Below are positions 1 through 45,768 of a stretch of DNA of 45,768 nt, one piece after another (position 1 is the stretch's first letter; each line of letters opens with the position of its first letter). This stretch comes from Clostridia bacterium (lineage in GTDB: Bacteria; Bacillota; Clostridia; UBA1212; UBA1255), in assembly GCA_017613535.1 (NCBI GenBank), contig JAGADO010000130.1, positions 1-45,768 on the forward strand. The letters run 5' to 3'. The notes under the pieces are model-generated. The model saw only the letters and a list, made by a program, of their open reading frames with translations, searched no databases and had not been told where the DNA came from. Made by a program: the position numbers and the translations under genes.

Positions 1-15
1 AATTGCATTGTCCAT
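1..15 (-). CDS. Start of a CDS cut by the window edge
   Basis: Only about five codons (Met-Asp-Asn-Ala-Ile) are visible before the left edge. The case rests on an AGGAGG ribosome binding site at 23-28 placed 7 bases upstream of an ATG at 13-15. A second ATG at 18-20 is too close to that site. Nothing can be said about the product. Confidence 0.4.
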
Positions 16-77
16 TCCATAACCTCCTGTTCGTTATTTTATGGCAATACAATAATACATGATGTTATGGGGATATT

Positions 78-103
78 AAAGAGGCTTCGGCCTCTTTTCT
101 TTT
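78..103 (+). terminator. Rho-independent terminator, plus strand
   Basis: The arms AAAGAGGC and GCCTCTTT close a TTCG tetraloop and are followed by a run rich in T. The direction suits a plus-strand transcript, yet no plus-strand gene is visible to its left, so what it ends is unknown. It might act as an insulator or end a short RNA. Confidence 0.6.
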
Positions 104-231
104 TTCCTTTGGCTCTTGCCAACTAAAATTATACACAGTGCATTAGAGCGCTCTGCTCCCGAAATCGTATCGCGCCGGCAGCTACGCTCTGAGGCTGGAC
201 TCGGCCATTTTTGAAAGCAGGCGCTGCTCCC

Positions 232-270
232 GTCATAGCAAATGAGCGATTCTGGAGCATTTGCTATGAC
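232..270. repeat. 39-bp palindromic repeat, copy 1
   Basis: Arms GTCATAGCAAA and TTTGCTATGAC (11 bp) enclose a 17-base centre containing GCGATT. The copy is preceded by GGCGCTGCTCCC. Similarity to the copy at 24471-24509 (inverted) extends about 36 bp upstream of the palindrome, to about 196, so the repeated unit is near 75 bp. Confidence 0.8.
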
Positions 271-315
271 GGCACAAAAATAAAGCGCTGCCTGCATTGA
301 AGAGGCAGCGCCTTG

Positions 316-354
316 GTCATAGCAAACGAGCGATTTCGCGACATTTGCTATGAT
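316..354. repeat. 39-bp palindromic repeat, copy 2
   Basis: Same arms as copy 1 with the last base changed (TTTGCTATGAT) and the same central GCGATT. It lies 45 bp from copy 1 inside the interval with inverted ends. Confidence 0.75.
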
Positions 355-407
355 GTAAAAATGGTTTATTGATTTTTATGATTTCGGGAGCAGAGGCTCC
401 CCCGTTT

Positions 408-1166
408 TCAGTCTTCAAACGGCTTTTTAATGCCAAGTTCGGTCAATTTATCGTTGTACTCTTTAACTCTTTCGGGCAGGTAGTCCTCGACACGGTGACC
501 GTCGAAACCGATCGACACACGTGCACCTGATCTCCGCACGATCTCCTGCTTTTCGGGATCGCTGAAGAAATCGACCATATAAGCGTGGATGCGGTAATTG
601 TGGATAGAATCGTAGCTCACATTCATCTCCCAGAAGATATTGTCCTCCGCCATGCGGGAGAAGTAAGCAAGAGGATCCTCTCCCCTTGACCGGATGAACG
701 AGAACAGATCCGTGTGCGCGATCCCGACGAGCGGCGTGCCGCAGCGTTTAGCGTATGCGAACAGGTCGCCTTTCGTTATCGATATCGGGTGGTCAAGATT
801 TTCGATCAGGCAGTAATCGAAATACGATATGTCTTCGCTCTCGGGCAATGTGTGTATTTTGAACGATACTCCGTCGTGGAGCGTACAGATCTCGATGCCG
901 CGCTTGACTTCGATCTTGTCTTTATATTTTTCGCGGATAAGGTTGATATGGTCGTAATAGCGCCTGAGCGTCCTTTCGTACGAATTATGGAGCGATTCCG
1001 CGTCGGAACATGTAAACGCTCCTAACCTGGAGTAGCCTATACCGTAGTTGTGATCGGATATGCCGAACACGTCGAGTCCGCCCGCTATCGCCGCTTCGAC
1101 GATCGCTTCGGGAGCGTCTTTTCCGCAGAATGAATAATAAGTGTGTGAGTGAAGATCCTGGATCAT
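408..1166 (-). CDS. PHP-domain metal-dependent phosphoesterase
   Basis: This 252-residue protein begins with the PHP signature HSHT at residues 6-9 (MIQDLHSHT), the first metal-binding motif of the PHP superfamily (histidinol phosphatase HisJ, polymerase PHP domains and relatives). Further metal-ligand candidates are the ISDHN segment, the GIAHTD segment and the GFDGH near the C terminus. The start is the ATG at 1164-1166, because GGGAGG at 1173-1178 sits 6 bases upstream; an upstream in-frame ATG at 1184 would lie before that site. It is the last gene of the ylxM-ffh-trmD operon, about 25 bp after thiI. The fold and phosphoester-hydrolase class are well supported. The substrate is unknown, and HisJ is one possibility although no his genes are nearby. 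Confidence 0.85.
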   Translation of the reverse strand: MIQDLHSHTYYSFCGKDAPEAIVEAAIAGGLDVFGISDHNYGIGYSRLGAFTCSDAESLHNSYERTLRRYYDHINLIREKYKDKIEVKRGIEICTLHDGVSFKIHTLPESEDISYFDYCLIENLDHPISITKGDLFAYAKRCGTPLVGIAHTDLFSFIRSRGEDPLAYFSRMAEDNIFWEMNVSYDSIHNYRIHAYMVDFFSDPEKQEIVRRSGARVSIGFDGHRVEDYLPERVKEYNDKLTELGIKKPFED

Positions 1167-1191
1167 ATTATACCTCCCGGTCATATATCAG

Positions 1192-2361
1192 CTATATGCT
1201 TATGATCTCGACGTTTTCGAGCGCGATCTCTTCAAGTTTTTCGTATTCGTATCTGGCTTCTTCGTCGAGAACTTCCTGAAGATTCGGCCGCGTTTTCGGG
1301 TGTTTGGGCGTGAATACGGTGCAGCAGTCTTCGTAAGGCTGGATGCTCGTCTCGAACGTGCCTATTTTACGCGCAATCTCGACCGTTTCCATCTTATCCA
1401 TACCGATAAGCGGACGGTAGACAGGCATATTAGCAACTGCGCTGTCCGTGCAGTAGATTGCCTGAACAGTCTGGCTAGCCACCTGCCCCACGCTTTCGCC
1501 CGTTATGAGAGCGGAGCAGTTGTTGCGTCGCGCGATACGCTCCGAAAGACGCATCATTGACCGCCTGAGCAGTATCGTTGAGAGTTCTTCGCGGCAGTTT
1601 TGCATGATTGCGAGCTGGATATCCGTAAAAGGCACTACTATGACTTTCATCGGGCCTGTGAAGCGCGATACGATGCGGGCAAGTTCGAGAACTTTTTCTT
1701 TCGCCCTTTCGCTCGTGTACGGGTAGCTGTAGAAATGCGCCGCGCAGATGGCGACTCCCCGTTTTCCGATCATATATCCGGCGACGGGGCTGTCAATTCC
1801 GCCCGAGAGCAGCAGGCATGCTTTTCCGTTCGAGCCCGTAGGCATTCCGCCGGGCGCGTCAATGATCTCGGTGTACACGTACGACCGTTCGCGCACTTCG
1901 ATGTAGACTGTAAAGTCAGGATGTTTTACATCGACTTTCAGCCCTGGATACGCGTCAAGTATTCTCCCTCCGGCTTCGTCGGATATCTGCGGTGAGTTCA
2001 TCGGAAAACTTTTCAGGCCGCGTTTCGTTTCAACTTTGAACGTGCGCGATCCTTTCGCCACCTCGATCCCGGCCGCTTCCACAGCTTTTTTGAAAAACGC
2101 TTCGGCGTCTGTCTCCATCACCCATGCAGGGCTGACGGAAACGAGTCCGAACACTCCGGAAAGTCTTTTCACGGCGGTGTCGAAGTCAAAATCATCCGAT
2201 TCGGGCTCGACGAAATACCTTGACTGCGACCAGTGTATCTGAGCCGGGCCAAGGTCCGAAATTGCCTTGTGCATATTTGTCGCGAGCCTGTGCTCGAACG
2301 TGGATCTGTTGAGTCCTTTAAGAGCTATCTCGCCTATTCTTCCAAGTACGATCCTGTCCAA
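1192..2361 (-). CDS. thiI: tRNA 4-thiouridine synthase ThiI
   Basis: ThiI adenylates U8 of tRNA and transfers sulfur to give s4U; it can also supply sulfur for the thiamine thiazole. The protein has an N-terminal ferredoxin-like/THUMP region (VLGRIGEIALKGLNR at the start) and a PP-loop ATPase motif SGGIDS near residue 185. The conserved CCTVFTPKHPKTRP segment near residue 345 carries the catalytic cysteine candidate. There is no C-terminal rhodanese domain, as in most Firmicute ThiI, so sulfur must come straight from a cysteine desulfurase, which is fused to TrmD immediately upstream. I chose the TTG at 2359-2361 because AAAAGGTG at 2368-2375 lies 6 bases before it. A GTG at 2368-2370 is in frame but falls inside that site. 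Confidence 0.93.
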   Translation of the reverse strand: MDRIVLGRIGEIALKGLNRSTFEHRLATNMHKAISDLGPAQIHWSQSRYFVEPESDDFDFDTAVKRLSGVFGLVSVSPAWVMETDAEAFFKKAVEAAGIEVAKGSRTFKVETKRGLKSFPMNSPQISDEAGGRILDAYPGLKVDVKHPDFTVYIEVRERSYVYTEIIDAPGGMPTGSNGKACLLLSGGIDSPVAGYMIGKRGVAICAAHFYSYPYTSERAKEKVLELARIVSRFTGPMKVIVVPFTDIQLAIMQNCREELSTILLRRSMMRLSERIARRNNCSALITGESVGQVASQTVQAIYCTDSAVANMPVYRPLIGMDKMETVEIARKIGTFETSIQPYEDCCTVFTPKHPKTRPNLQEVLDEEARYEYEKLEEIALENVEIISI

Positions 2362-2389
2362 TTTTATCACCTTTTATGCTGTGAAGGCG

Positions 2390-4276
2390 TCAGTTCTTTT
2401 TGCGCGAATGAAGCGCGTACAGCGTTTTTATTTCTCTGACGAGTGTTTTTGCGGCAAACTCGCATTGCTCTTCAGTATTATCCGCGGAGAAACTGATGCG
2501 TATCGCGCCGTCAATCACTTTGGTATTTTTTCCCATTGCCGTCAGCACCGCGCTTCTGTTCTTTTTATGTGACGAACAGGCGGAACCGACGGATACGTAT
2601 ATGCCTGATTTTTCGAGCGTGTGAAGGATCACTTCCGCTCTGAGTCCCGGGAACGAAACGTTCAGGATGTACGGAGAGCAGTTCTCTTCAGGAGAGTTCA
2701 AAACGTACGTCTTGAGGCCTGATGTTATTGCGCTCGTGAATATTTCCTTCATTCGGGCCGCTTTTGAAAAACGGTCGTCAAGCGAGCCGCAGATCACTGA
2801 CGCGGCAGTTTCGAATCCGCATATTGCGGGAAGGTTTTCAGTTCCTGAACGGAAGCCGTTTTCCTGACCTCCCCCGTACAGGAGCGGTTTGATTTTTACG
2901 CGTTTGTCTGCGTAAAGGAATCCTATGCCTCTGGGGCCGTGTATCTTATGCGCGCTCACGGATATAAGATCCGCGCCGAGTTTTTTTACGTTCACGGAGA
3001 TCTTTCCGAAGCTCTGGACGCAGTCGCAGTGTACGAGCGTTCCGGGGGAAAGACGCCTGACTTCCCTGACGATCTCTTCCACCGGCTGGATGCTGCCTGT
3101 CTCGCTGTTTACGTGCATCACGGAAACGAGAGCCGTTTCGCCCGGCCTGATCATTTCCGCCAGCTTTGCAACATTGACGCGTCCGTCCGCATCTACCGGA
3201 GCGATCTCCACGTCGCAGCCCTGCTCTTTCATTGACAGCGCGCTTTCGGACACGGACGGATGCTCTACTGCCGAAATTATCACGTGCCTGCCAAGCCTCG
3301 GATTTGCCGGAAGTATGCTCCTGAAGACCCAGTTATTAGCCTCTGTCGCGCCGGATGTGAAATACAGATTTCCCGAGTCTTCCCCGCCAATCAGCCCGAG
3401 CAGTTTTCTGCGCACAGAAGTGAGTTCTTTTTCAGCGTCGAATCCCGGGCCATGGAGAGAAGAAGGATTTGCGTACAGCACTTCACAAACGCGCGCCATT
3501 CGGGCAGTGACTTCATCCCACTGCTTCGTGGTGGCGCTGTTGTCGAAATAATAAGTATTTTTTTCGCGCTCGCGGCGCATGTATTTTTCGTACAGATCGG
3601 GGCGCTTTTCTTTCGTGCGTCCGATGGCGTTCTCGAGCCGCCATTGTTCGATATCCGCATGATTTCCGCGGAGGAGTACGTCCGGAACTTTCTTTCCGGC
3701 GATGACTTCGGGGCGCGTATACTGGGCATATTCGAGCAGGATATCCGAGTGTGATTCGTTCTCGTACGCCTCATCGGATGCGAGGACTCCCGGAACGAGC
3801 CGCGCAATACAATCAGCGACAGCCATCGCTGGTATTTCTCCGCCCGTAAGGACGAAATCGCCCATAGATATCTCTTCGTCAACGATATCTTCGATGATGC
3901 GCTCGTCGATGCCCTCGTAGTGGCCGCAGATTATGACAAGCCTGTCGAGTTTTGCGAGCCTGCGCGCTGTCTGCTGGGTAAAAGGCGTCCCCTGGGGAGA
4001 CATATAAACGGTATACGGTTTACCGCCGTCATCTGTCGGGTGGTCTTTCAGTACCGCGTCATAGCAGGACTTTACGGGCTGATATGACATAATAAGACCG
4101 GGACCTCCTCCGTACGGGTAGTCGTCAACTTTCCCCTGTCTGTCTTCGGTGTAGGTCCGGATCTGGTGACAATCTATTTCAAGATGACCCGCTTTTATCG
4201 CCCTGGCAACGATGCTTTCGGAGAATGCCGCGCTGCACATGTCCGGGAAGAGGGTCAGTATATCTATCCGCTTCAT
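2390..4276 (-). CDS. trmD: TrmD - cysteine desulfurase fusion protein
   Basis: One open frame of 628 codons joins two enzymes. Residues 1 to about 238 are tRNA (guanine-37-N1)-methyltransferase TrmD: LTLFPDM at the start, YGGGPG near 55-60, CGHYEGIDERI near 117-127 and the SAM knot motif GDFVLTGGE near 139-147. Residues from about 241 are an aminotransferase-V class cysteine desulfurase (NifS/IscS type). It shows YFDNSATT (243-250), SGATEAN, HVNSETG, HCDCVQSFGK, PLP lysine K444 in SAHKIHGP, RSGTEN, and persulfide cysteine C567 in GSACSS. Both halves are full length and all key residues are present. There is no ribosome binding site before the second half, and no start codon between the A7 run at 3558-3564 and its FDNSATT motif. 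thiI follows 28 bp downstream. Standalone TrmD is about 240 residues. A homopolymer sequencing error is the main alternative to a real fusion. Confidence 0.9.
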   Translation of the reverse strand: MKRIDILTLFPDMCSAAFSESIVARAIKAGHLEIDCHQIRTYTEDRQGKVDDYPYGGGPGLIMSYQPVKSCYDAVLKDHPTDDGGKPYTVYMSPQGTPFTQQTARRLAKLDRLVIICGHYEGIDERIIEDIVDEEISMGDFVLTGGEIPAMAVADCIARLVPGVLASDEAYENESHSDILLEYAQYTRPEVIAGKKVPDVLLRGNHADIEQWRLENAIGRTKEKRPDLYEKYMRREREKNTYYFDNSATTKQWDEVTARMARVCEVLYANPSSLHGPGFDAEKELTSVRRKLLGLIGGEDSGNLYFTSGATEANNWVFRSILPANPRLGRHVIISAVEHPSVSESALSMKEQGCDVEIAPVDADGRVNVAKLAEMIRPGETALVSVMHVNSETGSIQPVEEIVREVRRLSPGTLVHCDCVQSFGKISVNVKKLGADLISVSAHKIHGPRGIGFLYADKRVKIKPLLYGGGQENGFRSGTENLPAICGFETAASVICGSLDDRFSKAARMKEIFTSAITSGLKTYVLNSPEENCSPYILNVSFPGLRAEVILHTLEKSGIYVSVGSACSSHKKNRSAVLTAMGKNTKVIDGAIRISFSADNTEEQCEFAAKTLVREIKTLYALHSRKKN

Positions 4277-4284
4277 ACTGCTTT

Positions 4285-4872
4285 TTATCCTTCCAGGTAG
4301 ACTTCTTTGAGCCCCGGAAGAAGCTTTACAAAAACAAGTCCCCGTTCGACATCGACGTGTCTGATAACGTCGCCTATCGACGGGATGTACATTTCTTTAT
4401 TATCCGGAGTCCTGACTCCGTAAACGTCGTTGCTGCCCGTGGGAAGCACCTCGAACAGTTTGCCTAAAAGAGCGACGCCTTTTGCGTCTGTTTCGAACAG
4501 ATTTTCATCTGCGCCGTCGGTGAACTCGTAGACCGTTGACCCTATGAGATCTCCGATAAAATACGTGTCTTCGGGAAGCTTTACCGCCTCATCGCGCGTT
4601 ACCGAAAGCATTGCCCCTCTGAAGAGTTCGGCCGTGTTGCGATCGTATACTCCGTCGAGCAGCAGGATAACGCTGTTACCTGAAACCGTCGCGTACGAAA
4701 CCTTGTACCTCCCCGAAAGTCCCTTGTACGGACCGGAATCGGATGGCAGCTTTACGTCGACAGCTTCGGTTTTCGTGAACCTTTCGGGATAATCGGTCAT
4801 CGGCTTTACTTTGAGTCCGCCCCTGACGCCGTGTACGCTTACAACTTCTCCTATGAGCAGATTTTTAAGCAT
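4285..4872 (-). CDS. rimM: 16S rRNA processing protein RimM
   Basis: RimM helps mature the 3' (head) domain of the 30S subunit and binds ribosomal protein S19. The 195-residue protein has the N-terminal RimM motif LLIGEVVSVHGVRGGLKV followed by a C-terminal PRC-barrel (the DVYGVRTPDNKEMYIPSI segment near 145-165). Family members are usually 165-190 residues; an acidic stretch near 115-130 (GADENLFETDAKG) accounts for the small excess. GGGGAG precedes the ATG at a suitable distance. It lies 8 bp upstream of the trmD fusion, the classic rpsP-rimM-trmD order. Confidence 0.93.
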   Translation of the reverse strand: MLKNLLIGEVVSVHGVRGGLKVKPMTDYPERFTKTEAVDVKLPSDSGPYKGLSGRYKVSYATVSGNSVILLLDGVYDRNTAELFRGAMLSVTRDEAVKLPEDTYFIGDLIGSTVYEFTDGADENLFETDAKGVALLGKLFEVLPTGSNDVYGVRTPDNKEMYIPSIGDVIRHVDVERGLVFVKLLPGLKEVYLEG

Positions 4873-4966
4873 ATGATCTCCCCTTTCAAATCATTCCAGG
4901 CTCAGAACGCGGATGCAGGTCTTAAAATGCTTGCTCCGTGCCCGAGCCGAAACGATTTTAATAATT

Positions 4967-4983
4967 CAGCTGACCGTCAGCTG
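4967..4983. promoter_or_regulatory. Near-perfect palindrome in the rimM leader
   Basis: CAGCTGAC and GTCAGCTG face each other across one base in the 135-bp gap between khpA and rimM. It could form an RNA hairpin with a small loop in the polycistronic message. On the minus strand it is followed by A/T-rich sequence without a clear U run, so a processing or attenuation site is more likely than a full terminator. Confidence 0.4.
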
Positions 4984-5007
4984 TAAATGGTTTTCACACG
5001 GTTTAGA

Positions 5008-5247
5008 TCATTCGGCTTTATCGACGATGTCGATGTAAACCGGTTTCGGATTATTTCTGAACGCGGCTTTTGCTACGGTACGAAGCGCTCTGGCCACTCT
5101 GCCTTCACGGCCGATGACTCTGCCCATATCTGCGGGGGCAACGCTGAGTTTCAGTACGGTGTTGTTTTCGTTTTCTTCAACTTCTACAGAAACCTGATCC
5201 GGATCGTCTACCAGCTGGCGGACAATAGTTATAAGGAACTCTTCCAT
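5008..5247 (-). CDS. khpA: KH-domain RNA-binding protein KhpA
   Basis: This 79-residue protein is a single KH domain of the YlqC/KhpA family. It carries the RNA-contacting loop GREG within MGRVIGREGRVARALR (near 42-57), and ends in the family-typical YIDIVDKAE. KhpA usually pairs with KhpB (EloR/Jag) and binds many transcripts; khpB is not in this window. The location between rpsP and rimM is the usual one in Firmicutes. A GAGGT lies 11 bases before the ATG. Confidence 0.92.
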   Translation of the reverse strand: MEEFLITIVRQLVDDPDQVSVEVEENENNTVLKLSVAPADMGRVIGREGRVARALRTVAKAAFRNNPKPVYIDIVDKAE

Positions 5248-5312
5248 TTTGTTTTTTTACCTCGATTCATTTGAAAAACGCTTAGCTTATATCTACGTCA
5301 GATATCGCATCA

Positions 5313-5555
5313 TCACGCGTTTTCCTGTGCTTTCTTTAAAAGGACTTTTACGGTGTCGGTAGGTTGTGCGCCTTTTTTCATCCATTCGTCAGCCTTTTCC
5401 AGGTCGATCTTGATCTCCGCGGGTTCAACCAGCGGATTATACGTTCCGATCTCTTCGATAAATCTGCCATCTCTAGCGTAGTGAGACTCGGCAACGACCA
5501 CCCTGTAGAAAGGAGCCTTTTTAGCACCGATCCTTCTTAATCTGATCTTAAGCAT
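5313..5555 (-). CDS. rpsP: 30S ribosomal protein S16
   Basis: The 80-residue protein matches S16 from its first residue: [24 protein letters not shown], then [15 protein letters not shown], and a lysine-rich C-terminal helix with [17 protein letters not shown]16 is an early-assembly small-subunit protein in the 5' domain of 16S rRNA. GGAGGTGA stands just upstream of the ATG. A hairpin that recurs elsewhere in the window lies in the 76-bp gap after ffh. Confidence 0.97.
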
Positions 5556-5585
5556 CTATTTCACCTCCATTCCATTTCCATGGCG

Positions 5586-5607
5586 GTACATAGCTTCAGC
5601 TGTGTAC
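5586..5607. repeat. Covarying hairpin repeat, copy 1 (between ffh and rpsP)
   Basis: A 9-bp stem, GTACATAGC with GCTGTGTAC, closes a TTCA tetraloop (read on the plus strand) and is followed by CCGATCCC. A second copy at 42800-42821 has the same loop, inner stem and flank, with base-pair-preserving changes in the outer stem. See findings. Confidence 0.65.
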
Positions 5608-5631
5608 CCGATCCCTTATTTCCGTCTAGCT

Positions 5632-6987
5632 TCAGATGTCGCCGGGAAATCCTCCGGGAAAGTTACCCGGGAATCCTCCGCCGAGACCTTTTTTGCCAAT
5701 ACCGCCTTTAGTCATGCGCTTCATCATTGACCGCATATCCTCAAACTGGTGCATAAGTTTGTTGACATCCTGCACCGTCGTACCGCTTCCGGCCGCTATC
5801 CTTTTTCTTCTGCTCGCGTTTAAAATGTCGGGATTACGCTTCTCTTTCGGCGTCATCGAGCAGATGATTGCTTCGATCTTCGAGAGCGCTCCTTCATCTA
5901 TCTGCGAGTCGTTTATCTGAGATGCTCCGGGGATAAGTTTCAATATGCCCCGCAATCCGCCCATTTTCCTGATCTGCCTCAGCTGTGCGAGGAAGTCGTC
6001 GAGCGTGAACGTCTGCGCCCTTATCTTCTTCTCAAGTTCCACCGCCTGCTTTTCGTCATACATCTCCTGCGCTTTTTCGATAAGCGTGAGCACGTCGCCC
6101 ATACCCAGGATCCTGTCCGCCATTCGCTTCGGGTAGAACGTCTCGAATTCGCTGAGTTTTTCGCCACTGGACGCAAACTTTATGGGCTTTCCGGTGATGG
6201 ATCTGACGGACAATGCAGCGCCGCCTCTCGTGTCGCTGTCCAGCTTGGACAATATCACGCCGGTAATGTCGAGGTCGTCGTTGAACGCTTTTGCTACGTT
6301 CGCGGCTTCCTGACCTGTCATACTGTCAACGACGAGCAGTATTTCCGAAGGATTGAGCGCTTTTTTCAGCTGCCTGAGCTCTTCCATCATATCCTCATCT
6401 ATCTGGAGACGTCCGGCCGTATCGACGATGACCGTGTCATTCAGGCTGCGCAGCGCCTTTTTAACCGCATTCTGCGCGATCTCGACAGGCTTTTTGCTGT
6501 CCTCCGTATAAACGGGCACATCGATCTGCTTACCGAGCACTTCGAGCTGTTTTATAGCTGCAGGCCTGTACACGTCGCACGCGGCCATTAGCGGTTTTCT
6601 GCCGTTTTTCCTTAAATGGAGAGCAAGTTTCGCTGAAGCCGTCGTTTTACCGGCACCCTGAAGGCCGCACATAAGGATGACGTTCGGAGGCTGTTTCGAA
6701 AAATCGAGTTTGTAGTCGTCGGAGCCGAGGAGTTCGACCAGTTCGTCGTCAACGATCTTTACGATCTGCTGGCCCGGTGACAGGCTTTCGAGCACTTTCT
6801 GACCGACCGCCTTTTCTGAAACTTTAGCCACAAAGTCTTTTACGACCTTGTAGTTTACGTCGGCTTCCAGGAGTGCGAGCCTGATCTCGCGCATAAACTC
6901 TTTAACGTCCTTCTCGGAGACTCTCGTCTGTCCCCTTAGACGTTTCATCGTAGCCTGTAATTTTGCCGATAAGCTTTCAAATGCCAT
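5632..6987 (-). CDS. ffh: Signal recognition particle protein Ffh
   Basis: Ffh is the GTPase of the bacterial signal recognition particle and targets nascent membrane and secreted proteins together with SRP RNA and FtsY. The 451-residue protein shows the N domain (MAFESLSAKLQ onward) and the G domain with P-loop GLQGAGKTT (near 108-116), DTAGR near 190 and SKLDSDTRGG near 247. The methionine-rich M domain follows, with the RRKRIAAGSG segment near 392-401 that contacts RNA. It ends in a glycine/proline/phenylalanine-rich tail. The GGAG ribosome binding site and position directly after ylxM are typical. Confidence 0.97.
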   Translation of the reverse strand: MAFESLSAKLQATMKRLRGQTRVSEKDVKEFMREIRLALLEADVNYKVVKDFVAKVSEKAVGQKVLESLSPGQQIVKIVDDELVELLGSDDYKLDFSKQPPNVILMCGLQGAGKTTASAKLALHLRKNGRKPLMAACDVYRPAAIKQLEVLGKQIDVPVYTEDSKKPVEIAQNAVKKALRSLNDTVIVDTAGRLQIDEDMMEELRQLKKALNPSEILLVVDSMTGQEAANVAKAFNDDLDITGVILSKLDSDTRGGAALSVRSITGKPIKFASSGEKLSEFETFYPKRMADRILGMGDVLTLIEKAQEMYDEKQAVELEKKIRAQTFTLDDFLAQLRQIRKMGGLRGILKLIPGASQINDSQIDEGALSKIEAIICSMTPKEKRNPDILNASRRKRIAAGSGTTVQDVNKLMHQFEDMRSMMKRMTKGGIGKKGLGGGFPGNFPGGFPGDI

Positions 6988-7014
6988 TCCGCTTTTCTCC
7001 GTTTATGTTTCAGA

Positions 7015-7380
7015 TCAAAGTTCCGATATCATTCCCGTAACTTTGTTCTGGATGCTGTTAAGTACTTCCGCTTCATATTGCGAAAGCGAGCTGCGGTCGA
7101 TTATTCCGCATTCGGTCTGTATTTCTTCCAGCTGTGCCCTGAGTTTCTTGAAACGGCTGAACATTCCGAGCTTTTTTTCGTATTCGAACAGCTGCTGCTT
7201 CCCTTTCGTTATGAAGCTGTGCGCTCCCTGGCGCGATATGTTCAGCGTTTCGCCTATTTCTGCCAGGCTCATGTCTTCGTTGTAGTACAGCTCCATCACC
7301 TCGAGCGTATTCTCGGTAAGCAGGGCGCCGTAAAAATCCATAAGCATTCCCATTTCATACATTTCAGATTGTAATTTCAC
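7015..7380 (-). CDS. ylxM: YlxM/p13-family HTH protein
   Basis: This 121-residue protein matches YlxM, a sigma-70 region 4-like helix-turn-helix protein encoded next to ffh, which in streptococci stimulates SRP GTPase activity. Visible landmarks are LMDFYGALLTENTLEVMELYYNED, LAEIGETLNISRQGAHSFI (the HTH) and a charged C-terminal helix. I chose the GTG at 7378-7380, since GGAGGG at 7387-7392 is 6 bases before it; an ATG 12 codons upstream precedes that site and would add residues absent from the family. First gene of the operon. Confidence 0.9.
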   Translation of the reverse strand: MKLQSEMYEMGMLMDFYGALLTENTLEVMELYYNEDMSLAEIGETLNISRQGAHSFITKGKQQLFEYEKKLGMFSRFKKLRAQLEEIQTECGIIDRSSLSQYEAEVLNSIQNKVTGMISEL

Positions 7381-7430
7381 GGTTTTCCCTCCAGTAATTC
7401 GTCGAGATCGCGGCAATACCCCGGCAACAC

Positions 7431-7452
7431 TGTCAAGCTAAAGCGCTTGACA
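7431..7452. promoter_or_regulatory. Inverted repeat at the ylxM operon start site
   Basis: TGTCAAGC and GCTTGACA (8-bp perfect arms, 6-base centre) lie immediately downstream of the predicted -10 box, where transcription should begin. This position suits a repressor operator or a 5'-end RNA hairpin. Confidence 0.45.
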
Positions 7453-7482
7453 ATGATACCACATTGCTTTACTGGTTGTCAA
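7453..7482 (-). promoter_or_regulatory. Sigma-A promoter for the ylxM-ffh-trmD operon
   Basis: Read on the minus strand, TTGACA (7477-7482) and TATCAT (7453-7458) are separated by 18 bases. It is the only strong promoter seen upstream of the eight-gene minus-strand operon, and it leaves a leader of about 65 bases. Confidence 0.75.
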
Positions 7483-7523
7483 CACCTATTTTATTTGGTT
7501 TATGCAAAGAAGGCGCTGCTCCC

Positions 7524-7562
7524 GTCATAGCAAACCGGCGATTCCCGAGCGTTTGCTATGAC
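7524..7562. repeat. 39-bp palindromic repeat, copy 3
   Basis: Arms GTCATAGCAAA and TTTGCTATGAC with central GCGATTCCCG, preceded by GGCGCTGCTCCC. By eye 35 of 39 positions match the inverted copy at 24471-24509. It occupies the gap between the divergent ylxM and lipoprotein promoters. Confidence 0.8.
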
Positions 7563-7607
7563 GGAATTTGAAAATCTGTAATTTCGGGCGCAAAGCCAGG
7601 CCGGTAT

Positions 7608-7636
7608 TTGACAAAACACTTTTTTTTGCACATAAT
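7608..7636 (+). promoter_or_regulatory. Sigma-A promoter for the lipoprotein gene
   Basis: TTGACA (7608-7613) and CATAAT (7631-7636) are spaced 17 bases apart. The AAGGAG ribosome binding site of the gene at 7670 lies about 20 bases farther on. Confidence 0.8.
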
Positions 7637-7669
7637 ACTTATTAATTAAAGCCAAAAAGGAGCATCGTT

Positions 7670-8617
7670 ATGAAGAAACTATTTTCGCTTATTCTTGCCT
7701 GCGTGATGATCCTGTCACTCACAGCGTGCAGCCTTTTAAAACCAAATAATCAGGATCCCGGCGGTTCTCAGAAGCCGGGCAATAATTCCGGTAACGGCGC
7801 ATATCCGAGGGTTACGTATTTTGACGGAAAAGACGGGTATAAATATGCTGCTTCGCTCCAGAACGCTCATCTGGTCTACAATTACGGTGAAGACCGCAGT
7901 GACGGAAAAGGTGTAGTCTCTTATCCGTTCGAATTTCTTAACTGCGAGGATTACCATTATCACTGCAGGTATACGCTGGTCGGATATGACGAGGCGCGCA
8001 AGGGCAATCTTTCCGAGCCTGACGAACATGTTGCCATCGTGCTTGATAACGGTAAATACGTCCTTTATGACTTTTACAGAAAACTGATCGTTGACGATTT
8101 CCCGTTCACTGAAGTTTACGAGGACAAGTATTTCCTGCCCGAGGGGCTCGGTTCGGCTGCGTTCGGCGTTTACAGGAACACGATCAAGTTTGAGGAAGAG
8201 TCGGGGAGCCGGGGCAATACCGATGTTTATTACGAAAGGGCCGAGATCAGTCCTGTAACGTCGCTGTGCGGTTCGCCGAAGGGGTTTGAGCTTACGAAGA
8301 GGTTCGTGACGCACGGACAGGCTGACCACGAATCTAAGCTTACGAGCAAAAAGTTCTTCTTCGATTCCGAAACCGAGGTCGGTCTTTACTGTGAGTTCTA
8401 TTCGGAAGATGACCCGAAAGTTAAAATGGATTCAGCTGCAGGCGAAGCGTACTACGAGTACACGAGCGAGCTTGACAGCGTGGTCGAGGTTACCGTGTAT
8501 GAGATCGGAAAGGTATCGCCTTCTGATGTTAAGGCGAAGGTAACCGAACTTATGACAGGTCATGAGTCCGAATACAGGCACGTCAGCTTCAGCGAATACA
8601 GCGACATTTTCGAGTAA
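7670..8617 (+). CDS. Secreted lipoprotein of unknown function
   Basis: The 315-residue product starts with a lipoprotein signal peptide: MKK, a hydrophobic stretch, and lipobox LTAC with the lipidated cysteine at residue 21. A Gly/Asn/Ser/Pro-rich linker (about 25-43) follows, then a mature domain rich in aromatic and acidic residues. I do not recognise a family or catalytic motif in the mature part. It should be anchored on the outer face of the cytoplasmic membrane. It is a single-gene unit with its own strong promoter and a terminator, flanked by minus-strand genes. The AAGGAG site is well placed. Confidence 0.85.
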   Translation: MKKLFSLILACVMILSLTACSLLKPNNQDPGGSQKPGNNSGNGAYPRVTYFDGKDGYKYAASLQNAHLVYNYGEDRSDGKGVVSYPFEFLNCEDYHYHCRYTLVGYDEARKGNLSEPDEHVAIVLDNGKYVLYDFYRKLIVDDFPFTEVYEDKYFLPEGLGSAAFGVYRNTIKFEEESGSRGNTDVYYERAEISPVTSLCGSPKGFELTKRFVTHGQADHESKLTSKKFFFDSETEVGLYCEFYSEDDPKVKMDSAAGEAYYEYTSELDSVVEVTVYEIGKVSPSDVKAKVTELMTGHESEYRHVSFSEYSDIFE

Positions 8618-8655
8618 TATCCGTTAATAATCAATTAGTTGACAGTTATCAAAAA

Positions 8656-8684
8656 GGTCCCGGTTTTCCGCCGGGACCTTTTTT
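8656..8684. terminator. Bidirectional rho-independent terminator
   Basis: GGTCCCGG and CCGGGACC form the stem, with T6 on the right and A5 on the left. The hairpin can thus end both the plus-strand lipoprotein gene and the convergent pyridoxal kinase gene. Confidence 0.9.
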
Positions 8685-8709
8685 ATGCGTTGTCCTAAAT
8701 CCAAAAACG

Positions 8710-9540
8710 TCAGTTTAACTGACCGATGAAGTACGGAAGCACGGGCTCGAATTTTACGCCATACCAGTGGGAAGCGTCGTCGATCGTGTTCTCGATGCAG
8801 CGAACGGTGTATTCCGCGGCAATACCGGCAGATTCATACGCTGTTTTGCCCCTGAGGTACGCTCCGACGAACGCGGCCGCGTAAACGTCTCCGGTGCCGT
8901 GGCTGCCCTTCGGGATCTTTCTGTGCTCGTAATACTGCTTGTTCTCTCCCTCCAGGACAACGACGCCCGTTGTCGCGTCGGAGTAGCTCACGCCTGTAAG
9001 GATGACCGTCTTTGCCCCGCCTTCGCGCAGTTTGGCAAGCAGTTCGTCGATGTAGCTGCTGTCATATTTTTCATTGTATTCGCAGCCGGTGAGGAAGCAC
9101 GCTTCAGTGATGTTCGGAAGGATTATGTCAGCCGAAAAAGCGAGTTTTTTCATTTCTTCGACAAAAGCGGCGTCAAATCCCGGATAAAGCTTTCCGTAGT
9201 CCGCCATAGCCGGGTCAACGATGCTCACGAACTTTTCTTTTCCGAGCGTTCTGATCATATCCATCACATAGCCGATCTGTTCCGCGCTGCCCAGATAACC
9301 GGTGTAAATGGCGTCAAACTTAATATTTTCCTTTTTCCAGTGAGCAGTGATCGCCGGAATATCGGCGGTCAGATCGCGGAAAGTGTAACCCGAAAAACCA
9401 GCCGTGTGCGTTGACAGGACCGCGGAAGGAAGAATGCACGTCTCTAATCCCGCAGCCGAAAGGATAGGCAGCGCGACTGTCAGAGAACATTGCCCGAAGC
9501 ACGAAATATCCTGTACTGTTAAAACTCTCTTGTAATCCAT
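8710..9540 (-). CDS. Pyridoxal/pyridoxine kinase (PdxK/PdxY type)
   Basis: This ribokinase-fold enzyme phosphorylates B6 vitamers to PLP or its precursors, using ATP. In the 276 residues I see the N-terminal VQDISCFGQCSLTVALPIL, the lid segment around STHTAGF, the TGYLGS motif, the VDPAMAD segment, the NITEACFLTG motif and the anion-hole/catalytic signature SHGTGDVYAAAF near 227-238 with the catalytic Asp. GGGAGGG precedes the ATG by 7 bases. It is divergent from a MocR-type regulator gene 135 bp away, an arrangement known for PdxR and B6 genes. Distinguishing PdxK from PdxY is not possible by eye. Confidence 0.88.
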   Translation of the reverse strand: MDYKRVLTVQDISCFGQCSLTVALPILSAAGLETCILPSAVLSTHTAGFSGYTFRDLTADIPAITAHWKKENIKFDAIYTGYLGSAEQIGYVMDMIRTLGKEKFVSIVDPAMADYGKLYPGFDAAFVEEMKKLAFSADIILPNITEACFLTGCEYNEKYDSSYIDELLAKLREGGAKTVILTGVSYSDATTGVVVLEGENKQYYEHRKIPKGSHGTGDVYAAAFVGAYLRGKTAYESAGIAAEYTVRCIENTIDDASHWYGVKFEPVLPYFIGQLN

Positions 9541-9564
9541 TTTCGAACCCTCCCTGAAACTGAC

Positions 9565-9593
9565 TTGACTTGGTTCAAAAGAAAGTTTATACT
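9565..9593 (+). promoter_or_regulatory. Sigma-A promoter for the MocR-like gene
   Basis: TTGACT (9565-9570) and TATACT (9588-9593) are 17 bases apart in the divergent intergenic region. Confidence 0.7.
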
Positions 9594-9597
9594 AACT

Positions 9598-9643
9598 CTG
9601 GTCATATTAAAATAACCAGTTCTGTATATTTTTATAAGACCAG
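9598..9643. promoter_or_regulatory. Candidate MocR operator cluster
   Basis: CTGGT at 9598-9602 faces ACCAG at 9615-9619, forming an imperfect palindrome, and a further ACCAG lies at 9639-9643, 24 bases on. Repeats about two helical turns apart near divergent B6-gene promoters fit the usual site layout of MocR/PdxR regulators, but the five-base units are short and could be chance. Confidence 0.3.
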
Positions 9644-9675
9644 ATTGAAGCGAAAGCAGACGGGCGGGACGCGCG

Positions 9676-10806
9676 ATGGAAAACAAAAATATAACAGAAA
9701 GTGAAAATATGCTCAAAAAAGCAGAGCCTAAATATCTGAAACTGTACAGAACGATTGCGGGAGATATTGCCGCCGGAGTGTATAAGACCGGGGACAAGCT
9801 TCCGTCCAAGCGTACGCTGTCGGACAAATACAGTCTGAGCCTTGTCACCGTCGAACATGCGCTCGAAGCGCTTTCAGACGAAGGGTACGTCACACCGGTC
9901 GAGCGCAAAGGCTATTTCGTATCGTATACGGGCTCGCAGGGTCAATATTCTCTCCCTGCTTCCGGGAACCGTTTACATCCGGCCGAACCGATGCGCGCCG
10001 AAGAACTGCCGGGACCGGCTTTCCCGTTCAGCGCGTGGGCAAAGACGGTCAGGCAGACTTTGAGCGAGCGCCAGCGAAAAATTTTCGAGCGCTCTCCGAA
10101 CCAGGGGCACGAAGAACTCAGAACGGCCCTTTCGGAATTCCTTGCCAGAAGCCGAAATATACGCTGCTCCGCCGGGCAGATCGTCGTCGGTTCCGGCTCT
10201 GCCTACCTGTATGAGAGGCTCATCCAGACGCTCGGCAGAGAACGGATATACGCAATAGAATCGCCTTCGTACCATATGATCGAGCGCGTTTACAGTGCCG
10301 GAAACGTCAGTTACGAGATGCTGAAGATCGGGCAGGACGGAATACTGACAAGCGAACTGGAAAGGTCCCGCGCATCGGTGCTCCACATTACTCCGTACAG
10401 AAGTTTCCCGTCCGGCGTGACCGCGCAGGCGGGCAAGCGCGCAGAATATCTTTCGTGGGCGTCAATTCCGGGCCGCTTCATAATCGAGGATGACGTCGAA
10501 TCCGAATTCACGATCCTTAACAACACGTTCGATCCTCTGTTCACGCTTTCGGAGGACGGCAACGTCATCTATATGAACTCTTTTTCCGTCACGCTTTCCC
10601 CCGCCCTGAGGATATCGTATATGATCCTCCCGGAAAAAATAATTGACAAGTATAAAGAAAAAGCCGGATTCTACCCTTGCCCGGTTCCGACTTTTGAACA
10701 ACTTATTCTGGCCGGTTTTATTAACTCCGGCGAATTTGAAAGGTATATAAACAGGGTGCGCAGAGAAAAGAGAGCATCGGCGCGCGGTACTCACAGCACT
10801 TTGTAG
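9676..10806 (+). CDS. Degenerate, C-terminally truncated MocR/PdxR-type regulator
   Basis: MocR proteins fuse a GntR winged helix to a fold-type I aminotransferase domain that senses PLP. Residues about 15-80 are the GntR HTH ([29 protein letters not shown]). The remainder aligns with the aminotransferase domain ([26 protein letters not shown]). Three oddities stand out. The expected PLP lysine in the FSKTL motif is valine (FSVTL, codon GTC). The tyrosine of the usual EDDYDSEF motif is also valine. And the protein stops at 376 residues where the family usually has 460-480, ending just after [11 protein letters not shown] in an unrelated tail that overlaps the 3' end of convergent copA. DNA binding may survive; PLP sensing probably does not. 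It may be a decaying pseudogene or a repurposed regulator. Confidence 0.75.
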
Positions 10807-10991
10807 CCCTGGTCCTCGATCGTCTTTTTAAGAACTTCGTCAGATACTTCGCCGTTAAGAACAACGACGCACTCGTTCTTTTCGTGGTCGGGAGCGGCGC
10901 TGACAACGCCCTCGAGCGCTTCAAGTGCTTTCTTTACTCTCGCTTCGCAATGCATGCACATCATGCCTTCAACTTTAAGCGTCTTTGTCAT
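10791..10991 (-). CDS. Possible internally initiated CopZ-like copper chaperone
   Basis: The last 66 codons of copA begin with ATG (10989-10991) preceded at 9 bases by GGAGGAG (11001-11007), as strong a ribosome binding site as any in the window. Translation from it would give a 66-residue HMA protein ([15 protein letters not shown] onward), close to the 68-70 residues of a standalone CopZ, which carries Cu(I) to CopA and its regulator. It is in frame with copA, so one message could give CopA-CopZ and free CopZ. Whether the site is used cannot be seen from sequence. Confidence 0.5.
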
Positions 10992-13298
10992 TTCTGTTTT
11001 CTCCTCCGATTTATGATCCTTCTTTTTCCCGTGAATGTTTACAAGGTTCAGTCTGAGCGCGTTCATACATACGCAGAAGCTTGAGAGGCTCATCGCCAGA
11101 GCTCCGTATTCCGGCTTCAGCACAAGTCCGAAAAGACCTGCCGCCATCGGAATGCACACGATGTTATATATAAACGCCCAGAAAAGGTTTTCATAAATAT
11201 TCAGTATGACTTTCCTGCTGAGCCTCACGGCTGCGGCAACGTCCGACAGCCTGCTTTTAACGATCACGATGTCTGCCGCGTCGATCGCGACATCAGCCCC
11301 CGCCCCTATCGCGAGCCCGACGTCCGCCGAAGCAAGCGCGGGAGCATCATTGATCCCGTCACCCACCATCGCCGTTCTCCCGCGCTCCTTAAGCCGCGCG
11401 ACAGCCTCAGCCTTTCCGTCAGGCCGCACGCCGGCGATCACTTCATCAACACCCGCCAGCCTGCCCACCGCCGCGGCAGTCCGGGAATTGTCCCCGGTCA
11501 GCATCACAACGGACATCTTAAGCTCTTTAAGATCAGCCACAGCATCCGCTGAATCCTCCCTCACGGTATCCTCTGTACAAATGAAGCCCAGGACCTTACC
11601 GTCCGCAGCAAACACGAGCGGCGTGCGCCCTTCGCGCGCCTCCCTTTCAGCCGCCTCCTTAAGCGCGTCGCTCAGACCAAACTCCCCGTCCATAAAAGCA
11701 ACGCTCCCGCCCGTAATCAGGCGGCCCCCGTCGACCGCCGCGCTCAGGCCGCTTCCCGGGAGCACGCGAAACTCGGACACTCCCGGGAACCCGATGCCTC
11801 GCTCGCGCGCATAAGCCACGACCGCATTCCCCAGAGGATGCTCGCTTCCGGCCTCGGCAGCGGCTGCAAGCCTTAAAAGCTCATCGCCGCTGACACCTTC
11901 CTCCGGAAATACCCCCGTAACGGAAGGCTCGCCGCTCGTAATAGTCCCTGTCTTATCAAGCGCTGCGATCTTCGTCCTGCCGAGTATCTCCAGCGACGAA
12001 GCCGTTTTATACAAAATTCCGTTTCTGGCTCCGACGCCGCTTCCGACCATGATAGCGACCGGCGTCGCAAGCCCTAAGGCACACGGGCAGCTTATAACAA
12101 GGACCGTTATAGCCCTTGCCACAGCGAAAGAGAACGTTTTTCCTGCTATCATCCAGAGTGCGAGCGTAAGCAGCGCGATCGCGATGACGACAGGCACGAA
12201 AACGCCGGCGACCTTGTCCGCGATCCTCGCTAAAGGCGCCTTAGTGGCTGCCGCGTCAGAAACCATTTTTATGATCTGGTTCAGCGTAGTATCTTCACCG
12301 ACGCGCACTGCTCTGCATTTCATATAGCCCGAGACATTGACCGTAGCCGTATAAACATTGTCCCCCGGAAGCTTATCTACGGGGACGCTTTCGCCTGTCA
12401 GTGCCGATTCGTCAACGCTTCCCCCGCCTTCCGTGACTTCCCCGTCTGCCGGGAATTTATCTCCCGGTCTGACTACGAAAATATCTCCGGCTTTTATTTT
12501 CTCTGCTTCTATCTCGCGCTCTATTCCGTCTTCGATGATCACGGCTTTCGCGGGAGACAGTTTAAACAGTCCTTTAAGCGCGCTGGTCGTGCGCCCTTTC
12601 GATTTGGCTTCCAGAAGTTTACCGATGGTGATCAGCGTCAGTATCATCGCGGCCGATTCGAAATACATATCCGGGTGGTTCATCGCGTGCTCTGCACCGG
12701 AAGCATTTCTCCCTGCGGCGGTTATGAGCAGTACAGCGACAGAATATACAAAAGCAGTCCCCGAGCCCATCGCCACGAGCGTATCCATATTAGGCCCGCC
12801 GTGGAAAAGCGCTTTGGATCCGCTCACAAAAAACTTTCTGTTAATGAGCATTACGATTGCGGCAAGGATCATCTGGACGATCCCCATGAATACCGGGTCG
12901 TCGAACGCAGACGGCAGCGGCCAGTTCCACATCATATGGCCCATCGAACAATACATGAGTATGAGCAGTACTGTAACGGACGCGATGAGTCTCCGGACAA
13001 GCGCAGGACTTTCGCGGTCGCGAAGCGCCTCTTCCCTGGGATCGGTCACGGAACTTCCGGCGTTTTCGCCCGATCTGTTTTCTGCGGCTCTGCTTCCAGG
13101 CACGTTCAGGCTGGCTCCGTATCCCGCGGCTTCTACGGCGGCAATAACGCTTTCTTCGGACGCTTCTCCCTCCACGCCCATAATATTAGTAAGCAGACTG
13201 ACAGAACAGGAAGTGACCCCCTCCACTCCGGAGACGGCCTTCTCGACTCTCGCGCTGCATGCGGCGCAGCTCATTCCTGTTACTGTGTACTGTTTCAT
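10791..13298 (-). CDS. copA: Copper-exporting P1B ATPase CopA with C-terminal CopZ-like domain
   Basis: CopA pumps Cu(I) out of the cytoplasm. The 835 residues comprise an N-terminal HMA domain with metal motif CAAC (11-14), membrane segments from about 104, TGES (301-304), the Cu(I)-specific CPC motif (404-406), the phosphorylated DKTG (D448), SEHPLG and GDGINDAP. After the last membrane helices comes a short charged linker ([12 protein letters not shown]), then a second HMA domain with CMHC, unusual in being C-terminal and very like a free CopZ chaperone. An internal GGAGGAG and in-frame ATG precede that domain. AAGGAT precedes the gene start. It is 30 bp downstream of a hydroxyacid dehydrogenase gene on the same strand. 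Confidence 0.95.
11001..11007 (-). promoter_or_regulatory. Internal ribosome binding site within copA
   Basis: GGAGGAG inside the copA coding sequence, 9 bases before an in-frame ATG. It encodes part of the linker, where sequence constraint should be low, so its retention is notable. Confidence 0.55.
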
Positions 13299-13328
13299 AA
13301 AAAAGATCCTTCGTTATCTGAGCAAAGC

Positions 13329-14327
13329 TTATGCCATCGTTTCAAGCATCGCTGCTGTCACTTCACATGAAAGTGCTCCGCCGTATTCGAGTGCGCGGAA
13401 TTCGGCAAGCATATACTCTCCCATCCTCTGCACTTCGTTTCCGGAGCTTCCGGCCATATGAGGCGTCAATATCACGTTCGGCATAGAGTAGAATAAATGG
13501 CCTTTTTCGGGCGGTTCGGGCCAGGTGACGTCAAGTATCGCGACAATGTCCTTCCTCGCCTCCAGGACGCTTACAAGGCCTTTTTCATCAATCTGAGCGC
13601 CCCTGCCCGTGTTTATGAACGTGGAATACTTCGGAAGCATGGCGAACAGTTCTCCGGTAAGCATCCCTTTCGTCGATGCGTTGTTCGCAGTATGGTTCGA
13701 GATCGTCCTGCATGTCGTGAACAGTTCACCGAGTGTCTGAACTTTTTTCGCGCCGTACTCTGCCGCACGTTCTTCGGTTATAAACGGGTCATACACCATC
13801 AGATCAAGCCTGTGCTCCGAAAGCTTCTTTATGACACCGCTACCGATGGCTCCTGCGCCGATGATACCTACGGGGCACCCGAAGTTACCGGGGAAATTTG
13901 CAAAAGCTTTTCTGGCTTCATCGTACGACTGAACGTCTCCGTGAGCGCGCGAATGGAAGAAACCTTTATTCGCGAGGAGTATCTGGGAACAAGCGTATTC
14001 GATGACAGGAACGGCATTAGCCTTCCAAGCGCTGAAAAGTTTTATCCCTCTCGCTAAAACAGGTCTTGCAAAGCTCTGCACCGATCCGGCCCCGTAAAAT
14101 ATGGCTTTAAGGTCCGGAAATGCCGAAGAAAGGGTCTCCTCGCTCATCGGCGGAAACCCCCACGTCGTAAAAATATATCTGACGCCGGAAAAATCGGTGT
14201 CTCCTATGTCGCCTGATCCGAATATTTTATCTGTCCGCAGCCCGGCTTCTTTTTCGAGCGCCGCGGTAACTTCCGCGGAGTATACGCGCCTGATCTGATA
14301 CGGATCTCCGAAAAAAACCGATCTCAT
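13329..14327 (-). CDS. D-isomer-specific 2-hydroxyacid dehydrogenase family protein
   Basis: This 332-residue protein has the two-domain layout of NAD-dependent 2-hydroxyacid dehydrogenases. The Rossmann nucleotide motif GIIGAGAIGSGV lies near 155-166. An INTGRGAQIDEKGL segment, the conserved arginine-containing stretch of the family, follows. DVTWPEPPEKGHLFYSMPNVILTPHMAGSS holds the catalytic Glu/His region. The start is the ATG at 14325-14327, since AAGGGAG lies 10 bases before it and the upstream in-frame GTG precedes that site. The substrate is not evident; the distant N-terminal half argues against an assignment to SerA. It sits between an ImmA-like gene and copA on the same strand. Confidence 0.85.
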   Translation of the reverse strand: MRSVFFGDPYQIRRVYSAEVTAALEKEAGLRTDKIFGSGDIGDTDFSGVRYIFTTWGFPPMSEETLSSAFPDLKAIFYGAGSVQSFARPVLARGIKLFSAWKANAVPVIEYACSQILLANKGFFHSRAHGDVQSYDEARKAFANFPGNFGCPVGIIGAGAIGSGVIKKLSEHRLDLMVYDPFITEERAAEYGAKKVQTLGELFTTCRTISNHTANNASTKGMLTGELFAMLPKYSTFINTGRGAQIDEKGLVSVLEARKDIVAILDVTWPEPPEKGHLFYSMPNVILTPHMAGSSGNEVQRMGEYMLAEFRALEYGGALSCEVTAAMLETMA

Positions 14328-14354
14328 AGTGTTCCGGCTCCCTTGCACAAAAAA

Positions 14355-14861
14355 TCAGTATTTGAGAAAGTCCGCCTTGTGTTCGAACGCGGTGATGCGA
14401 TAGCCTCTGTTCTTAAGCATCCTGCTCTTTAATATTACCATGTTCGGATCGGTATTCAGCTTTTTCGCTATATGATCGACACTGTCGCCTTCACGGGCAA
14501 GTTCAAGAAACTCTCCGTCATCGATAAGCAGTGCTGCGGCGAATCTGTTCGCTTCGAGTTCCGTTCTGTCGGTCAGATCGACGACTTCCGAGTCCTGTAT
14601 AAAGCTGTATTTAGCCTGTTCTCTGTGCAGCTGGTCATGGCCCAGTTCGTGAGCACACACGAGCCTGCGCATATGTTTATCCAGTCTGTCGCTCAGGACG
14701 ATATATCTGTTTCTCTTTATGTAGACGTACATCCCTTTAAGAGAACCTATATCGTCCGTCTGCACCGTGATGCCCAGGCACTCGCACAGTTCAAACGGAT
14801 CCGACGTGTAAAACTTTTTAGTCAGAGCGATCGCTTTTTGTTCGATATAGTCAATAGCCAA
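14355..14861 (-). CDS. ImmA/IrrE-family metallopeptidase
   Basis: A 168-residue protein with the zinc-peptidase motif HELGH (in CAHELGHDQLHRE, near 74-86) and a downstream ELEANRFAAALLI segment supplying the third ligand region. ImmA/IrrE proteases cleave or inactivate partner XRE-type repressors, as in ICEBs1 and in Deinococcus IrrE/DdrO. Here an XRE gene lies immediately upstream, the usual pairing. I chose the TTG at 14859-14861: a GGAGGTG lies 6 bases before it, whereas an ATG 13 codons upstream has no such site and adds a non-family extension. No phage or conjugative genes are nearby, so this is probably a chromosomal regulatory pair. Confidence 0.88.
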   Translation of the reverse strand: MAIDYIEQKAIALTKKFYTSDPFELCECLGITVQTDDIGSLKGMYVYIKRNRYIVLSDRLDKHMRRLVCAHELGHDQLHREQAKYSFIQDSEVVDLTDRTELEANRFAAALLIDDGEFLELAREGDSVDHIAKKLNTDPNMVILKSRMLKNRGYRITAFEHKADFLKY

Positions 14862-14922
14862 AAAATCACCTCCGGCGGAAGCTCGCCGGTATTTTATCAT
14901 TTATCTGCGCTGAAGACAAGCA

Positions 14923-14943
14923 CTCCCGCCTTTCCGGCGGGAG
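14923..14943. promoter_or_regulatory. Stable hairpin between xre and immA genes
   Basis: CTCCCGCC and GGCGGGAG (8 bp, 5-base loop) lie in the intergenic space. Without a U run on the minus strand it is not a clear terminator; it may protect or process the message and set unequal expression of the two genes. Confidence 0.5.
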
Positions 14944-15015
14944 AAAACGATGCAGTCTCCGCAAATGCGCCCGGACTTTCTGTTCCGGCGCCGCGGCCGT
15001 TTAAAACGGATAACT

Positions 15016-15417
15016 TCAGTCGCTGTTTTTACCGTATTTTGCTCTGTTCTTTTCTTTTGAATCCCAGTACAGTTCGTTAAGTTTGCGGATGACCTTATCC
15101 TTATCCTCTTCGCTCAGGCTGCCGCCGGCGAACATGGCGCCTGCGCTCGCCAGGAGTCTGGACACATCCTGCGCGGCTGAGTTTCCGCCGCGTTCGGCCG
15201 CTTCCTGCACGTATCTGTCTTCGTCGGTAAACAGATAATCTACAGGCGTATTGAAGATATCTGCGAAGCGGGCGATTATCTCCGTCTGCTTCGGATAGCA
15301 TCTCCCCTGCTCGTAATTTATGATAGTCCTTTTAGTAACGTCGGCAAGCTCCGCAAGCTTTTCCTGTGTGTATCCGCGTCCGACGCGCAATTCCTTAAGT
15401 TTTTCTCCGAACATCAT
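15016..15417 (-). CDS. XRE-family transcriptional regulator
   Basis: A 133-residue DNA-binding protein. Residues 1-65 form a Cro/CI-type HTH (FGEKLKELRVGRGYTQEKLAELADVTKRTIINYEQG, then a VDYLF helix end). The C-terminal half is charged and helical (LSEEDKDKVIRKLNELYWDSKEKNRAKYG) and probably mediates dimerisation. The start is the second-position ATG at 15415-15417, 7-8 bases after GGAGGTT; the longer reading frame upstream crosses the promoter. Its promoter is overlaid by GTGAAA/TTTCAC half-sites, so autoregulation is likely. The ImmA-like protease downstream is its probable antagonist. Target genes beyond its own operon are unknown. Confidence 0.9.
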   Translation of the reverse strand: MMFGEKLKELRVGRGYTQEKLAELADVTKRTIINYEQGRCYPKQTEIIARFADIFNTPVDYLFTDEDRYVQEAAERGGNSAAQDVSRLLASAGAMFAGGSLSEEDKDKVIRKLNELYWDSKEKNRAKYGKNSD

Positions 15418-15442
15418 GGCAATAACCTCCGCGCATATTGTG

Positions 15443-15481
15443 GTGAAACGAATTTCACTAATATTATGCACCAAGTTTCAC
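15443..15481. promoter_or_regulatory. Operator sites for the XRE regulator
   Basis: A perfect inverted repeat GTGAAA-CGAA-TTTCAC spans 15443-15458, downstream of the -10 box. A third half-site, GTTTCAC, lies at 15475-15481 inside the -35/-10 spacer. Binding at either would block the promoter. Confidence 0.6.
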
Positions 15482-15491
15482 ACGTTGTCAA
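15463..15491 (-). promoter_or_regulatory. Sigma-A promoter for the xre-immA-hdh-copA cluster
   Basis: On the minus strand TTGACA (15486-15491) and CATAAT (15463-15468) are separated by 17 bases. No other strong promoter was seen before copA, so it may drive the whole four-gene set. Confidence 0.8.
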
Positions 15492-15551
15492 CAGCTTTTT
15501 TTGATTTTTCAAAATTTTTTTGCCGCTGACTCGGATCATGCTCCCAAACCG

Positions 15552-17267
15552 TTATTTGGTTTTCAGCGCAGCCAGAAGCTCATCGTTTCCGATTTCGACG
15601 CGGACCTGGGTCCACTGATCGCTTGTGCCGGCATAATTGGCAGCCGCGAGACTTTCACAGCTCGTAAACGCCGCTCCGCCAACTATTTTCAGGCTGACGG
15701 GAAGATTGACGGTCGTCAGGGATCTGCAGCCTCTGAATGCCTCGATCCCGATGCTTTCTATCCCTTCGGGGATCGTTATTTCTGTCAGCGAAAGCACATA
15801 AAACGCCTCCTGGGCGATAGACGTGACACTGCCGTCATCAGGGATCACGGTCGAATTGGAGCCCAGGACAAGTGTTTTTGATTCGGTCTCAATAACGCAG
15901 TTGCCGGAGCTGTGATACTTCGGATTGCCCTCCGCAACGGTCACTGTTACCAGCTCTGCGCAAAAACCTGCGGCACGCGGCTCGATCAGTTCCACGCTTG
16001 CCGGGAAATTCAGCGCTTTGAGTTTCGTCTCCTGAAACGCGTATCGTTCAACTGTCTTCAGCCCGCTGCCCAGATCGATCTCCTCGAGATTCAGGCATGA
16101 TCTGAATGATTCTCTTGCGATCGTTTCAATGCTGTCCGGAAGCGTAACGGCTGTCAGTCCTTCACAATGCCTGAATGCCGCGAATCCTATCGATTTCAGA
16201 TTTTTGGAAAGCGTTATTGACGTGAGCCCGCTGCATCCTTCAAACGCTTCTGAACCGATCGATACGATCGTGTCCGGAAGCACGGTTTCCGTAAGAGGTG
16301 TGCAGTAATAGAACGCGAACCCGCCGATATTGTCAACGCTTCCGTCGTCCGGGATCACGCTTGTCCTGCAGCCTGCGTACAGTCTTTTTTCGGCCGTTTC
16401 TATGACGCAGTTTCCTGCGCTGCGGAACCTCGGGTTTCCTTCTTCGACGGTTAGCTTTTCGAGACCGGTCAGCCGTGTAAGCGCGGTCCGGCTCAGCTCA
16501 GTCAGTCCCTTCGGTATGGTCAGTTCCCTGAGCGACTCGTTTTTATATAAGCCGTATTCGCCAACGGATCTCAAACTTTGCGGAAAAGTCAGCGCCGAAA
16601 GTGAAGCGCAAAACGATAACCCGGATGCCGCTATTTCTTCAAGCCCTTCCGGAAGCTCGATGCTGCGCAAGTTTATGCATGACTGGAATGCCCGTTTGCC
16701 TATTTTTTTAACGCTTGAAGGAAGCACAACTTCGGTGAGCTGTTCGCATTCATAGAATGCTTTTTCCCCTATCTCCACGACCGGTTTGCCGTTGTACGTC
16801 CCGGGTACCGACAGCATGCTTTCCTTGCATGTTCCGATACCGGTGACGGTATATCCGTTTCCGTCTTCGGTCAATGCAAATTCGAGTCCGGTGACGTCTC
16901 CGTTTATTTTTTCGCCGCAGCGCGTGCATACACCTTCAACGAATTCGTGTCCTTTCGCGGCCAGCGTTTCGCGCTCGACTTCGCCGCATTCGCAGCTGCG
17001 CTCCTGCTCTCCCGCCTCTATGCACGTAGGTTCTTTGATCGTTTTCCATTCTCCGAACGTATGTTTATGCGCAGGCTCTTCTGTCGGCCCATCAGTCGGC
17101 ATATCAGTCGGCGTATCGCCAGGCGCATCGGTGACAATTCCCCCCGGTTTTTCTGTGATCGCTGATGTGTCCGGCTTTTTATCCGCCGCGCATCCAGACA
17201 TAATAAGTGACATAAGCAGCAATACTGCTGCCAAAATCCTGATCTCTTTAAAAACCATTTTTTTCAT
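15552..17267 (-). CDS. Surface lipoprotein with BspA-type leucine-rich repeats
   Basis: A 571-residue exported protein. The signal peptide ends in lipobox IMSGC. An acidic Thr/Pro-rich spacer follows (about 30-65). Next comes a four-cysteine module (KHTFGEWKTIKEPTC..CECG..CTRCG), a small repeat often seen in Firmicute surface proteins. From about 130 there are 23-residue LRR_5/BspA repeats (AFYECEQLTEVVLPSSVKKI and many relatives). Two longer near-identical inserts (EGNP..S.GNCVIET..IPDDGS) break the repeats, suggesting internal duplication. It is probably an adhesin or ligand-binding protein. The ATG at 17265-17267 is 10 bases after GGAG; a GTG three codons earlier is too close. Confidence 0.9.
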   Translation of the reverse strand: MKKMVFKEIRILAAVLLLMSLIMSGCAADKKPDTSAITEKPGGIVTDAPGDTPTDMPTDGPTEEPAHKHTFGEWKTIKEPTCIEAGEQERSCECGEVERETLAAKGHEFVEGVCTRCGEKINGDVTGLEFALTEDGNGYTVTGIGTCKESMLSVPGTYNGKPVVEIGEKAFYECEQLTEVVLPSSVKKIGKRAFQSCINLRSIELPEGLEEIAASGLSFCASLSALTFPQSLRSVGEYGLYKNESLRELTIPKGLTELSRTALTRLTGLEKLTVEEGNPRFRSAGNCVIETAEKRLYAGCRTSVIPDDGSVDNIGGFAFYYCTPLTETVLPDTIVSIGSEAFEGCSGLTSITLSKNLKSIGFAAFRHCEGLTAVTLPDSIETIARESFRSCLNLEEIDLGSGLKTVERYAFQETKLKALNFPASVELIEPRAAGFCAELVTVTVAEGNPKYHSSGNCVIETESKTLVLGSNSTVIPDDGSVTSIAQEAFYVLSLTEITIPEGIESIGIEAFRGCRSLTTVNLPVSLKIVGGAAFTSCESLAAANYAGTSDQWTQVRVEIGNDELLAALKTK

Positions 17268-17287
17268 TTCTTTCACGCTCCGATCTG

Positions 17288-17307
17288 AAAAAAATAATTA
17301 TTTTTTT
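17288..17307. promoter_or_regulatory. A/T-only palindrome in the LRR gene leader
   Basis: A7 and T7 runs flank TAATTA, a perfect 20-bp palindrome between the promoter and ribosome binding site. It could be an RNA hairpin or a protein site; no match to a known element is recognised. Confidence 0.35.
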
Positions 17308-17323
17308 GCTGTTTCTGTCAATT

Positions 17324-17352
17324 ATTGTATCATAGCATAGAGCGGGCGTCAA
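17324..17352 (-). promoter_or_regulatory. Sigma-A promoter for the LRR lipoprotein gene
   Basis: On the minus strand TTGACG (17347-17352) and TACAAT (17324-17329) are 17 bases apart. Confidence 0.75.
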
Positions 17353-17365
17353 TAATGGCGAATTA

Positions 17366-17425
17366 ATTGTAAATTGCAAATTGCAAAATGCAAATTACAA
17401 ATTGCAAATTACAAAGGGCAAAGAA
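17366..17425. repeat. Short tandem AAATTGC-like repeats
   Basis: About seven imperfect tandem units of 7-8 bases (AAATTGC, AAATTAC, AAAATGC) in a row. Related sequence occurs inverted at 40797-40850, and a short stretch lies at 17984-18000. Confidence 0.65.
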
Positions 17426-17485
17426 GTCCGGCGCTACCCGGGCGGTCAGAGCGCCGCTACCTCCTTTTTCAAACGGGCGCACCTG

Positions 17486-17590
17486 ACTCGCCCATTTTTC
17501 GGGATATTTGCGTTTAATTTACCCAGCAAAATACCGCTTTTAAATATTTGCCGGGTTTCATACTGCCTTGTCTCGCCCATTTTTTCAAAG
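17486..17590. repeat. Shared leader module, two copies
   Basis: CTCGCCCATTTTT occurs at 17487-17499 and 17572-17584, each 15-21 bases before a 36-bp palindrome. Almost the same sequence, CTCGGCCATTTTT at 200-212, precedes the 39-bp palindrome at 232. The rest of the 17268-17997 gap holds no supportable gene. Confidence 0.55.
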
Positions 17591-17834
17591 ATGTCTATGG
17601 ATTTTACCCAGCAATCTTTAGACTTTTAAAATCTGCTGGGTCCTTAGATCGTCAAAACATCCCGAAGGAGCAGAGCTTTGACCGCTTTTATGTCAAAAGA
17701 CGGCGCCCTCATACCCAGCAATCTTCTGATATTTTAAAATTGCTAGGTTTTTTTCAACAAAAATCTTTTCATCGATTCAATGGAGACAGCGCCCTCGTAC
17801 CCGGCAAAAGACGGATTTTACAAGTTTGCTGGGT
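17521..17834. repeat. Cluster of four 36-bp palindromic repeats
   Basis: Copies lie at 17521-17556, 17606-17641, 17713-17748 and 17799-17834, each exactly 36 bp. All begin ACCCAGCAA or ACCCGGCAA and end in TTGCTGGGT or a one- or two-base variant, with an A/T-rich centre often reading TTTTAAAA. Intervals are 49, 71 and 50 bases. The third and fourth copies are preceded by GCGCCCTC. The centres differ too much for a CRISPR array. Confidence 0.75.
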
Positions 17835-17938
17835 CACACCAGCCAAAACAACCTAAAACAAGCACAGCCCTGTTATCAGGGATGAGGTAGCAGCGCCTCG
17901 CTGCCCGAAACGGCGCAGGACTTCTTTGACCTTTGATA

Positions 17939-17974
17939 AAAAAATGAAGCGGCGCCCGGTCTCCCGAGCGCCGC
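17939..17974 (-). terminator. Rho-independent terminator after the symporter gene
   Basis: On the minus strand a strong GC stem (GCGGCGC with GCGCCGC, extended by CGG pairing) is followed by TTCATTTTTTT. It lies 24 bp after the stop codon. Confidence 0.8.
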
Positions 17975-17997
17975 GAAATCAAACACAATTTGCAATT

Positions 17998-19452
17998 TCA
18001 ATTTTTATCTTCTTCCGCCTGAGCCTGTGCCGCCTGAGCCTGTGCCTCCTCGCCGCCGCCATCTTTGTCCATCTTAGACCGCCTGCGGAAAATGAAACTC
18101 CTGAACAAGATGACATTCATCACCAGGAAGAAAGCGATAAGAATAAGGAGAGTAAGGACAGGCCGCTTGCCCGCCAGAGTAGCAAGAAGCATCATCGGAA
18201 AACCGAAAACGATTGCCGGGAAATTCTGGTAAACCATATTGTCCGCAGCGGGAGTCTTGAAATCACCGTCGATCTCACGCAGCAGGATAACGCCCGTGCT
18301 CGCAGTACCGGTCAGCATGCCGTACATCATAAGGAACTGCTCCTGAGGATACTCCGGGAAAAGCTTCTTTGCCACAAAGAGGTTGTAAAGGTAGGTGATG
18401 ATCATACCGACGCCGCCGAGCGTAAGGATGATGCCCCAGTAATTCTGGATCACGCCGAAACGGATCGCGGCGATACCGGCGACCACCATAATATCAAAGA
18501 AGAAATTACTCGTACGGGTCATAAGGAAATTGTCCGTGTAATCCTTCTTAACGATATTCTTTTTCCTGAGAAGTCCGAGGAGCGCCTTGATAAGCGTCGC
18601 GCTGAGAACACCGAGCAGGAAGTTGAAACCGAACACGACGGCCTTCATGCCCGGAAGCAGAGCGCCGAGACCTGTCATGATAAGATAAGTGACGGCGTAA
18701 GCGGCCGCGATAAGAGCGACCTGTATGGTAAGCTTGTCGATGCTCTCGTTCATCGGAAGAGCGTTTTCGGGATCCTCCGAATATTCGTGCGTTCCGGAAC
18801 TCTTCTCCTGAACCTTGATCTTACCGCGGGCTTTGAGGATATTGAGGTGGATAACGCCGCCGATCGAAGCGCAGATAAAACCGAGCGCCGCGATGGTAAG
18901 GCCGAAACTCTTGCCGCCGGCGAAATTATACGGCTCGTTCTCGAAAATGCCGCCGTAGTTCATAGCCTGACCGGTACCCTGACCGTAGCCGAACGGAAGC
19001 AGCACTCCTGCGCCCTGGAAAAAACCCGAAACGATCAAACCGGCAATAATAGTTATTGCCAGCCCGAAAACGCCCTGGATGATATATGTGGAAACAGTCG
19101 TTACACCGGTGTTGAAGATCTCGGACGTGCGTTTTTTGGTAAGCTTGCCCTTCGACGGTTTAAACGCGGAGGCAATAAATCCGAGCGCAAGGCAGTGGTA
19201 TGTGATGACCTCGAGCGCCGCAGTGCCGTTGCCGCCGAAAAACGCGGTGTCAAACATGACTTCGCCTGTTATCAGCTTGAATATCCACGCAACCAGAATA
19301 AGCAGACCGCCTGCAAGCACCGAAGTCGGGATAAGCGACTTGCGAAGAAGCGGGATCGATCTGCGCAGAATATTTGCCGCCAGCAGACTGAGCAGCAGCA
19401 CAGCTATTATGTTAAAACTGCTCCAAACGTTAAAGTCCCAGAAATTCTCCAT
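17998..19452 (-). CDS. gltS: Sodium/glutamate symporter (GltS/ESS family)
   Basis: A membrane protein of 484 residues with about ten hydrophobic segments in two inverted halves. Each half has the glycine-rich reentrant-loop motif of the ESS family: GYGQGTGQAMNYG near 175 and GMLTGTASTGVILL near 400. ESS members import glutamate with Na+. Here the protein is longer than E. coli GltS (about 400) because of a cytoplasmic loop (KIKVQEKSSGTHEYSEDPEN) and an unusual Ala/Gln/Glu-rich C-terminal tail. Substrate specificity is inferred. The ATG at 19450-19452 follows AGGTG by 6 bases and lies inside the 3' end of the acyltransferase gene, a 23-bp overlap that implies coupled translation. Confidence 0.85.
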   Translation of the reverse strand: MENFWDFNVWSSFNIIAVLLLSLLAANILRRSIPLLRKSLIPTSVLAGGLLILVAWIFKLITGEVMFDTAFFGGNGTAALEVITYHCLALGFIASAFKPSKGKLTKKRTSEIFNTGVTTVSTYIIQGVFGLAITIIAGLIVSGFFQGAGVLLPFGYGQGTGQAMNYGGIFENEPYNFAGGKSFGLTIAALGFICASIGGVIHLNILKARGKIKVQEKSSGTHEYSEDPENALPMNESIDKLTIQVALIAAAYAVTYLIMTGLGALLPGMKAVVFGFNFLLGVLSATLIKALLGLLRKKNIVKKDYTDNFLMTRTSNFFFDIMVVAGIAAIRFGVIQNYWGIILTLGGVGMIITYLYNLFVAKKLFPEYPQEQFLMMYGMLTGTASTGVILLREIDGDFKTPAADNMVYQNFPAIVFGFPMMLLATLAGKRPVLTLLILIAFFLVMNVILFRSFIFRRRSKMDKDGGGEEAQAQAAQAQAEEDKN

Positions 19453-20728
19453 TATCATCACCTGCGTTTATTGTATTCCTGTCCTGAATATCCGCCGCCT
19501 GCTCTGTTCCGGTGATGCTCCTCTGGCGGCTGACATTCAGCGCGTGATAGTAAAAGTTAACGTATTTAAGTGCACAGAACCGCTTACCGCCCTTTAGCTG
19601 GTAGACCTTATCGCCTGTGTATATGTTTAATTTGTTTCTGCCAAGCACTGTCACTGTGGAAATATCCGTGAACAGAATGCCCTCGTGATCTCTTCCGCGC
19701 AATATCTCCACGCGGTTACCGTACAGCGAAACGGATGTGCGCTTTTCGAGTCTCTTCTTTTTTTTGTAAAGAGCTACGGAATAGAGGTCGGCAATGTCCG
19801 TAAACGCGGGCTCGTCAATATATTCGTCAGGATCAAGTGCGCTTACGAACGAATTCTGGAAATCGTACCATTCTCCGAAATTCCCGAAAGGAAAACCTTT
19901 TTCGCCATTATCGGGTGCGCGGAACGTCTTATCGCTGAGATACTCCGCAGAGCGGCCGCATTTAAGACATTTTATCGTATTTTTATTACTTTCTAATTTA
20001 CTGAAGCCGCAGTTCGGGCAGACGTACAGGGCGCGTTCCATATACTCCGCACTTCTGCGCGATTTAAACGTGCCGCCGGTAACGTTTTCGTCAACGTAAA
20101 GTCCTTCCTTAATGGCTGCCAGGAGTTCATCTTTGGTCATTTCGGAGTACTCTTCACGCTCGATGCGCCGGACAACGAAAGACTTCATTGACCCCTTGCG
20201 GATCTTATCGCTCCACCTCGGCTCGGTGCCGTATCCGCCCTCGATCCTGTAAAGCAGCACAGGAAGCTTCATCCTGCGGATAAACGGAACGATCGAAGCG
20301 TTCATTGTCCCGGTCCTGCCGCTGTACGTCCTGTTCCCTTCCGGCGCCATCGCGATCGTGCCGCCCTCGGCAGCGACTCGCATGCACGTAAGAACAGCTC
20401 TCGCGTCTCCTGTATTTTTCTTGATCGGTATGGGTGCAACGGCATATCTGAGCACAGACGAGATCCACCCGTTTGAAAAGATGTCCTCGCTGGCAACGTA
20501 ATATATCGGTTTTTTGAATGATAATCCTACGAAAAACTGGTCTGACGGAGTCTGGTGGTTGAAGAGTATCAGGCAGGGGCGTCCGTCGTCTTCCGTATAC
20601 GGCTGAACGTCAATGTTGTATTTTCGACGAAGGTGCGGACCCATAAGAACGGCGGCAATGTTTCTTATGACCATGTGCCTCTTTCTGATCCACTTCTTTT
20701 TTTTCGTGTTCTTGCGTTTCTCTTCCAC
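19430..20728 (-). CDS. Lysophospholipid acyltransferase family protein with zinc-ribbon and PH-like tail
   Basis: A 432-residue protein. Residues about 20-230 are a PlsC-type acyltransferase: catalytic NHQTPSD (H58, D63, the HX4D motif) and acceptor-site PEGNRTYSG near 129. These enzymes acylate lysophosphatidic acid or related acceptors at the membrane. The C-terminal half is not standard: a four-cysteine zinc ribbon (CPNCG..CLKCG) near 243-270, then a region (DYSV-like strands ending YVNFYYHAL) resembling a PH-like domain. The ribbon plus PH-like pairing recurs in the ABC transporter at 33250, in opposite order. The GTG start at 20726-20728 is uncertain; an internal ATG 18 codons later has AGAGG close by. 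Overlaps gltS at its 3' end. Confidence 0.82.
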   Translation of the reverse strand: MEEKRKNTKKKKWIRKRHMVIRNIAAVLMGPHLRRKYNIDVQPYTEDDGRPCLILFNHQTPSDQFFVGLSFKKPIYYVASEDIFSNGWISSVLRYAVAPIPIKKNTGDARAVLTCMRVAAEGGTIAMAPEGNRTYSGRTGTMNASIVPFIRRMKLPVLLYRIEGGYGTEPRWSDKIRKGSMKSFVVRRIEREEYSEMTKDELLAAIKEGLYVDENVTGGTFKSRRSAEYMERALYVCPNCGFSKLESNKNTIKCLKCGRSAEYLSDKTFRAPDNGEKGFPFGNFGEWYDFQNSFVSALDPDEYIDEPAFTDIADLYSVALYKKKKRLEKRTSVSLYGNRVEILRGRDHEGILFTDISTVTVLGRNKLNIYTGDKVYQLKGGKRFCALKYVNFYYHALNVSRQRSITGTEQAADIQDRNTINAGDDNGEFLGL

Positions 20729-20787
20729 CTGTGTGCCCCGTGCTGCCGAGAATCCCGAATCGCTTAAAAGCGTTATGGTATGCGGGT

Positions 20788-20796
20788 ATTATAGCA
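20788..20796 (-). promoter_or_regulatory. Extended -10 promoter for the acyltransferase-gltS pair
   Basis: On the minus strand TGCTATAAT (TG-N-TATAAT) lies about 60 bases upstream of the acyltransferase start. No good -35 box is seen, as expected for an extended -10 promoter. Confidence 0.6.
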
Positions 20797-20858
20797 CTTT
20801 CCGCGGGCAAAAAAAACAGAAAATTTCGGCAGCTTTCAGGCACGGTTTTTATCGTATT

Positions 20859-21812
20859 TCAGTTCTCGAAATCGATGTCAAGCGTTTTTCCGTCGAAGCC
20901 GCACTCAGCTTCCGGAAACGCGTTTTGCGCAAATTCCAGGAACTCGGACGGATCTCTCATACGCTGAGAAAAATGTGTGAGCCACAGCCTCTTAACTTTC
21001 GCGCGCGACGCGGTGTGAGCGGCCTGTGAGAAAGTCATGTGGCAATACTCCAGAGCGGTCTGTTCGTTCTCGTCGGAGCCGTATGTGGCATCGCAGATGA
21101 ACAGGTCCGCGCCGGACGCGCCGCGCCTTAGAGAATCGCACACCCTCGTATCGCCGGAAAAAGCGATCTTGATGCCCTTGCGCGCAGGCCCCATTACGTC
21201 TGAAGGAGAAGCGGTCCTCGTCATACCATTATCATCAGTGAAACAGACGTCCCCGCCTTCCTGAAGAAAATGCCAAAGCTGCCTGGGAATACCGAGCGCG
21301 GATGCATTTCCGGGAAGAAATTTGCCGCGACGCTTAAGCAAAAACGAGTAGCCGCAGCTTGTGACTTTGTGATCGGTCTTAAACGGTTCGAGGCGCGCAA
21401 GCGGAGACCAGTCCGGAAACAGATCGGAAATAGCGAGACCCTTGTCGGGGATCCCCATAGGGATAACGTCAAAATTCAGTCTGCCTGTCAGGGCAAGTAC
21501 CGGTGCGAGTTCCTGTTCGATCGTTCCGCCTTCCCTTACCGGGCCGACAATATATATGGGCCGCTGTCTTTCGCCCAGGTTCAGGCTCTGAAGCAGTCCG
21601 GGAATACCGAAAATGTGGTCACCGTGGTAGTGCGTCAATGCGATAACGTCGGTGCGCATCAGGTTTACGTCGTGCTTTTTCGCGGCAGTCTGAGTACCCT
21701 CGCCGCAGTCAAAAAGTATTGACCGGCCGTCAAGCGTGAGGACGCACGAACTGAGTGCCCTTTCCGGAAGCGGCACGGCCCCGGCGGTACCAATGAGTGT
21801 TACATTGACCAT
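20859..21812 (-). CDS. rnz: Ribonuclease Z
   Basis: RNase Z removes 3' trailers from tRNA precursors, chiefly those without encoded CCA. The 317-residue metallo-beta-lactamase protein shows the zinc motif THYHGDH (60-66), FSGDTRVCD, and a late THFSQR histidine. FDCGEGTQ at 35-41 is typical of the family. The start codon directly follows the cca stop, so the two are co-translated. This makes functional sense: RNase Z exposes the 3' end that the CCA enzyme completes. The tRNA-Leu at the right edge lacks an encoded CCA and would need both. Confidence 0.93.
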   Translation of the reverse strand: MVNVTLIGTAGAVPLPERALSSCVLTLDGRSILFDCGEGTQTAAKKHDVNLMRTDVIALTHYHGDHIFGIPGLLQSLNLGERQRPIYIVGPVREGGTIEQELAPVLALTGRLNFDVIPMGIPDKGLAISDLFPDWSPLARLEPFKTDHKVTSCGYSFLLKRRGKFLPGNASALGIPRQLWHFLQEGGDVCFTDDNGMTRTASPSDVMGPARKGIKIAFSGDTRVCDSLRRGASGADLFICDATYGSDENEQTALEYCHMTFSQAAHTASRAKVKRLWLTHFSQRMRDPSEFLEFAQNAFPEAECGFDGKTLDIDFEN

Positions 21813-23087
21813 TTATAACTCACCATCCTCGTACTTCTTAAGCACAGTTTTCAGTGCTTCGTCCTTCTCGATCCCCATAAGCCTGAGCTTCTCACCGTAT
21901 TTGACCGCCGCTCCCAGCACCGGACCCGGTTCGATCCCCGCCGCGATCAGGTCGCGACCTGTGACCGCCGGTCTGCTGACGCGCTCAAGATAAAGCGACA
22001 GAGCAGCCTTCTCCTCATCTCCCGGAACGCCCTGAGTCCGCGAAACGGTTCCGGCCAGCAAGAGCGCATCAGCAGGTTCATCCGCGGCGTCGTAAATATT
22101 GAGAAGCAGGCGTTCCCGGGCGGCGATCGTCCGGGGCCTCCTGCGAAGAAGAAGCGCAAGGCAGGCACGGGAAGTGTTGTCGCAGTACCTTATAAGTTTG
22201 CGGTTTGAACTGATCCTTCTGAGCCATGCGCTGACAGGTCTTCCGCGGGAAGCGATGGCTGAAGAAAGGGCCGCGCACATAAATCCAAGCTTGTTCTGCG
22301 TTTTTCCGGACACTTCCGCAGCGCCCGAAAGCACGCGTGACAGTCCGGAATCCTGGCCGCCGGAAAGGTAAGCACCGATCTCCGGGAACCAGACGGATGA
22401 CTGACCGATGGCGTAAAGAACACGGAAAAAAATTGACGGATCTGCAGATTTAAGCAGCGCTTTTTCGACCTCTCCGAACACGCGCTCCCTCGACAGCGCC
22501 TTCACATCCATGCGCGAGCAGAGCTTTGCAGTGCAGGGATCGACCGAAAAACCGAACCTTGACGCAAACTGAGCCAGCCTGAAAACTCTCAGCGGATCCT
22601 CAACAAAACTCTCATCGTCGACATGCCTGAGCACGCCCCTTTTCAGGTCATCCTGCCCTCCGAAAAAGTCGAGAACTTCTCCCGTGAGAACGTTCTGCAT
22701 CAGAGCATTGATCGTAAAATCGCGTCTCCTGGCAGCATTTTCCGCACCGATGAACGGGTCAACGAACACCGCAAAATCCTTGTGTCCTCTCCCCGTCGCG
22801 TGTTCCCTTCTGGGCATGGCGATGTCAATATTATAGTGTCTCAGGCTGAACACGCCGAAACTGACGCCCATCGTCACGACTTCTCCCAGCCCGGACAAGA
22901 CCTCTCCCAGTTCCTCCGGCCTTAGTCCGTGGACTTCGATGTCAACGTCTGCGGATGCCGATGAGACGTTCATTAGCATATCACGAACAAAACCGCCTAC
23001 AAAGTATGCGCAGCCACCTCGCTGAGCAACCCTGCGGGCGATTTCCCGGGACATCTCTATATTTCTGCCGCTTAATTCATCAAACAA
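21813..23087 (-). CDS. cca: CCA tRNA nucleotidyltransferase
   Basis: This class II nucleotidyltransferase adds or repairs the 3' CCA of tRNA. The 424-residue protein carries FVGGFVRD (near 29-36), the metal-binding DVDIEV, RRDFTINALM near 131-140, and VEDPLRVFRLAQFASRFGF, all diagnostic of the head and neck domains. The C-terminal part is helical. It starts with TTG (23085-23087), preceded by GGTGG, directly after the M23 peptidase stop, and ends directly before the rnz start. A poly(A) polymerase of the same family is the alternative; the rnz coupling favours CCA addition. Confidence 0.92.
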   Translation of the reverse strand: MFDELSGRNIEMSREIARRVAQRGGCAYFVGGFVRDMLMNVSSASADVDIEVHGLRPEELGEVLSGLGEVVTMGVSFGVFSLRHYNIDIAMPRREHATGRGHKDFAVFVDPFIGAENAARRRDFTINALMQNVLTGEVLDFFGGQDDLKRGVLRHVDDESFVEDPLRVFRLAQFASRFGFSVDPCTAKLCSRMDVKALSRERVFGEVEKALLKSADPSIFFRVLYAIGQSSVWFPEIGAYLSGGQDSGLSRVLSGAAEVSGKTQNKLGFMCAALSSAIASRGRPVSAWLRRISSNRKLIRYCDNTSRACLALLLRRRPRTIAARERLLLNIYDAADEPADALLLAGTVSRTQGVPGDEEKAALSLYLERVSRPAVTGRDLIAAGIEPGPVLGAAVKYGEKLRLMGIEKDEALKTVLKKYEDGEL

Positions 23088-24182
23088 TTAACCACCGATA
23101 TATTTTAACGGCTGCTGCGTCTCCCCGTTCAGGATGACCTCAAAGTGAAGATGCGGTCCGGTCGCTCTGCCCGTCATTCCGGAGTAGGCGATCCTCTCTC
23201 CCTTCTGCACCTCGTCTCCGACGTGCACAAGTATCTTCGAGAGGTGGGCGTATCTGGTCTTAAGGCCGTTACCGTGATCTATCAGCACGCAGTATCCGTA
23301 CGAGCCTTTCTCTCCCGCCTCGACGACAGTTCCGGACCCGGCCGCCCACACGGACGAACCCATATCGCAGCCGATATCAAGTCCGGAATGGAACTTGGAT
23401 TCACCGGTAAACGGGTCTTTTCTCCAGCCGTACGATGACGTGACGGCTATTCCGTTCACCGGATAATAATCCGGATAATGGTCAAGATAGTAATCTATCT
23501 CGTTTGATTCCTGCTTCAGGTGGGCAATCAGTTCATCTGCCTGTTCCGAATCACCCAGTACTTCCCTGATCGTTCTCGATGCCGTATCTATCTCATCGAT
23601 CGCGGAGTACATACTTCCGGTCCTGGACGATATCGAATCGAATATCTCGAGGTTATTTATCATATCGACAAGTTCCTGAAGTTTTGCTTCTTCTGCTTCG
23701 GTGACCTGCGAAAGATCCTGCTCGTGTTTAACGATCAGTTCTTCGATATATGCTTTGCTCGCGAGTATATCTGCTTCTTTTTCCCTGAGCTCTGCCTTCT
23801 GCTCTTCCGTCAGTTTCTCGTATTCTTCGATGACGGCGCTGAGCGTATTTATGTTCGCGGCAAGGGATTCTTTTATGTTTCCGTTTTCTTCGTAGAGTGT
23901 TTTATTATTCAGGCGGAGTTCTTCGTTCGTTCTGCGCATATTGCAGAATCCGACTGCTATCGCAAGCACGAGGCCAACGGCGCAGACTGCTCCGATCGAC
24001 TGAATAAGCGACTTTCCGAAGATGCTGTCAATACCCGAGCGGATCTTGCGGGACGAGAATGCTTTCCTTCTGACGTATACCCTGCGGGCGGTGCGTTTGC
24101 TCACGCGTCCGTCTGCCACATCCATCCAGAGCCTGTCAACTATTTTTTTTGATTCGTTCTTATCTGGCGTGTAAAACCGCAT
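23088..24182 (-). CDS. M23-family peptidoglycan endopeptidase with coiled coil
   Basis: A 364-residue envelope protein. A basic cytoplasmic N terminus leads to one membrane helix (about 59-80) and a long coiled coil (about 84-175, Glu/Lys-rich heptads). A C-terminal LytM/peptidase M23 domain follows from about 260, with zinc-site motifs HSGLDIG and HLHFEV and the YGYCVLIDHGNG core. Both motif sets look intact, so it may cleave peptide cross-bridges rather than act as a degenerate activator. The coiled coil resembles EnvC- or FtsX-associated hydrolases. The ATG has a modest AGGA. It is first in an M23-cca-rnz operon with stop/start contacts at each junction. Confidence 0.88.
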   Translation of the reverse strand: MRFYTPDKNESKKIVDRLWMDVADGRVSKRTARRVYVRRKAFSSRKIRSGIDSIFGKSLIQSIGAVCAVGLVLAIAVGFCNMRRTNEELRLNNKTLYEENGNIKESLAANINTLSAVIEEYEKLTEEQKAELREKEADILASKAYIEELIVKHEQDLSQVTEAEEAKLQELVDMINNLEIFDSISSRTGSMYSAIDEIDTASRTIREVLGDSEQADELIAHLKQESNEIDYYLDHYPDYYPVNGIAVTSSYGWRKDPFTGESKFHSGLDIGCDMGSSVWAAGSGTVVEAGEKGSYGYCVLIDHGNGLKTRYAHLSKILVHVGDEVQKGERIAYSGMTGRATGPHLHFEVILNGETQQPLKYIGG

Positions 24183-24261
24183 TCTGTTCCTGCTTCCGTC
24201 GATGCCGTTCCGCGAGTGCCTGCTGCGTGGAGTTCGCGCCGCAGAGCGGATGTCCGGTCAT
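24160..24261 (-). CDS. Possible 33-codon leader ORF overlapping the M23 start
   Basis: An ATG at 24259-24261 opens a 33-codon frame (beginning MTGHPLCGANS) that ends 23 bases inside the M23 gene in another frame. Its ribosome binding site is weak. It could be an upstream ORF that couples translation, or chance. Confidence 0.2.
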   Translation of the reverse strand: MTGHPLCGANSTQQALAERHRRKQEQNAVLHAR

Positions 24262-24317
24262 CTTTGCTTCATAGTTATTTAGCCACGCCGCGACACAAGT
24301 CGGACATGAACAGAGTG

Positions 24318-24346
24318 ATTTTACCACACGGTCTTTTAAAAAGCAA
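24318..24346 (-). promoter_or_regulatory. Promoter for the M23-cca-rnz operon
   Basis: On the minus strand TTGCTT (24341-24346) and TAAAAT (24318-24323) are 17 bases apart, and TGG before the -10 makes it an extended -10 promoter. The leader is about 130 bases and contains inverted ATGTCCG/CGGACAT segments at 24250-24256 and 24299-24305. Confidence 0.65.
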
Positions 24347-24362
24347 CAGGAAAAATACGCGT

Positions 24363-24385
24363 TTGTTCACTTATTCCGTGAACAA
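24363..24385. promoter_or_regulatory. Perfect inverted repeat upstream of the M23 promoter
   Basis: TTGTTCAC and GTGAACAA flank seven bases. It lies just upstream of the -35 box, so an activator or repressor site is possible. No U run is present to suggest termination. Confidence 0.4.
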
Positions 24386-24470
24386 TTGATTTGTTAATAC
24401 CCTCTTTGTCATTCATTTCCGTATCCGAGCGCTGTCTCCTGGCTTTCGGCAGCGCTGAAAGCTTTCGCGC

Positions 24471-24509
24471 GTCATAGCAAATGTCCGGGAATCGCTGGTT
24501 TGCTATGAC
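24471..24509. repeat. 39-bp palindromic repeat, copy 4 (inverted)
   Basis: Same arms as the copies at 232, 316 and 7524. It is oriented so that GGGAGCAGCGCC follows it; similarity to copy 1 continues to about 24545. Confidence 0.8.
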
Positions 24510-24592
24510 GGGAGCAGCGCCCGCTATAAAAAATGACCGAGTCCGGACTAGAGACGGCGCCTGCTGTGAAGTCTAAATGGCCTCTTTCCCTG

Positions 24593-24940
24593 ATTCCGTG
24601 AATAATACGGAAACTGCCCCAGGCATATTTTCCCTGGTCAATGTATCTATGCCCCTCCTTTGGCGTACTGTATCTTTTTTTGCTGATTTCAAGATTCGGG
24701 ATACATCATTGGGCAGCGGATGTATCCCTTTTTCTCATATCGCTAATTTGGGATACAACAGAAAGCGCTGGATGAGTCAAGGTCCAAATTACGGCAAAAT
24801 TCGTTTAATCTCATTTCTATACTGTAACCCGTTACGGCAAAAAAGGCCCGATTTTCATAATCTGCCGTAAACTCCGGGCTGCCCGGGCTCTAGAAGGCAA
24901 AAATGAGCGCCAGGGCGGAGTGAACGAATCAGGTTTCAGA
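24593..24940. repeat. Gene-free stretch with several further palindromes
   Basis: No supportable gene lies between 24183 and 24940. This part holds TTCCGT/ACGGAA (24593-24611) and GGGATACATC/GATGTATCCC (24698-24728, with an extra GGGATACA at 24750). TTACGGCAAAA occurs at 24789. A 39-bp palindrome with arms TTACGGCA/TGCCGTAA lies at 24832-24870. Confidence 0.6.
24832..24870. repeat. 39-bp palindrome with TTACGGC arms
   Basis: It has the same length as the GTCATAGC palindromes, the same GCAAA after the outer arm, and a CGATTTT in the centre, but a different outer arm. A direct repeat of its left arm, TTACGGCAAAA, lies 43 bases upstream. Confidence 0.5.
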
Positions 24941-25747
24941 TCAAGGCACGCTGAACACATATGTCAGCAATATTATGCCCGCGCCGTATGCAAGGAAAAC
25001 GAGCAGCGCGATGAGATCAAGCTTCGAAAACTTCATGACGCGGTACCTTGTACGGCCGCTGCCGCCGCGATAGCAGCGGGCATTCATTGCCTGCGCCAGC
25101 TCATCCGCCCTTCTCCACGCGCTGATAAACAGTGGGATCAGTACGGGAATGTAGCTCTTAACGCGCTCGATCAGACGCCTGCTGTCGAAATCCGACCCCC
25201 TTGCCGTCTGAGCCTTGATAATTCGGTCGGTCTCATCGGCAAAGATAGGAATAAACTTAAGCGCGATACCCATCATCATTGCCGCCTCGTGGACCGGAAA
25301 ACGCACGATCTTAAGAGGACGCATAAGCGCCTCCAGACCGTCGGTGAGATTGACCGAAGTCGTTGTATACGTCACGACCGACGCTCCTATCACGAGAGAG
25401 ATCACGCGAAGCGCCATTTTAGCGCTGAAAATGATCCCGTCCTTGTAAATGTGAATGAACTTCCACGACCAGAGCAGCTCTTTGCCCTGAAAGAAGAAAA
25501 TATTGATCACGAACGTGATGGCAATAATAAACAGCACGGCGCGCAGGCTTCTCAGCACATATTTGAACGGAATGTGCGCTGAAATAAAAACGGCAGCGAG
25601 AAAAACGGCGGTCAATGCGTACGCGCTGAACGATTTGATCAGCAGCACGAGCACCATGAACGCAAGAGTAGCCAGCAGCTTCGTGCGCGGGTCAAGGCGG
25701 TGTATGAAGGACGAGCCGGGAAGATATTGACCGAAAGAGACTTTCAT
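24941..25747 (-). CDS. ecfT: Energy-coupling factor transporter transmembrane protein EcfT
   Basis: EcfT is the membrane scaffold of group II ECF vitamin/metal transporters and couples the ATPase pair to exchangeable substrate-binding S components. The 268-residue protein begins with the family motif PGSSFIHRLDPRTKLL and has about five hydrophobic segments. It contains coupling-helix signatures AQTARGSDFDSR and AQAMNARCYRG, with the paired Ala-Arg-Gly/Ala-Arg-Cys motifs that contact the ATPases. Its ATG overlaps the EcfA stop by 4 bases (ATGA). No S component is in the window, as usual for group II systems. Confidence 0.93.
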   Translation of the reverse strand: MKVSFGQYLPGSSFIHRLDPRTKLLATLAFMVLVLLIKSFSAYALTAVFLAAVFISAHIPFKYVLRSLRAVLFIIAITFVINIFFFQGKELLWSWKFIHIYKDGIIFSAKMALRVISLVIGASVVTYTTTSVNLTDGLEALMRPLKIVRFPVHEAAMMMGIALKFIPIFADETDRIIKAQTARGSDFDSRRLIERVKSYIPVLIPLFISAWRRADELAQAMNARCYRGGSGRTRYRVMKFSKLDLIALLVFLAYGAGIILLTYVFSVP

Positions 25748-27714
25748 TGTCCGGCCACCTCCCCTTCAGCCTTCAAACGCCCGGTGAGCGCAAGTATCTC
25801 GCCAGCCGCGTCCTCGACCGTATATATTTTCCTTGAAATGCTGATCTCCGGCAGCGCCTCATTCAGCCTGTGGAACAGCTTCGAAAGCTGTGGTACCGTC
25901 AGCCCCATATCCTCGAGCGCCTGCTCGTTCTCAAAAACGTCCGCCGGTTCGCCGAACATCGAAACGCGGCCGTGATCCATAACAAGTACGCGGTCGCAAA
26001 GGCGCGCGACGTCGTCCATACTGTGCGAAACAAGAATGACCGTATTCGCGTTTTTCTTATTAAGTTCGCTGCAGATCTCGAGAATGCTGTCGCGCCCCGC
26101 CGGATCGAGACCCGCGGCAGGTTCGTCGAGCACGAGAATGCCCGGCTTCATCACGAGGATCCCCGCGATCGCGACGCGCCTCTTCTGGCCTCCCGAAAGG
26201 TCGTAAATCGATTTTTCGCGCACGTCTTTCGGGTCAAGTCCCACCTGCACGAGCGCTTCGTCTACTCTCTTTGCGGTCTCTTCTTCGGAAAGGCCGTCGT
26301 TCCTTATACCGAACGCTACGTCGCGAGCAACGGTCGATTCGAAGAGCTGATATTCGGGGTACTGGAACACGAGTCCAACGCGCCTGCGCATCGATTTCAC
26401 GTTCGCTCCGCCCATCTGTTCGCCGCCGATCGATATCGATCCATCTCGCGGTTTCAGCAGGCCGTTAAGGTGCTGTACGAGCGTGGATTTTCCGCAGCCG
26501 GTGTGACCGATTATGCCGATAAACTCACCGTCACCTGCGCTGAAACTGACATTTTCGATTGCATTGTGAGCGTTTTTTGCATCGGAATTATACGAATACG
26601 TTATCCCGTCCGCTTCGACAGAATTCGGGCCTTCTCTGAACACATACGGATGCTTCGACTCGCGCCGGTCAGACTCACGCTTTTGCATTGACGCCAGATC
26701 GGACAGTTCGGGCAAAGCTTCGGCGCGCAGAAGATCCGCGAGCACCGGGAGCGCTTCGTCGACAGTTATAATATCCGCCGGTATTTCGAGGCCTTTTTCA
26801 CGGAGGACAAACGCGAGCGCCGTGACAGCGGGAACTTCAAGGCCGCACGCGCGCATCTCCGCCGGTCTCGAAAAGAGTTCCTTGGGAGTGCCGCTCATAG
26901 CGATCATGCCGTTGTCGATGACAACGACGCGGCTGCACGCGGCAACTTCGTCCATGTGGTGCGTTATATGTACGATCGTGATGCCATGCTCTTTATTAAG
27001 CATTGACGCGACCTTCATTACTTCTCTGCGCCCGACAGGATCGAGCATCGCCGTAGCTTCGTCGAGGACAATGCATTTCGGCCTCATCGCGAGTATTCCG
27101 GCTATCGCAAGGCGCTGTTTCTGGCCTCCGGACATCTGGCTCGGCTCTTTCGCAAGGCGGTCACCAATCCCGACCGTTTCTGCCGCCCATTTTACGCGCT
27201 CGACCATTTCCGGCCGCGGCACACCCATATTTTCCAGACCGAACGCGATATCCTCCTCGACAGTGGCGCCGATGATCTGGTTATCCGGGTTCTGGAAAAC
27301 CATTCCGACGCGCGACCGGAGTTCCCACTCCATATCTTCGCTGGAGGTATCGATGCCGTCAACGATCAGCGTGCCTTCGGACGGTATGAGCAGCGCGTTC
27401 ATCAATTTTGCGAGTGTGGATTTTCCGGAGCCGTTCCTGCCGATCACGGCCAGGAATTCTCCGCGTTTTACGGTGAGGTCAACGTTTTTCAGCGCTTTTA
27501 CGTAGCGGATGCCGTCTTTTATCTCGTCATTCTTATCGTCTTTCTGACCGGCAGCGTCTTCGCCGCCTTCGCTCACTTCTTCGTCGTCAACAGATATTTC
27601 ATAGGAATACGAAACGTTATCGAACGTCATGAACTCGTTCGACAGCGGAAGTTCGTTGTTTTCAATTTCCGCCTGCGGTAATGCAGTTTGTTTCTTTTTC
27701 TTTCTGCCAAACAT
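25744..27714 (-). CDS. Single-chain double ECF ATPase (EcfA1-EcfA2 fusion)
   Basis: Two complete ABC ATPase domains in 656 residues power the ECF transporter with EcfT. Domain 1 has Walker A GRNGSGKS (92-99), Q-loop QNPDNQ, signature SGGQK (195-199) and Walker B LDEA. Domain 2 has Walker A GHTGCGKS (403-410), QYPEYQ, LSGGQ (507-511) and LDEP. Most Firmicutes encode EcfA1 and EcfA2 as separate genes. An acidic, presumably disordered insertion (about residues 42-68, rich in Asp/Glu) separates the first strand and aromatic A-loop of domain 1 from the rest, which is unusual. A linker of about 60 residues joins the domains. GGAGGGGG precedes the ATG. Confidence 0.93.
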   Translation of the reverse strand: MFGRKKKKQTALPQAEIENNELPLSNEFMTFDNVSYSYEISVDDEEVSEGGEDAAGQKDDKNDEIKDGIRYVKALKNVDLTVKRGEFLAVIGRNGSGKSTLAKLMNALLIPSEGTLIVDGIDTSSEDMEWELRSRVGMVFQNPDNQIIGATVEEDIAFGLENMGVPRPEMVERVKWAAETVGIGDRLAKEPSQMSGGQKQRLAIAGILAMRPKCIVLDEATAMLDPVGRREVMKVASMLNKEHGITIVHITHHMDEVAACSRVVVIDNGMIAMSGTPKELFSRPAEMRACGLEVPAVTALAFVLREKGLEIPADIITVDEALPVLADLLRAEALPELSDLASMQKRESDRRESKHPYVFREGPNSVEADGITYSYNSDAKNAHNAIENVSFSAGDGEFIGIIGHTGCGKSTLVQHLNGLLKPRDGSISIGGEQMGGANVKSMRRRVGLVFQYPEYQLFESTVARDVAFGIRNDGLSEEETAKRVDEALVQVGLDPKDVREKSIYDLSGGQKRRVAIAGILVMKPGILVLDEPAAGLDPAGRDSILEICSELNKKNANTVILVSHSMDDVARLCDRVLVMDHGRVSMFGEPADVFENEQALEDMGLTVPQLSKLFHRLNEALPEISISRKIYTVEDAAGEILALTGRLKAEGEVAGQ

Positions 27715-27747
27715 AAAACAGCGCCCCCTCCTGGAAGGCGTCTGTTT

Positions 27748-27776
27748 ATTCTACCATTTTCGAAAGCAGACTGCAA
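27748..27776 (-). promoter_or_regulatory. Promoter for ecfAA-ecfT
   Basis: On the minus strand TTGCAG (27771-27776) and TAGAAT (27748-27753) are 17 bases apart with TG one base before the -10. It sits just after the pcp stop codon. Confidence 0.6.
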
Positions 27777-27778
27777 TT

Positions 27779-28384
27779 CTAATTGCGCAACGTCAGAACT
27801 GTTTTAATACACGCGGTCAGCGCGGACGCGATCTGCTCCGGAGCGATGTCTGGAACGTGGATAAAGCCGGCCGGAAACGATTTGTAAAAGCCGCAGGAAA
27901 TATTGCCGCGCATCAGCCTGTAGAACAGGTCATTGCACACGTACGTACCGGCGGAAAAAGAAAGAGAAGAGCTGATACCGAGAGAATTGACCGCACTCAC
28001 CATTTCGAGATTCGGAAGGGTTGAAAAAAGACCGTCGGGACCGGCGGGATCGATCTTCTCCCACGATGGGCGAAAACCGGAATTATCGGCAGATGAAGCA
28101 TGCATGAGATTTACCGCGATCACCTCGGGAGTGACGCTTTTCCGCCCCGATGCCAGACCTGTGCAGATCACGGCGTCAGGCTTTTCGTCAGCCATTTCCG
28201 CCTTAAGCACCTCGTACGCTCTGCCGTACACGACAGGAAGTCTGACTTTAACGACCTCGGCCGAACTTGATCCGGCGATTATACGCTCAGGCACAAGTTT
28301 AACACCCTCCCACGACGGATTAACGGCCGCACCGCCGAAAGGTTCGAACCCGGTCAATATTATTTTAAACTCTTTTCCGGCCAT
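27779..28384 (-). CDS. pcp: Pyroglutamyl-peptidase I
   Basis: This cytoplasmic cysteine peptidase removes N-terminal pyroglutamate from peptides. The 201-residue length is close to the usual 200-215. Landmarks are LTGFEPFGGAAVNPS near the start, the PEVIAVNLMHA region that should hold the catalytic Glu, AGTYVCNDLFYRLM with the nucleophile Cys near 148, and the FIHVPDI strand with the catalytic His near the C terminus. It starts three bases after the stop of the TIM44-like gene; no strong ribosome binding site of its own is visible, so it probably depends on coupling. Confidence 0.92.
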   Translation of the reverse strand: MAGKEFKIILTGFEPFGGAAVNPSWEGVKLVPERIIAGSSSAEVVKVRLPVVYGRAYEVLKAEMADEKPDAVICTGLASGRKSVTPEVIAVNLMHASSADNSGFRPSWEKIDPAGPDGLFSTLPNLEMVSAVNSLGISSSLSFSAGTYVCNDLFYRLMRGNISCGFYKSFPAGFIHVPDIAPEQIASALTACIKTVLTLRN

Positions 28385-28387
28385 ATT

Positions 28388-29122
28388 TCAGCACTCGCGT
28401 ATCGCTGTAAAGCGCCATGAAAGCTTGGTATCCCAGACAATTCCGCTTCCGCAATAAGGACAATATTTGTGCGCCGTCGTATCGATCGCTCCTCCGCACT
28501 GCGTGCAGATCATAAGCTTCTTCGGAATACCCTCTTCGGACAATTTAAGTGTGGAATCGATCTGGTACCTGTCCTCCGACCGCCTGCCTCCCGCGGTATA
28601 TCCGACTGTGGCAATATATGTGATCGTGGCGTATTCTTTTGTTTTCAGGTAGTTCCTTACTGCGCAGTCGTGGAAGTTGATATCCGTAACTTCCGCCGGA
28701 GTCTGGGAGCGGGGGATCATTGCCACAAGATCATTCTCAACGTTGCTGTTTTCGAACTCTTCGATCTCGCCGAACCTGATCTTCAGGTATTCGGTAAGCA
28801 GGAGAGAAACGGCATTTTTTGCCTCCGGCATATGGAAGTCCGGGAAATCGTTAAGGATGCGCGGCAGATATATCGAAGTGGCTCCGAACAGAGTGCGCTG
28901 GGTAGGATTTTCGGCTTCTTTCGAACCGTCCTGAAACGCCTGTTTAAGGTCGCTCATGCGGATACCTCCGAGCAGCCCGTCGGTGATCTTCGTTTTCCAG
29001 TTTGCAATAGCGCGGATAATGCTAAGAATGACAAAAACGACGAATAGGATCCCCAGGATACCGAATATCGCATACGCCCATTTAAAACCGAGAACGCTGA
29101 TTATTTCAAATGCCGTTTTCAT
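28388..29122 (-). CDS. Membrane protein with TIM44-like domain and zinc ribbon
   Basis: A 244-residue protein with one N-terminal membrane helix (about 13-38), a central domain from about 75 to 200 that resembles the bacterial TIM44-like fold ([21 protein letters not shown], then [21 protein letters not shown]), and a four-cysteine zinc ribbon (CTQCGG..CPYCGSG) near 205-228. The cellular role of such bacterial proteins is not established. Its ATG overlaps the smpB stop (ATGA), so it is co-translated with smpB. Confidence 0.75.
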
Positions 29123-29583
29123 TCCGCGAACGCCCCCTTAAGTCTGCGGTCGATCTCTCTGTCGGTCTCTTTCTCCGCCAGATCCGCCCTTTTATCATAG
29201 TTCTTCTTACCGCGGGCAATGCCTAAAAGCAGTTTTACGCGGCTGCCTGAAAAGTATATTTCGAGCGGCACGAGTGTAAGGCCTTTCTGCTTTACATACC
29301 CGAGCAGTCTGGCTATCTCCTTTTTGTGAAGAAGAAGCTTCCGGTCGCGCACCGGGTCTCTGTTGAAAATATTACCGTGCTCGTAGGGAGAAATGTGCAT
29401 GCCGCACACGAACATCTCTCCGTTCCTTACCTGCGCGTACGAATCTTTAAGATTTACTCCGCCGCGGCGCAGTGATTTGACCTCGGTACCGACAAGCACG
29501 ATGCCGCATTCGACAGTTTCTTCTACAAAGTAGTCGTGATATGCTTTTTTATTTGAAGAAATCAGTTTCTTTCCGCCTGCCAT
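29119..29583 (-). CDS. smpB: SsrA-binding protein SmpB
   Basis: SmpB delivers tmRNA to stalled ribosomes for trans-translation. The 154 residues match the family throughout: [29 protein letters not shown], then [37 protein letters not shown], and a basic C-terminal tail that enters the decoding centre. GGAGG stands upstream of the ATG. No tmRNA gene was recognised in the window. Confidence 0.97.
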
Positions 29584-29609
29584 ACCGGTATCCTCCGAAA
29601 GCCTCCTGT

Positions 29610-30077
29610 TTACCTGTCCGGCCCGTTTTTACCGCGCCCGGATCCGGCAAAATATGCCGCCACGGCCGCTATTAAGCATACCATACCGGCTATAAGATAG
29701 ACAAGCGGAAATATGCTGTCAGTGCCGTAAATGAAGAAGACGCCCTTGAGCAGCGAAGCGGCGGTCAGGCACGCGCAGGACCAGCGGTAGATGCTCCGCG
29801 GATATTTTCCCGGACGCCTGAGCTTTTTAAAAATCAGAAACATTCCGGCAGCGCCCGCGCCCATCGCGAGCGGTATGACGAACGCAAAACGCATGAAAGG
29901 CGTTTCGATGCCGTGGCTGAAGTGTTCGTAAACAGCCCCGAAAATGAGCAGAAACAGGCTTATGGCCGCGTATGCGGCAATGACCCTTCCCGGGCAGTAC
30001 GGGGCCGTTTCCGGGCATTCTGGCGCGGTTTTTTCGCATTCTAAGCTGTCACTTGAAGTAGACAATGTCCGAAACAC
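29610..30077 (-). CDS. Small integral membrane protein, unknown
   Basis: The 155-residue product has a short Cys/Pro-containing N terminus and about four hydrophobic segments (starting near 32, 65, 98 and 122), then a basic Gly-rich tail. I do not recognise a family. It starts with GTG (30075-30077), 6 bases after GAGG, inside the 3' end of the phosphodiester glycosidase gene (29-bp overlap), which supports translational coupling and that it is a real gene. Confidence 0.65.
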
Positions 30078-31194
30078 CCCTTTCCTCTATTGTTGTCCCG
30101 TACGAAGTGGGCTGGTTAACGATGCGGCCCATGAAATACATTGACGACGAACCGCCTCCGTCCAGATTGTATGCCTGTACCGCTCCGTGCTCAAGAAGGA
30201 ATCCGGCAAGTTCGTAAAGCGTCAGTCCCGCGTTTACCTCCGTGCGCCCGTCCGAAACGATGCACAGAAAATGAAGCGGCTCAAGCATGGCGATCGCTGT
30301 TCTGGGATTGCTCTCTAGGTGCGCTTTTACTTCGTCGTTTTTATCTACCGCGACCGCTCCGTCGATCACAAGTCCGGGGCCGAACGTGAACGCCTGCCAG
30401 CAGCCCTGATCCAGAAGATCTTTTGCGGAAATGCGGTTTTCTTTTACTATCTTCATGCTCCCGTCCGTCATAACGGCGAGGCAGTCTCTTCCCGCGGAAG
30501 AATCACGGTAAAGCTTTCCGTTGCGTATAACGTATCCTTTGTTCCGCGCGCCGTAGTAGTCTCCGTTGATGGCAAATATCGCGTCATTGTCTTTTGCTAT
30601 TTTCGAAGTGTATTCCTTGTAATTCCTGCCGAACGTGTCTTTTGCAAACGCGGTGCGGAAATACTCGGCGGTACGGAGGTATATTTCAGCCACGTGAACG
30701 TCTGTGTCAAGGTATCTGTACGTCGTGATCTTTATATTGATATTTGCGTCAATATAATAATCTTCGCCGCTCTGTACTTCTCCGTCCGTGAATTTAGAAG
30801 GCGTGGGAGAAGGTGTCGGGGGGGCCGTAGGTTCGGGAGTGGCGGTCGGAGTAGGCTCGGGCGTCGGAGAAGGAGTTAACGTCGGCTCCGGAGTTCCGGA
30901 CGATTCAGGCGTTGCTGTTTGCGTTTCTTCGGTCGGAGCAGGAGTTATATCCGGTTCTTCGGAGGCGGGAGTTTCGCCGGAAGCGGGAGTTTCGCCGGAA
31001 GGTTCATGCATAGCGGTTTCCGAATTAACCACCGGAGCCGCCGTGGCAAAGAAAAATGTTCTTTCCGATTCGATCGGTGCCGATTTGGACTTTCTCGGAA
31101 TGACAAAAACATATAAAAGCGTGAATACCGTAAACAATACGAACACACACGCAAAAATAACATTATGCTTCTGGTTTCTGAGAAAATTTCTCAC
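30049..31194 (-). CDS. Exported phosphodiester glycosidase (NAGPA-type) protein
   Basis: A 381-residue protein with an N-terminal membrane anchor (about 12-33), a long Thr/Pro/Glu-rich low-complexity stretch (about 70-137) that would span the cell wall, and a C-terminal domain of the NAGPA/phosphodiester-glycosidase family. In it I see FAINGDYYGARNKGYVIRNG, DCLAVMTDGSM, NPRTAIAM, and NLDGGGSSSMYF near the end, the family's conserved core. Homologs hydrolyse GlcNAc-1-phosphodiesters or act on cell-surface polysaccharides; the substrate here is unknown. Starts with GTG, 8 bases after GGAGG. An N-acetylhexosamine-kinase-like gene lies 36 bp upstream. Confidence 0.85.
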   Translation of the reverse strand: MRNFLRNQKHNVIFACVFVLFTVFTLLYVFVIPRKSKSAPIESERTFFFATAAPVVNSETAMHEPSGETPASGETPASEEPDITPAPTEETQTATPESSGTPEPTLTPSPTPEPTPTATPEPTAPPTPSPTPSKFTDGEVQSGEDYYIDANINIKITTYRYLDTDVHVAEIYLRTAEYFRTAFAKDTFGRNYKEYTSKIAKDNDAIFAINGDYYGARNKGYVIRNGKLYRDSSAGRDCLAVMTDGSMKIVKENRISAKDLLDQGCWQAFTFGPGLVIDGAVAVDKNDEVKAHLESNPRTAIAMLEPLHFLCIVSDGRTEVNAGLTLYELAGFLLEHGAVQAYNLDGGGSSSMYFMGRIVNQPTSYGTTIEERGVSDIVYFK

Positions 31195-31229
31195 CCCGGA
31201 GGCCTCCGAAAGATAAAATCCAGCGCTTT

Positions 31230-32330
31230 TTATGCGTTGATGCCGAAATACTTCTCCATATCGCTCACGAGTTTAAACTGCGTGCGCGCGCGGTCGAGGT
31301 TATGACCGGGTCTGGAGATCGAGAAATAATTGTCGCCGTCGATGTAGTCGCCAAGGAATCTCATGCCGCACTCGTACGTGAGAAGTATTGACGAGAGAGG
31401 CAGAAGTTCGATCTCTTTTTCGGTGAGCACATCCCCGACTTCCGCGAGGTACCCTTTTTTATATGCGTCGTACAGTTCGGGCACGAAATTTACGAGCGAA
31501 AGATCAGGCTCATCTTCTGCCGCGGAACTGGCGCCGAATCTGATGCTGTCTCCGAAGTCGTACAGCGCGGAACCGGGCATAACGGTGTCAAGGTCAATAA
31601 GGCAGAGCACGTCGCCCGTTACGTCATCCATAAGAACGTTGTTAAGTTTTGTATCATTATGCGTGACTCTGACCGGCACTTCTCCGGCGGCAATGGCGTC
31701 AAGCACGATCCCCGCGTACCCGATGCGGTCGAGGACGAATCTGATCTCTTCCTCACACCCGCTCTTCCTGCCTGCCGGATCTGCGGCAACAATCTTCTTA
31801 AAATCATTGACGCGCGAAACAGTGTTATGGAAATTCGGGATCGTCTCATAAAGCTTGTCCGCGGGGAAATCGGAAAGAAGCTTCTGAAAACGTCCGAGAG
31901 CTATTCCCGCTTTTTCGAAATCTTCCACGCGTTCGACCTTTTCGTACGAAGTGCATCTTCCAAGGAACGTATAAGCGCGCCAGTACTCGCCGCTTCCGTC
32001 GATGTAAAGATATCCGCCGTCTTTAGCCTTTATGAAATGAATCGTGGCGCGCTCTGCGTCTCCGCCCGCCAGAGCGGTCTTCCTGCGGATATGCTCAGTG
32101 ACACGGACAACATTATCCATAAGCTCGCGCGGCATTTTGAACACTTTCGTGTTGATGCGCTGAAATACGTACTCGCTTAAAACGCCTCCGTCATTATATG
32201 TTATGCGAACAGTTTTGTTGATATGTCCGTTGCCAAGCTTTTCCACACGGACTATAGTTCCTGCGATCTCGAATCCTTCCGTTACTTCCTGAGGGATGAT
32301 ACTCTCCTCAGCCTTCCTGATATTATCCAC
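31230..32330 (-). CDS. Phosphotransferase-family sugar kinase, similar to N-acetylhexosamine 1-kinase
   Basis: The 366-residue protein belongs to the aminoglycoside-phosphotransferase/protein-kinase-like fold. It resembles bifidobacterial NahK: LGNGHINKTVRI (nucleotide loop, near 32-43), catalytic HNDTKLNNVL near 225-234, and metal-binding LIDLDTVMPGSALYDFGD near 246-263. NahK phosphorylates the anomeric carbon of GlcNAc/GalNAc in the lacto-N-biose/mucin-sugar pathway. Specificity is inferred from motif similarity only, and no lnpA or uridylyltransferase is nearby. The start is GTG (32328-32330) with AAAGGA 10 bases upstream. Confidence 0.8.
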   Translation of the reverse strand: MDNIRKAEESIIPQEVTEGFEIAGTIVRVEKLGNGHINKTVRITYNDGGVLSEYVFQRINTKVFKMPRELMDNVVRVTEHIRRKTALAGGDAERATIHFIKAKDGGYLYIDGSGEYWRAYTFLGRCTSYEKVERVEDFEKAGIALGRFQKLLSDFPADKLYETIPNFHNTVSRVNDFKKIVAADPAGRKSGCEEEIRFVLDRIGYAGIVLDAIAAGEVPVRVTHNDTKLNNVLMDDVTGDVLCLIDLDTVMPGSALYDFGDSIRFGASSAAEDEPDLSLVNFVPELYDAYKKGYLAEVGDVLTEKEIELLPLSSILLTYECGMRFLGDYIDGDNYFSISRPGHNLDRARTQFKLVSDMEKYFGINA

Positions 32331-32360
32331 TACTGTATGTTCCTTTCAATTGTGTATGCC

Positions 32361-32403
32361 AAAAATAAACTGTGCGCCGCTGTCAGGGCGTTCTGTCACA
32401 GTT
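32361..32403 (-). terminator. Terminator overlapping the darA stop codon
   Basis: On the minus strand AACTGTG pairs with CACAGTT across an inner CGCC/GGCG helix and is followed by TATTTTT. The darA stop codon lies inside the left arm. Confidence 0.5.
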
Positions 32404-32722
32404 TTCCGTATTCACCGACTTCAAGCACGAAATACGTCGCGCCTCCGACGGTAACGTTCTTCTGAGTATTCTGGGGCCCGGAGATCCTCCCGAAAGCATC
32501 AGTCGAAGGCATGGGCTTCGTCCTGGTAGCGCAATACTGACCAAGCAGTTCTTTCAGCGCCGAAATGCGCTCATCCTCAGTGCCTATCAGCAGCGTGGTA
32601 TTTCCCACCATAAGGAATCCTCCCGTCGTCGACAATCTCGTAACGAAAAATCCTTCCTTTGTGAGCGCGGACGTCACGATCGCACTGTCGTCATTATTTA
32701 CAATCGCAAGTACCAGTTTCAT
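32396..32722 (-). CDS. darA: Cyclic-di-AMP receptor DarA (PII-like)
   Basis: DarA (PstA/YaaQ) is a trimeric PII-like protein that binds the second messenger c-di-AMP. The 108 residues match: MKLVLAIVNNDDSAIVTSAL, FFVTRLSTTGGFLMVGNTTLLIG (ligand-site region, near 27-50), and EVGEYGKL at the end, with the long loop between. I start at the ATG 32720-32722, because AAAGGA is 8 bases upstream; an upstream ATG adds ten residues absent from the family. It lies 26 bp downstream of the DUF1854 gene. Confidence 0.92.
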   Translation of the reverse strand: MKLVLAIVNNDDSAIVTSALTKEGFFVTRLSTTGGFLMVGNTTLLIGTEDERISALKELLGQYCATRTKPMPSTDAFGRISGPQNTQKNVTVGGATYFVLEVGEYGKL

Positions 32723-32748
32723 TTCATCAATCCTTTCAAAAATCCGAA

Positions 32749-33237
32749 TCATATATCTGCCGAAAGCAGTTTCAGGCTGTCCCTGTCCATCTTCCGGTAA
32801 TCGATTATTTCGTATCTGTTATCGTTGGAGTCGCGCACAAGAATGCGTCCGTCGTATAGCTGCTTTATATCCGCGTTCCTGTTTCTGATCCTCAGCTGCT
32901 GGATCCCTCTGTCCGTTTTAACAGTCCATTTAAGAACACCGTATTTTTCCGTGCGCTCGAGGAGACCGGTTATTTTCGGTATCAGATAATACTCCCTGAG
33001 ACAGTCGACGATGACTTCCCTGGACTCCGGAGAAAGAGTCTCAACATCGCGTATTATAGCATGTTCCTTACCCTCTGAGTCAAGCAGAGTTATATATTTC
33101 ATTCTTCCGCTCACCGGGAACAGCCTTCTGGGCTCGAGATCTTCAACGATCTCGCCTGTGTAAAGCTCCATATCGACCAGGCAGATATCCTTCCGCACGA
33201 ATTTGGCCATATTTCCGTCAACGTAAAATCTTGCCAT
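32749..33237 (-). CDS. DUF1854-family protein
   Basis: This 162-residue protein resembles DUF1854, a family often encoded beside an exporter-type ABC protein, as here. Features are an N-terminal strand-rich half with LYTGEIVEDLEPRRLFPVSGRMKYITLLD (near 28-55), EYYLIPKITGLLERTEKYGVLKWTVKTDRG in the middle, and LRIRNRNADIKQL-DGRILVRDSNDNRYEI toward the end. It has no membrane helix and no known catalytic motif. AGGAGG lies 7 bases before the ATG. It follows the ABC gene by 12 bp, so the two are co-transcribed and probably act together. Confidence 0.75.
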   Translation of the reverse strand: MARFYVDGNMAKFVRKDICLVDMELYTGEIVEDLEPRRLFPVSGRMKYITLLDSEGKEHAIIRDVETLSPESREVIVDCLREYYLIPKITGLLERTEKYGVLKWTVKTDRGIQQLRIRNRNADIKQLYDGRILVRDSNDNRYEIIDYRKMDRDSLKLLSADI

Positions 33238-33249
33238 ATCTGCGCCTCC

Positions 33250-35508
33250 TTAATCGAAGTTTTCTTCTTTTTTGCTGCGCGCGAGCTGATCCGCCATCGT
33301 CTGGATCTGGACAAGCTTGTAGTATTTGCCCTTCAGTTCCATCAGAGCTTCCGGCGTATCGTTTTCGATTATGCGGCCCTGGTCAACGACGATTATCCTG
33401 TTGGCCTTACGGAGCGTTGACAATCTGTGAGCGATCATCAGCGTCGTTCGTCCGCTTATCAGCCTCTCGATAGCTTCCTGGATAAGGTGCTCTGTTTCGG
33501 AGTCAACGGCCGCCGTGGCTTCATCGAATATGAGCAGCGAAGGATTTTTAAGCACGGCGCGGGCGATCGAGACTCTCTGCCTTTCTCCTCCGGACAAGCC
33601 CACCCCCCTTTCACCCAGGACCGTGTCGTATCCGTCGGGCTGGCGGGCAATGAACTCGTGCGCGTTTGCCACCTCCGCCGCGTGTATGACTTCTTCGACG
33701 TGGGCGTCAGGCTTTCCGTAGGCAATGTTATTATACACCGTATCGCTGAACATCATCGGATCTTGTTGCACGAAACCGATCTGCGACCGGTAATACTGCA
33801 GGTCGATGTTTTTGATATTCACGCCGTCGACGAGTATCTCGCCTTCGTAATTATCGTAAAACCGCATAAGCAGGTTCACGAGCGTCGATTTACCCGATCC
33901 GGTCGTGCCCACGATACCTACTATCTCGCCTGGCTCTATCGTCACGTTCACGTCAGAAAGAACTTTCTTGGTGCGGTCGAACGAGAAGTTTACGTTGCGG
34001 AACTCGATCTTACCGGTGATCGGAGGGCAATTGCCTTTCGCTTCGTCAGGCTCGTCTTCCGCGTCAAGAATATCGAACACTTTTTCGGCGGCCGACAATG
34101 CCTGCTGGTACGAATCGTTAAGGTAAGCGAAGAAGTTGACCGGCCCGTAGAACATGCTGGCGTAGCTCAGGAAGGATACCAGAAGACCGGTGGTGAGGCC
34201 GCCCGTGCCGCTGATGACCCAGTTACCGCCGATACTCCAGATGAGCAGAGAACCGCACGTCACGAAGAACGAAACGATATGCGGAAACACGGTAGCGATC
34301 CTTGCCGCAGACATATCCACGTTCAGCCACTCGCTGTTGTAACTCTTGAACTTATTTACCGTACGCTCTTCTCCGGCGAACGATTTTGTCACGCGTATGT
34401 TGGGTATCGTGTCGGTAAGCACCGATACGACTCCGGCCCAGCGGCGCCAGATGCGCCTGTAGAACGGCAGTATCTTGCGGCCGAATATCTTTGCTCCGAC
34501 GACAACGAGCGGGACAGGTATGATGGACAGCAGCGTGAGTCTCCAGTTAAGAATAAGCATTATGATAATGATGCCTACGCCCAGGAACAGCTGTACGACG
34601 ACCTCCTGCGATATTCTGAGCATGAATGCCTGCAGCGTGTTCGTGTCGCCGGATATCCTGTTTATGACCGAACCGGTGGAAGTTTTATCGTAAAATCTGA
34701 GGGGCAGGCTCTGCGCCTTCTTATACACGTCATTTCTAAGCGAGAGCACTATCCTGTCGCCGCTGCAGCGAAGCAGATATCCGCGCAGTGCGCCTATGAG
34801 GTGCTGGAAAATGTACGTTCCGAAAAGCGCCAGCACGATCCAGCCGAGCGCTCCCCTGTTCTTATCAGGCAGGACTTTATCGACGAGTCTTCCCGTCATG
34901 TACGGAGGCGCGAGCGCCACGGCCGTCGTAAGCACGGAAAGGAATAGGCAAAAGATGAGCGTTTTGCTCTCCGGCTTTACGTACTTCAGAAGCTTTTTAG
35001 CGATCTTACCCTTCGACTGGCAATTAATGCACTCCGCTCCCGGATGGAGCAGCGTCCGGCCGCACTTCGGGCAGACGTTCATCAGCTTTTCATACGTCGC
35101 GGCGACAACGTCGTATTCTTCTTCGACCGTTTTTCCGGCGGCAATGTTCTCTATGAACGCCGCGGCCATATCCGCCAGTGTAGCGACGGAGTATGTGAAT
35201 CTGAATACGTCCTCGTGCGTTCCGTCCTTAAAATTAACGCGCAGCCTTGCGTTTCCGTACATACGCTTGACTTTAGCGTCGGAAACGTCAGAATGCGCGT
35301 ATTTTTTAAGCGGCTCGCCGCGTTCGGGATCGTAGACCATAAAACCGCTCCCGGTCACGCCGATGGCCGTTGTTTCATATTTTGCTTTAAGAGAAAGATC
35401 TCCTACAACTACAAACAGCAACTGCTCGTCAGGCTGAATGCATTCGTTAAAGGCATCGCGGATATTATCCGGAACGTCCTTGTTCGTCAGCACCGATTCC
35501 ACTTTCAT
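33250..35508 (-). CDS. ABC exporter half-transporter with N-terminal PH-like domain and zinc ribbon
   Basis: The 752 residues exceed the 580-600 of normal ABCB-type half-transporters. Residues about 1-135 form a strand-rich domain resembling PH-like (YokE/bPH) modules. A four-cysteine zinc ribbon follows (CPKCG..CINCQ near 145-163). The six-helix permease begins near 185, and the ATPase carries GTTGSGKST (Walker A), QQDPMMFSD (Q-loop), LSGGERQR (signature) and LIFDEATAAVD (Walker B). It should act as a homodimer exporting a lipid, peptide or polymer. The cytoplasmic N-terminal addition suggests a regulatory sensor. Downstream are a DUF1854 gene and darA. GGAGGT precedes the ATG. Confidence 0.9.
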   Translation of the reverse strand: MKVESVLTNKDVPDNIRDAFNECIQPDEQLLFVVVGDLSLKAKYETTAIGVTGSGFMVYDPERGEPLKKYAHSDVSDAKVKRMYGNARLRVNFKDGTHEDVFRFTYSVATLADMAAAFIENIAAGKTVEEEYDVVAATYEKLMNVCPKCGRTLLHPGAECINCQSKGKIAKKLLKYVKPESKTLIFCLFLSVLTTAVALAPPYMTGRLVDKVLPDKNRGALGWIVLALFGTYIFQHLIGALRGYLLRCSGDRIVLSLRNDVYKKAQSLPLRFYDKTSTGSVINRISGDTNTLQAFMLRISQEVVVQLFLGVGIIIIMLILNWRLTLLSIIPVPLVVVGAKIFGRKILPFYRRIWRRWAGVVSVLTDTIPNIRVTKSFAGEERTVNKFKSYNSEWLNVDMSAARIATVFPHIVSFFVTCGSLLIWSIGGNWVISGTGGLTTGLLVSFLSYASMFYGPVNFFAYLNDSYQQALSAAEKVFDILDAEDEPDEAKGNCPPITGKIEFRNVNFSFDRTKKVLSDVNVTIEPGEIVGIVGTTGSGKSTLVNLLMRFYDNYEGEILVDGVNIKNIDLQYYRSQIGFVQQDPMMFSDTVYNNIAYGKPDAHVEEVIHAAEVANAHEFIARQPDGYDTVLGERGVGLSGGERQRVSIARAVLKNPSLLIFDEATAAVDSETEHLIQEAIERLISGRTTLMIAHRLSTLRKANRIIVVDQGRIIENDTPEALMELKGKYYKLVQIQTMADQLARSKKEENFD

Positions 35509-35528
35509 ATCGTATTGACCTCCGTATG

Positions 35529-35562
35529 AAACAGAAAATCTGACAGATTCCGTATTCTGTTT
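35529..35562. promoter_or_regulatory. Nested inverted repeats before the ABC gene
   Basis: AAACAGAA and TTCTGTTT flank an inner perfect AATCTG-A-CAGATT (35537-35549). The nested symmetry between the DUF4956 stop and the ABC start suggests an operator, or a weak hairpin between two transcription units. Confidence 0.4.
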
Positions 35563-35587
35563 ATGTTTTGTCTGAGAATTGACTATC

Positions 35588-36289
35588 TCATTGCTGCCTT
35601 ACTGCGGGCCTGTACTGAGAAAGGAGGATCTTGAAGTTTCCGTTGAGAACTCTGAGTTCATCAAGCAGAGCTTTTGTATCCGCGTCTTTCTTCATCTGCA
35701 CGTGGTAGACAAGTTCGGTCATCGTTCCTCCGCTGACGATACCTACGGAATCAAGCACGAATCCGTCGGTGTATTTCTTCAGCGTTTCTTCGAACAGACC
35801 GTCGTAATTAATGCTCTCCGGAACATCAACGAGGAGCGTCTTTCTTTCGCTGACGCCTTTGCCCCTGGATTTGGTGATGCCGTACACGACCATGAAAGCA
35901 CAGGTGAGCAGCACGAAGATCAGAGCAGGCAGGTAGAGTCCGACGCCAGCGATGAATCCGGCACCCATTCCGAAGAAAATGTATACGAGGCTTCTGGGGC
36001 TGATCAGAACGCTTCTGTAGCGGACGATGGCCAGTGCTCCGGCAAGACTGAATGCGCGTGCTATGCTGGTGCCGATAACGGAGAGCAGCAGTGCGACAAC
36101 GACGGGCACGATGATCACGACGATGCCTATCTCCTCGTCGAACATAAATGCTTTGCACGTAACTTTATACGTGAAGTAAATGATCAGTCCGAGGATACCC
36201 GCGACTAAGACGGCTGCTACGGTATTGATGATGTTTGCGCCTGAGTTGATCTCGAGGATTCCGTCAAAGAATTGTTTCAAAGTTTCCAT
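35588..36289 (-). CDS. DUF4956-family membrane protein
   Basis: A 233-residue protein with about four hydrophobic segments in its first 140 residues (around 20-40, 55-75, 95-115 and 118-135) and a soluble C-terminal domain. The SIARAFSLAGALAIVRYRS segment between helices is characteristic of DUF4956. The family is regularly encoded next to a VTC-domain polyphosphate polymerase, as here, and is presumed to work with it at the membrane. I chose the ATG at 36287-36289, 5-7 bases after AGGAGAAG; the longer frame overlaps the VTC gene. Confidence 0.82.
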   Translation of the reverse strand: METLKQFFDGILEINSGANIINTVAAVLVAGILGLIIYFTYKVTCKAFMFDEEIGIVVIIVPVVVALLLSVIGTSIARAFSLAGALAIVRYRSVLISPRSLVYIFFGMGAGFIAGVGLYLPALIFVLLTCAFMVVYGITKSRGKGVSERKTLLVDVPESINYDGLFEETLKKYTDGFVLDSVGIVSGGTMTELVYHVQMKKDADTKALLDELRVLNGNFKILLSQYRPAVRQQ

Positions 36290-36317
36290 AATCTCTTCTC
36301 CTACATATTTGCGACGT

Positions 36318-37187
36318 TCAAGGCGTGTGCCTTCCGTGTTCCGTTTCAACGTATTCCGCGTACAGGCTCTCGGCCGGCAGCATATTCACGTAATACGAGC
36401 AGTATTTCGAAAAAGTCTTGTTCCTGTAACCGTACTTCGATACTATCTTCACGAGCCAGAGAGGAACTTCCTTACCCGTCTTTATCTCGAGCACTGCCAC
36501 GTTTTCGGGGCAGGAAAGCTTTCCTCCCGTTCCTTTCGAAAGGTCAAGCTCCGTTCCGCGCGTCCGGATATTCAGGTCGAAAGTGATCCTCAGTTCGGGG
36601 TCGTTCTTTACGAACAGCGCCAGACGCTCGTAACTGACAACGTTTCTGGGCCTTAGCTTTTTACTTACGATTATAAACTGTAGTTCCCTCAGGATCTGGA
36701 GATTCGAAGGGCTGAACCGCCTGAGCTCCTCCGTATTTTCGGCAGTCAGTATGCTGCGCACGTCAATGTCCTCATCGATCTGCTTCTGAGTGAACTCGGT
36801 GAAAGCCATAGCATCCGCGAGTTTCATTTTCACGCGGCGTTTAACGACAAGTCCGTTTATTTTTGCTTTGATCTCGAAGTACGAAGGCTCGTTTCCGCCT
36901 ATCTGCTCGTCAACGACGTTTTCAACGCCTGACGCGGCGCTCATGTCCCCCGCCGAACGGTACACGCGCAGACGTATCTTCTGGCGGTATTTCTGGCCGT
37001 TCATCGTCTCGTGGTAGCACTGATCGGTGTCGTTGTCAAAATAGATGCTGGAAAGGCAGTAAAAGCCGTGCCGGTTTGCGTACGCGTCCTTTTCCACATA
37101 CGGAGACAAGTCCTCCAGCATGGCGTTCATAACGTCATAGGAGACCGGAAATTTAAATTCGTATCTGCAGAAATTATCTGTGAACAA
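36318..37187 (-). CDS. VTC-domain polyphosphate polymerase-like protein
   Basis: VTC domains are tunnel-shaped enzymes that, in yeast Vtc4, make inorganic polyphosphate from ATP. The 290 residues show CRYEFKFPVS at the start, YFDNDTDQCYHETMNGQKYRQKIRLRVY with tunnel-lining basic residues, FEIKAKINGLVVKRR, RPRNVVSYERLAL and the late VLEIKTG acidic ligand motif. Family membership is clear; polymerase activity is inferred. I chose TTG at 37185-37187, 7 bases after AGGTGA. The ATG at 37253 lies upstream of the predicted transcription start near 37234, so it cannot be used from that promoter. Confidence 0.88.
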   Translation of the reverse strand: MFTDNFCRYEFKFPVSYDVMNAMLEDLSPYVEKDAYANRHGFYCLSSIYFDNDTDQCYHETMNGQKYRQKIRLRVYRSAGDMSAASGVENVVDEQIGGNEPSYFEIKAKINGLVVKRRVKMKLADAMAFTEFTQKQIDEDIDVRSILTAENTEELRRFSPSNLQILRELQFIIVSKKLRPRNVVSYERLALFVKNDPELRITFDLNIRTRGTELDLSKGTGGKLSCPENVAVLEIKTGKEVPLWLVKIVSKYGYRNKTFSKYCSYYVNMLPAESLYAEYVETEHGRHTP

Positions 37188-37240
37188 CGTTCCATCACCT
37201 GTCTTTCCGCCCGTTCCGCACGCGGAAAAGCGTTTGTGTA

Positions 37241-37269
37241 ATTTTAAAGGCAACCGCCTCCAAAGTCAA
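37241..37269 (-). promoter_or_regulatory. Sigma-A promoter for the VTC-DUF4956 pair
   Basis: On the minus strand TTGACT (37264-37269) and TAAAAT (37241-37246) are 17 bases apart. Its position decides the VTC start codon. Confidence 0.75.
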
Positions 37270-37359
37270 TACCGAAATGGTCAGGTACAGGTAAAAATAC
37301 AAAAAAAACACGGAAATGTCATAAAACGGATCGACCGCCGCCCGCGGCAGACGAAAATG

Positions 37360-39183
37360 TCAGTTTTTCACGCGGTTCCAGCTAACGAACTCAGAACGAC
37401 CGTCCCATGTTCCTCCCGCGGACTGGTAGTCGATCCAGTCGAATCCTCCGTACGAGCACGAAAAAAGCTTTGCCACGGGGATATCTGCGTATGCGACATA
37501 AGGCTCCGGATCGAACGGAACGGCACCGTCAATATCCGTAAACCTTTTGTCCCTGGACATTACGATCGGACCGTGGCGGAGGAGAGCAAGGCCGTTGCCC
37601 AGATCATTAACGCTGCCGGACGTCAATACCATTTTATCTTCGATCGCGAAATCTACGTCTATTATCATGCCTTCCGCGAACGGTCCGGGCACGACCGCGT
37701 ATCCCCTGTATTCAGGCAGTTCGGTCCATCCTGCAGGTTCGCCGTTCTTAAGCACCGTAAAGTCGCGCGCATACGGAGGGATGCGCAGAAGGATATTTCC
37801 GGCAAAGAACGCACCGCCCCCTATGGCCATCGTCGTCTTCCCCGACTTCGGGAAATCCGAGCGGATGTCGAGCGTCATCTTACCGAAAGCAGCCCTGCCG
37901 CTCAGGTAGAAATTGACCACCGGACCGATGCCGGATTGCATAAATGCGATGTACGGAACGATACCGAGGCCCATCGGACCGTTAGCCGTGCAGCAGCTAA
38001 GATCAAAATCACCGACTTTGTACGAGAAATTGACCTTGAAATTACGCGTACCGTTAAAGCGCGGGAAATATTCGAAGAACATGCCGTCCGGCTTGAGTGC
38101 CGCGATAAGAGCGTTAAAAGCACTCCGTTCGATGCTGTCCGCATAACGCGAATCGCCTTCCAGCCTTAGGATCTGGAGGCAGAGTTTCATCCAGGTGACC
38201 GTTACGCACGTCTCCATCATAAGATCGATATCGGGATTCGCCTGCTCTTTTCGCGTAAGGTTCCACTGCTCGCCTGTACCCGGGCCGAGGTTGAACGGTC
38301 CGTCTGCGCCTCCCGAGCCAAGCTCGGTGATCTCCTCTTCGATAAGCTTTTCGTATAGGTTCAGCACAGCCTGCCTGTCTTTTTCTCTCCCGGTGACTCT
38401 GTAGAATTCGGTCAATCCTTCAAAGCACGACATCATTTCGTACGCTTTGGCAATGCTCTGCTTCGGGTCCCCGTTTCCTCCGACCGAATACGGCGAGCGC
38501 CCGGACAATATCGCTTCGAATATGTTTTCTCTCCTGCATCCTCCTGCTTTCACCAGATATTCGGCGAACGCCAGATGTTCAGGCTTGCGGGTAATGTTGT
38601 ACACTTTAACGACCGGTTCAAGGATAGACGTCGATTCGATACCGTAAAACGCCCAGCCTGTCGACAATATCGGCATTTTTCCGGGTTCGTCTCCGACCTG
38701 CGAGATAGTATAATCCAGAAGCGCGCTCAATGCGTTCTTTACACGCCCGAGTTCGGCCTCGCACCAGTCTCTTTCACACGATTCGACCACTTTATAGTAT
38801 CCGAGGAGCCCGAGCATTATATATTTGCGTTCCCACAGATCGGCCCCCGAGGAACCGTTCGGCTGTTCGTTCTTAGGGGCGGTACTCAGCTCCCCGTCCT
38901 CTCCCTGGATCGACAGGAGGTCGCCAACAGCATCGCGCATCTTTTCCAAAAGCCAGGCATCGCCCGTATAGGCGTAGATCTCAGCAGAAGCGCGCATTAT
39001 CTTTCCCCAGAACTCGCCCGCGGCAAACTGGTTGCGTTTTTCTCTGTAAAAATCGGCCAGGCGCCTGTAATCAAGCACGCTCAGGAGCCCGTTCTCCACC
39101 GTTCTGATCTTTCTGTCGAAAATATTATCCGCGGCAAGCTTTACGCTTCCCGGCTTCAGCATGAAAAATCTGTCATTCTTCAT
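37360..39183 (-). CDS. GH127-type beta-L-arabinofuranosidase (former DUF1680)
   Basis: GH127 enzymes release beta-L-arabinofuranose from plant hydroxyproline-rich glycans. The 607-residue protein has the (alpha/alpha)6-barrel landmarks METCVTVTWMKLCLQILRL (Glu and Cys zinc ligands) and DLSCCTANGPMGL, where the paired cysteines match the nucleophile/zinc-ligand pair of HypBA1. A C-terminal beta region (NILLRIPPYARDFTV, NGEPAG) follows. There is no signal peptide, so it would act in the cytoplasm on imported oligosaccharides. Its ATG overlaps the miaB 3' end by 11 bases and has GGAGGG 8 bases upstream. Related families (GH146, GH142-like) cannot be ruled out by eye. Confidence 0.85.
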   Translation of the reverse strand: MKNDRFFMLKPGSVKLAADNIFDRKIRTVENGLLSVLDYRRLADFYREKRNQFAAGEFWGKIMRASAEIYAYTGDAWLLEKMRDAVGDLLSIQGEDGELSTAPKNEQPNGSSGADLWERKYIMLGLLGYYKVVESCERDWCEAELGRVKNALSALLDYTISQVGDEPGKMPILSTGWAFYGIESTSILEPVVKVYNITRKPEHLAFAEYLVKAGGCRRENIFEAILSGRSPYSVGGNGDPKQSIAKAYEMMSCFEGLTEFYRVTGREKDRQAVLNLYEKLIEEEITELGSGGADGPFNLGPGTGEQWNLTRKEQANPDIDLMMETCVTVTWMKLCLQILRLEGDSRYADSIERSAFNALIAALKPDGMFFEYFPRFNGTRNFKVNFSYKVGDFDLSCCTANGPMGLGIVPYIAFMQSGIGPVVNFYLSGRAAFGKMTLDIRSDFPKSGKTTMAIGGGAFFAGNILLRIPPYARDFTVLKNGEPAGWTELPEYRGYAVVPGPFAEGMIIDVDFAIEDKMVLTSGSVNDLGNGLALLRHGPIVMSRDKRFTDIDGAVPFDPEPYVAYADIPVAKLFSCSYGGFDWIDYQSAGGTWDGRSEFVSWNRVKN

Positions 39184-40636
39184 AATACACGCCCTCCAGC
39201 GACCACGTTTCAGCCCCTGTGATCTTTACGCGGACAATATTTCCTGCCTCGGGGAGTTTTTTCGAACTGCCGCCGTCACAGCCTGCGTCCGCCTCAAAAT
39301 TAACGATCTTGTTTCCCTCCGTACGCCCGGTCAACCTCATCGCGTTCGTCTTGCTCGGGCCTTCAACAAGCACTTCGAGAGTCTTGCCCACGAGCGCCTC
39401 GTTCTTCTCCCTGCCGATCCTGTTCTGCGTCTCGGTGAGCCTCGCAAAGCGCCTGTTTACGACGTCCGAAGGCACCTGATCCGGTCTCGCCGCAGCGGGT
39501 GTCCCCTGACGTTTCGAATATATAAACGTAAACGCGGCATCAAAACGCACTTCTTCCAGAAGCGACAGAGTATCTTCGAACTCCTCTTCTGTTTCGCCCG
39601 GAAACCCGATCATTATATCTGTTGACAACGTTATATCCGGCACTGCTTCGTACACTTTCCGCACAAGTTCCAGGTATTGTTCCCTCGTATATTTCCTGTT
39701 CATTCTTTTAAGTTCCGGCGTGCTTCCCGACTGCACCGGAAGGTGAAGCTGCCTGCATACTTTCGGTTCTTCTGCGATAGCTCGGATCAGTTCCGGCGAC
39801 AAGTCTTTCGGGTGCGACGTCATGAATCTTATGCGTTTTATATCCGTCTCGCGGCAGATCCTGCGGATAAGCCCCGCAAAGTCGGTGCCGTCGCCTTCCG
39901 CGCCTTTCCCGTACGAATTAACGTTCTGACCAAGGAGCATTACCTCTTTAGTACCGCCGTCGGCAAGCTCTTTTACTTCTTTAACGATATCGTCCGGCAG
40001 GCGGCTCCTCTCTCTTCCGCGCACGTACGGGACAATGCAGTACGAGCAGAAATTGTCGCAGCCGTACATCACCGTAACGTACGCTTTGAACTTTTCGTCG
40101 CGGCTCACGGGCACTCCTTCCGGCAAGCTGTCCTCCGGTTCGGCACCGATCATGCGCCTGCGGTCGAAAATCCTTGCCGCCATATACTCCGGCAGCCTGT
40201 ATGTATTGCCCGTGCCCATCACAATGTCCACGTGGCGGTACGATTTTTTAATCCGCTCGACGACCCATTCCTGCTCGGTCATACATCCGCAGACGGCAAC
40301 GATCAGTTCGGGTTTTATCCTTTTTGCTCCTTTTACGGCTCCAAGCTGCCCGAATATCTTGTCTTCCGCGTTTTCGCGCACGCAGCATGTGTTGAATACG
40401 ATAACGTCCGGAATGAGTGTGAAATTGGTGATGGAGTAGTCCGGCACAATATCGTATCCCATCTGTTTCAGCATTCCTTTGAGCTTTTCGGAGTCGTGCT
40501 CGTTCATCTGGCAGCCGAACGTTTTTACGCATGCGGTCAAAGGCTGTCCCGTTTCTCCGACAGCCTTCTCGTTATGCTCTCTTATTTTCTGTGCCAGGCG
40601 GCTCATTTCCGCCGTTTTTTCGGGTAATATTTTCAT
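39173..40636 (-). CDS. miaB: tRNA-2-methylthio-N6-dimethylallyladenosine synthase MiaB
   Basis: MiaB is a radical-SAM methylthiotransferase that converts i6A37 to ms2i6A37 in tRNA. The 487-residue protein has the N-terminal UPF0004 cluster motif VKTFGCQMNEHDSEK (C43 region), VFNTCCVRENAEDK and VCGCMTEQE. The radical-SAM motif CDNFCSYCIVPYVRGRERSR follows, and a C-terminal TRAM domain (from about 415) binds RNA. The arrangement and NEHDSE signature favour MiaB over MtaB or RimO. The N terminus of about 35 residues before the first cysteine is slightly long but normal for Clostridia. Confidence 0.95.
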   Translation of the reverse strand: MKILPEKTAEMSRLAQKIREHNEKAVGETGQPLTACVKTFGCQMNEHDSEKLKGMLKQMGYDIVPDYSITNFTLIPDVIVFNTCCVRENAEDKIFGQLGAVKGAKRIKPELIVAVCGCMTEQEWVVERIKKSYRHVDIVMGTGNTYRLPEYMAARIFDRRRMIGAEPEDSLPEGVPVSRDEKFKAYVTVMYGCDNFCSYCIVPYVRGRERSRLPDDIVKEVKELADGGTKEVMLLGQNVNSYGKGAEGDGTDFAGLIRRICRETDIKRIRFMTSHPKDLSPELIRAIAEEPKVCRQLHLPVQSGSTPELKRMNRKYTREQYLELVRKVYEAVPDITLSTDIMIGFPGETEEEFEDTLSLLEEVRFDAAFTFIYSKRQGTPAAARPDQVPSDVVNRRFARLTETQNRIGREKNEALVGKTLEVLVEGPSKTNAMRLTGRTEGNKIVNFEADAGCDGGSSKKLPEAGNIVRVKITGAETWSLEGVYYEE

Positions 40637-40705
40637 CGTTCGTCTGCCTTTTCGCCGCGGTGCGTGTGCTTTTCGCGCTTCTTTTCGAAGCCCTTCCGCC
40701 TGCTG

Positions 40706-40734
40706 ATTATACCATCCGCCCGTGCAATCTGTAA
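40706..40734 (-). promoter_or_regulatory. Extended -10 promoter for miaB-GH127
   Basis: On the minus strand TGGTATAAT gives an extended -10 (TATAAT at 40706-40711), with a weak -35 TTACAG (40729-40734) 17 bases upstream. Confidence 0.6.
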
Positions 40735-40796
40735 ACGGATTTTGTATATGCTTTTTTCTCAGTAACCTGCCCTTTTTCCCGTCCGGCGAAGCAGTG

Positions 40797-40850
40797 CCAT
40801 TTGCAACTTGCCATTTTCCCTTTGCAATTTGCCATTTCCCATTGTTCCTT
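40797..40850. repeat. Tandem TTTGCAATTTGCC-type repeats
   Basis: Imperfect direct repeats of CATTTGCAACTTGCC and CTTTGCAATTTGCC with CATTTTCC/CATTTCCC between. They resemble, on the other strand, the AAATTGC units at 17366-17425. The 40637-40966 gap otherwise holds only the two promoters. Confidence 0.55.
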
Positions 40851-40858
40851 CCCCTTTA

Positions 40859-40887
40859 TTGACTTCCCGTCCGGTTGCAGATATAAT
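40859..40887 (+). promoter_or_regulatory. Strong sigma-A promoter for fucO
   Basis: TTGACT (40859-40864) and a consensus TATAAT (40882-40887) are 17 bases apart, about 80 bases before the fucO ATG. Confidence 0.85.
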
Positions 40888-40966
40888 AGCGGTACTGCAA
40901 TGAGCGAGAAAAGCGAAAAATATGCAAACAAAAATTGCCGCAAGGCGAAAAGAAAGGTGTATTAAT

Positions 40967-42115
40967 ATGGCAGACCGTATAGTTCTCAACCCGATCTCGT
41001 ACCACGGACACGGAGCGATCGAAAACATCGTTCCCGAACTCGTTTCAAGAGGCAAGAAAAAAGCCTTCGTCGCGACCGATCCCGACCTCGTAAAATTCGG
41101 CGTCGCTGCAAAGGTGACCGATCTCCTCGATAAAGCGGGTTTCCCGTACTTCGTTTATTCCGACATTAAAGCAAATCCGACCATCGAAAATGTTAAAAAC
41201 GGCGTTGCCGCGTTCAAAGCCGCGGGCACTGACTGTATAATCTCGGTCGGAGGCGGCTCCGCGATGGACACCGCAAAAGCGATCGGAATCATTATCACAA
41301 ACCCTGAATTCTCAGACGTCCGCTCGCTCGAAGGCGTTGCACCGACGAAGAACCCCACGGTCTTCACTATCGCAGTACCCACGACCGCCGGAACTGCCGC
41401 CGAAGTAACAATAAACTACGTCATCACCGACGTCGAGAAAAAGCGCAAATTCGTCTGCGTCGATATACACGACATACCCGAAGTTGCCGTCGTTGACCCC
41501 GACATGATGTCGTCGATGCCCAAAGGCCTCACCGCCGCGACAGGTATGGACGCATTGACCCACGCGATAGAAGGATACATCACGAAGGGACATTGCGCGA
41601 TCAGCGATATGTTCCACCTCGAGGCGATCAGACTGATAGCGAAAAACCTCCGCGCCGCGGTCAACAACGATCCCGACGGACGCGAAGGAATGGCGCTCGG
41701 ACAATATATTGCCGGCATGGGCTTCAGCAACGTCGGCCTCGGCATAGTTCACTCTATGGCTCACGGACTCAGCGCGCTGTATGACACACCGCACGGCGTT
41801 GCTTGCGCGATCATCCTCCCGATAGGCCTCGAGTACAATAAACCCGCCGCCCTCGAGCGTTACCGCGCGATCGGAAAGGCGATGGAAGTTCCGTATATTG
41901 ATACCATGACCGATGCCGAAGCAGCCGACGCGACCATCGCGGCAGTAAGAAAACTCTCCGCAGACGTCGGTATACCGGCAGACCTCAGCGGGATCGTAAA
42001 GAAAAAGGACGTTATGTTCCTCTCCGAATCCGCGTACGCCGATGCGTGCCGCCCCGGCAATCCCCGCGACACCTCCGTCGAAGACATCGCTAAACTCTAT
42101 CGCGACAATATGTGA
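40967..42115 (+). CDS. fucO: Lactaldehyde reductase / iron-dependent 1,2-propanediol dehydrogenase
   Basis: This group III iron-containing alcohol dehydrogenase reduces lactaldehyde from fucose or rhamnose breakdown to 1,2-propanediol, using NADH. The 382-residue protein is strikingly close to E. coli FucO: CIISVGGGSAMDTAKAIGI (nucleotide loop), AVPTTAGTAAEVTINYVITD, GMDALTHAIEGYITKG, and iron-ligand histidines in LTHAIEG, IVHSMAHG and DTPHGVA. The ATG at 40967 follows AAAGGTG by 7 bases; an ATG 15 codons upstream lacks a site. Codons end overwhelmingly in C or G compared with neighbours, suggesting high expression. No other fucose or rhamnose gene is nearby. Confidence 0.92.
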   Translation: MADRIVLNPISYHGHGAIENIVPELVSRGKKKAFVATDPDLVKFGVAAKVTDLLDKAGFPYFVYSDIKANPTIENVKNGVAAFKAAGTDCIISVGGGSAMDTAKAIGIIITNPEFSDVRSLEGVAPTKNPTVFTIAVPTTAGTAAEVTINYVITDVEKKRKFVCVDIHDIPEVAVVDPDMMSSMPKGLTAATGMDALTHAIEGYITKGHCAISDMFHLEAIRLIAKNLRAAVNNDPDGREGMALGQYIAGMGFSNVGLGIVHSMAHGLSALYDTPHGVACAIILPIGLEYNKPAALERYRAIGKAMEVPYIDTMTDAEAADATIAAVRKLSADVGIPADLSGIVKKKDVMFLSESAYADACRPGNPRDTSVEDIAKLYRDNM

Positions 42116-42131
42116 CAAGTCATTTAAACTC

Positions 42132-42173
42132 AAACCGCCGCAGGCGCTGCTTTGCGTCCGCGGCGGTTTTATT
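42132..42173 (+). terminator. Rho-independent terminator after fucO
   Basis: AAACCGCCGC pairs with GCGGCGGTTT across an 18-base loop region and is followed by TATTAT. It starts 17 bases after the stop codon. Confidence 0.75.
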
Positions 42174-42190
42174 ATACCTAAATTTTGCGT

Positions 42191-42781
42191 TCATAATGCG
42201 GCTTTCCTTATCGCCTGCGCCGTCTTCTCGGCACAGCGCCTGTAGCCCGCTTCAGTGAGGTGGAGCAGATCCGGGCACTTGTAGTAATGCTCATCCTCCA
42301 GGCAAAGAGAATAAAGATTATTGACCGCGACGCCCTCGCTTCTCATAAATGCGACAGCCGCGGCATTGTATTGTTCGACCCATTCTTTTTCGTAATAGGC
42401 GCGCGGGACACCTTCTTTTATCAAAGCCGCCTCAGCCTCTTTAGGCAGGATCGGAGTCGTCGTGGCAAAAATCGGCACGGCGCCGTTCTGGCGGATCTGT
42501 TCGAGGATCCGGCCAAGGAAGTATACGTACTCGTCAACGGGATGTATCGCTTCCTTCATTGGCGCTTCGACATTCATGTCCCAGTATCCGTTGTTCCAGT
42601 GGACAACATCAAATTTACCGTAATGTTTGAAGAACTGGTTCGCCTGCCAGAGCGTGTACGCCGCGAAACGACCGTTGTCAACATCGTCGTATATCACTTC
42701 GAACTCGCCCGCCAGTAACTCCTTCACATACTCATCATAACCCATCCTGATAGAATCACCAAGCAGCAAAACCCTTTTCAT
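42191..42781 (-). CDS. SGNH/GDSL-family hydrolase
   Basis: A 196-residue single-domain esterase/lipase-like protein. Block I is LLLGDSIRMGY (catalytic Ser10), a WNNGYWD segment near 63-69 carries the oxyanion-hole Asn, and the C-terminal block V is DLLHLTEAGY with the catalytic Asp and His. Family members deacetylate polysaccharides or hydrolyse esters. There is no signal peptide, so it is probably cytoplasmic. It lies 28 bp downstream of a cyclase-family gene, with a recurrent hairpin in between. Confidence 0.88.
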   Translation of the reverse strand: MKRVLLLGDSIRMGYDEYVKELLAGEFEVIYDDVDNGRFAAYTLWQANQFFKHYGKFDVVHWNNGYWDMNVEAPMKEAIHPVDEYVYFLGRILEQIRQNGAVPIFATTTPILPKEAEAALIKEGVPRAYYEKEWVEQYNAAAVAFMRSEGVAVNNLYSLCLEDEHYYKCPDLLHLTEAGYRRCAEKTAQAIRKAAL

Positions 42782-42799
42782 TTTTCTCCTTTCATCGCG

Positions 42800-42821
42800 G
42801 GACGTAGCTTCAGCTGCGTCC
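42800..42821. repeat. Covarying hairpin repeat, copy 2
   Basis: GGACGTAGC and GCTGCGTCC close the same TTCA loop as at 5586-5607 and are followed by the same CCGATCCC. It overlaps the stop codon of the cyclase-family gene at 42810-42812. Confidence 0.65.
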
Positions 42822-43415
42822 CCGATCCCGCATCAAAACCGCTCTGCACGGCGCGCCTTCCGCTCCTCCGAGATTCAGCGGCGCAGCACTGAGCAGATAA
42901 ACACCCGCGTCAACTTCCTGAAGCCTGATTCCCTCAAGCAAAACGATATCCGCACCTAGCATTATAAGATGCACTTCCATCGGAGCGTCCTCAGGGCCGA
43001 CAGTCTGAGACTCGTTTCCAAACAGCTTTATTCCGGCGTCAGCGAAGACCTGCGCGCCTGCTTTCGTAAGTATAGCCTTCCCTTTTACCAATATCCTCTG
43101 CGCGGAACACGGATCAGCCTCCTTCGCCGCAGACAGAATATCCGCCGCATCATTTGCCCCGATCTCGCCCTCAAACTCCGCCACAAAAGCGTACCCGACG
43201 AAATTGTCCAGCCTGACCTGATCGATCGTTTTACCGTCATTGACAAAATGATTCGGAGCGTCAACATGCGTTCCGTTGTGCGCACACATACTGAATGCGG
43301 TCAGGTTGCAATGCGCTCCGTCATCCATACTCGCGAGCTGCTCACGTTTCGGGCAGGGATCTCCCGGATATACAGCGCATCCGAACACTTCCTGTGAAAT
43401 ATCAAAAATCTCCAT
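42810..43415 (-). CDS. Cyclase-family (kynurenine formamidase-like) metal hydrolase
   Basis: The 201-residue protein carries the family signature HNGTHVDAPNHF near 48-59, whose His/Asp residues bind metal in the HxGTHxDxPxH motif, and LFGNESQTVGPEDAP later on. Family members include arylformamidase KynB and isatin hydrolase; the substrate here is unknown and no tryptophan-catabolism genes are adjacent. GGAGATT precedes the ATG. The last codons (RDRGRS) are encoded by the recurrent hairpin, as if the element had inserted at the 3' end. Confidence 0.87.
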   Translation of the reverse strand: MEIFDISQEVFGCAVYPGDPCPKREQLASMDDGAHCNLTAFSMCAHNGTHVDAPNHFVNDGKTIDQVRLDNFVGYAFVAEFEGEIGANDAADILSAAKEADPCSAQRILVKGKAILTKAGAQVFADAGIKLFGNESQTVGPEDAPMEVHLIMLGADIVLLEGIRLQEVDAGVYLLSAAPLNLGGAEGAPCRAVLMRDRGRS

Positions 43416-43452
43416 ACATTAATCTCCGTTTCACGCTGCGCCCGAGACCGGC

Positions 43453-44493
43453 TCAGGCCCACTTGTAGACCGCATCGATCGTCTTCCCGTCCCGCATCTT
43501 TATAACGAAATTGCCCGGGAGCATCCTGTCTTCTCCGCCTTCTTTATACATAACAAAAAACGTCGATGTCAGGTACTCATTATAGCACCGCGCATTGTAG
43601 ATATTGACGTAAACCAGCTCGAGCGGCCCGTTCAGCACAATTTCATTCTTTTCGAGCGTCGTGCGGACAATATTTTCCGTCTCGGCTCTGAACGCGTCGA
43701 TCGCTTCCGCCGTACGGCGTACGGCTTCTTCCTTTCCGGGAAAACTGCCGCCGGACGGTTCGTGCTCTTTCAGAAGCGGAAGTATCGCGGGGCGCTCAGC
43801 TGTATCAAACGAATAAACTCCGGCGCGGACAAGGGCGTTTACAACGAGTGCTCCTGTATAGTAGCAGGATATCCTGATCGGGAAAAGATGTTCGGGCTTC
43901 GTCATTACCGCCCGCATCTGCTCCGTCAGCTCGTGCGCTTTGCTTTCGTTAAGTTGCATAAGCACCTGCCATTCGACGTAGTTCGCGGTCCCCTCTATCT
44001 CCTCCGTCCTTACCTCGTACGAGAACTGGTACGGGAACTTTTCGCGGCGCAGGCTGCGAAGAGACATCAATTCGCTGAATGCTGCGCTGTCAAAGCTTTC
44101 GGTCATAGCCAGCAGAAGTTCATTCTCGCGCAGTTTGATGCCCAGATTTTCAGCATCGTACTCGTACCTGACCAGTGCCTCAAGCTCGTCCGGCCAGCAG
44201 TCCCATCCCTGAAGCCGCTGGAATCCGTGGAACATTTCATGAACGATCTTAGAAGTCAGGACGGCTGTTTCAAGTTCTCCGGAAACCATCCAGATCGCGA
44301 TCTGCTCCCCGTTGTAAACGATCGACGTGTTCGCGCAGAAAGCATCAGTCTTCTCGACGAACCTGCCGTCAAAAAAGCATTTATTGTCATCGTACAGCGC
44401 AAATTTCAGCGGCGCGAAACCGGGCCAGATGGCATCAAAATCAAGCTTAGATATTGCCACGGCGACATCGTTATATAATAGTTCCAGATCCAT
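43453..44493 (-). CDS. Putative zincin-like protein of unknown function
   Basis: I do not recognise a named family for this 346-residue protein. It contains HEMFHGFQ near 86-93, an HExxH zinc-peptidase motif, and a downstream EEIEGTANYVEW near 165-176 whose glutamate could be the third ligand of a gluzincin. There is no signal peptide or membrane helix. The rest shows ordinary soluble composition, ending with strand-rich sequence (FVIKMRDGKTIDAVYKWA). AGGAGTGA lies at good distance before the ATG. It sits between the cyclase gene and a small membrane-protein gene on the same strand. Confidence 0.75.
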   Translation of the reverse strand: MDLELLYNDVAVAISKLDFDAIWPGFAPLKFALYDDNKCFFDGRFVEKTDAFCANTSIVYNGEQIAIWMVSGELETAVLTSKIVHEMFHGFQRLQGWDCWPDELEALVRYEYDAENLGIKLRENELLLAMTESFDSAAFSELMSLRSLRREKFPYQFSYEVRTEEIEGTANYVEWQVLMQLNESKAHELTEQMRAVMTKPEHLFPIRISCYYTGALVVNALVRAGVYSFDTAERPAILPLLKEHEPSGGSFPGKEEAVRRTAEAIDAFRAETENIVRTTLEKNEIVLNGPLELVYVNIYNARCYNEYLTSTFFVMYKEGGEDRMLPGNFVIKMRDGKTIDAVYKWA

Positions 44494-44527
44494 AATAAAT
44501 CACTCCTTCGCCAAAAAACGCCGGAAT

Positions 44528-44746
44528 TTAAACAAAAATGCGGATAATGAGCAGCGCTGTGCCGATCACGGCGAGGGCGATCCCGATCACCAGAGAGACC
44601 GTCATTCTGCGCTGAAGCCTTTGGTAAAGGTCCGCCGAACCGTCAAGCGTGTGGTAATACGCGAACCGGTTCAGCGCCGCGAAAAGCATTGACACGACAC
44701 CGGCAACTATAATTATTATTCCGAAGATCAGCAGCAGTTTTTTCAT
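44528..44746 (-). CDS. Small two-helix membrane protein
   Basis: A 72-residue protein with hydrophobic helices at about 4-24 and 49-70 joined by a charged loop (HTLDGSADLYQRLQRRM). No family is recognised. GGGTGAT lies upstream of the ATG, and it is tightly spaced (6 bp) behind the acetyltransferase gene, which supports a real gene. Confidence 0.6.
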   Translation of the reverse strand: MKKLLLIFGIIIIVAGVVSMLFAALNRFAYYHTLDGSADLYQRLQRRMTVSLVIGIALAVIGTALLIIRIFV

Positions 44747-44752
44747 TTATTA

Positions 44753-45412
44753 TCACCCTTCAAAAAACGCAATCATTTTCTTTAACTCTACCCTGACCTT
44801 TTCCAGGTCGCTGCATGTAAGGAGCGGAATAAGGTCGTTGACCTCTTCAACACTTTTATCCCACCACTTGAACCGAAGGAGAAGTTCGATCAGTTCGTCG
44901 TCAAAACGCTTTCGCAAAGGCCTGGCGGGGTTTCCCGCAACGATCGTGTACGGTTCGACGTCGCTCCCGACAACGCTGTTCGCACCGATGATCGCACCGT
45001 CGGCAATATGCACTCCGGGCAGGATCAATGCGTTCTGCCCGATCCAGACGTCGTTGCCCACGACTGTATCTCCCCTGATCGGCAGATCTGAAAGTTCCGG
45101 CGGCTGCATATCCCAGCCCTCGAGCGTATAAAACGGAAACGTTGTCACCGCGTTCAGCTGGTGATTTGCCCCGTTCATGACGAATTCGACACCCGCTGCG
45201 ATCTGACAATATTTGCCGATGATCAGTTTATCGCCGATCCATTCGTAGTGATGCGTGACGTGGCTTTCGAACTCTGAATCGGCAATGTAAGTGAAGTCGC
45301 CGACAATGATATTCGGCTTTTTTACCGTCGGTTTTACGTATATTTCTTTTTCGTATCCGCTGATTGGATGGATCACGTCAGGATCCGGAAGTTTACCGTT
45401 TTTCATATCCAT
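44753..45412 (-). CDS. Vat/CatB-type xenobiotic acetyltransferase
   Basis: A 219-residue left-handed beta-helix (hexapeptide-repeat) acetyltransferase. It resembles streptogramin A acetyltransferases of the Vat group over its full length: PDPDVIHPISGYEKEIYVKPT, YHYEWIGDKLIIGKYCQIAAGVEFVMNGANHQ (catalytic His in GANH), the GNDVWIGQNALILPGVHIADGAIIGANSVV repeats, and the KWWD motif. Vat enzymes O-acetylate streptogramin A using acetyl-CoA. Many chromosomal homologs have unknown natural acceptors, so resistance is a possibility, not a conclusion. The start is modestly supported. Confidence 0.88.
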   Translation of the reverse strand: MDMKNGKLPDPDVIHPISGYEKEIYVKPTVKKPNIIVGDFTYIADSEFESHVTHHYEWIGDKLIIGKYCQIAAGVEFVMNGANHQLNAVTTFPFYTLEGWDMQPPELSDLPIRGDTVVGNDVWIGQNALILPGVHIADGAIIGANSVVGSDVEPYTIVAGNPARPLRKRFDDELIELLLRFKWWDKSVEEVNDLIPLLTCSDLEKVRVELKKMIAFFEG

Positions 45413-45644
45413 TCGTCTTAATTCGTCTTTATTGCCCCGCCGTCAATGCGGCTGTTCTCTGCTTTTTTAATTGCCCGCCTTCCCCGGGCAGCGCTTCTTT
45501 CCTCAATTATCTGCGTCATTTTACCACTTTTAAGCAGTTTCTTCAATGTTGCCCTCATGCATTCAGTGAACAAATTGATCTTTATGAATGCTTTCGCTTC
45601 CAGGCGGCGAAAATGAGCGGCGGAGCAGGTATTTAAACTGTTAA

Positions 45645-45680
45645 AATAAAAAAAGAAAGCCCGTCGTGACCTGGGCTTTC
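45645..45680 (-). terminator. Rho-independent terminator after tRNA-Leu
   Basis: On the minus strand GAAAGCCC pairs with GGGCTTTC and is followed by a long T run, 7 bases beyond the tRNA 3' end. The stretch 45413-45644 has no supportable gene. Confidence 0.9.
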
Positions 45681-45687
45681 CTGATGA

Positions 45688-45768
45688 TGCCGGCGGCGGG
45701 GGTCGAACCCGCACGGGTGATTAGCCCAACGGATTTTGAGTCCGTCACGTCTGCCAATTCCATCACGC
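45688..45768 (-). tRNA. tRNA-Leu (anticodon CAA), partial at the window edge
   Basis: On the minus strand the anticodon stem ACGGA/TCCGT encloses loop CTCAAAA, giving anticodon CAA for UUG. A long variable arm, the T arm GCGGG-TTCGACC-CCCGC and the D-arm sequence TGGCAGA fit a class II leucine tRNA. The 3' acceptor strand CGCCGGC implies a 5' strand GCCGGCG, of which the first four bases fall outside the window. The sequence after the discriminator A is TCA, so CCA is not encoded and must be added by Cca. Confidence 0.93.

Follow-up and report, generated by a model that had tools for sequence, protein, structure and literature searches.

The window analysed here, a 45,768-nucleotide stretch of DNA, forms contig C125 in a Clostridia genome of 2.66 Mb (177 contigs, estimated 82% complete). 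On its minus strand a tRNA methyltransferase, TrmD, and a cysteine desulfurase appear in one open reading frame, and the question raised by this locus is whether the frame is genuine and, if so, how it arose and whether the physical link matters to the enzymes that it joins. In the interpretation favoured here, to which a probability of about 0.8 was assigned, the locus encodes a two-enzyme protein of single origin, in which the TrmD half would make m1G37 and the NifZ-like desulfurase half would feed ThiI for s4U8. Both enzyme activities and the delivery of sulfur to ThiI are conclusions that we infer from sequence.

The fused frame and its two halves

The frame extends from 2390 to 4276 on the minus strand, begins with ATG and specifies 628 amino acids in 628 codons with no internal stops (ORF listing). 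A Pfam search of the 628-residue protein placed tRNA_m1G_MT (PF01746) at residues 24-226 (E 6e-55) and Aminotran_5 (PF00266) at residues 243-605 (E 4e-72) and returned no other domain; there was no match to PF09936, the second domain of the TrmD-Tm1570 family. The TrmD part comprises residues 1-232 (3581-4276) and the desulfurase part residues 242-628 (2393-3553), joined by residues 233-241 (3554-3580, the RREREKNTY region), and the proposal, made from the sequence alone, that two complete enzymes share one 628-codon frame was borne out.

The TrmD part exceeded the NCBIfam cut-offs of both NF000648 (292 bits against 220) and TIGR00088 (280 bits against 195), and its closest solved structures were the S. 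aureus TrmD-type chains 9sdv and 3ky7. In an alignment of 25 fusions the loops GHYEG, DEE, GDF/Y and TGGE were conserved along with R159, and GHYEG, TGGE and R159 were invariant. Glu174 occupies the position of the catalytic aspartate of S. aureus TrmD, but an altered TrmD was rejected as an explanation, since unfused Clostridia have the identical glutamate, and the residue is thus not linked to the fusion. The protein resembles TrmD (PF01746) in having the whole domain, scores above the cut-offs, the motif residues, a single copy and a place after rimM, and differs in that its C-terminal tail is a second enzyme. Every fused genome gave one TrmD match, so a second, separate TrmD was rejected and the fusion is the sole TrmD in these genomes. 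Because TrmD is essential in well-studied bacteria, the TrmD half should be functional and make m1G37. The enzyme is described as essential elsewhere, too (PMC5217690).

In the desulfurase part, His339 (3260-3262), the PLP lysine Lys444 in SAHK (2945-2947) and the persulfide cysteine Cys567 in GSACSS (2576-2578) are all present and were invariant among the 25 aligned fusions, apart from two or three incomplete rows, in keeping with the sequence-only reading, which had described the lysine and the cysteine as intact. The matches to the NifS/IscS group in NCBIfam were strong, although all fell below the equivalog cut-offs (NifS, 323 against 531 bits; IscS, 251 against 643 bits), and none of the named equivalogs NifS, IscS and DndA was reached at the curated thresholds. 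The closest solved structures were NifS/IscS-type chains, and the fold family, PLP lysine and persulfide cysteine are those of group I (IscS/NifS-type) desulfurases. Across six pairs, nonsynonymous to synonymous ratios per site were 0.06-0.18 in the TrmD half and 0.09-0.24 in the desulfurase half, values that are rough with synonymous sites near saturation; purifying selection acts on both halves.

A frame of this kind could also result from a sequencing or assembly error, an indel in a homopolymer that unites two separate genes, and the junction does contain a run of seven T on the plus strand (3558-3564), corresponding to seven A on the coding strand, just where it had been noted before. However, a survey of the order found the frame intact across the junction in 27 of 31 genomes, the window's own included (24 full length and three cut by a contig end yet spanning the junction), among them all seven genomes surveyed from the window's genus and all 16 surveyed from its family. 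Three of the other four genomes have separate genes and one is an incomplete genome without TrmD. The A run is absent from the junction in most relatives (e.g. L004, L006, L016), where the frame is nevertheless open, and an artefact of the run was therefore rejected; its probability is practically nil. The sequence-only reading had allowed that the frame might hinge on the length of the run or that close relatives might always have split genes; instead, the frame is independent of the run and close relatives are fused. The named records of the fused lineage are draft assemblies of uncultured organisms. The TrmD-desulfurase fusion is genuine.

The length and sequence of the junction vary among the 27 genomes. 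The stretch that separates TrmD's RPD motif from the desulfurase's (F/L)DN motif measures 6 residues in family f4, 16 in f1, 17 in f5 and 32 in f6, and the linker sequence is poorly conserved, which argues against a single fixed geometry. In unfused TrmD the RPD motif is followed by 26 residues in another Clostridia genome (L053) and by 13 in family f3, so the TrmD tail was already short before fusion. At none of the 27 junctions was an in-frame start codon accompanied by a recognisable ribosome-binding site; initiation within the frame was rejected on these grounds, and translation of the desulfurase separately from the TrmD half is thus unlikely. An AlphaFold2 model built from a 10-sequence alignment (pLDDT 66, pTM 0.48) was of too low confidence to place the domains relative to each other. 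Both TrmD and the cysteine desulfurases form homodimers, and the fusion must therefore accommodate two dimer interfaces, which raises the question of how two normally homodimeric enzymes assemble in one chain with a linker of as few as six residues.

Distribution and origin of the fusion

The fusion is present in four families of the order. The named relatives are uncultured Clostridia of gut or rumen and include Mageeibacillus sp. UBA1255, RGIG10101 (yak rumen), RGIG8055 (water buffalo rumen), the uncultured 'Ruminococcus' RUG12823 and RUG14148, and Oscillospiraceae SIG423. Among 391 sampled genomes of the class, all proteins covering both halves among the matches listed (to about 290 bits) belong to the order; none came from the 375 genomes outside it, and the full-length fusions scored above every single-domain match listed. 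A sample of 398 genomes of the phylum likewise contained no genome beyond the order at the fusion-level threshold.

The genes that surround the fusion are all on the minus strand. Directly upstream is rimM (4285-4872), assigned by sequence and position, whose product matches that of the gene upstream of trmD in genomes G016 and G018. The same operon contains a ylqC-like gene for a KH-domain protein (5008-5247) and rpsP, encoding ribosomal protein S16 (5313-5555), both located as reading frames in the expected gene order and identified by judgement from their sequences, and ffh, for the signal recognition particle protein (5632-6987), a reading frame whose product matches ffh-like genes that precede rimM-trmD in the same two genomes. 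Downstream lies thiI (1192-2370), encoding an s4U8 synthetase without a rhodanese domain, which scored above the cut-offs of PF02568, PF22025, PF02926 and TIGR00342. That thiI directly follows the fusion, as had been proposed, holds for all 27 fused genomes, where it adjoins the 3' end; in G006 and G027 the link was read from the contig bearing the desulfurase end. The start of thiI is perhaps a TTG near 2361, preceded by the ribosome-binding site GGTGA, rather than the GTG at 2370, as the relatives begin ATGGACAGG there. In the family search, thiI of G024 appears in two pieces (C43:19498-20624, L041); either the gene is frameshifted or broken, or the assembly is in error.

Relatives with separate genes indicate the order of events. 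In family f3 (G017, G018), trmD and the desulfurase gene are separate and overlap by four bases (ATGA), with rimM just upstream and thiI following, and in G016 (family f2) the desulfurase-thiI pair and rimM-trmD are on different contigs. In 18 other Clostridia, picked for a well-matching desulfurase, the nearest desulfurase gene adjoins thiI in every case and trmD was found in none of the stretches examined. In a tree of desulfurase and ThiI the fused families form one clade and f3 is the sister of them all, with FastTree supports of 0.978 at the node of the fused clade and 1.0 at the node that adds f3, and corresponding IQ-TREE supports of 97.6/99 and 100/100 (unrooted tree). The fusion thus has a single origin in the order, and it has been kept, with no split among the fused families. 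The simplest history comprises one relocation, one overlap and one fusion. The desulfurase-thiI pair would have moved to a position behind trmD in the ffh-rpsP-rimM-trmD operon, the desulfurase gene would then have come to overlap trmD by ATGA, the state still present in f3, and the two frames would finally have been joined into one.

Sulfur supply and the significance of the link

In the proposed pathway, the TrmD half would make m1G37, while the desulfurase half, NifZ-like, of group I type and probably dedicated to ThiI, would move sulfur from cysteine onto Cys567 and hand it to ThiI, the product of the next gene, which would thiolate U8 of tRNA to s4U. B. subtilis needs only NifZ and ThiI to make s4U; its ThiI has no rhodanese domain, and nifZ directly precedes thiI (PMC5372745). 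The window has the same arrangement, a group I-type desulfurase directly before a rhodanese-less ThiI, and differs in that TrmD and the desulfurase form one protein; the putative orthology to B. subtilis NifZ was judged by gene order and relatives. Contig C118 of the window's genome also bears an iscR-iscS-iscU cluster, apart from the fusion, which makes it improbable that the fused desulfurase is the Fe-S enzyme there.

The fused desulfurase might instead be a general sulfur donor that supplies MnmA and Fe-S clusters beyond its ThiI partner. IscU was not found in 13 of the 31 genomes of the order. In G026, which is 97% complete, the only class V aminotransferase apart from the fusion belongs to a weaker-scoring subtype, yet thiI and mnmA are kept. 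In some relatives, where IscU and other IscS-type desulfurases were not found, the fused enzyme may serve beyond ThiI. The separate IscS-IscU cluster in the window's own genome and in many others argues the other way, and absence from a draft genome is weak evidence, so that for the order such a role is possible and somewhat improbable.

Other genes for tRNA sulfur modification were also noted. The window's genome has two MnmA-type genes (G000:C114 and G000:C157), as do several relatives. An IscS-type desulfurase gene of G001 (C73:3423-4559) lies beside mnmA (C73:2742-3338), and G004 and G011 have iscS, iscU and mnmA side by side, so that a further desulfurase-thiolase pairing exists apart from the fusion. 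The window itself encodes a MiaB-like radical SAM methylthiotransferase (39173-40636, minus strand).

Whether the link has a mechanistic role is a distinct matter. The chances are about even that the fusion is neutral, the overlapping pair having lost the stop and start by a small mutation, and that the two enzymes act independently, the link only setting equal amounts. The ATGA overlap in f3 provides such a precursor, and since the fusion descended from an overlapping gene pair, co-expression alone could account for it; the variable linker (6-32 residues) and the ordinary appearance of both catalytic domains, with no specialised residues, are consistent with this. On the other hand, the fusion has been kept in four families, and the joining of two different homodimer-formers is unlikely to be cost-free. 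That retention without reversal across the order, the constant neighbourhood of thiI and the fact that tRNA is the substrate of both TrmD and ThiI would fit a functional tether, by which the TrmD half would deliver its attached sulfur donor to tRNA or to tRNA bound by ThiI and so coordinate m1G37 with s4U8. A tether of this type is nonetheless unlikely, as ThiI binds tRNA unaided, the desulfurase hands sulfur to ThiI and not to tRNA, and the variation of the linker gives no hint of a fixed arrangement. More doubtful still is a tRNA-maturation hub, in which the TrmD half would hold a tRNA while the tethered desulfurase sulfurates ThiI on that same tRNA. If it were true, s4U8 would be coupled to m1G37 and sulfur status would act on an essential methylation, and in lineages without other desulfurases the fused protein would be the cell's central sulfur donor.

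Relation to known fusions

The locus combines known parts, TrmD and a desulfurase, in one protein. No description of a TrmD-desulfurase fusion was found in open-access papers (PMC), which agrees with the sequence-only reading, which knew of none. The nearest parallel is the TrmD-Tm1570 fusion (PF01746-PF09936), which occurs in separate, adjacent, overlapping and fused gene states and for which a homodimer was proposed (PMC11187310). Both fusions have a second tRNA-related enzyme at the C-terminus of TrmD and a series of states from separate to fused, but the second domain of TrmD-Tm1570 is a SPOUT methyltransferase, whereas here it is a PLP-dependent desulfurase. Desulfurases are fused to other enzymes in the CysH-SufS type proteins of Methanomicrobiales (PMC11237513) and in desulfurase-rhodanese chimeras (PMC8931425); in neither is the partner a tRNA methyltransferase.

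The fusion unites an essential, near-universal bacterial tRNA methyltransferase with a sulfur-mobilising enzyme. With its separate, overlapping and fused states, the order offers a natural system in which to ask whether tethering benefits tRNA modification enzymes. For annotation it carries a warning, that TrmD and the desulfurase are a single gene in the fused genomes.

Two further loci of the window, both on the minus strand, were noted. At 25744-27714, a 656-residue frame contains two ATP-binding cassette domains (EcfA1-EcfA2-like) and is followed by an EcfT-like gene, possibly a second fusion. At 44753-45412 there is a gene for a hexapeptide-repeat acetyltransferase that, by eye, resembles the Vat-type xenobiotic acetyltransferases.
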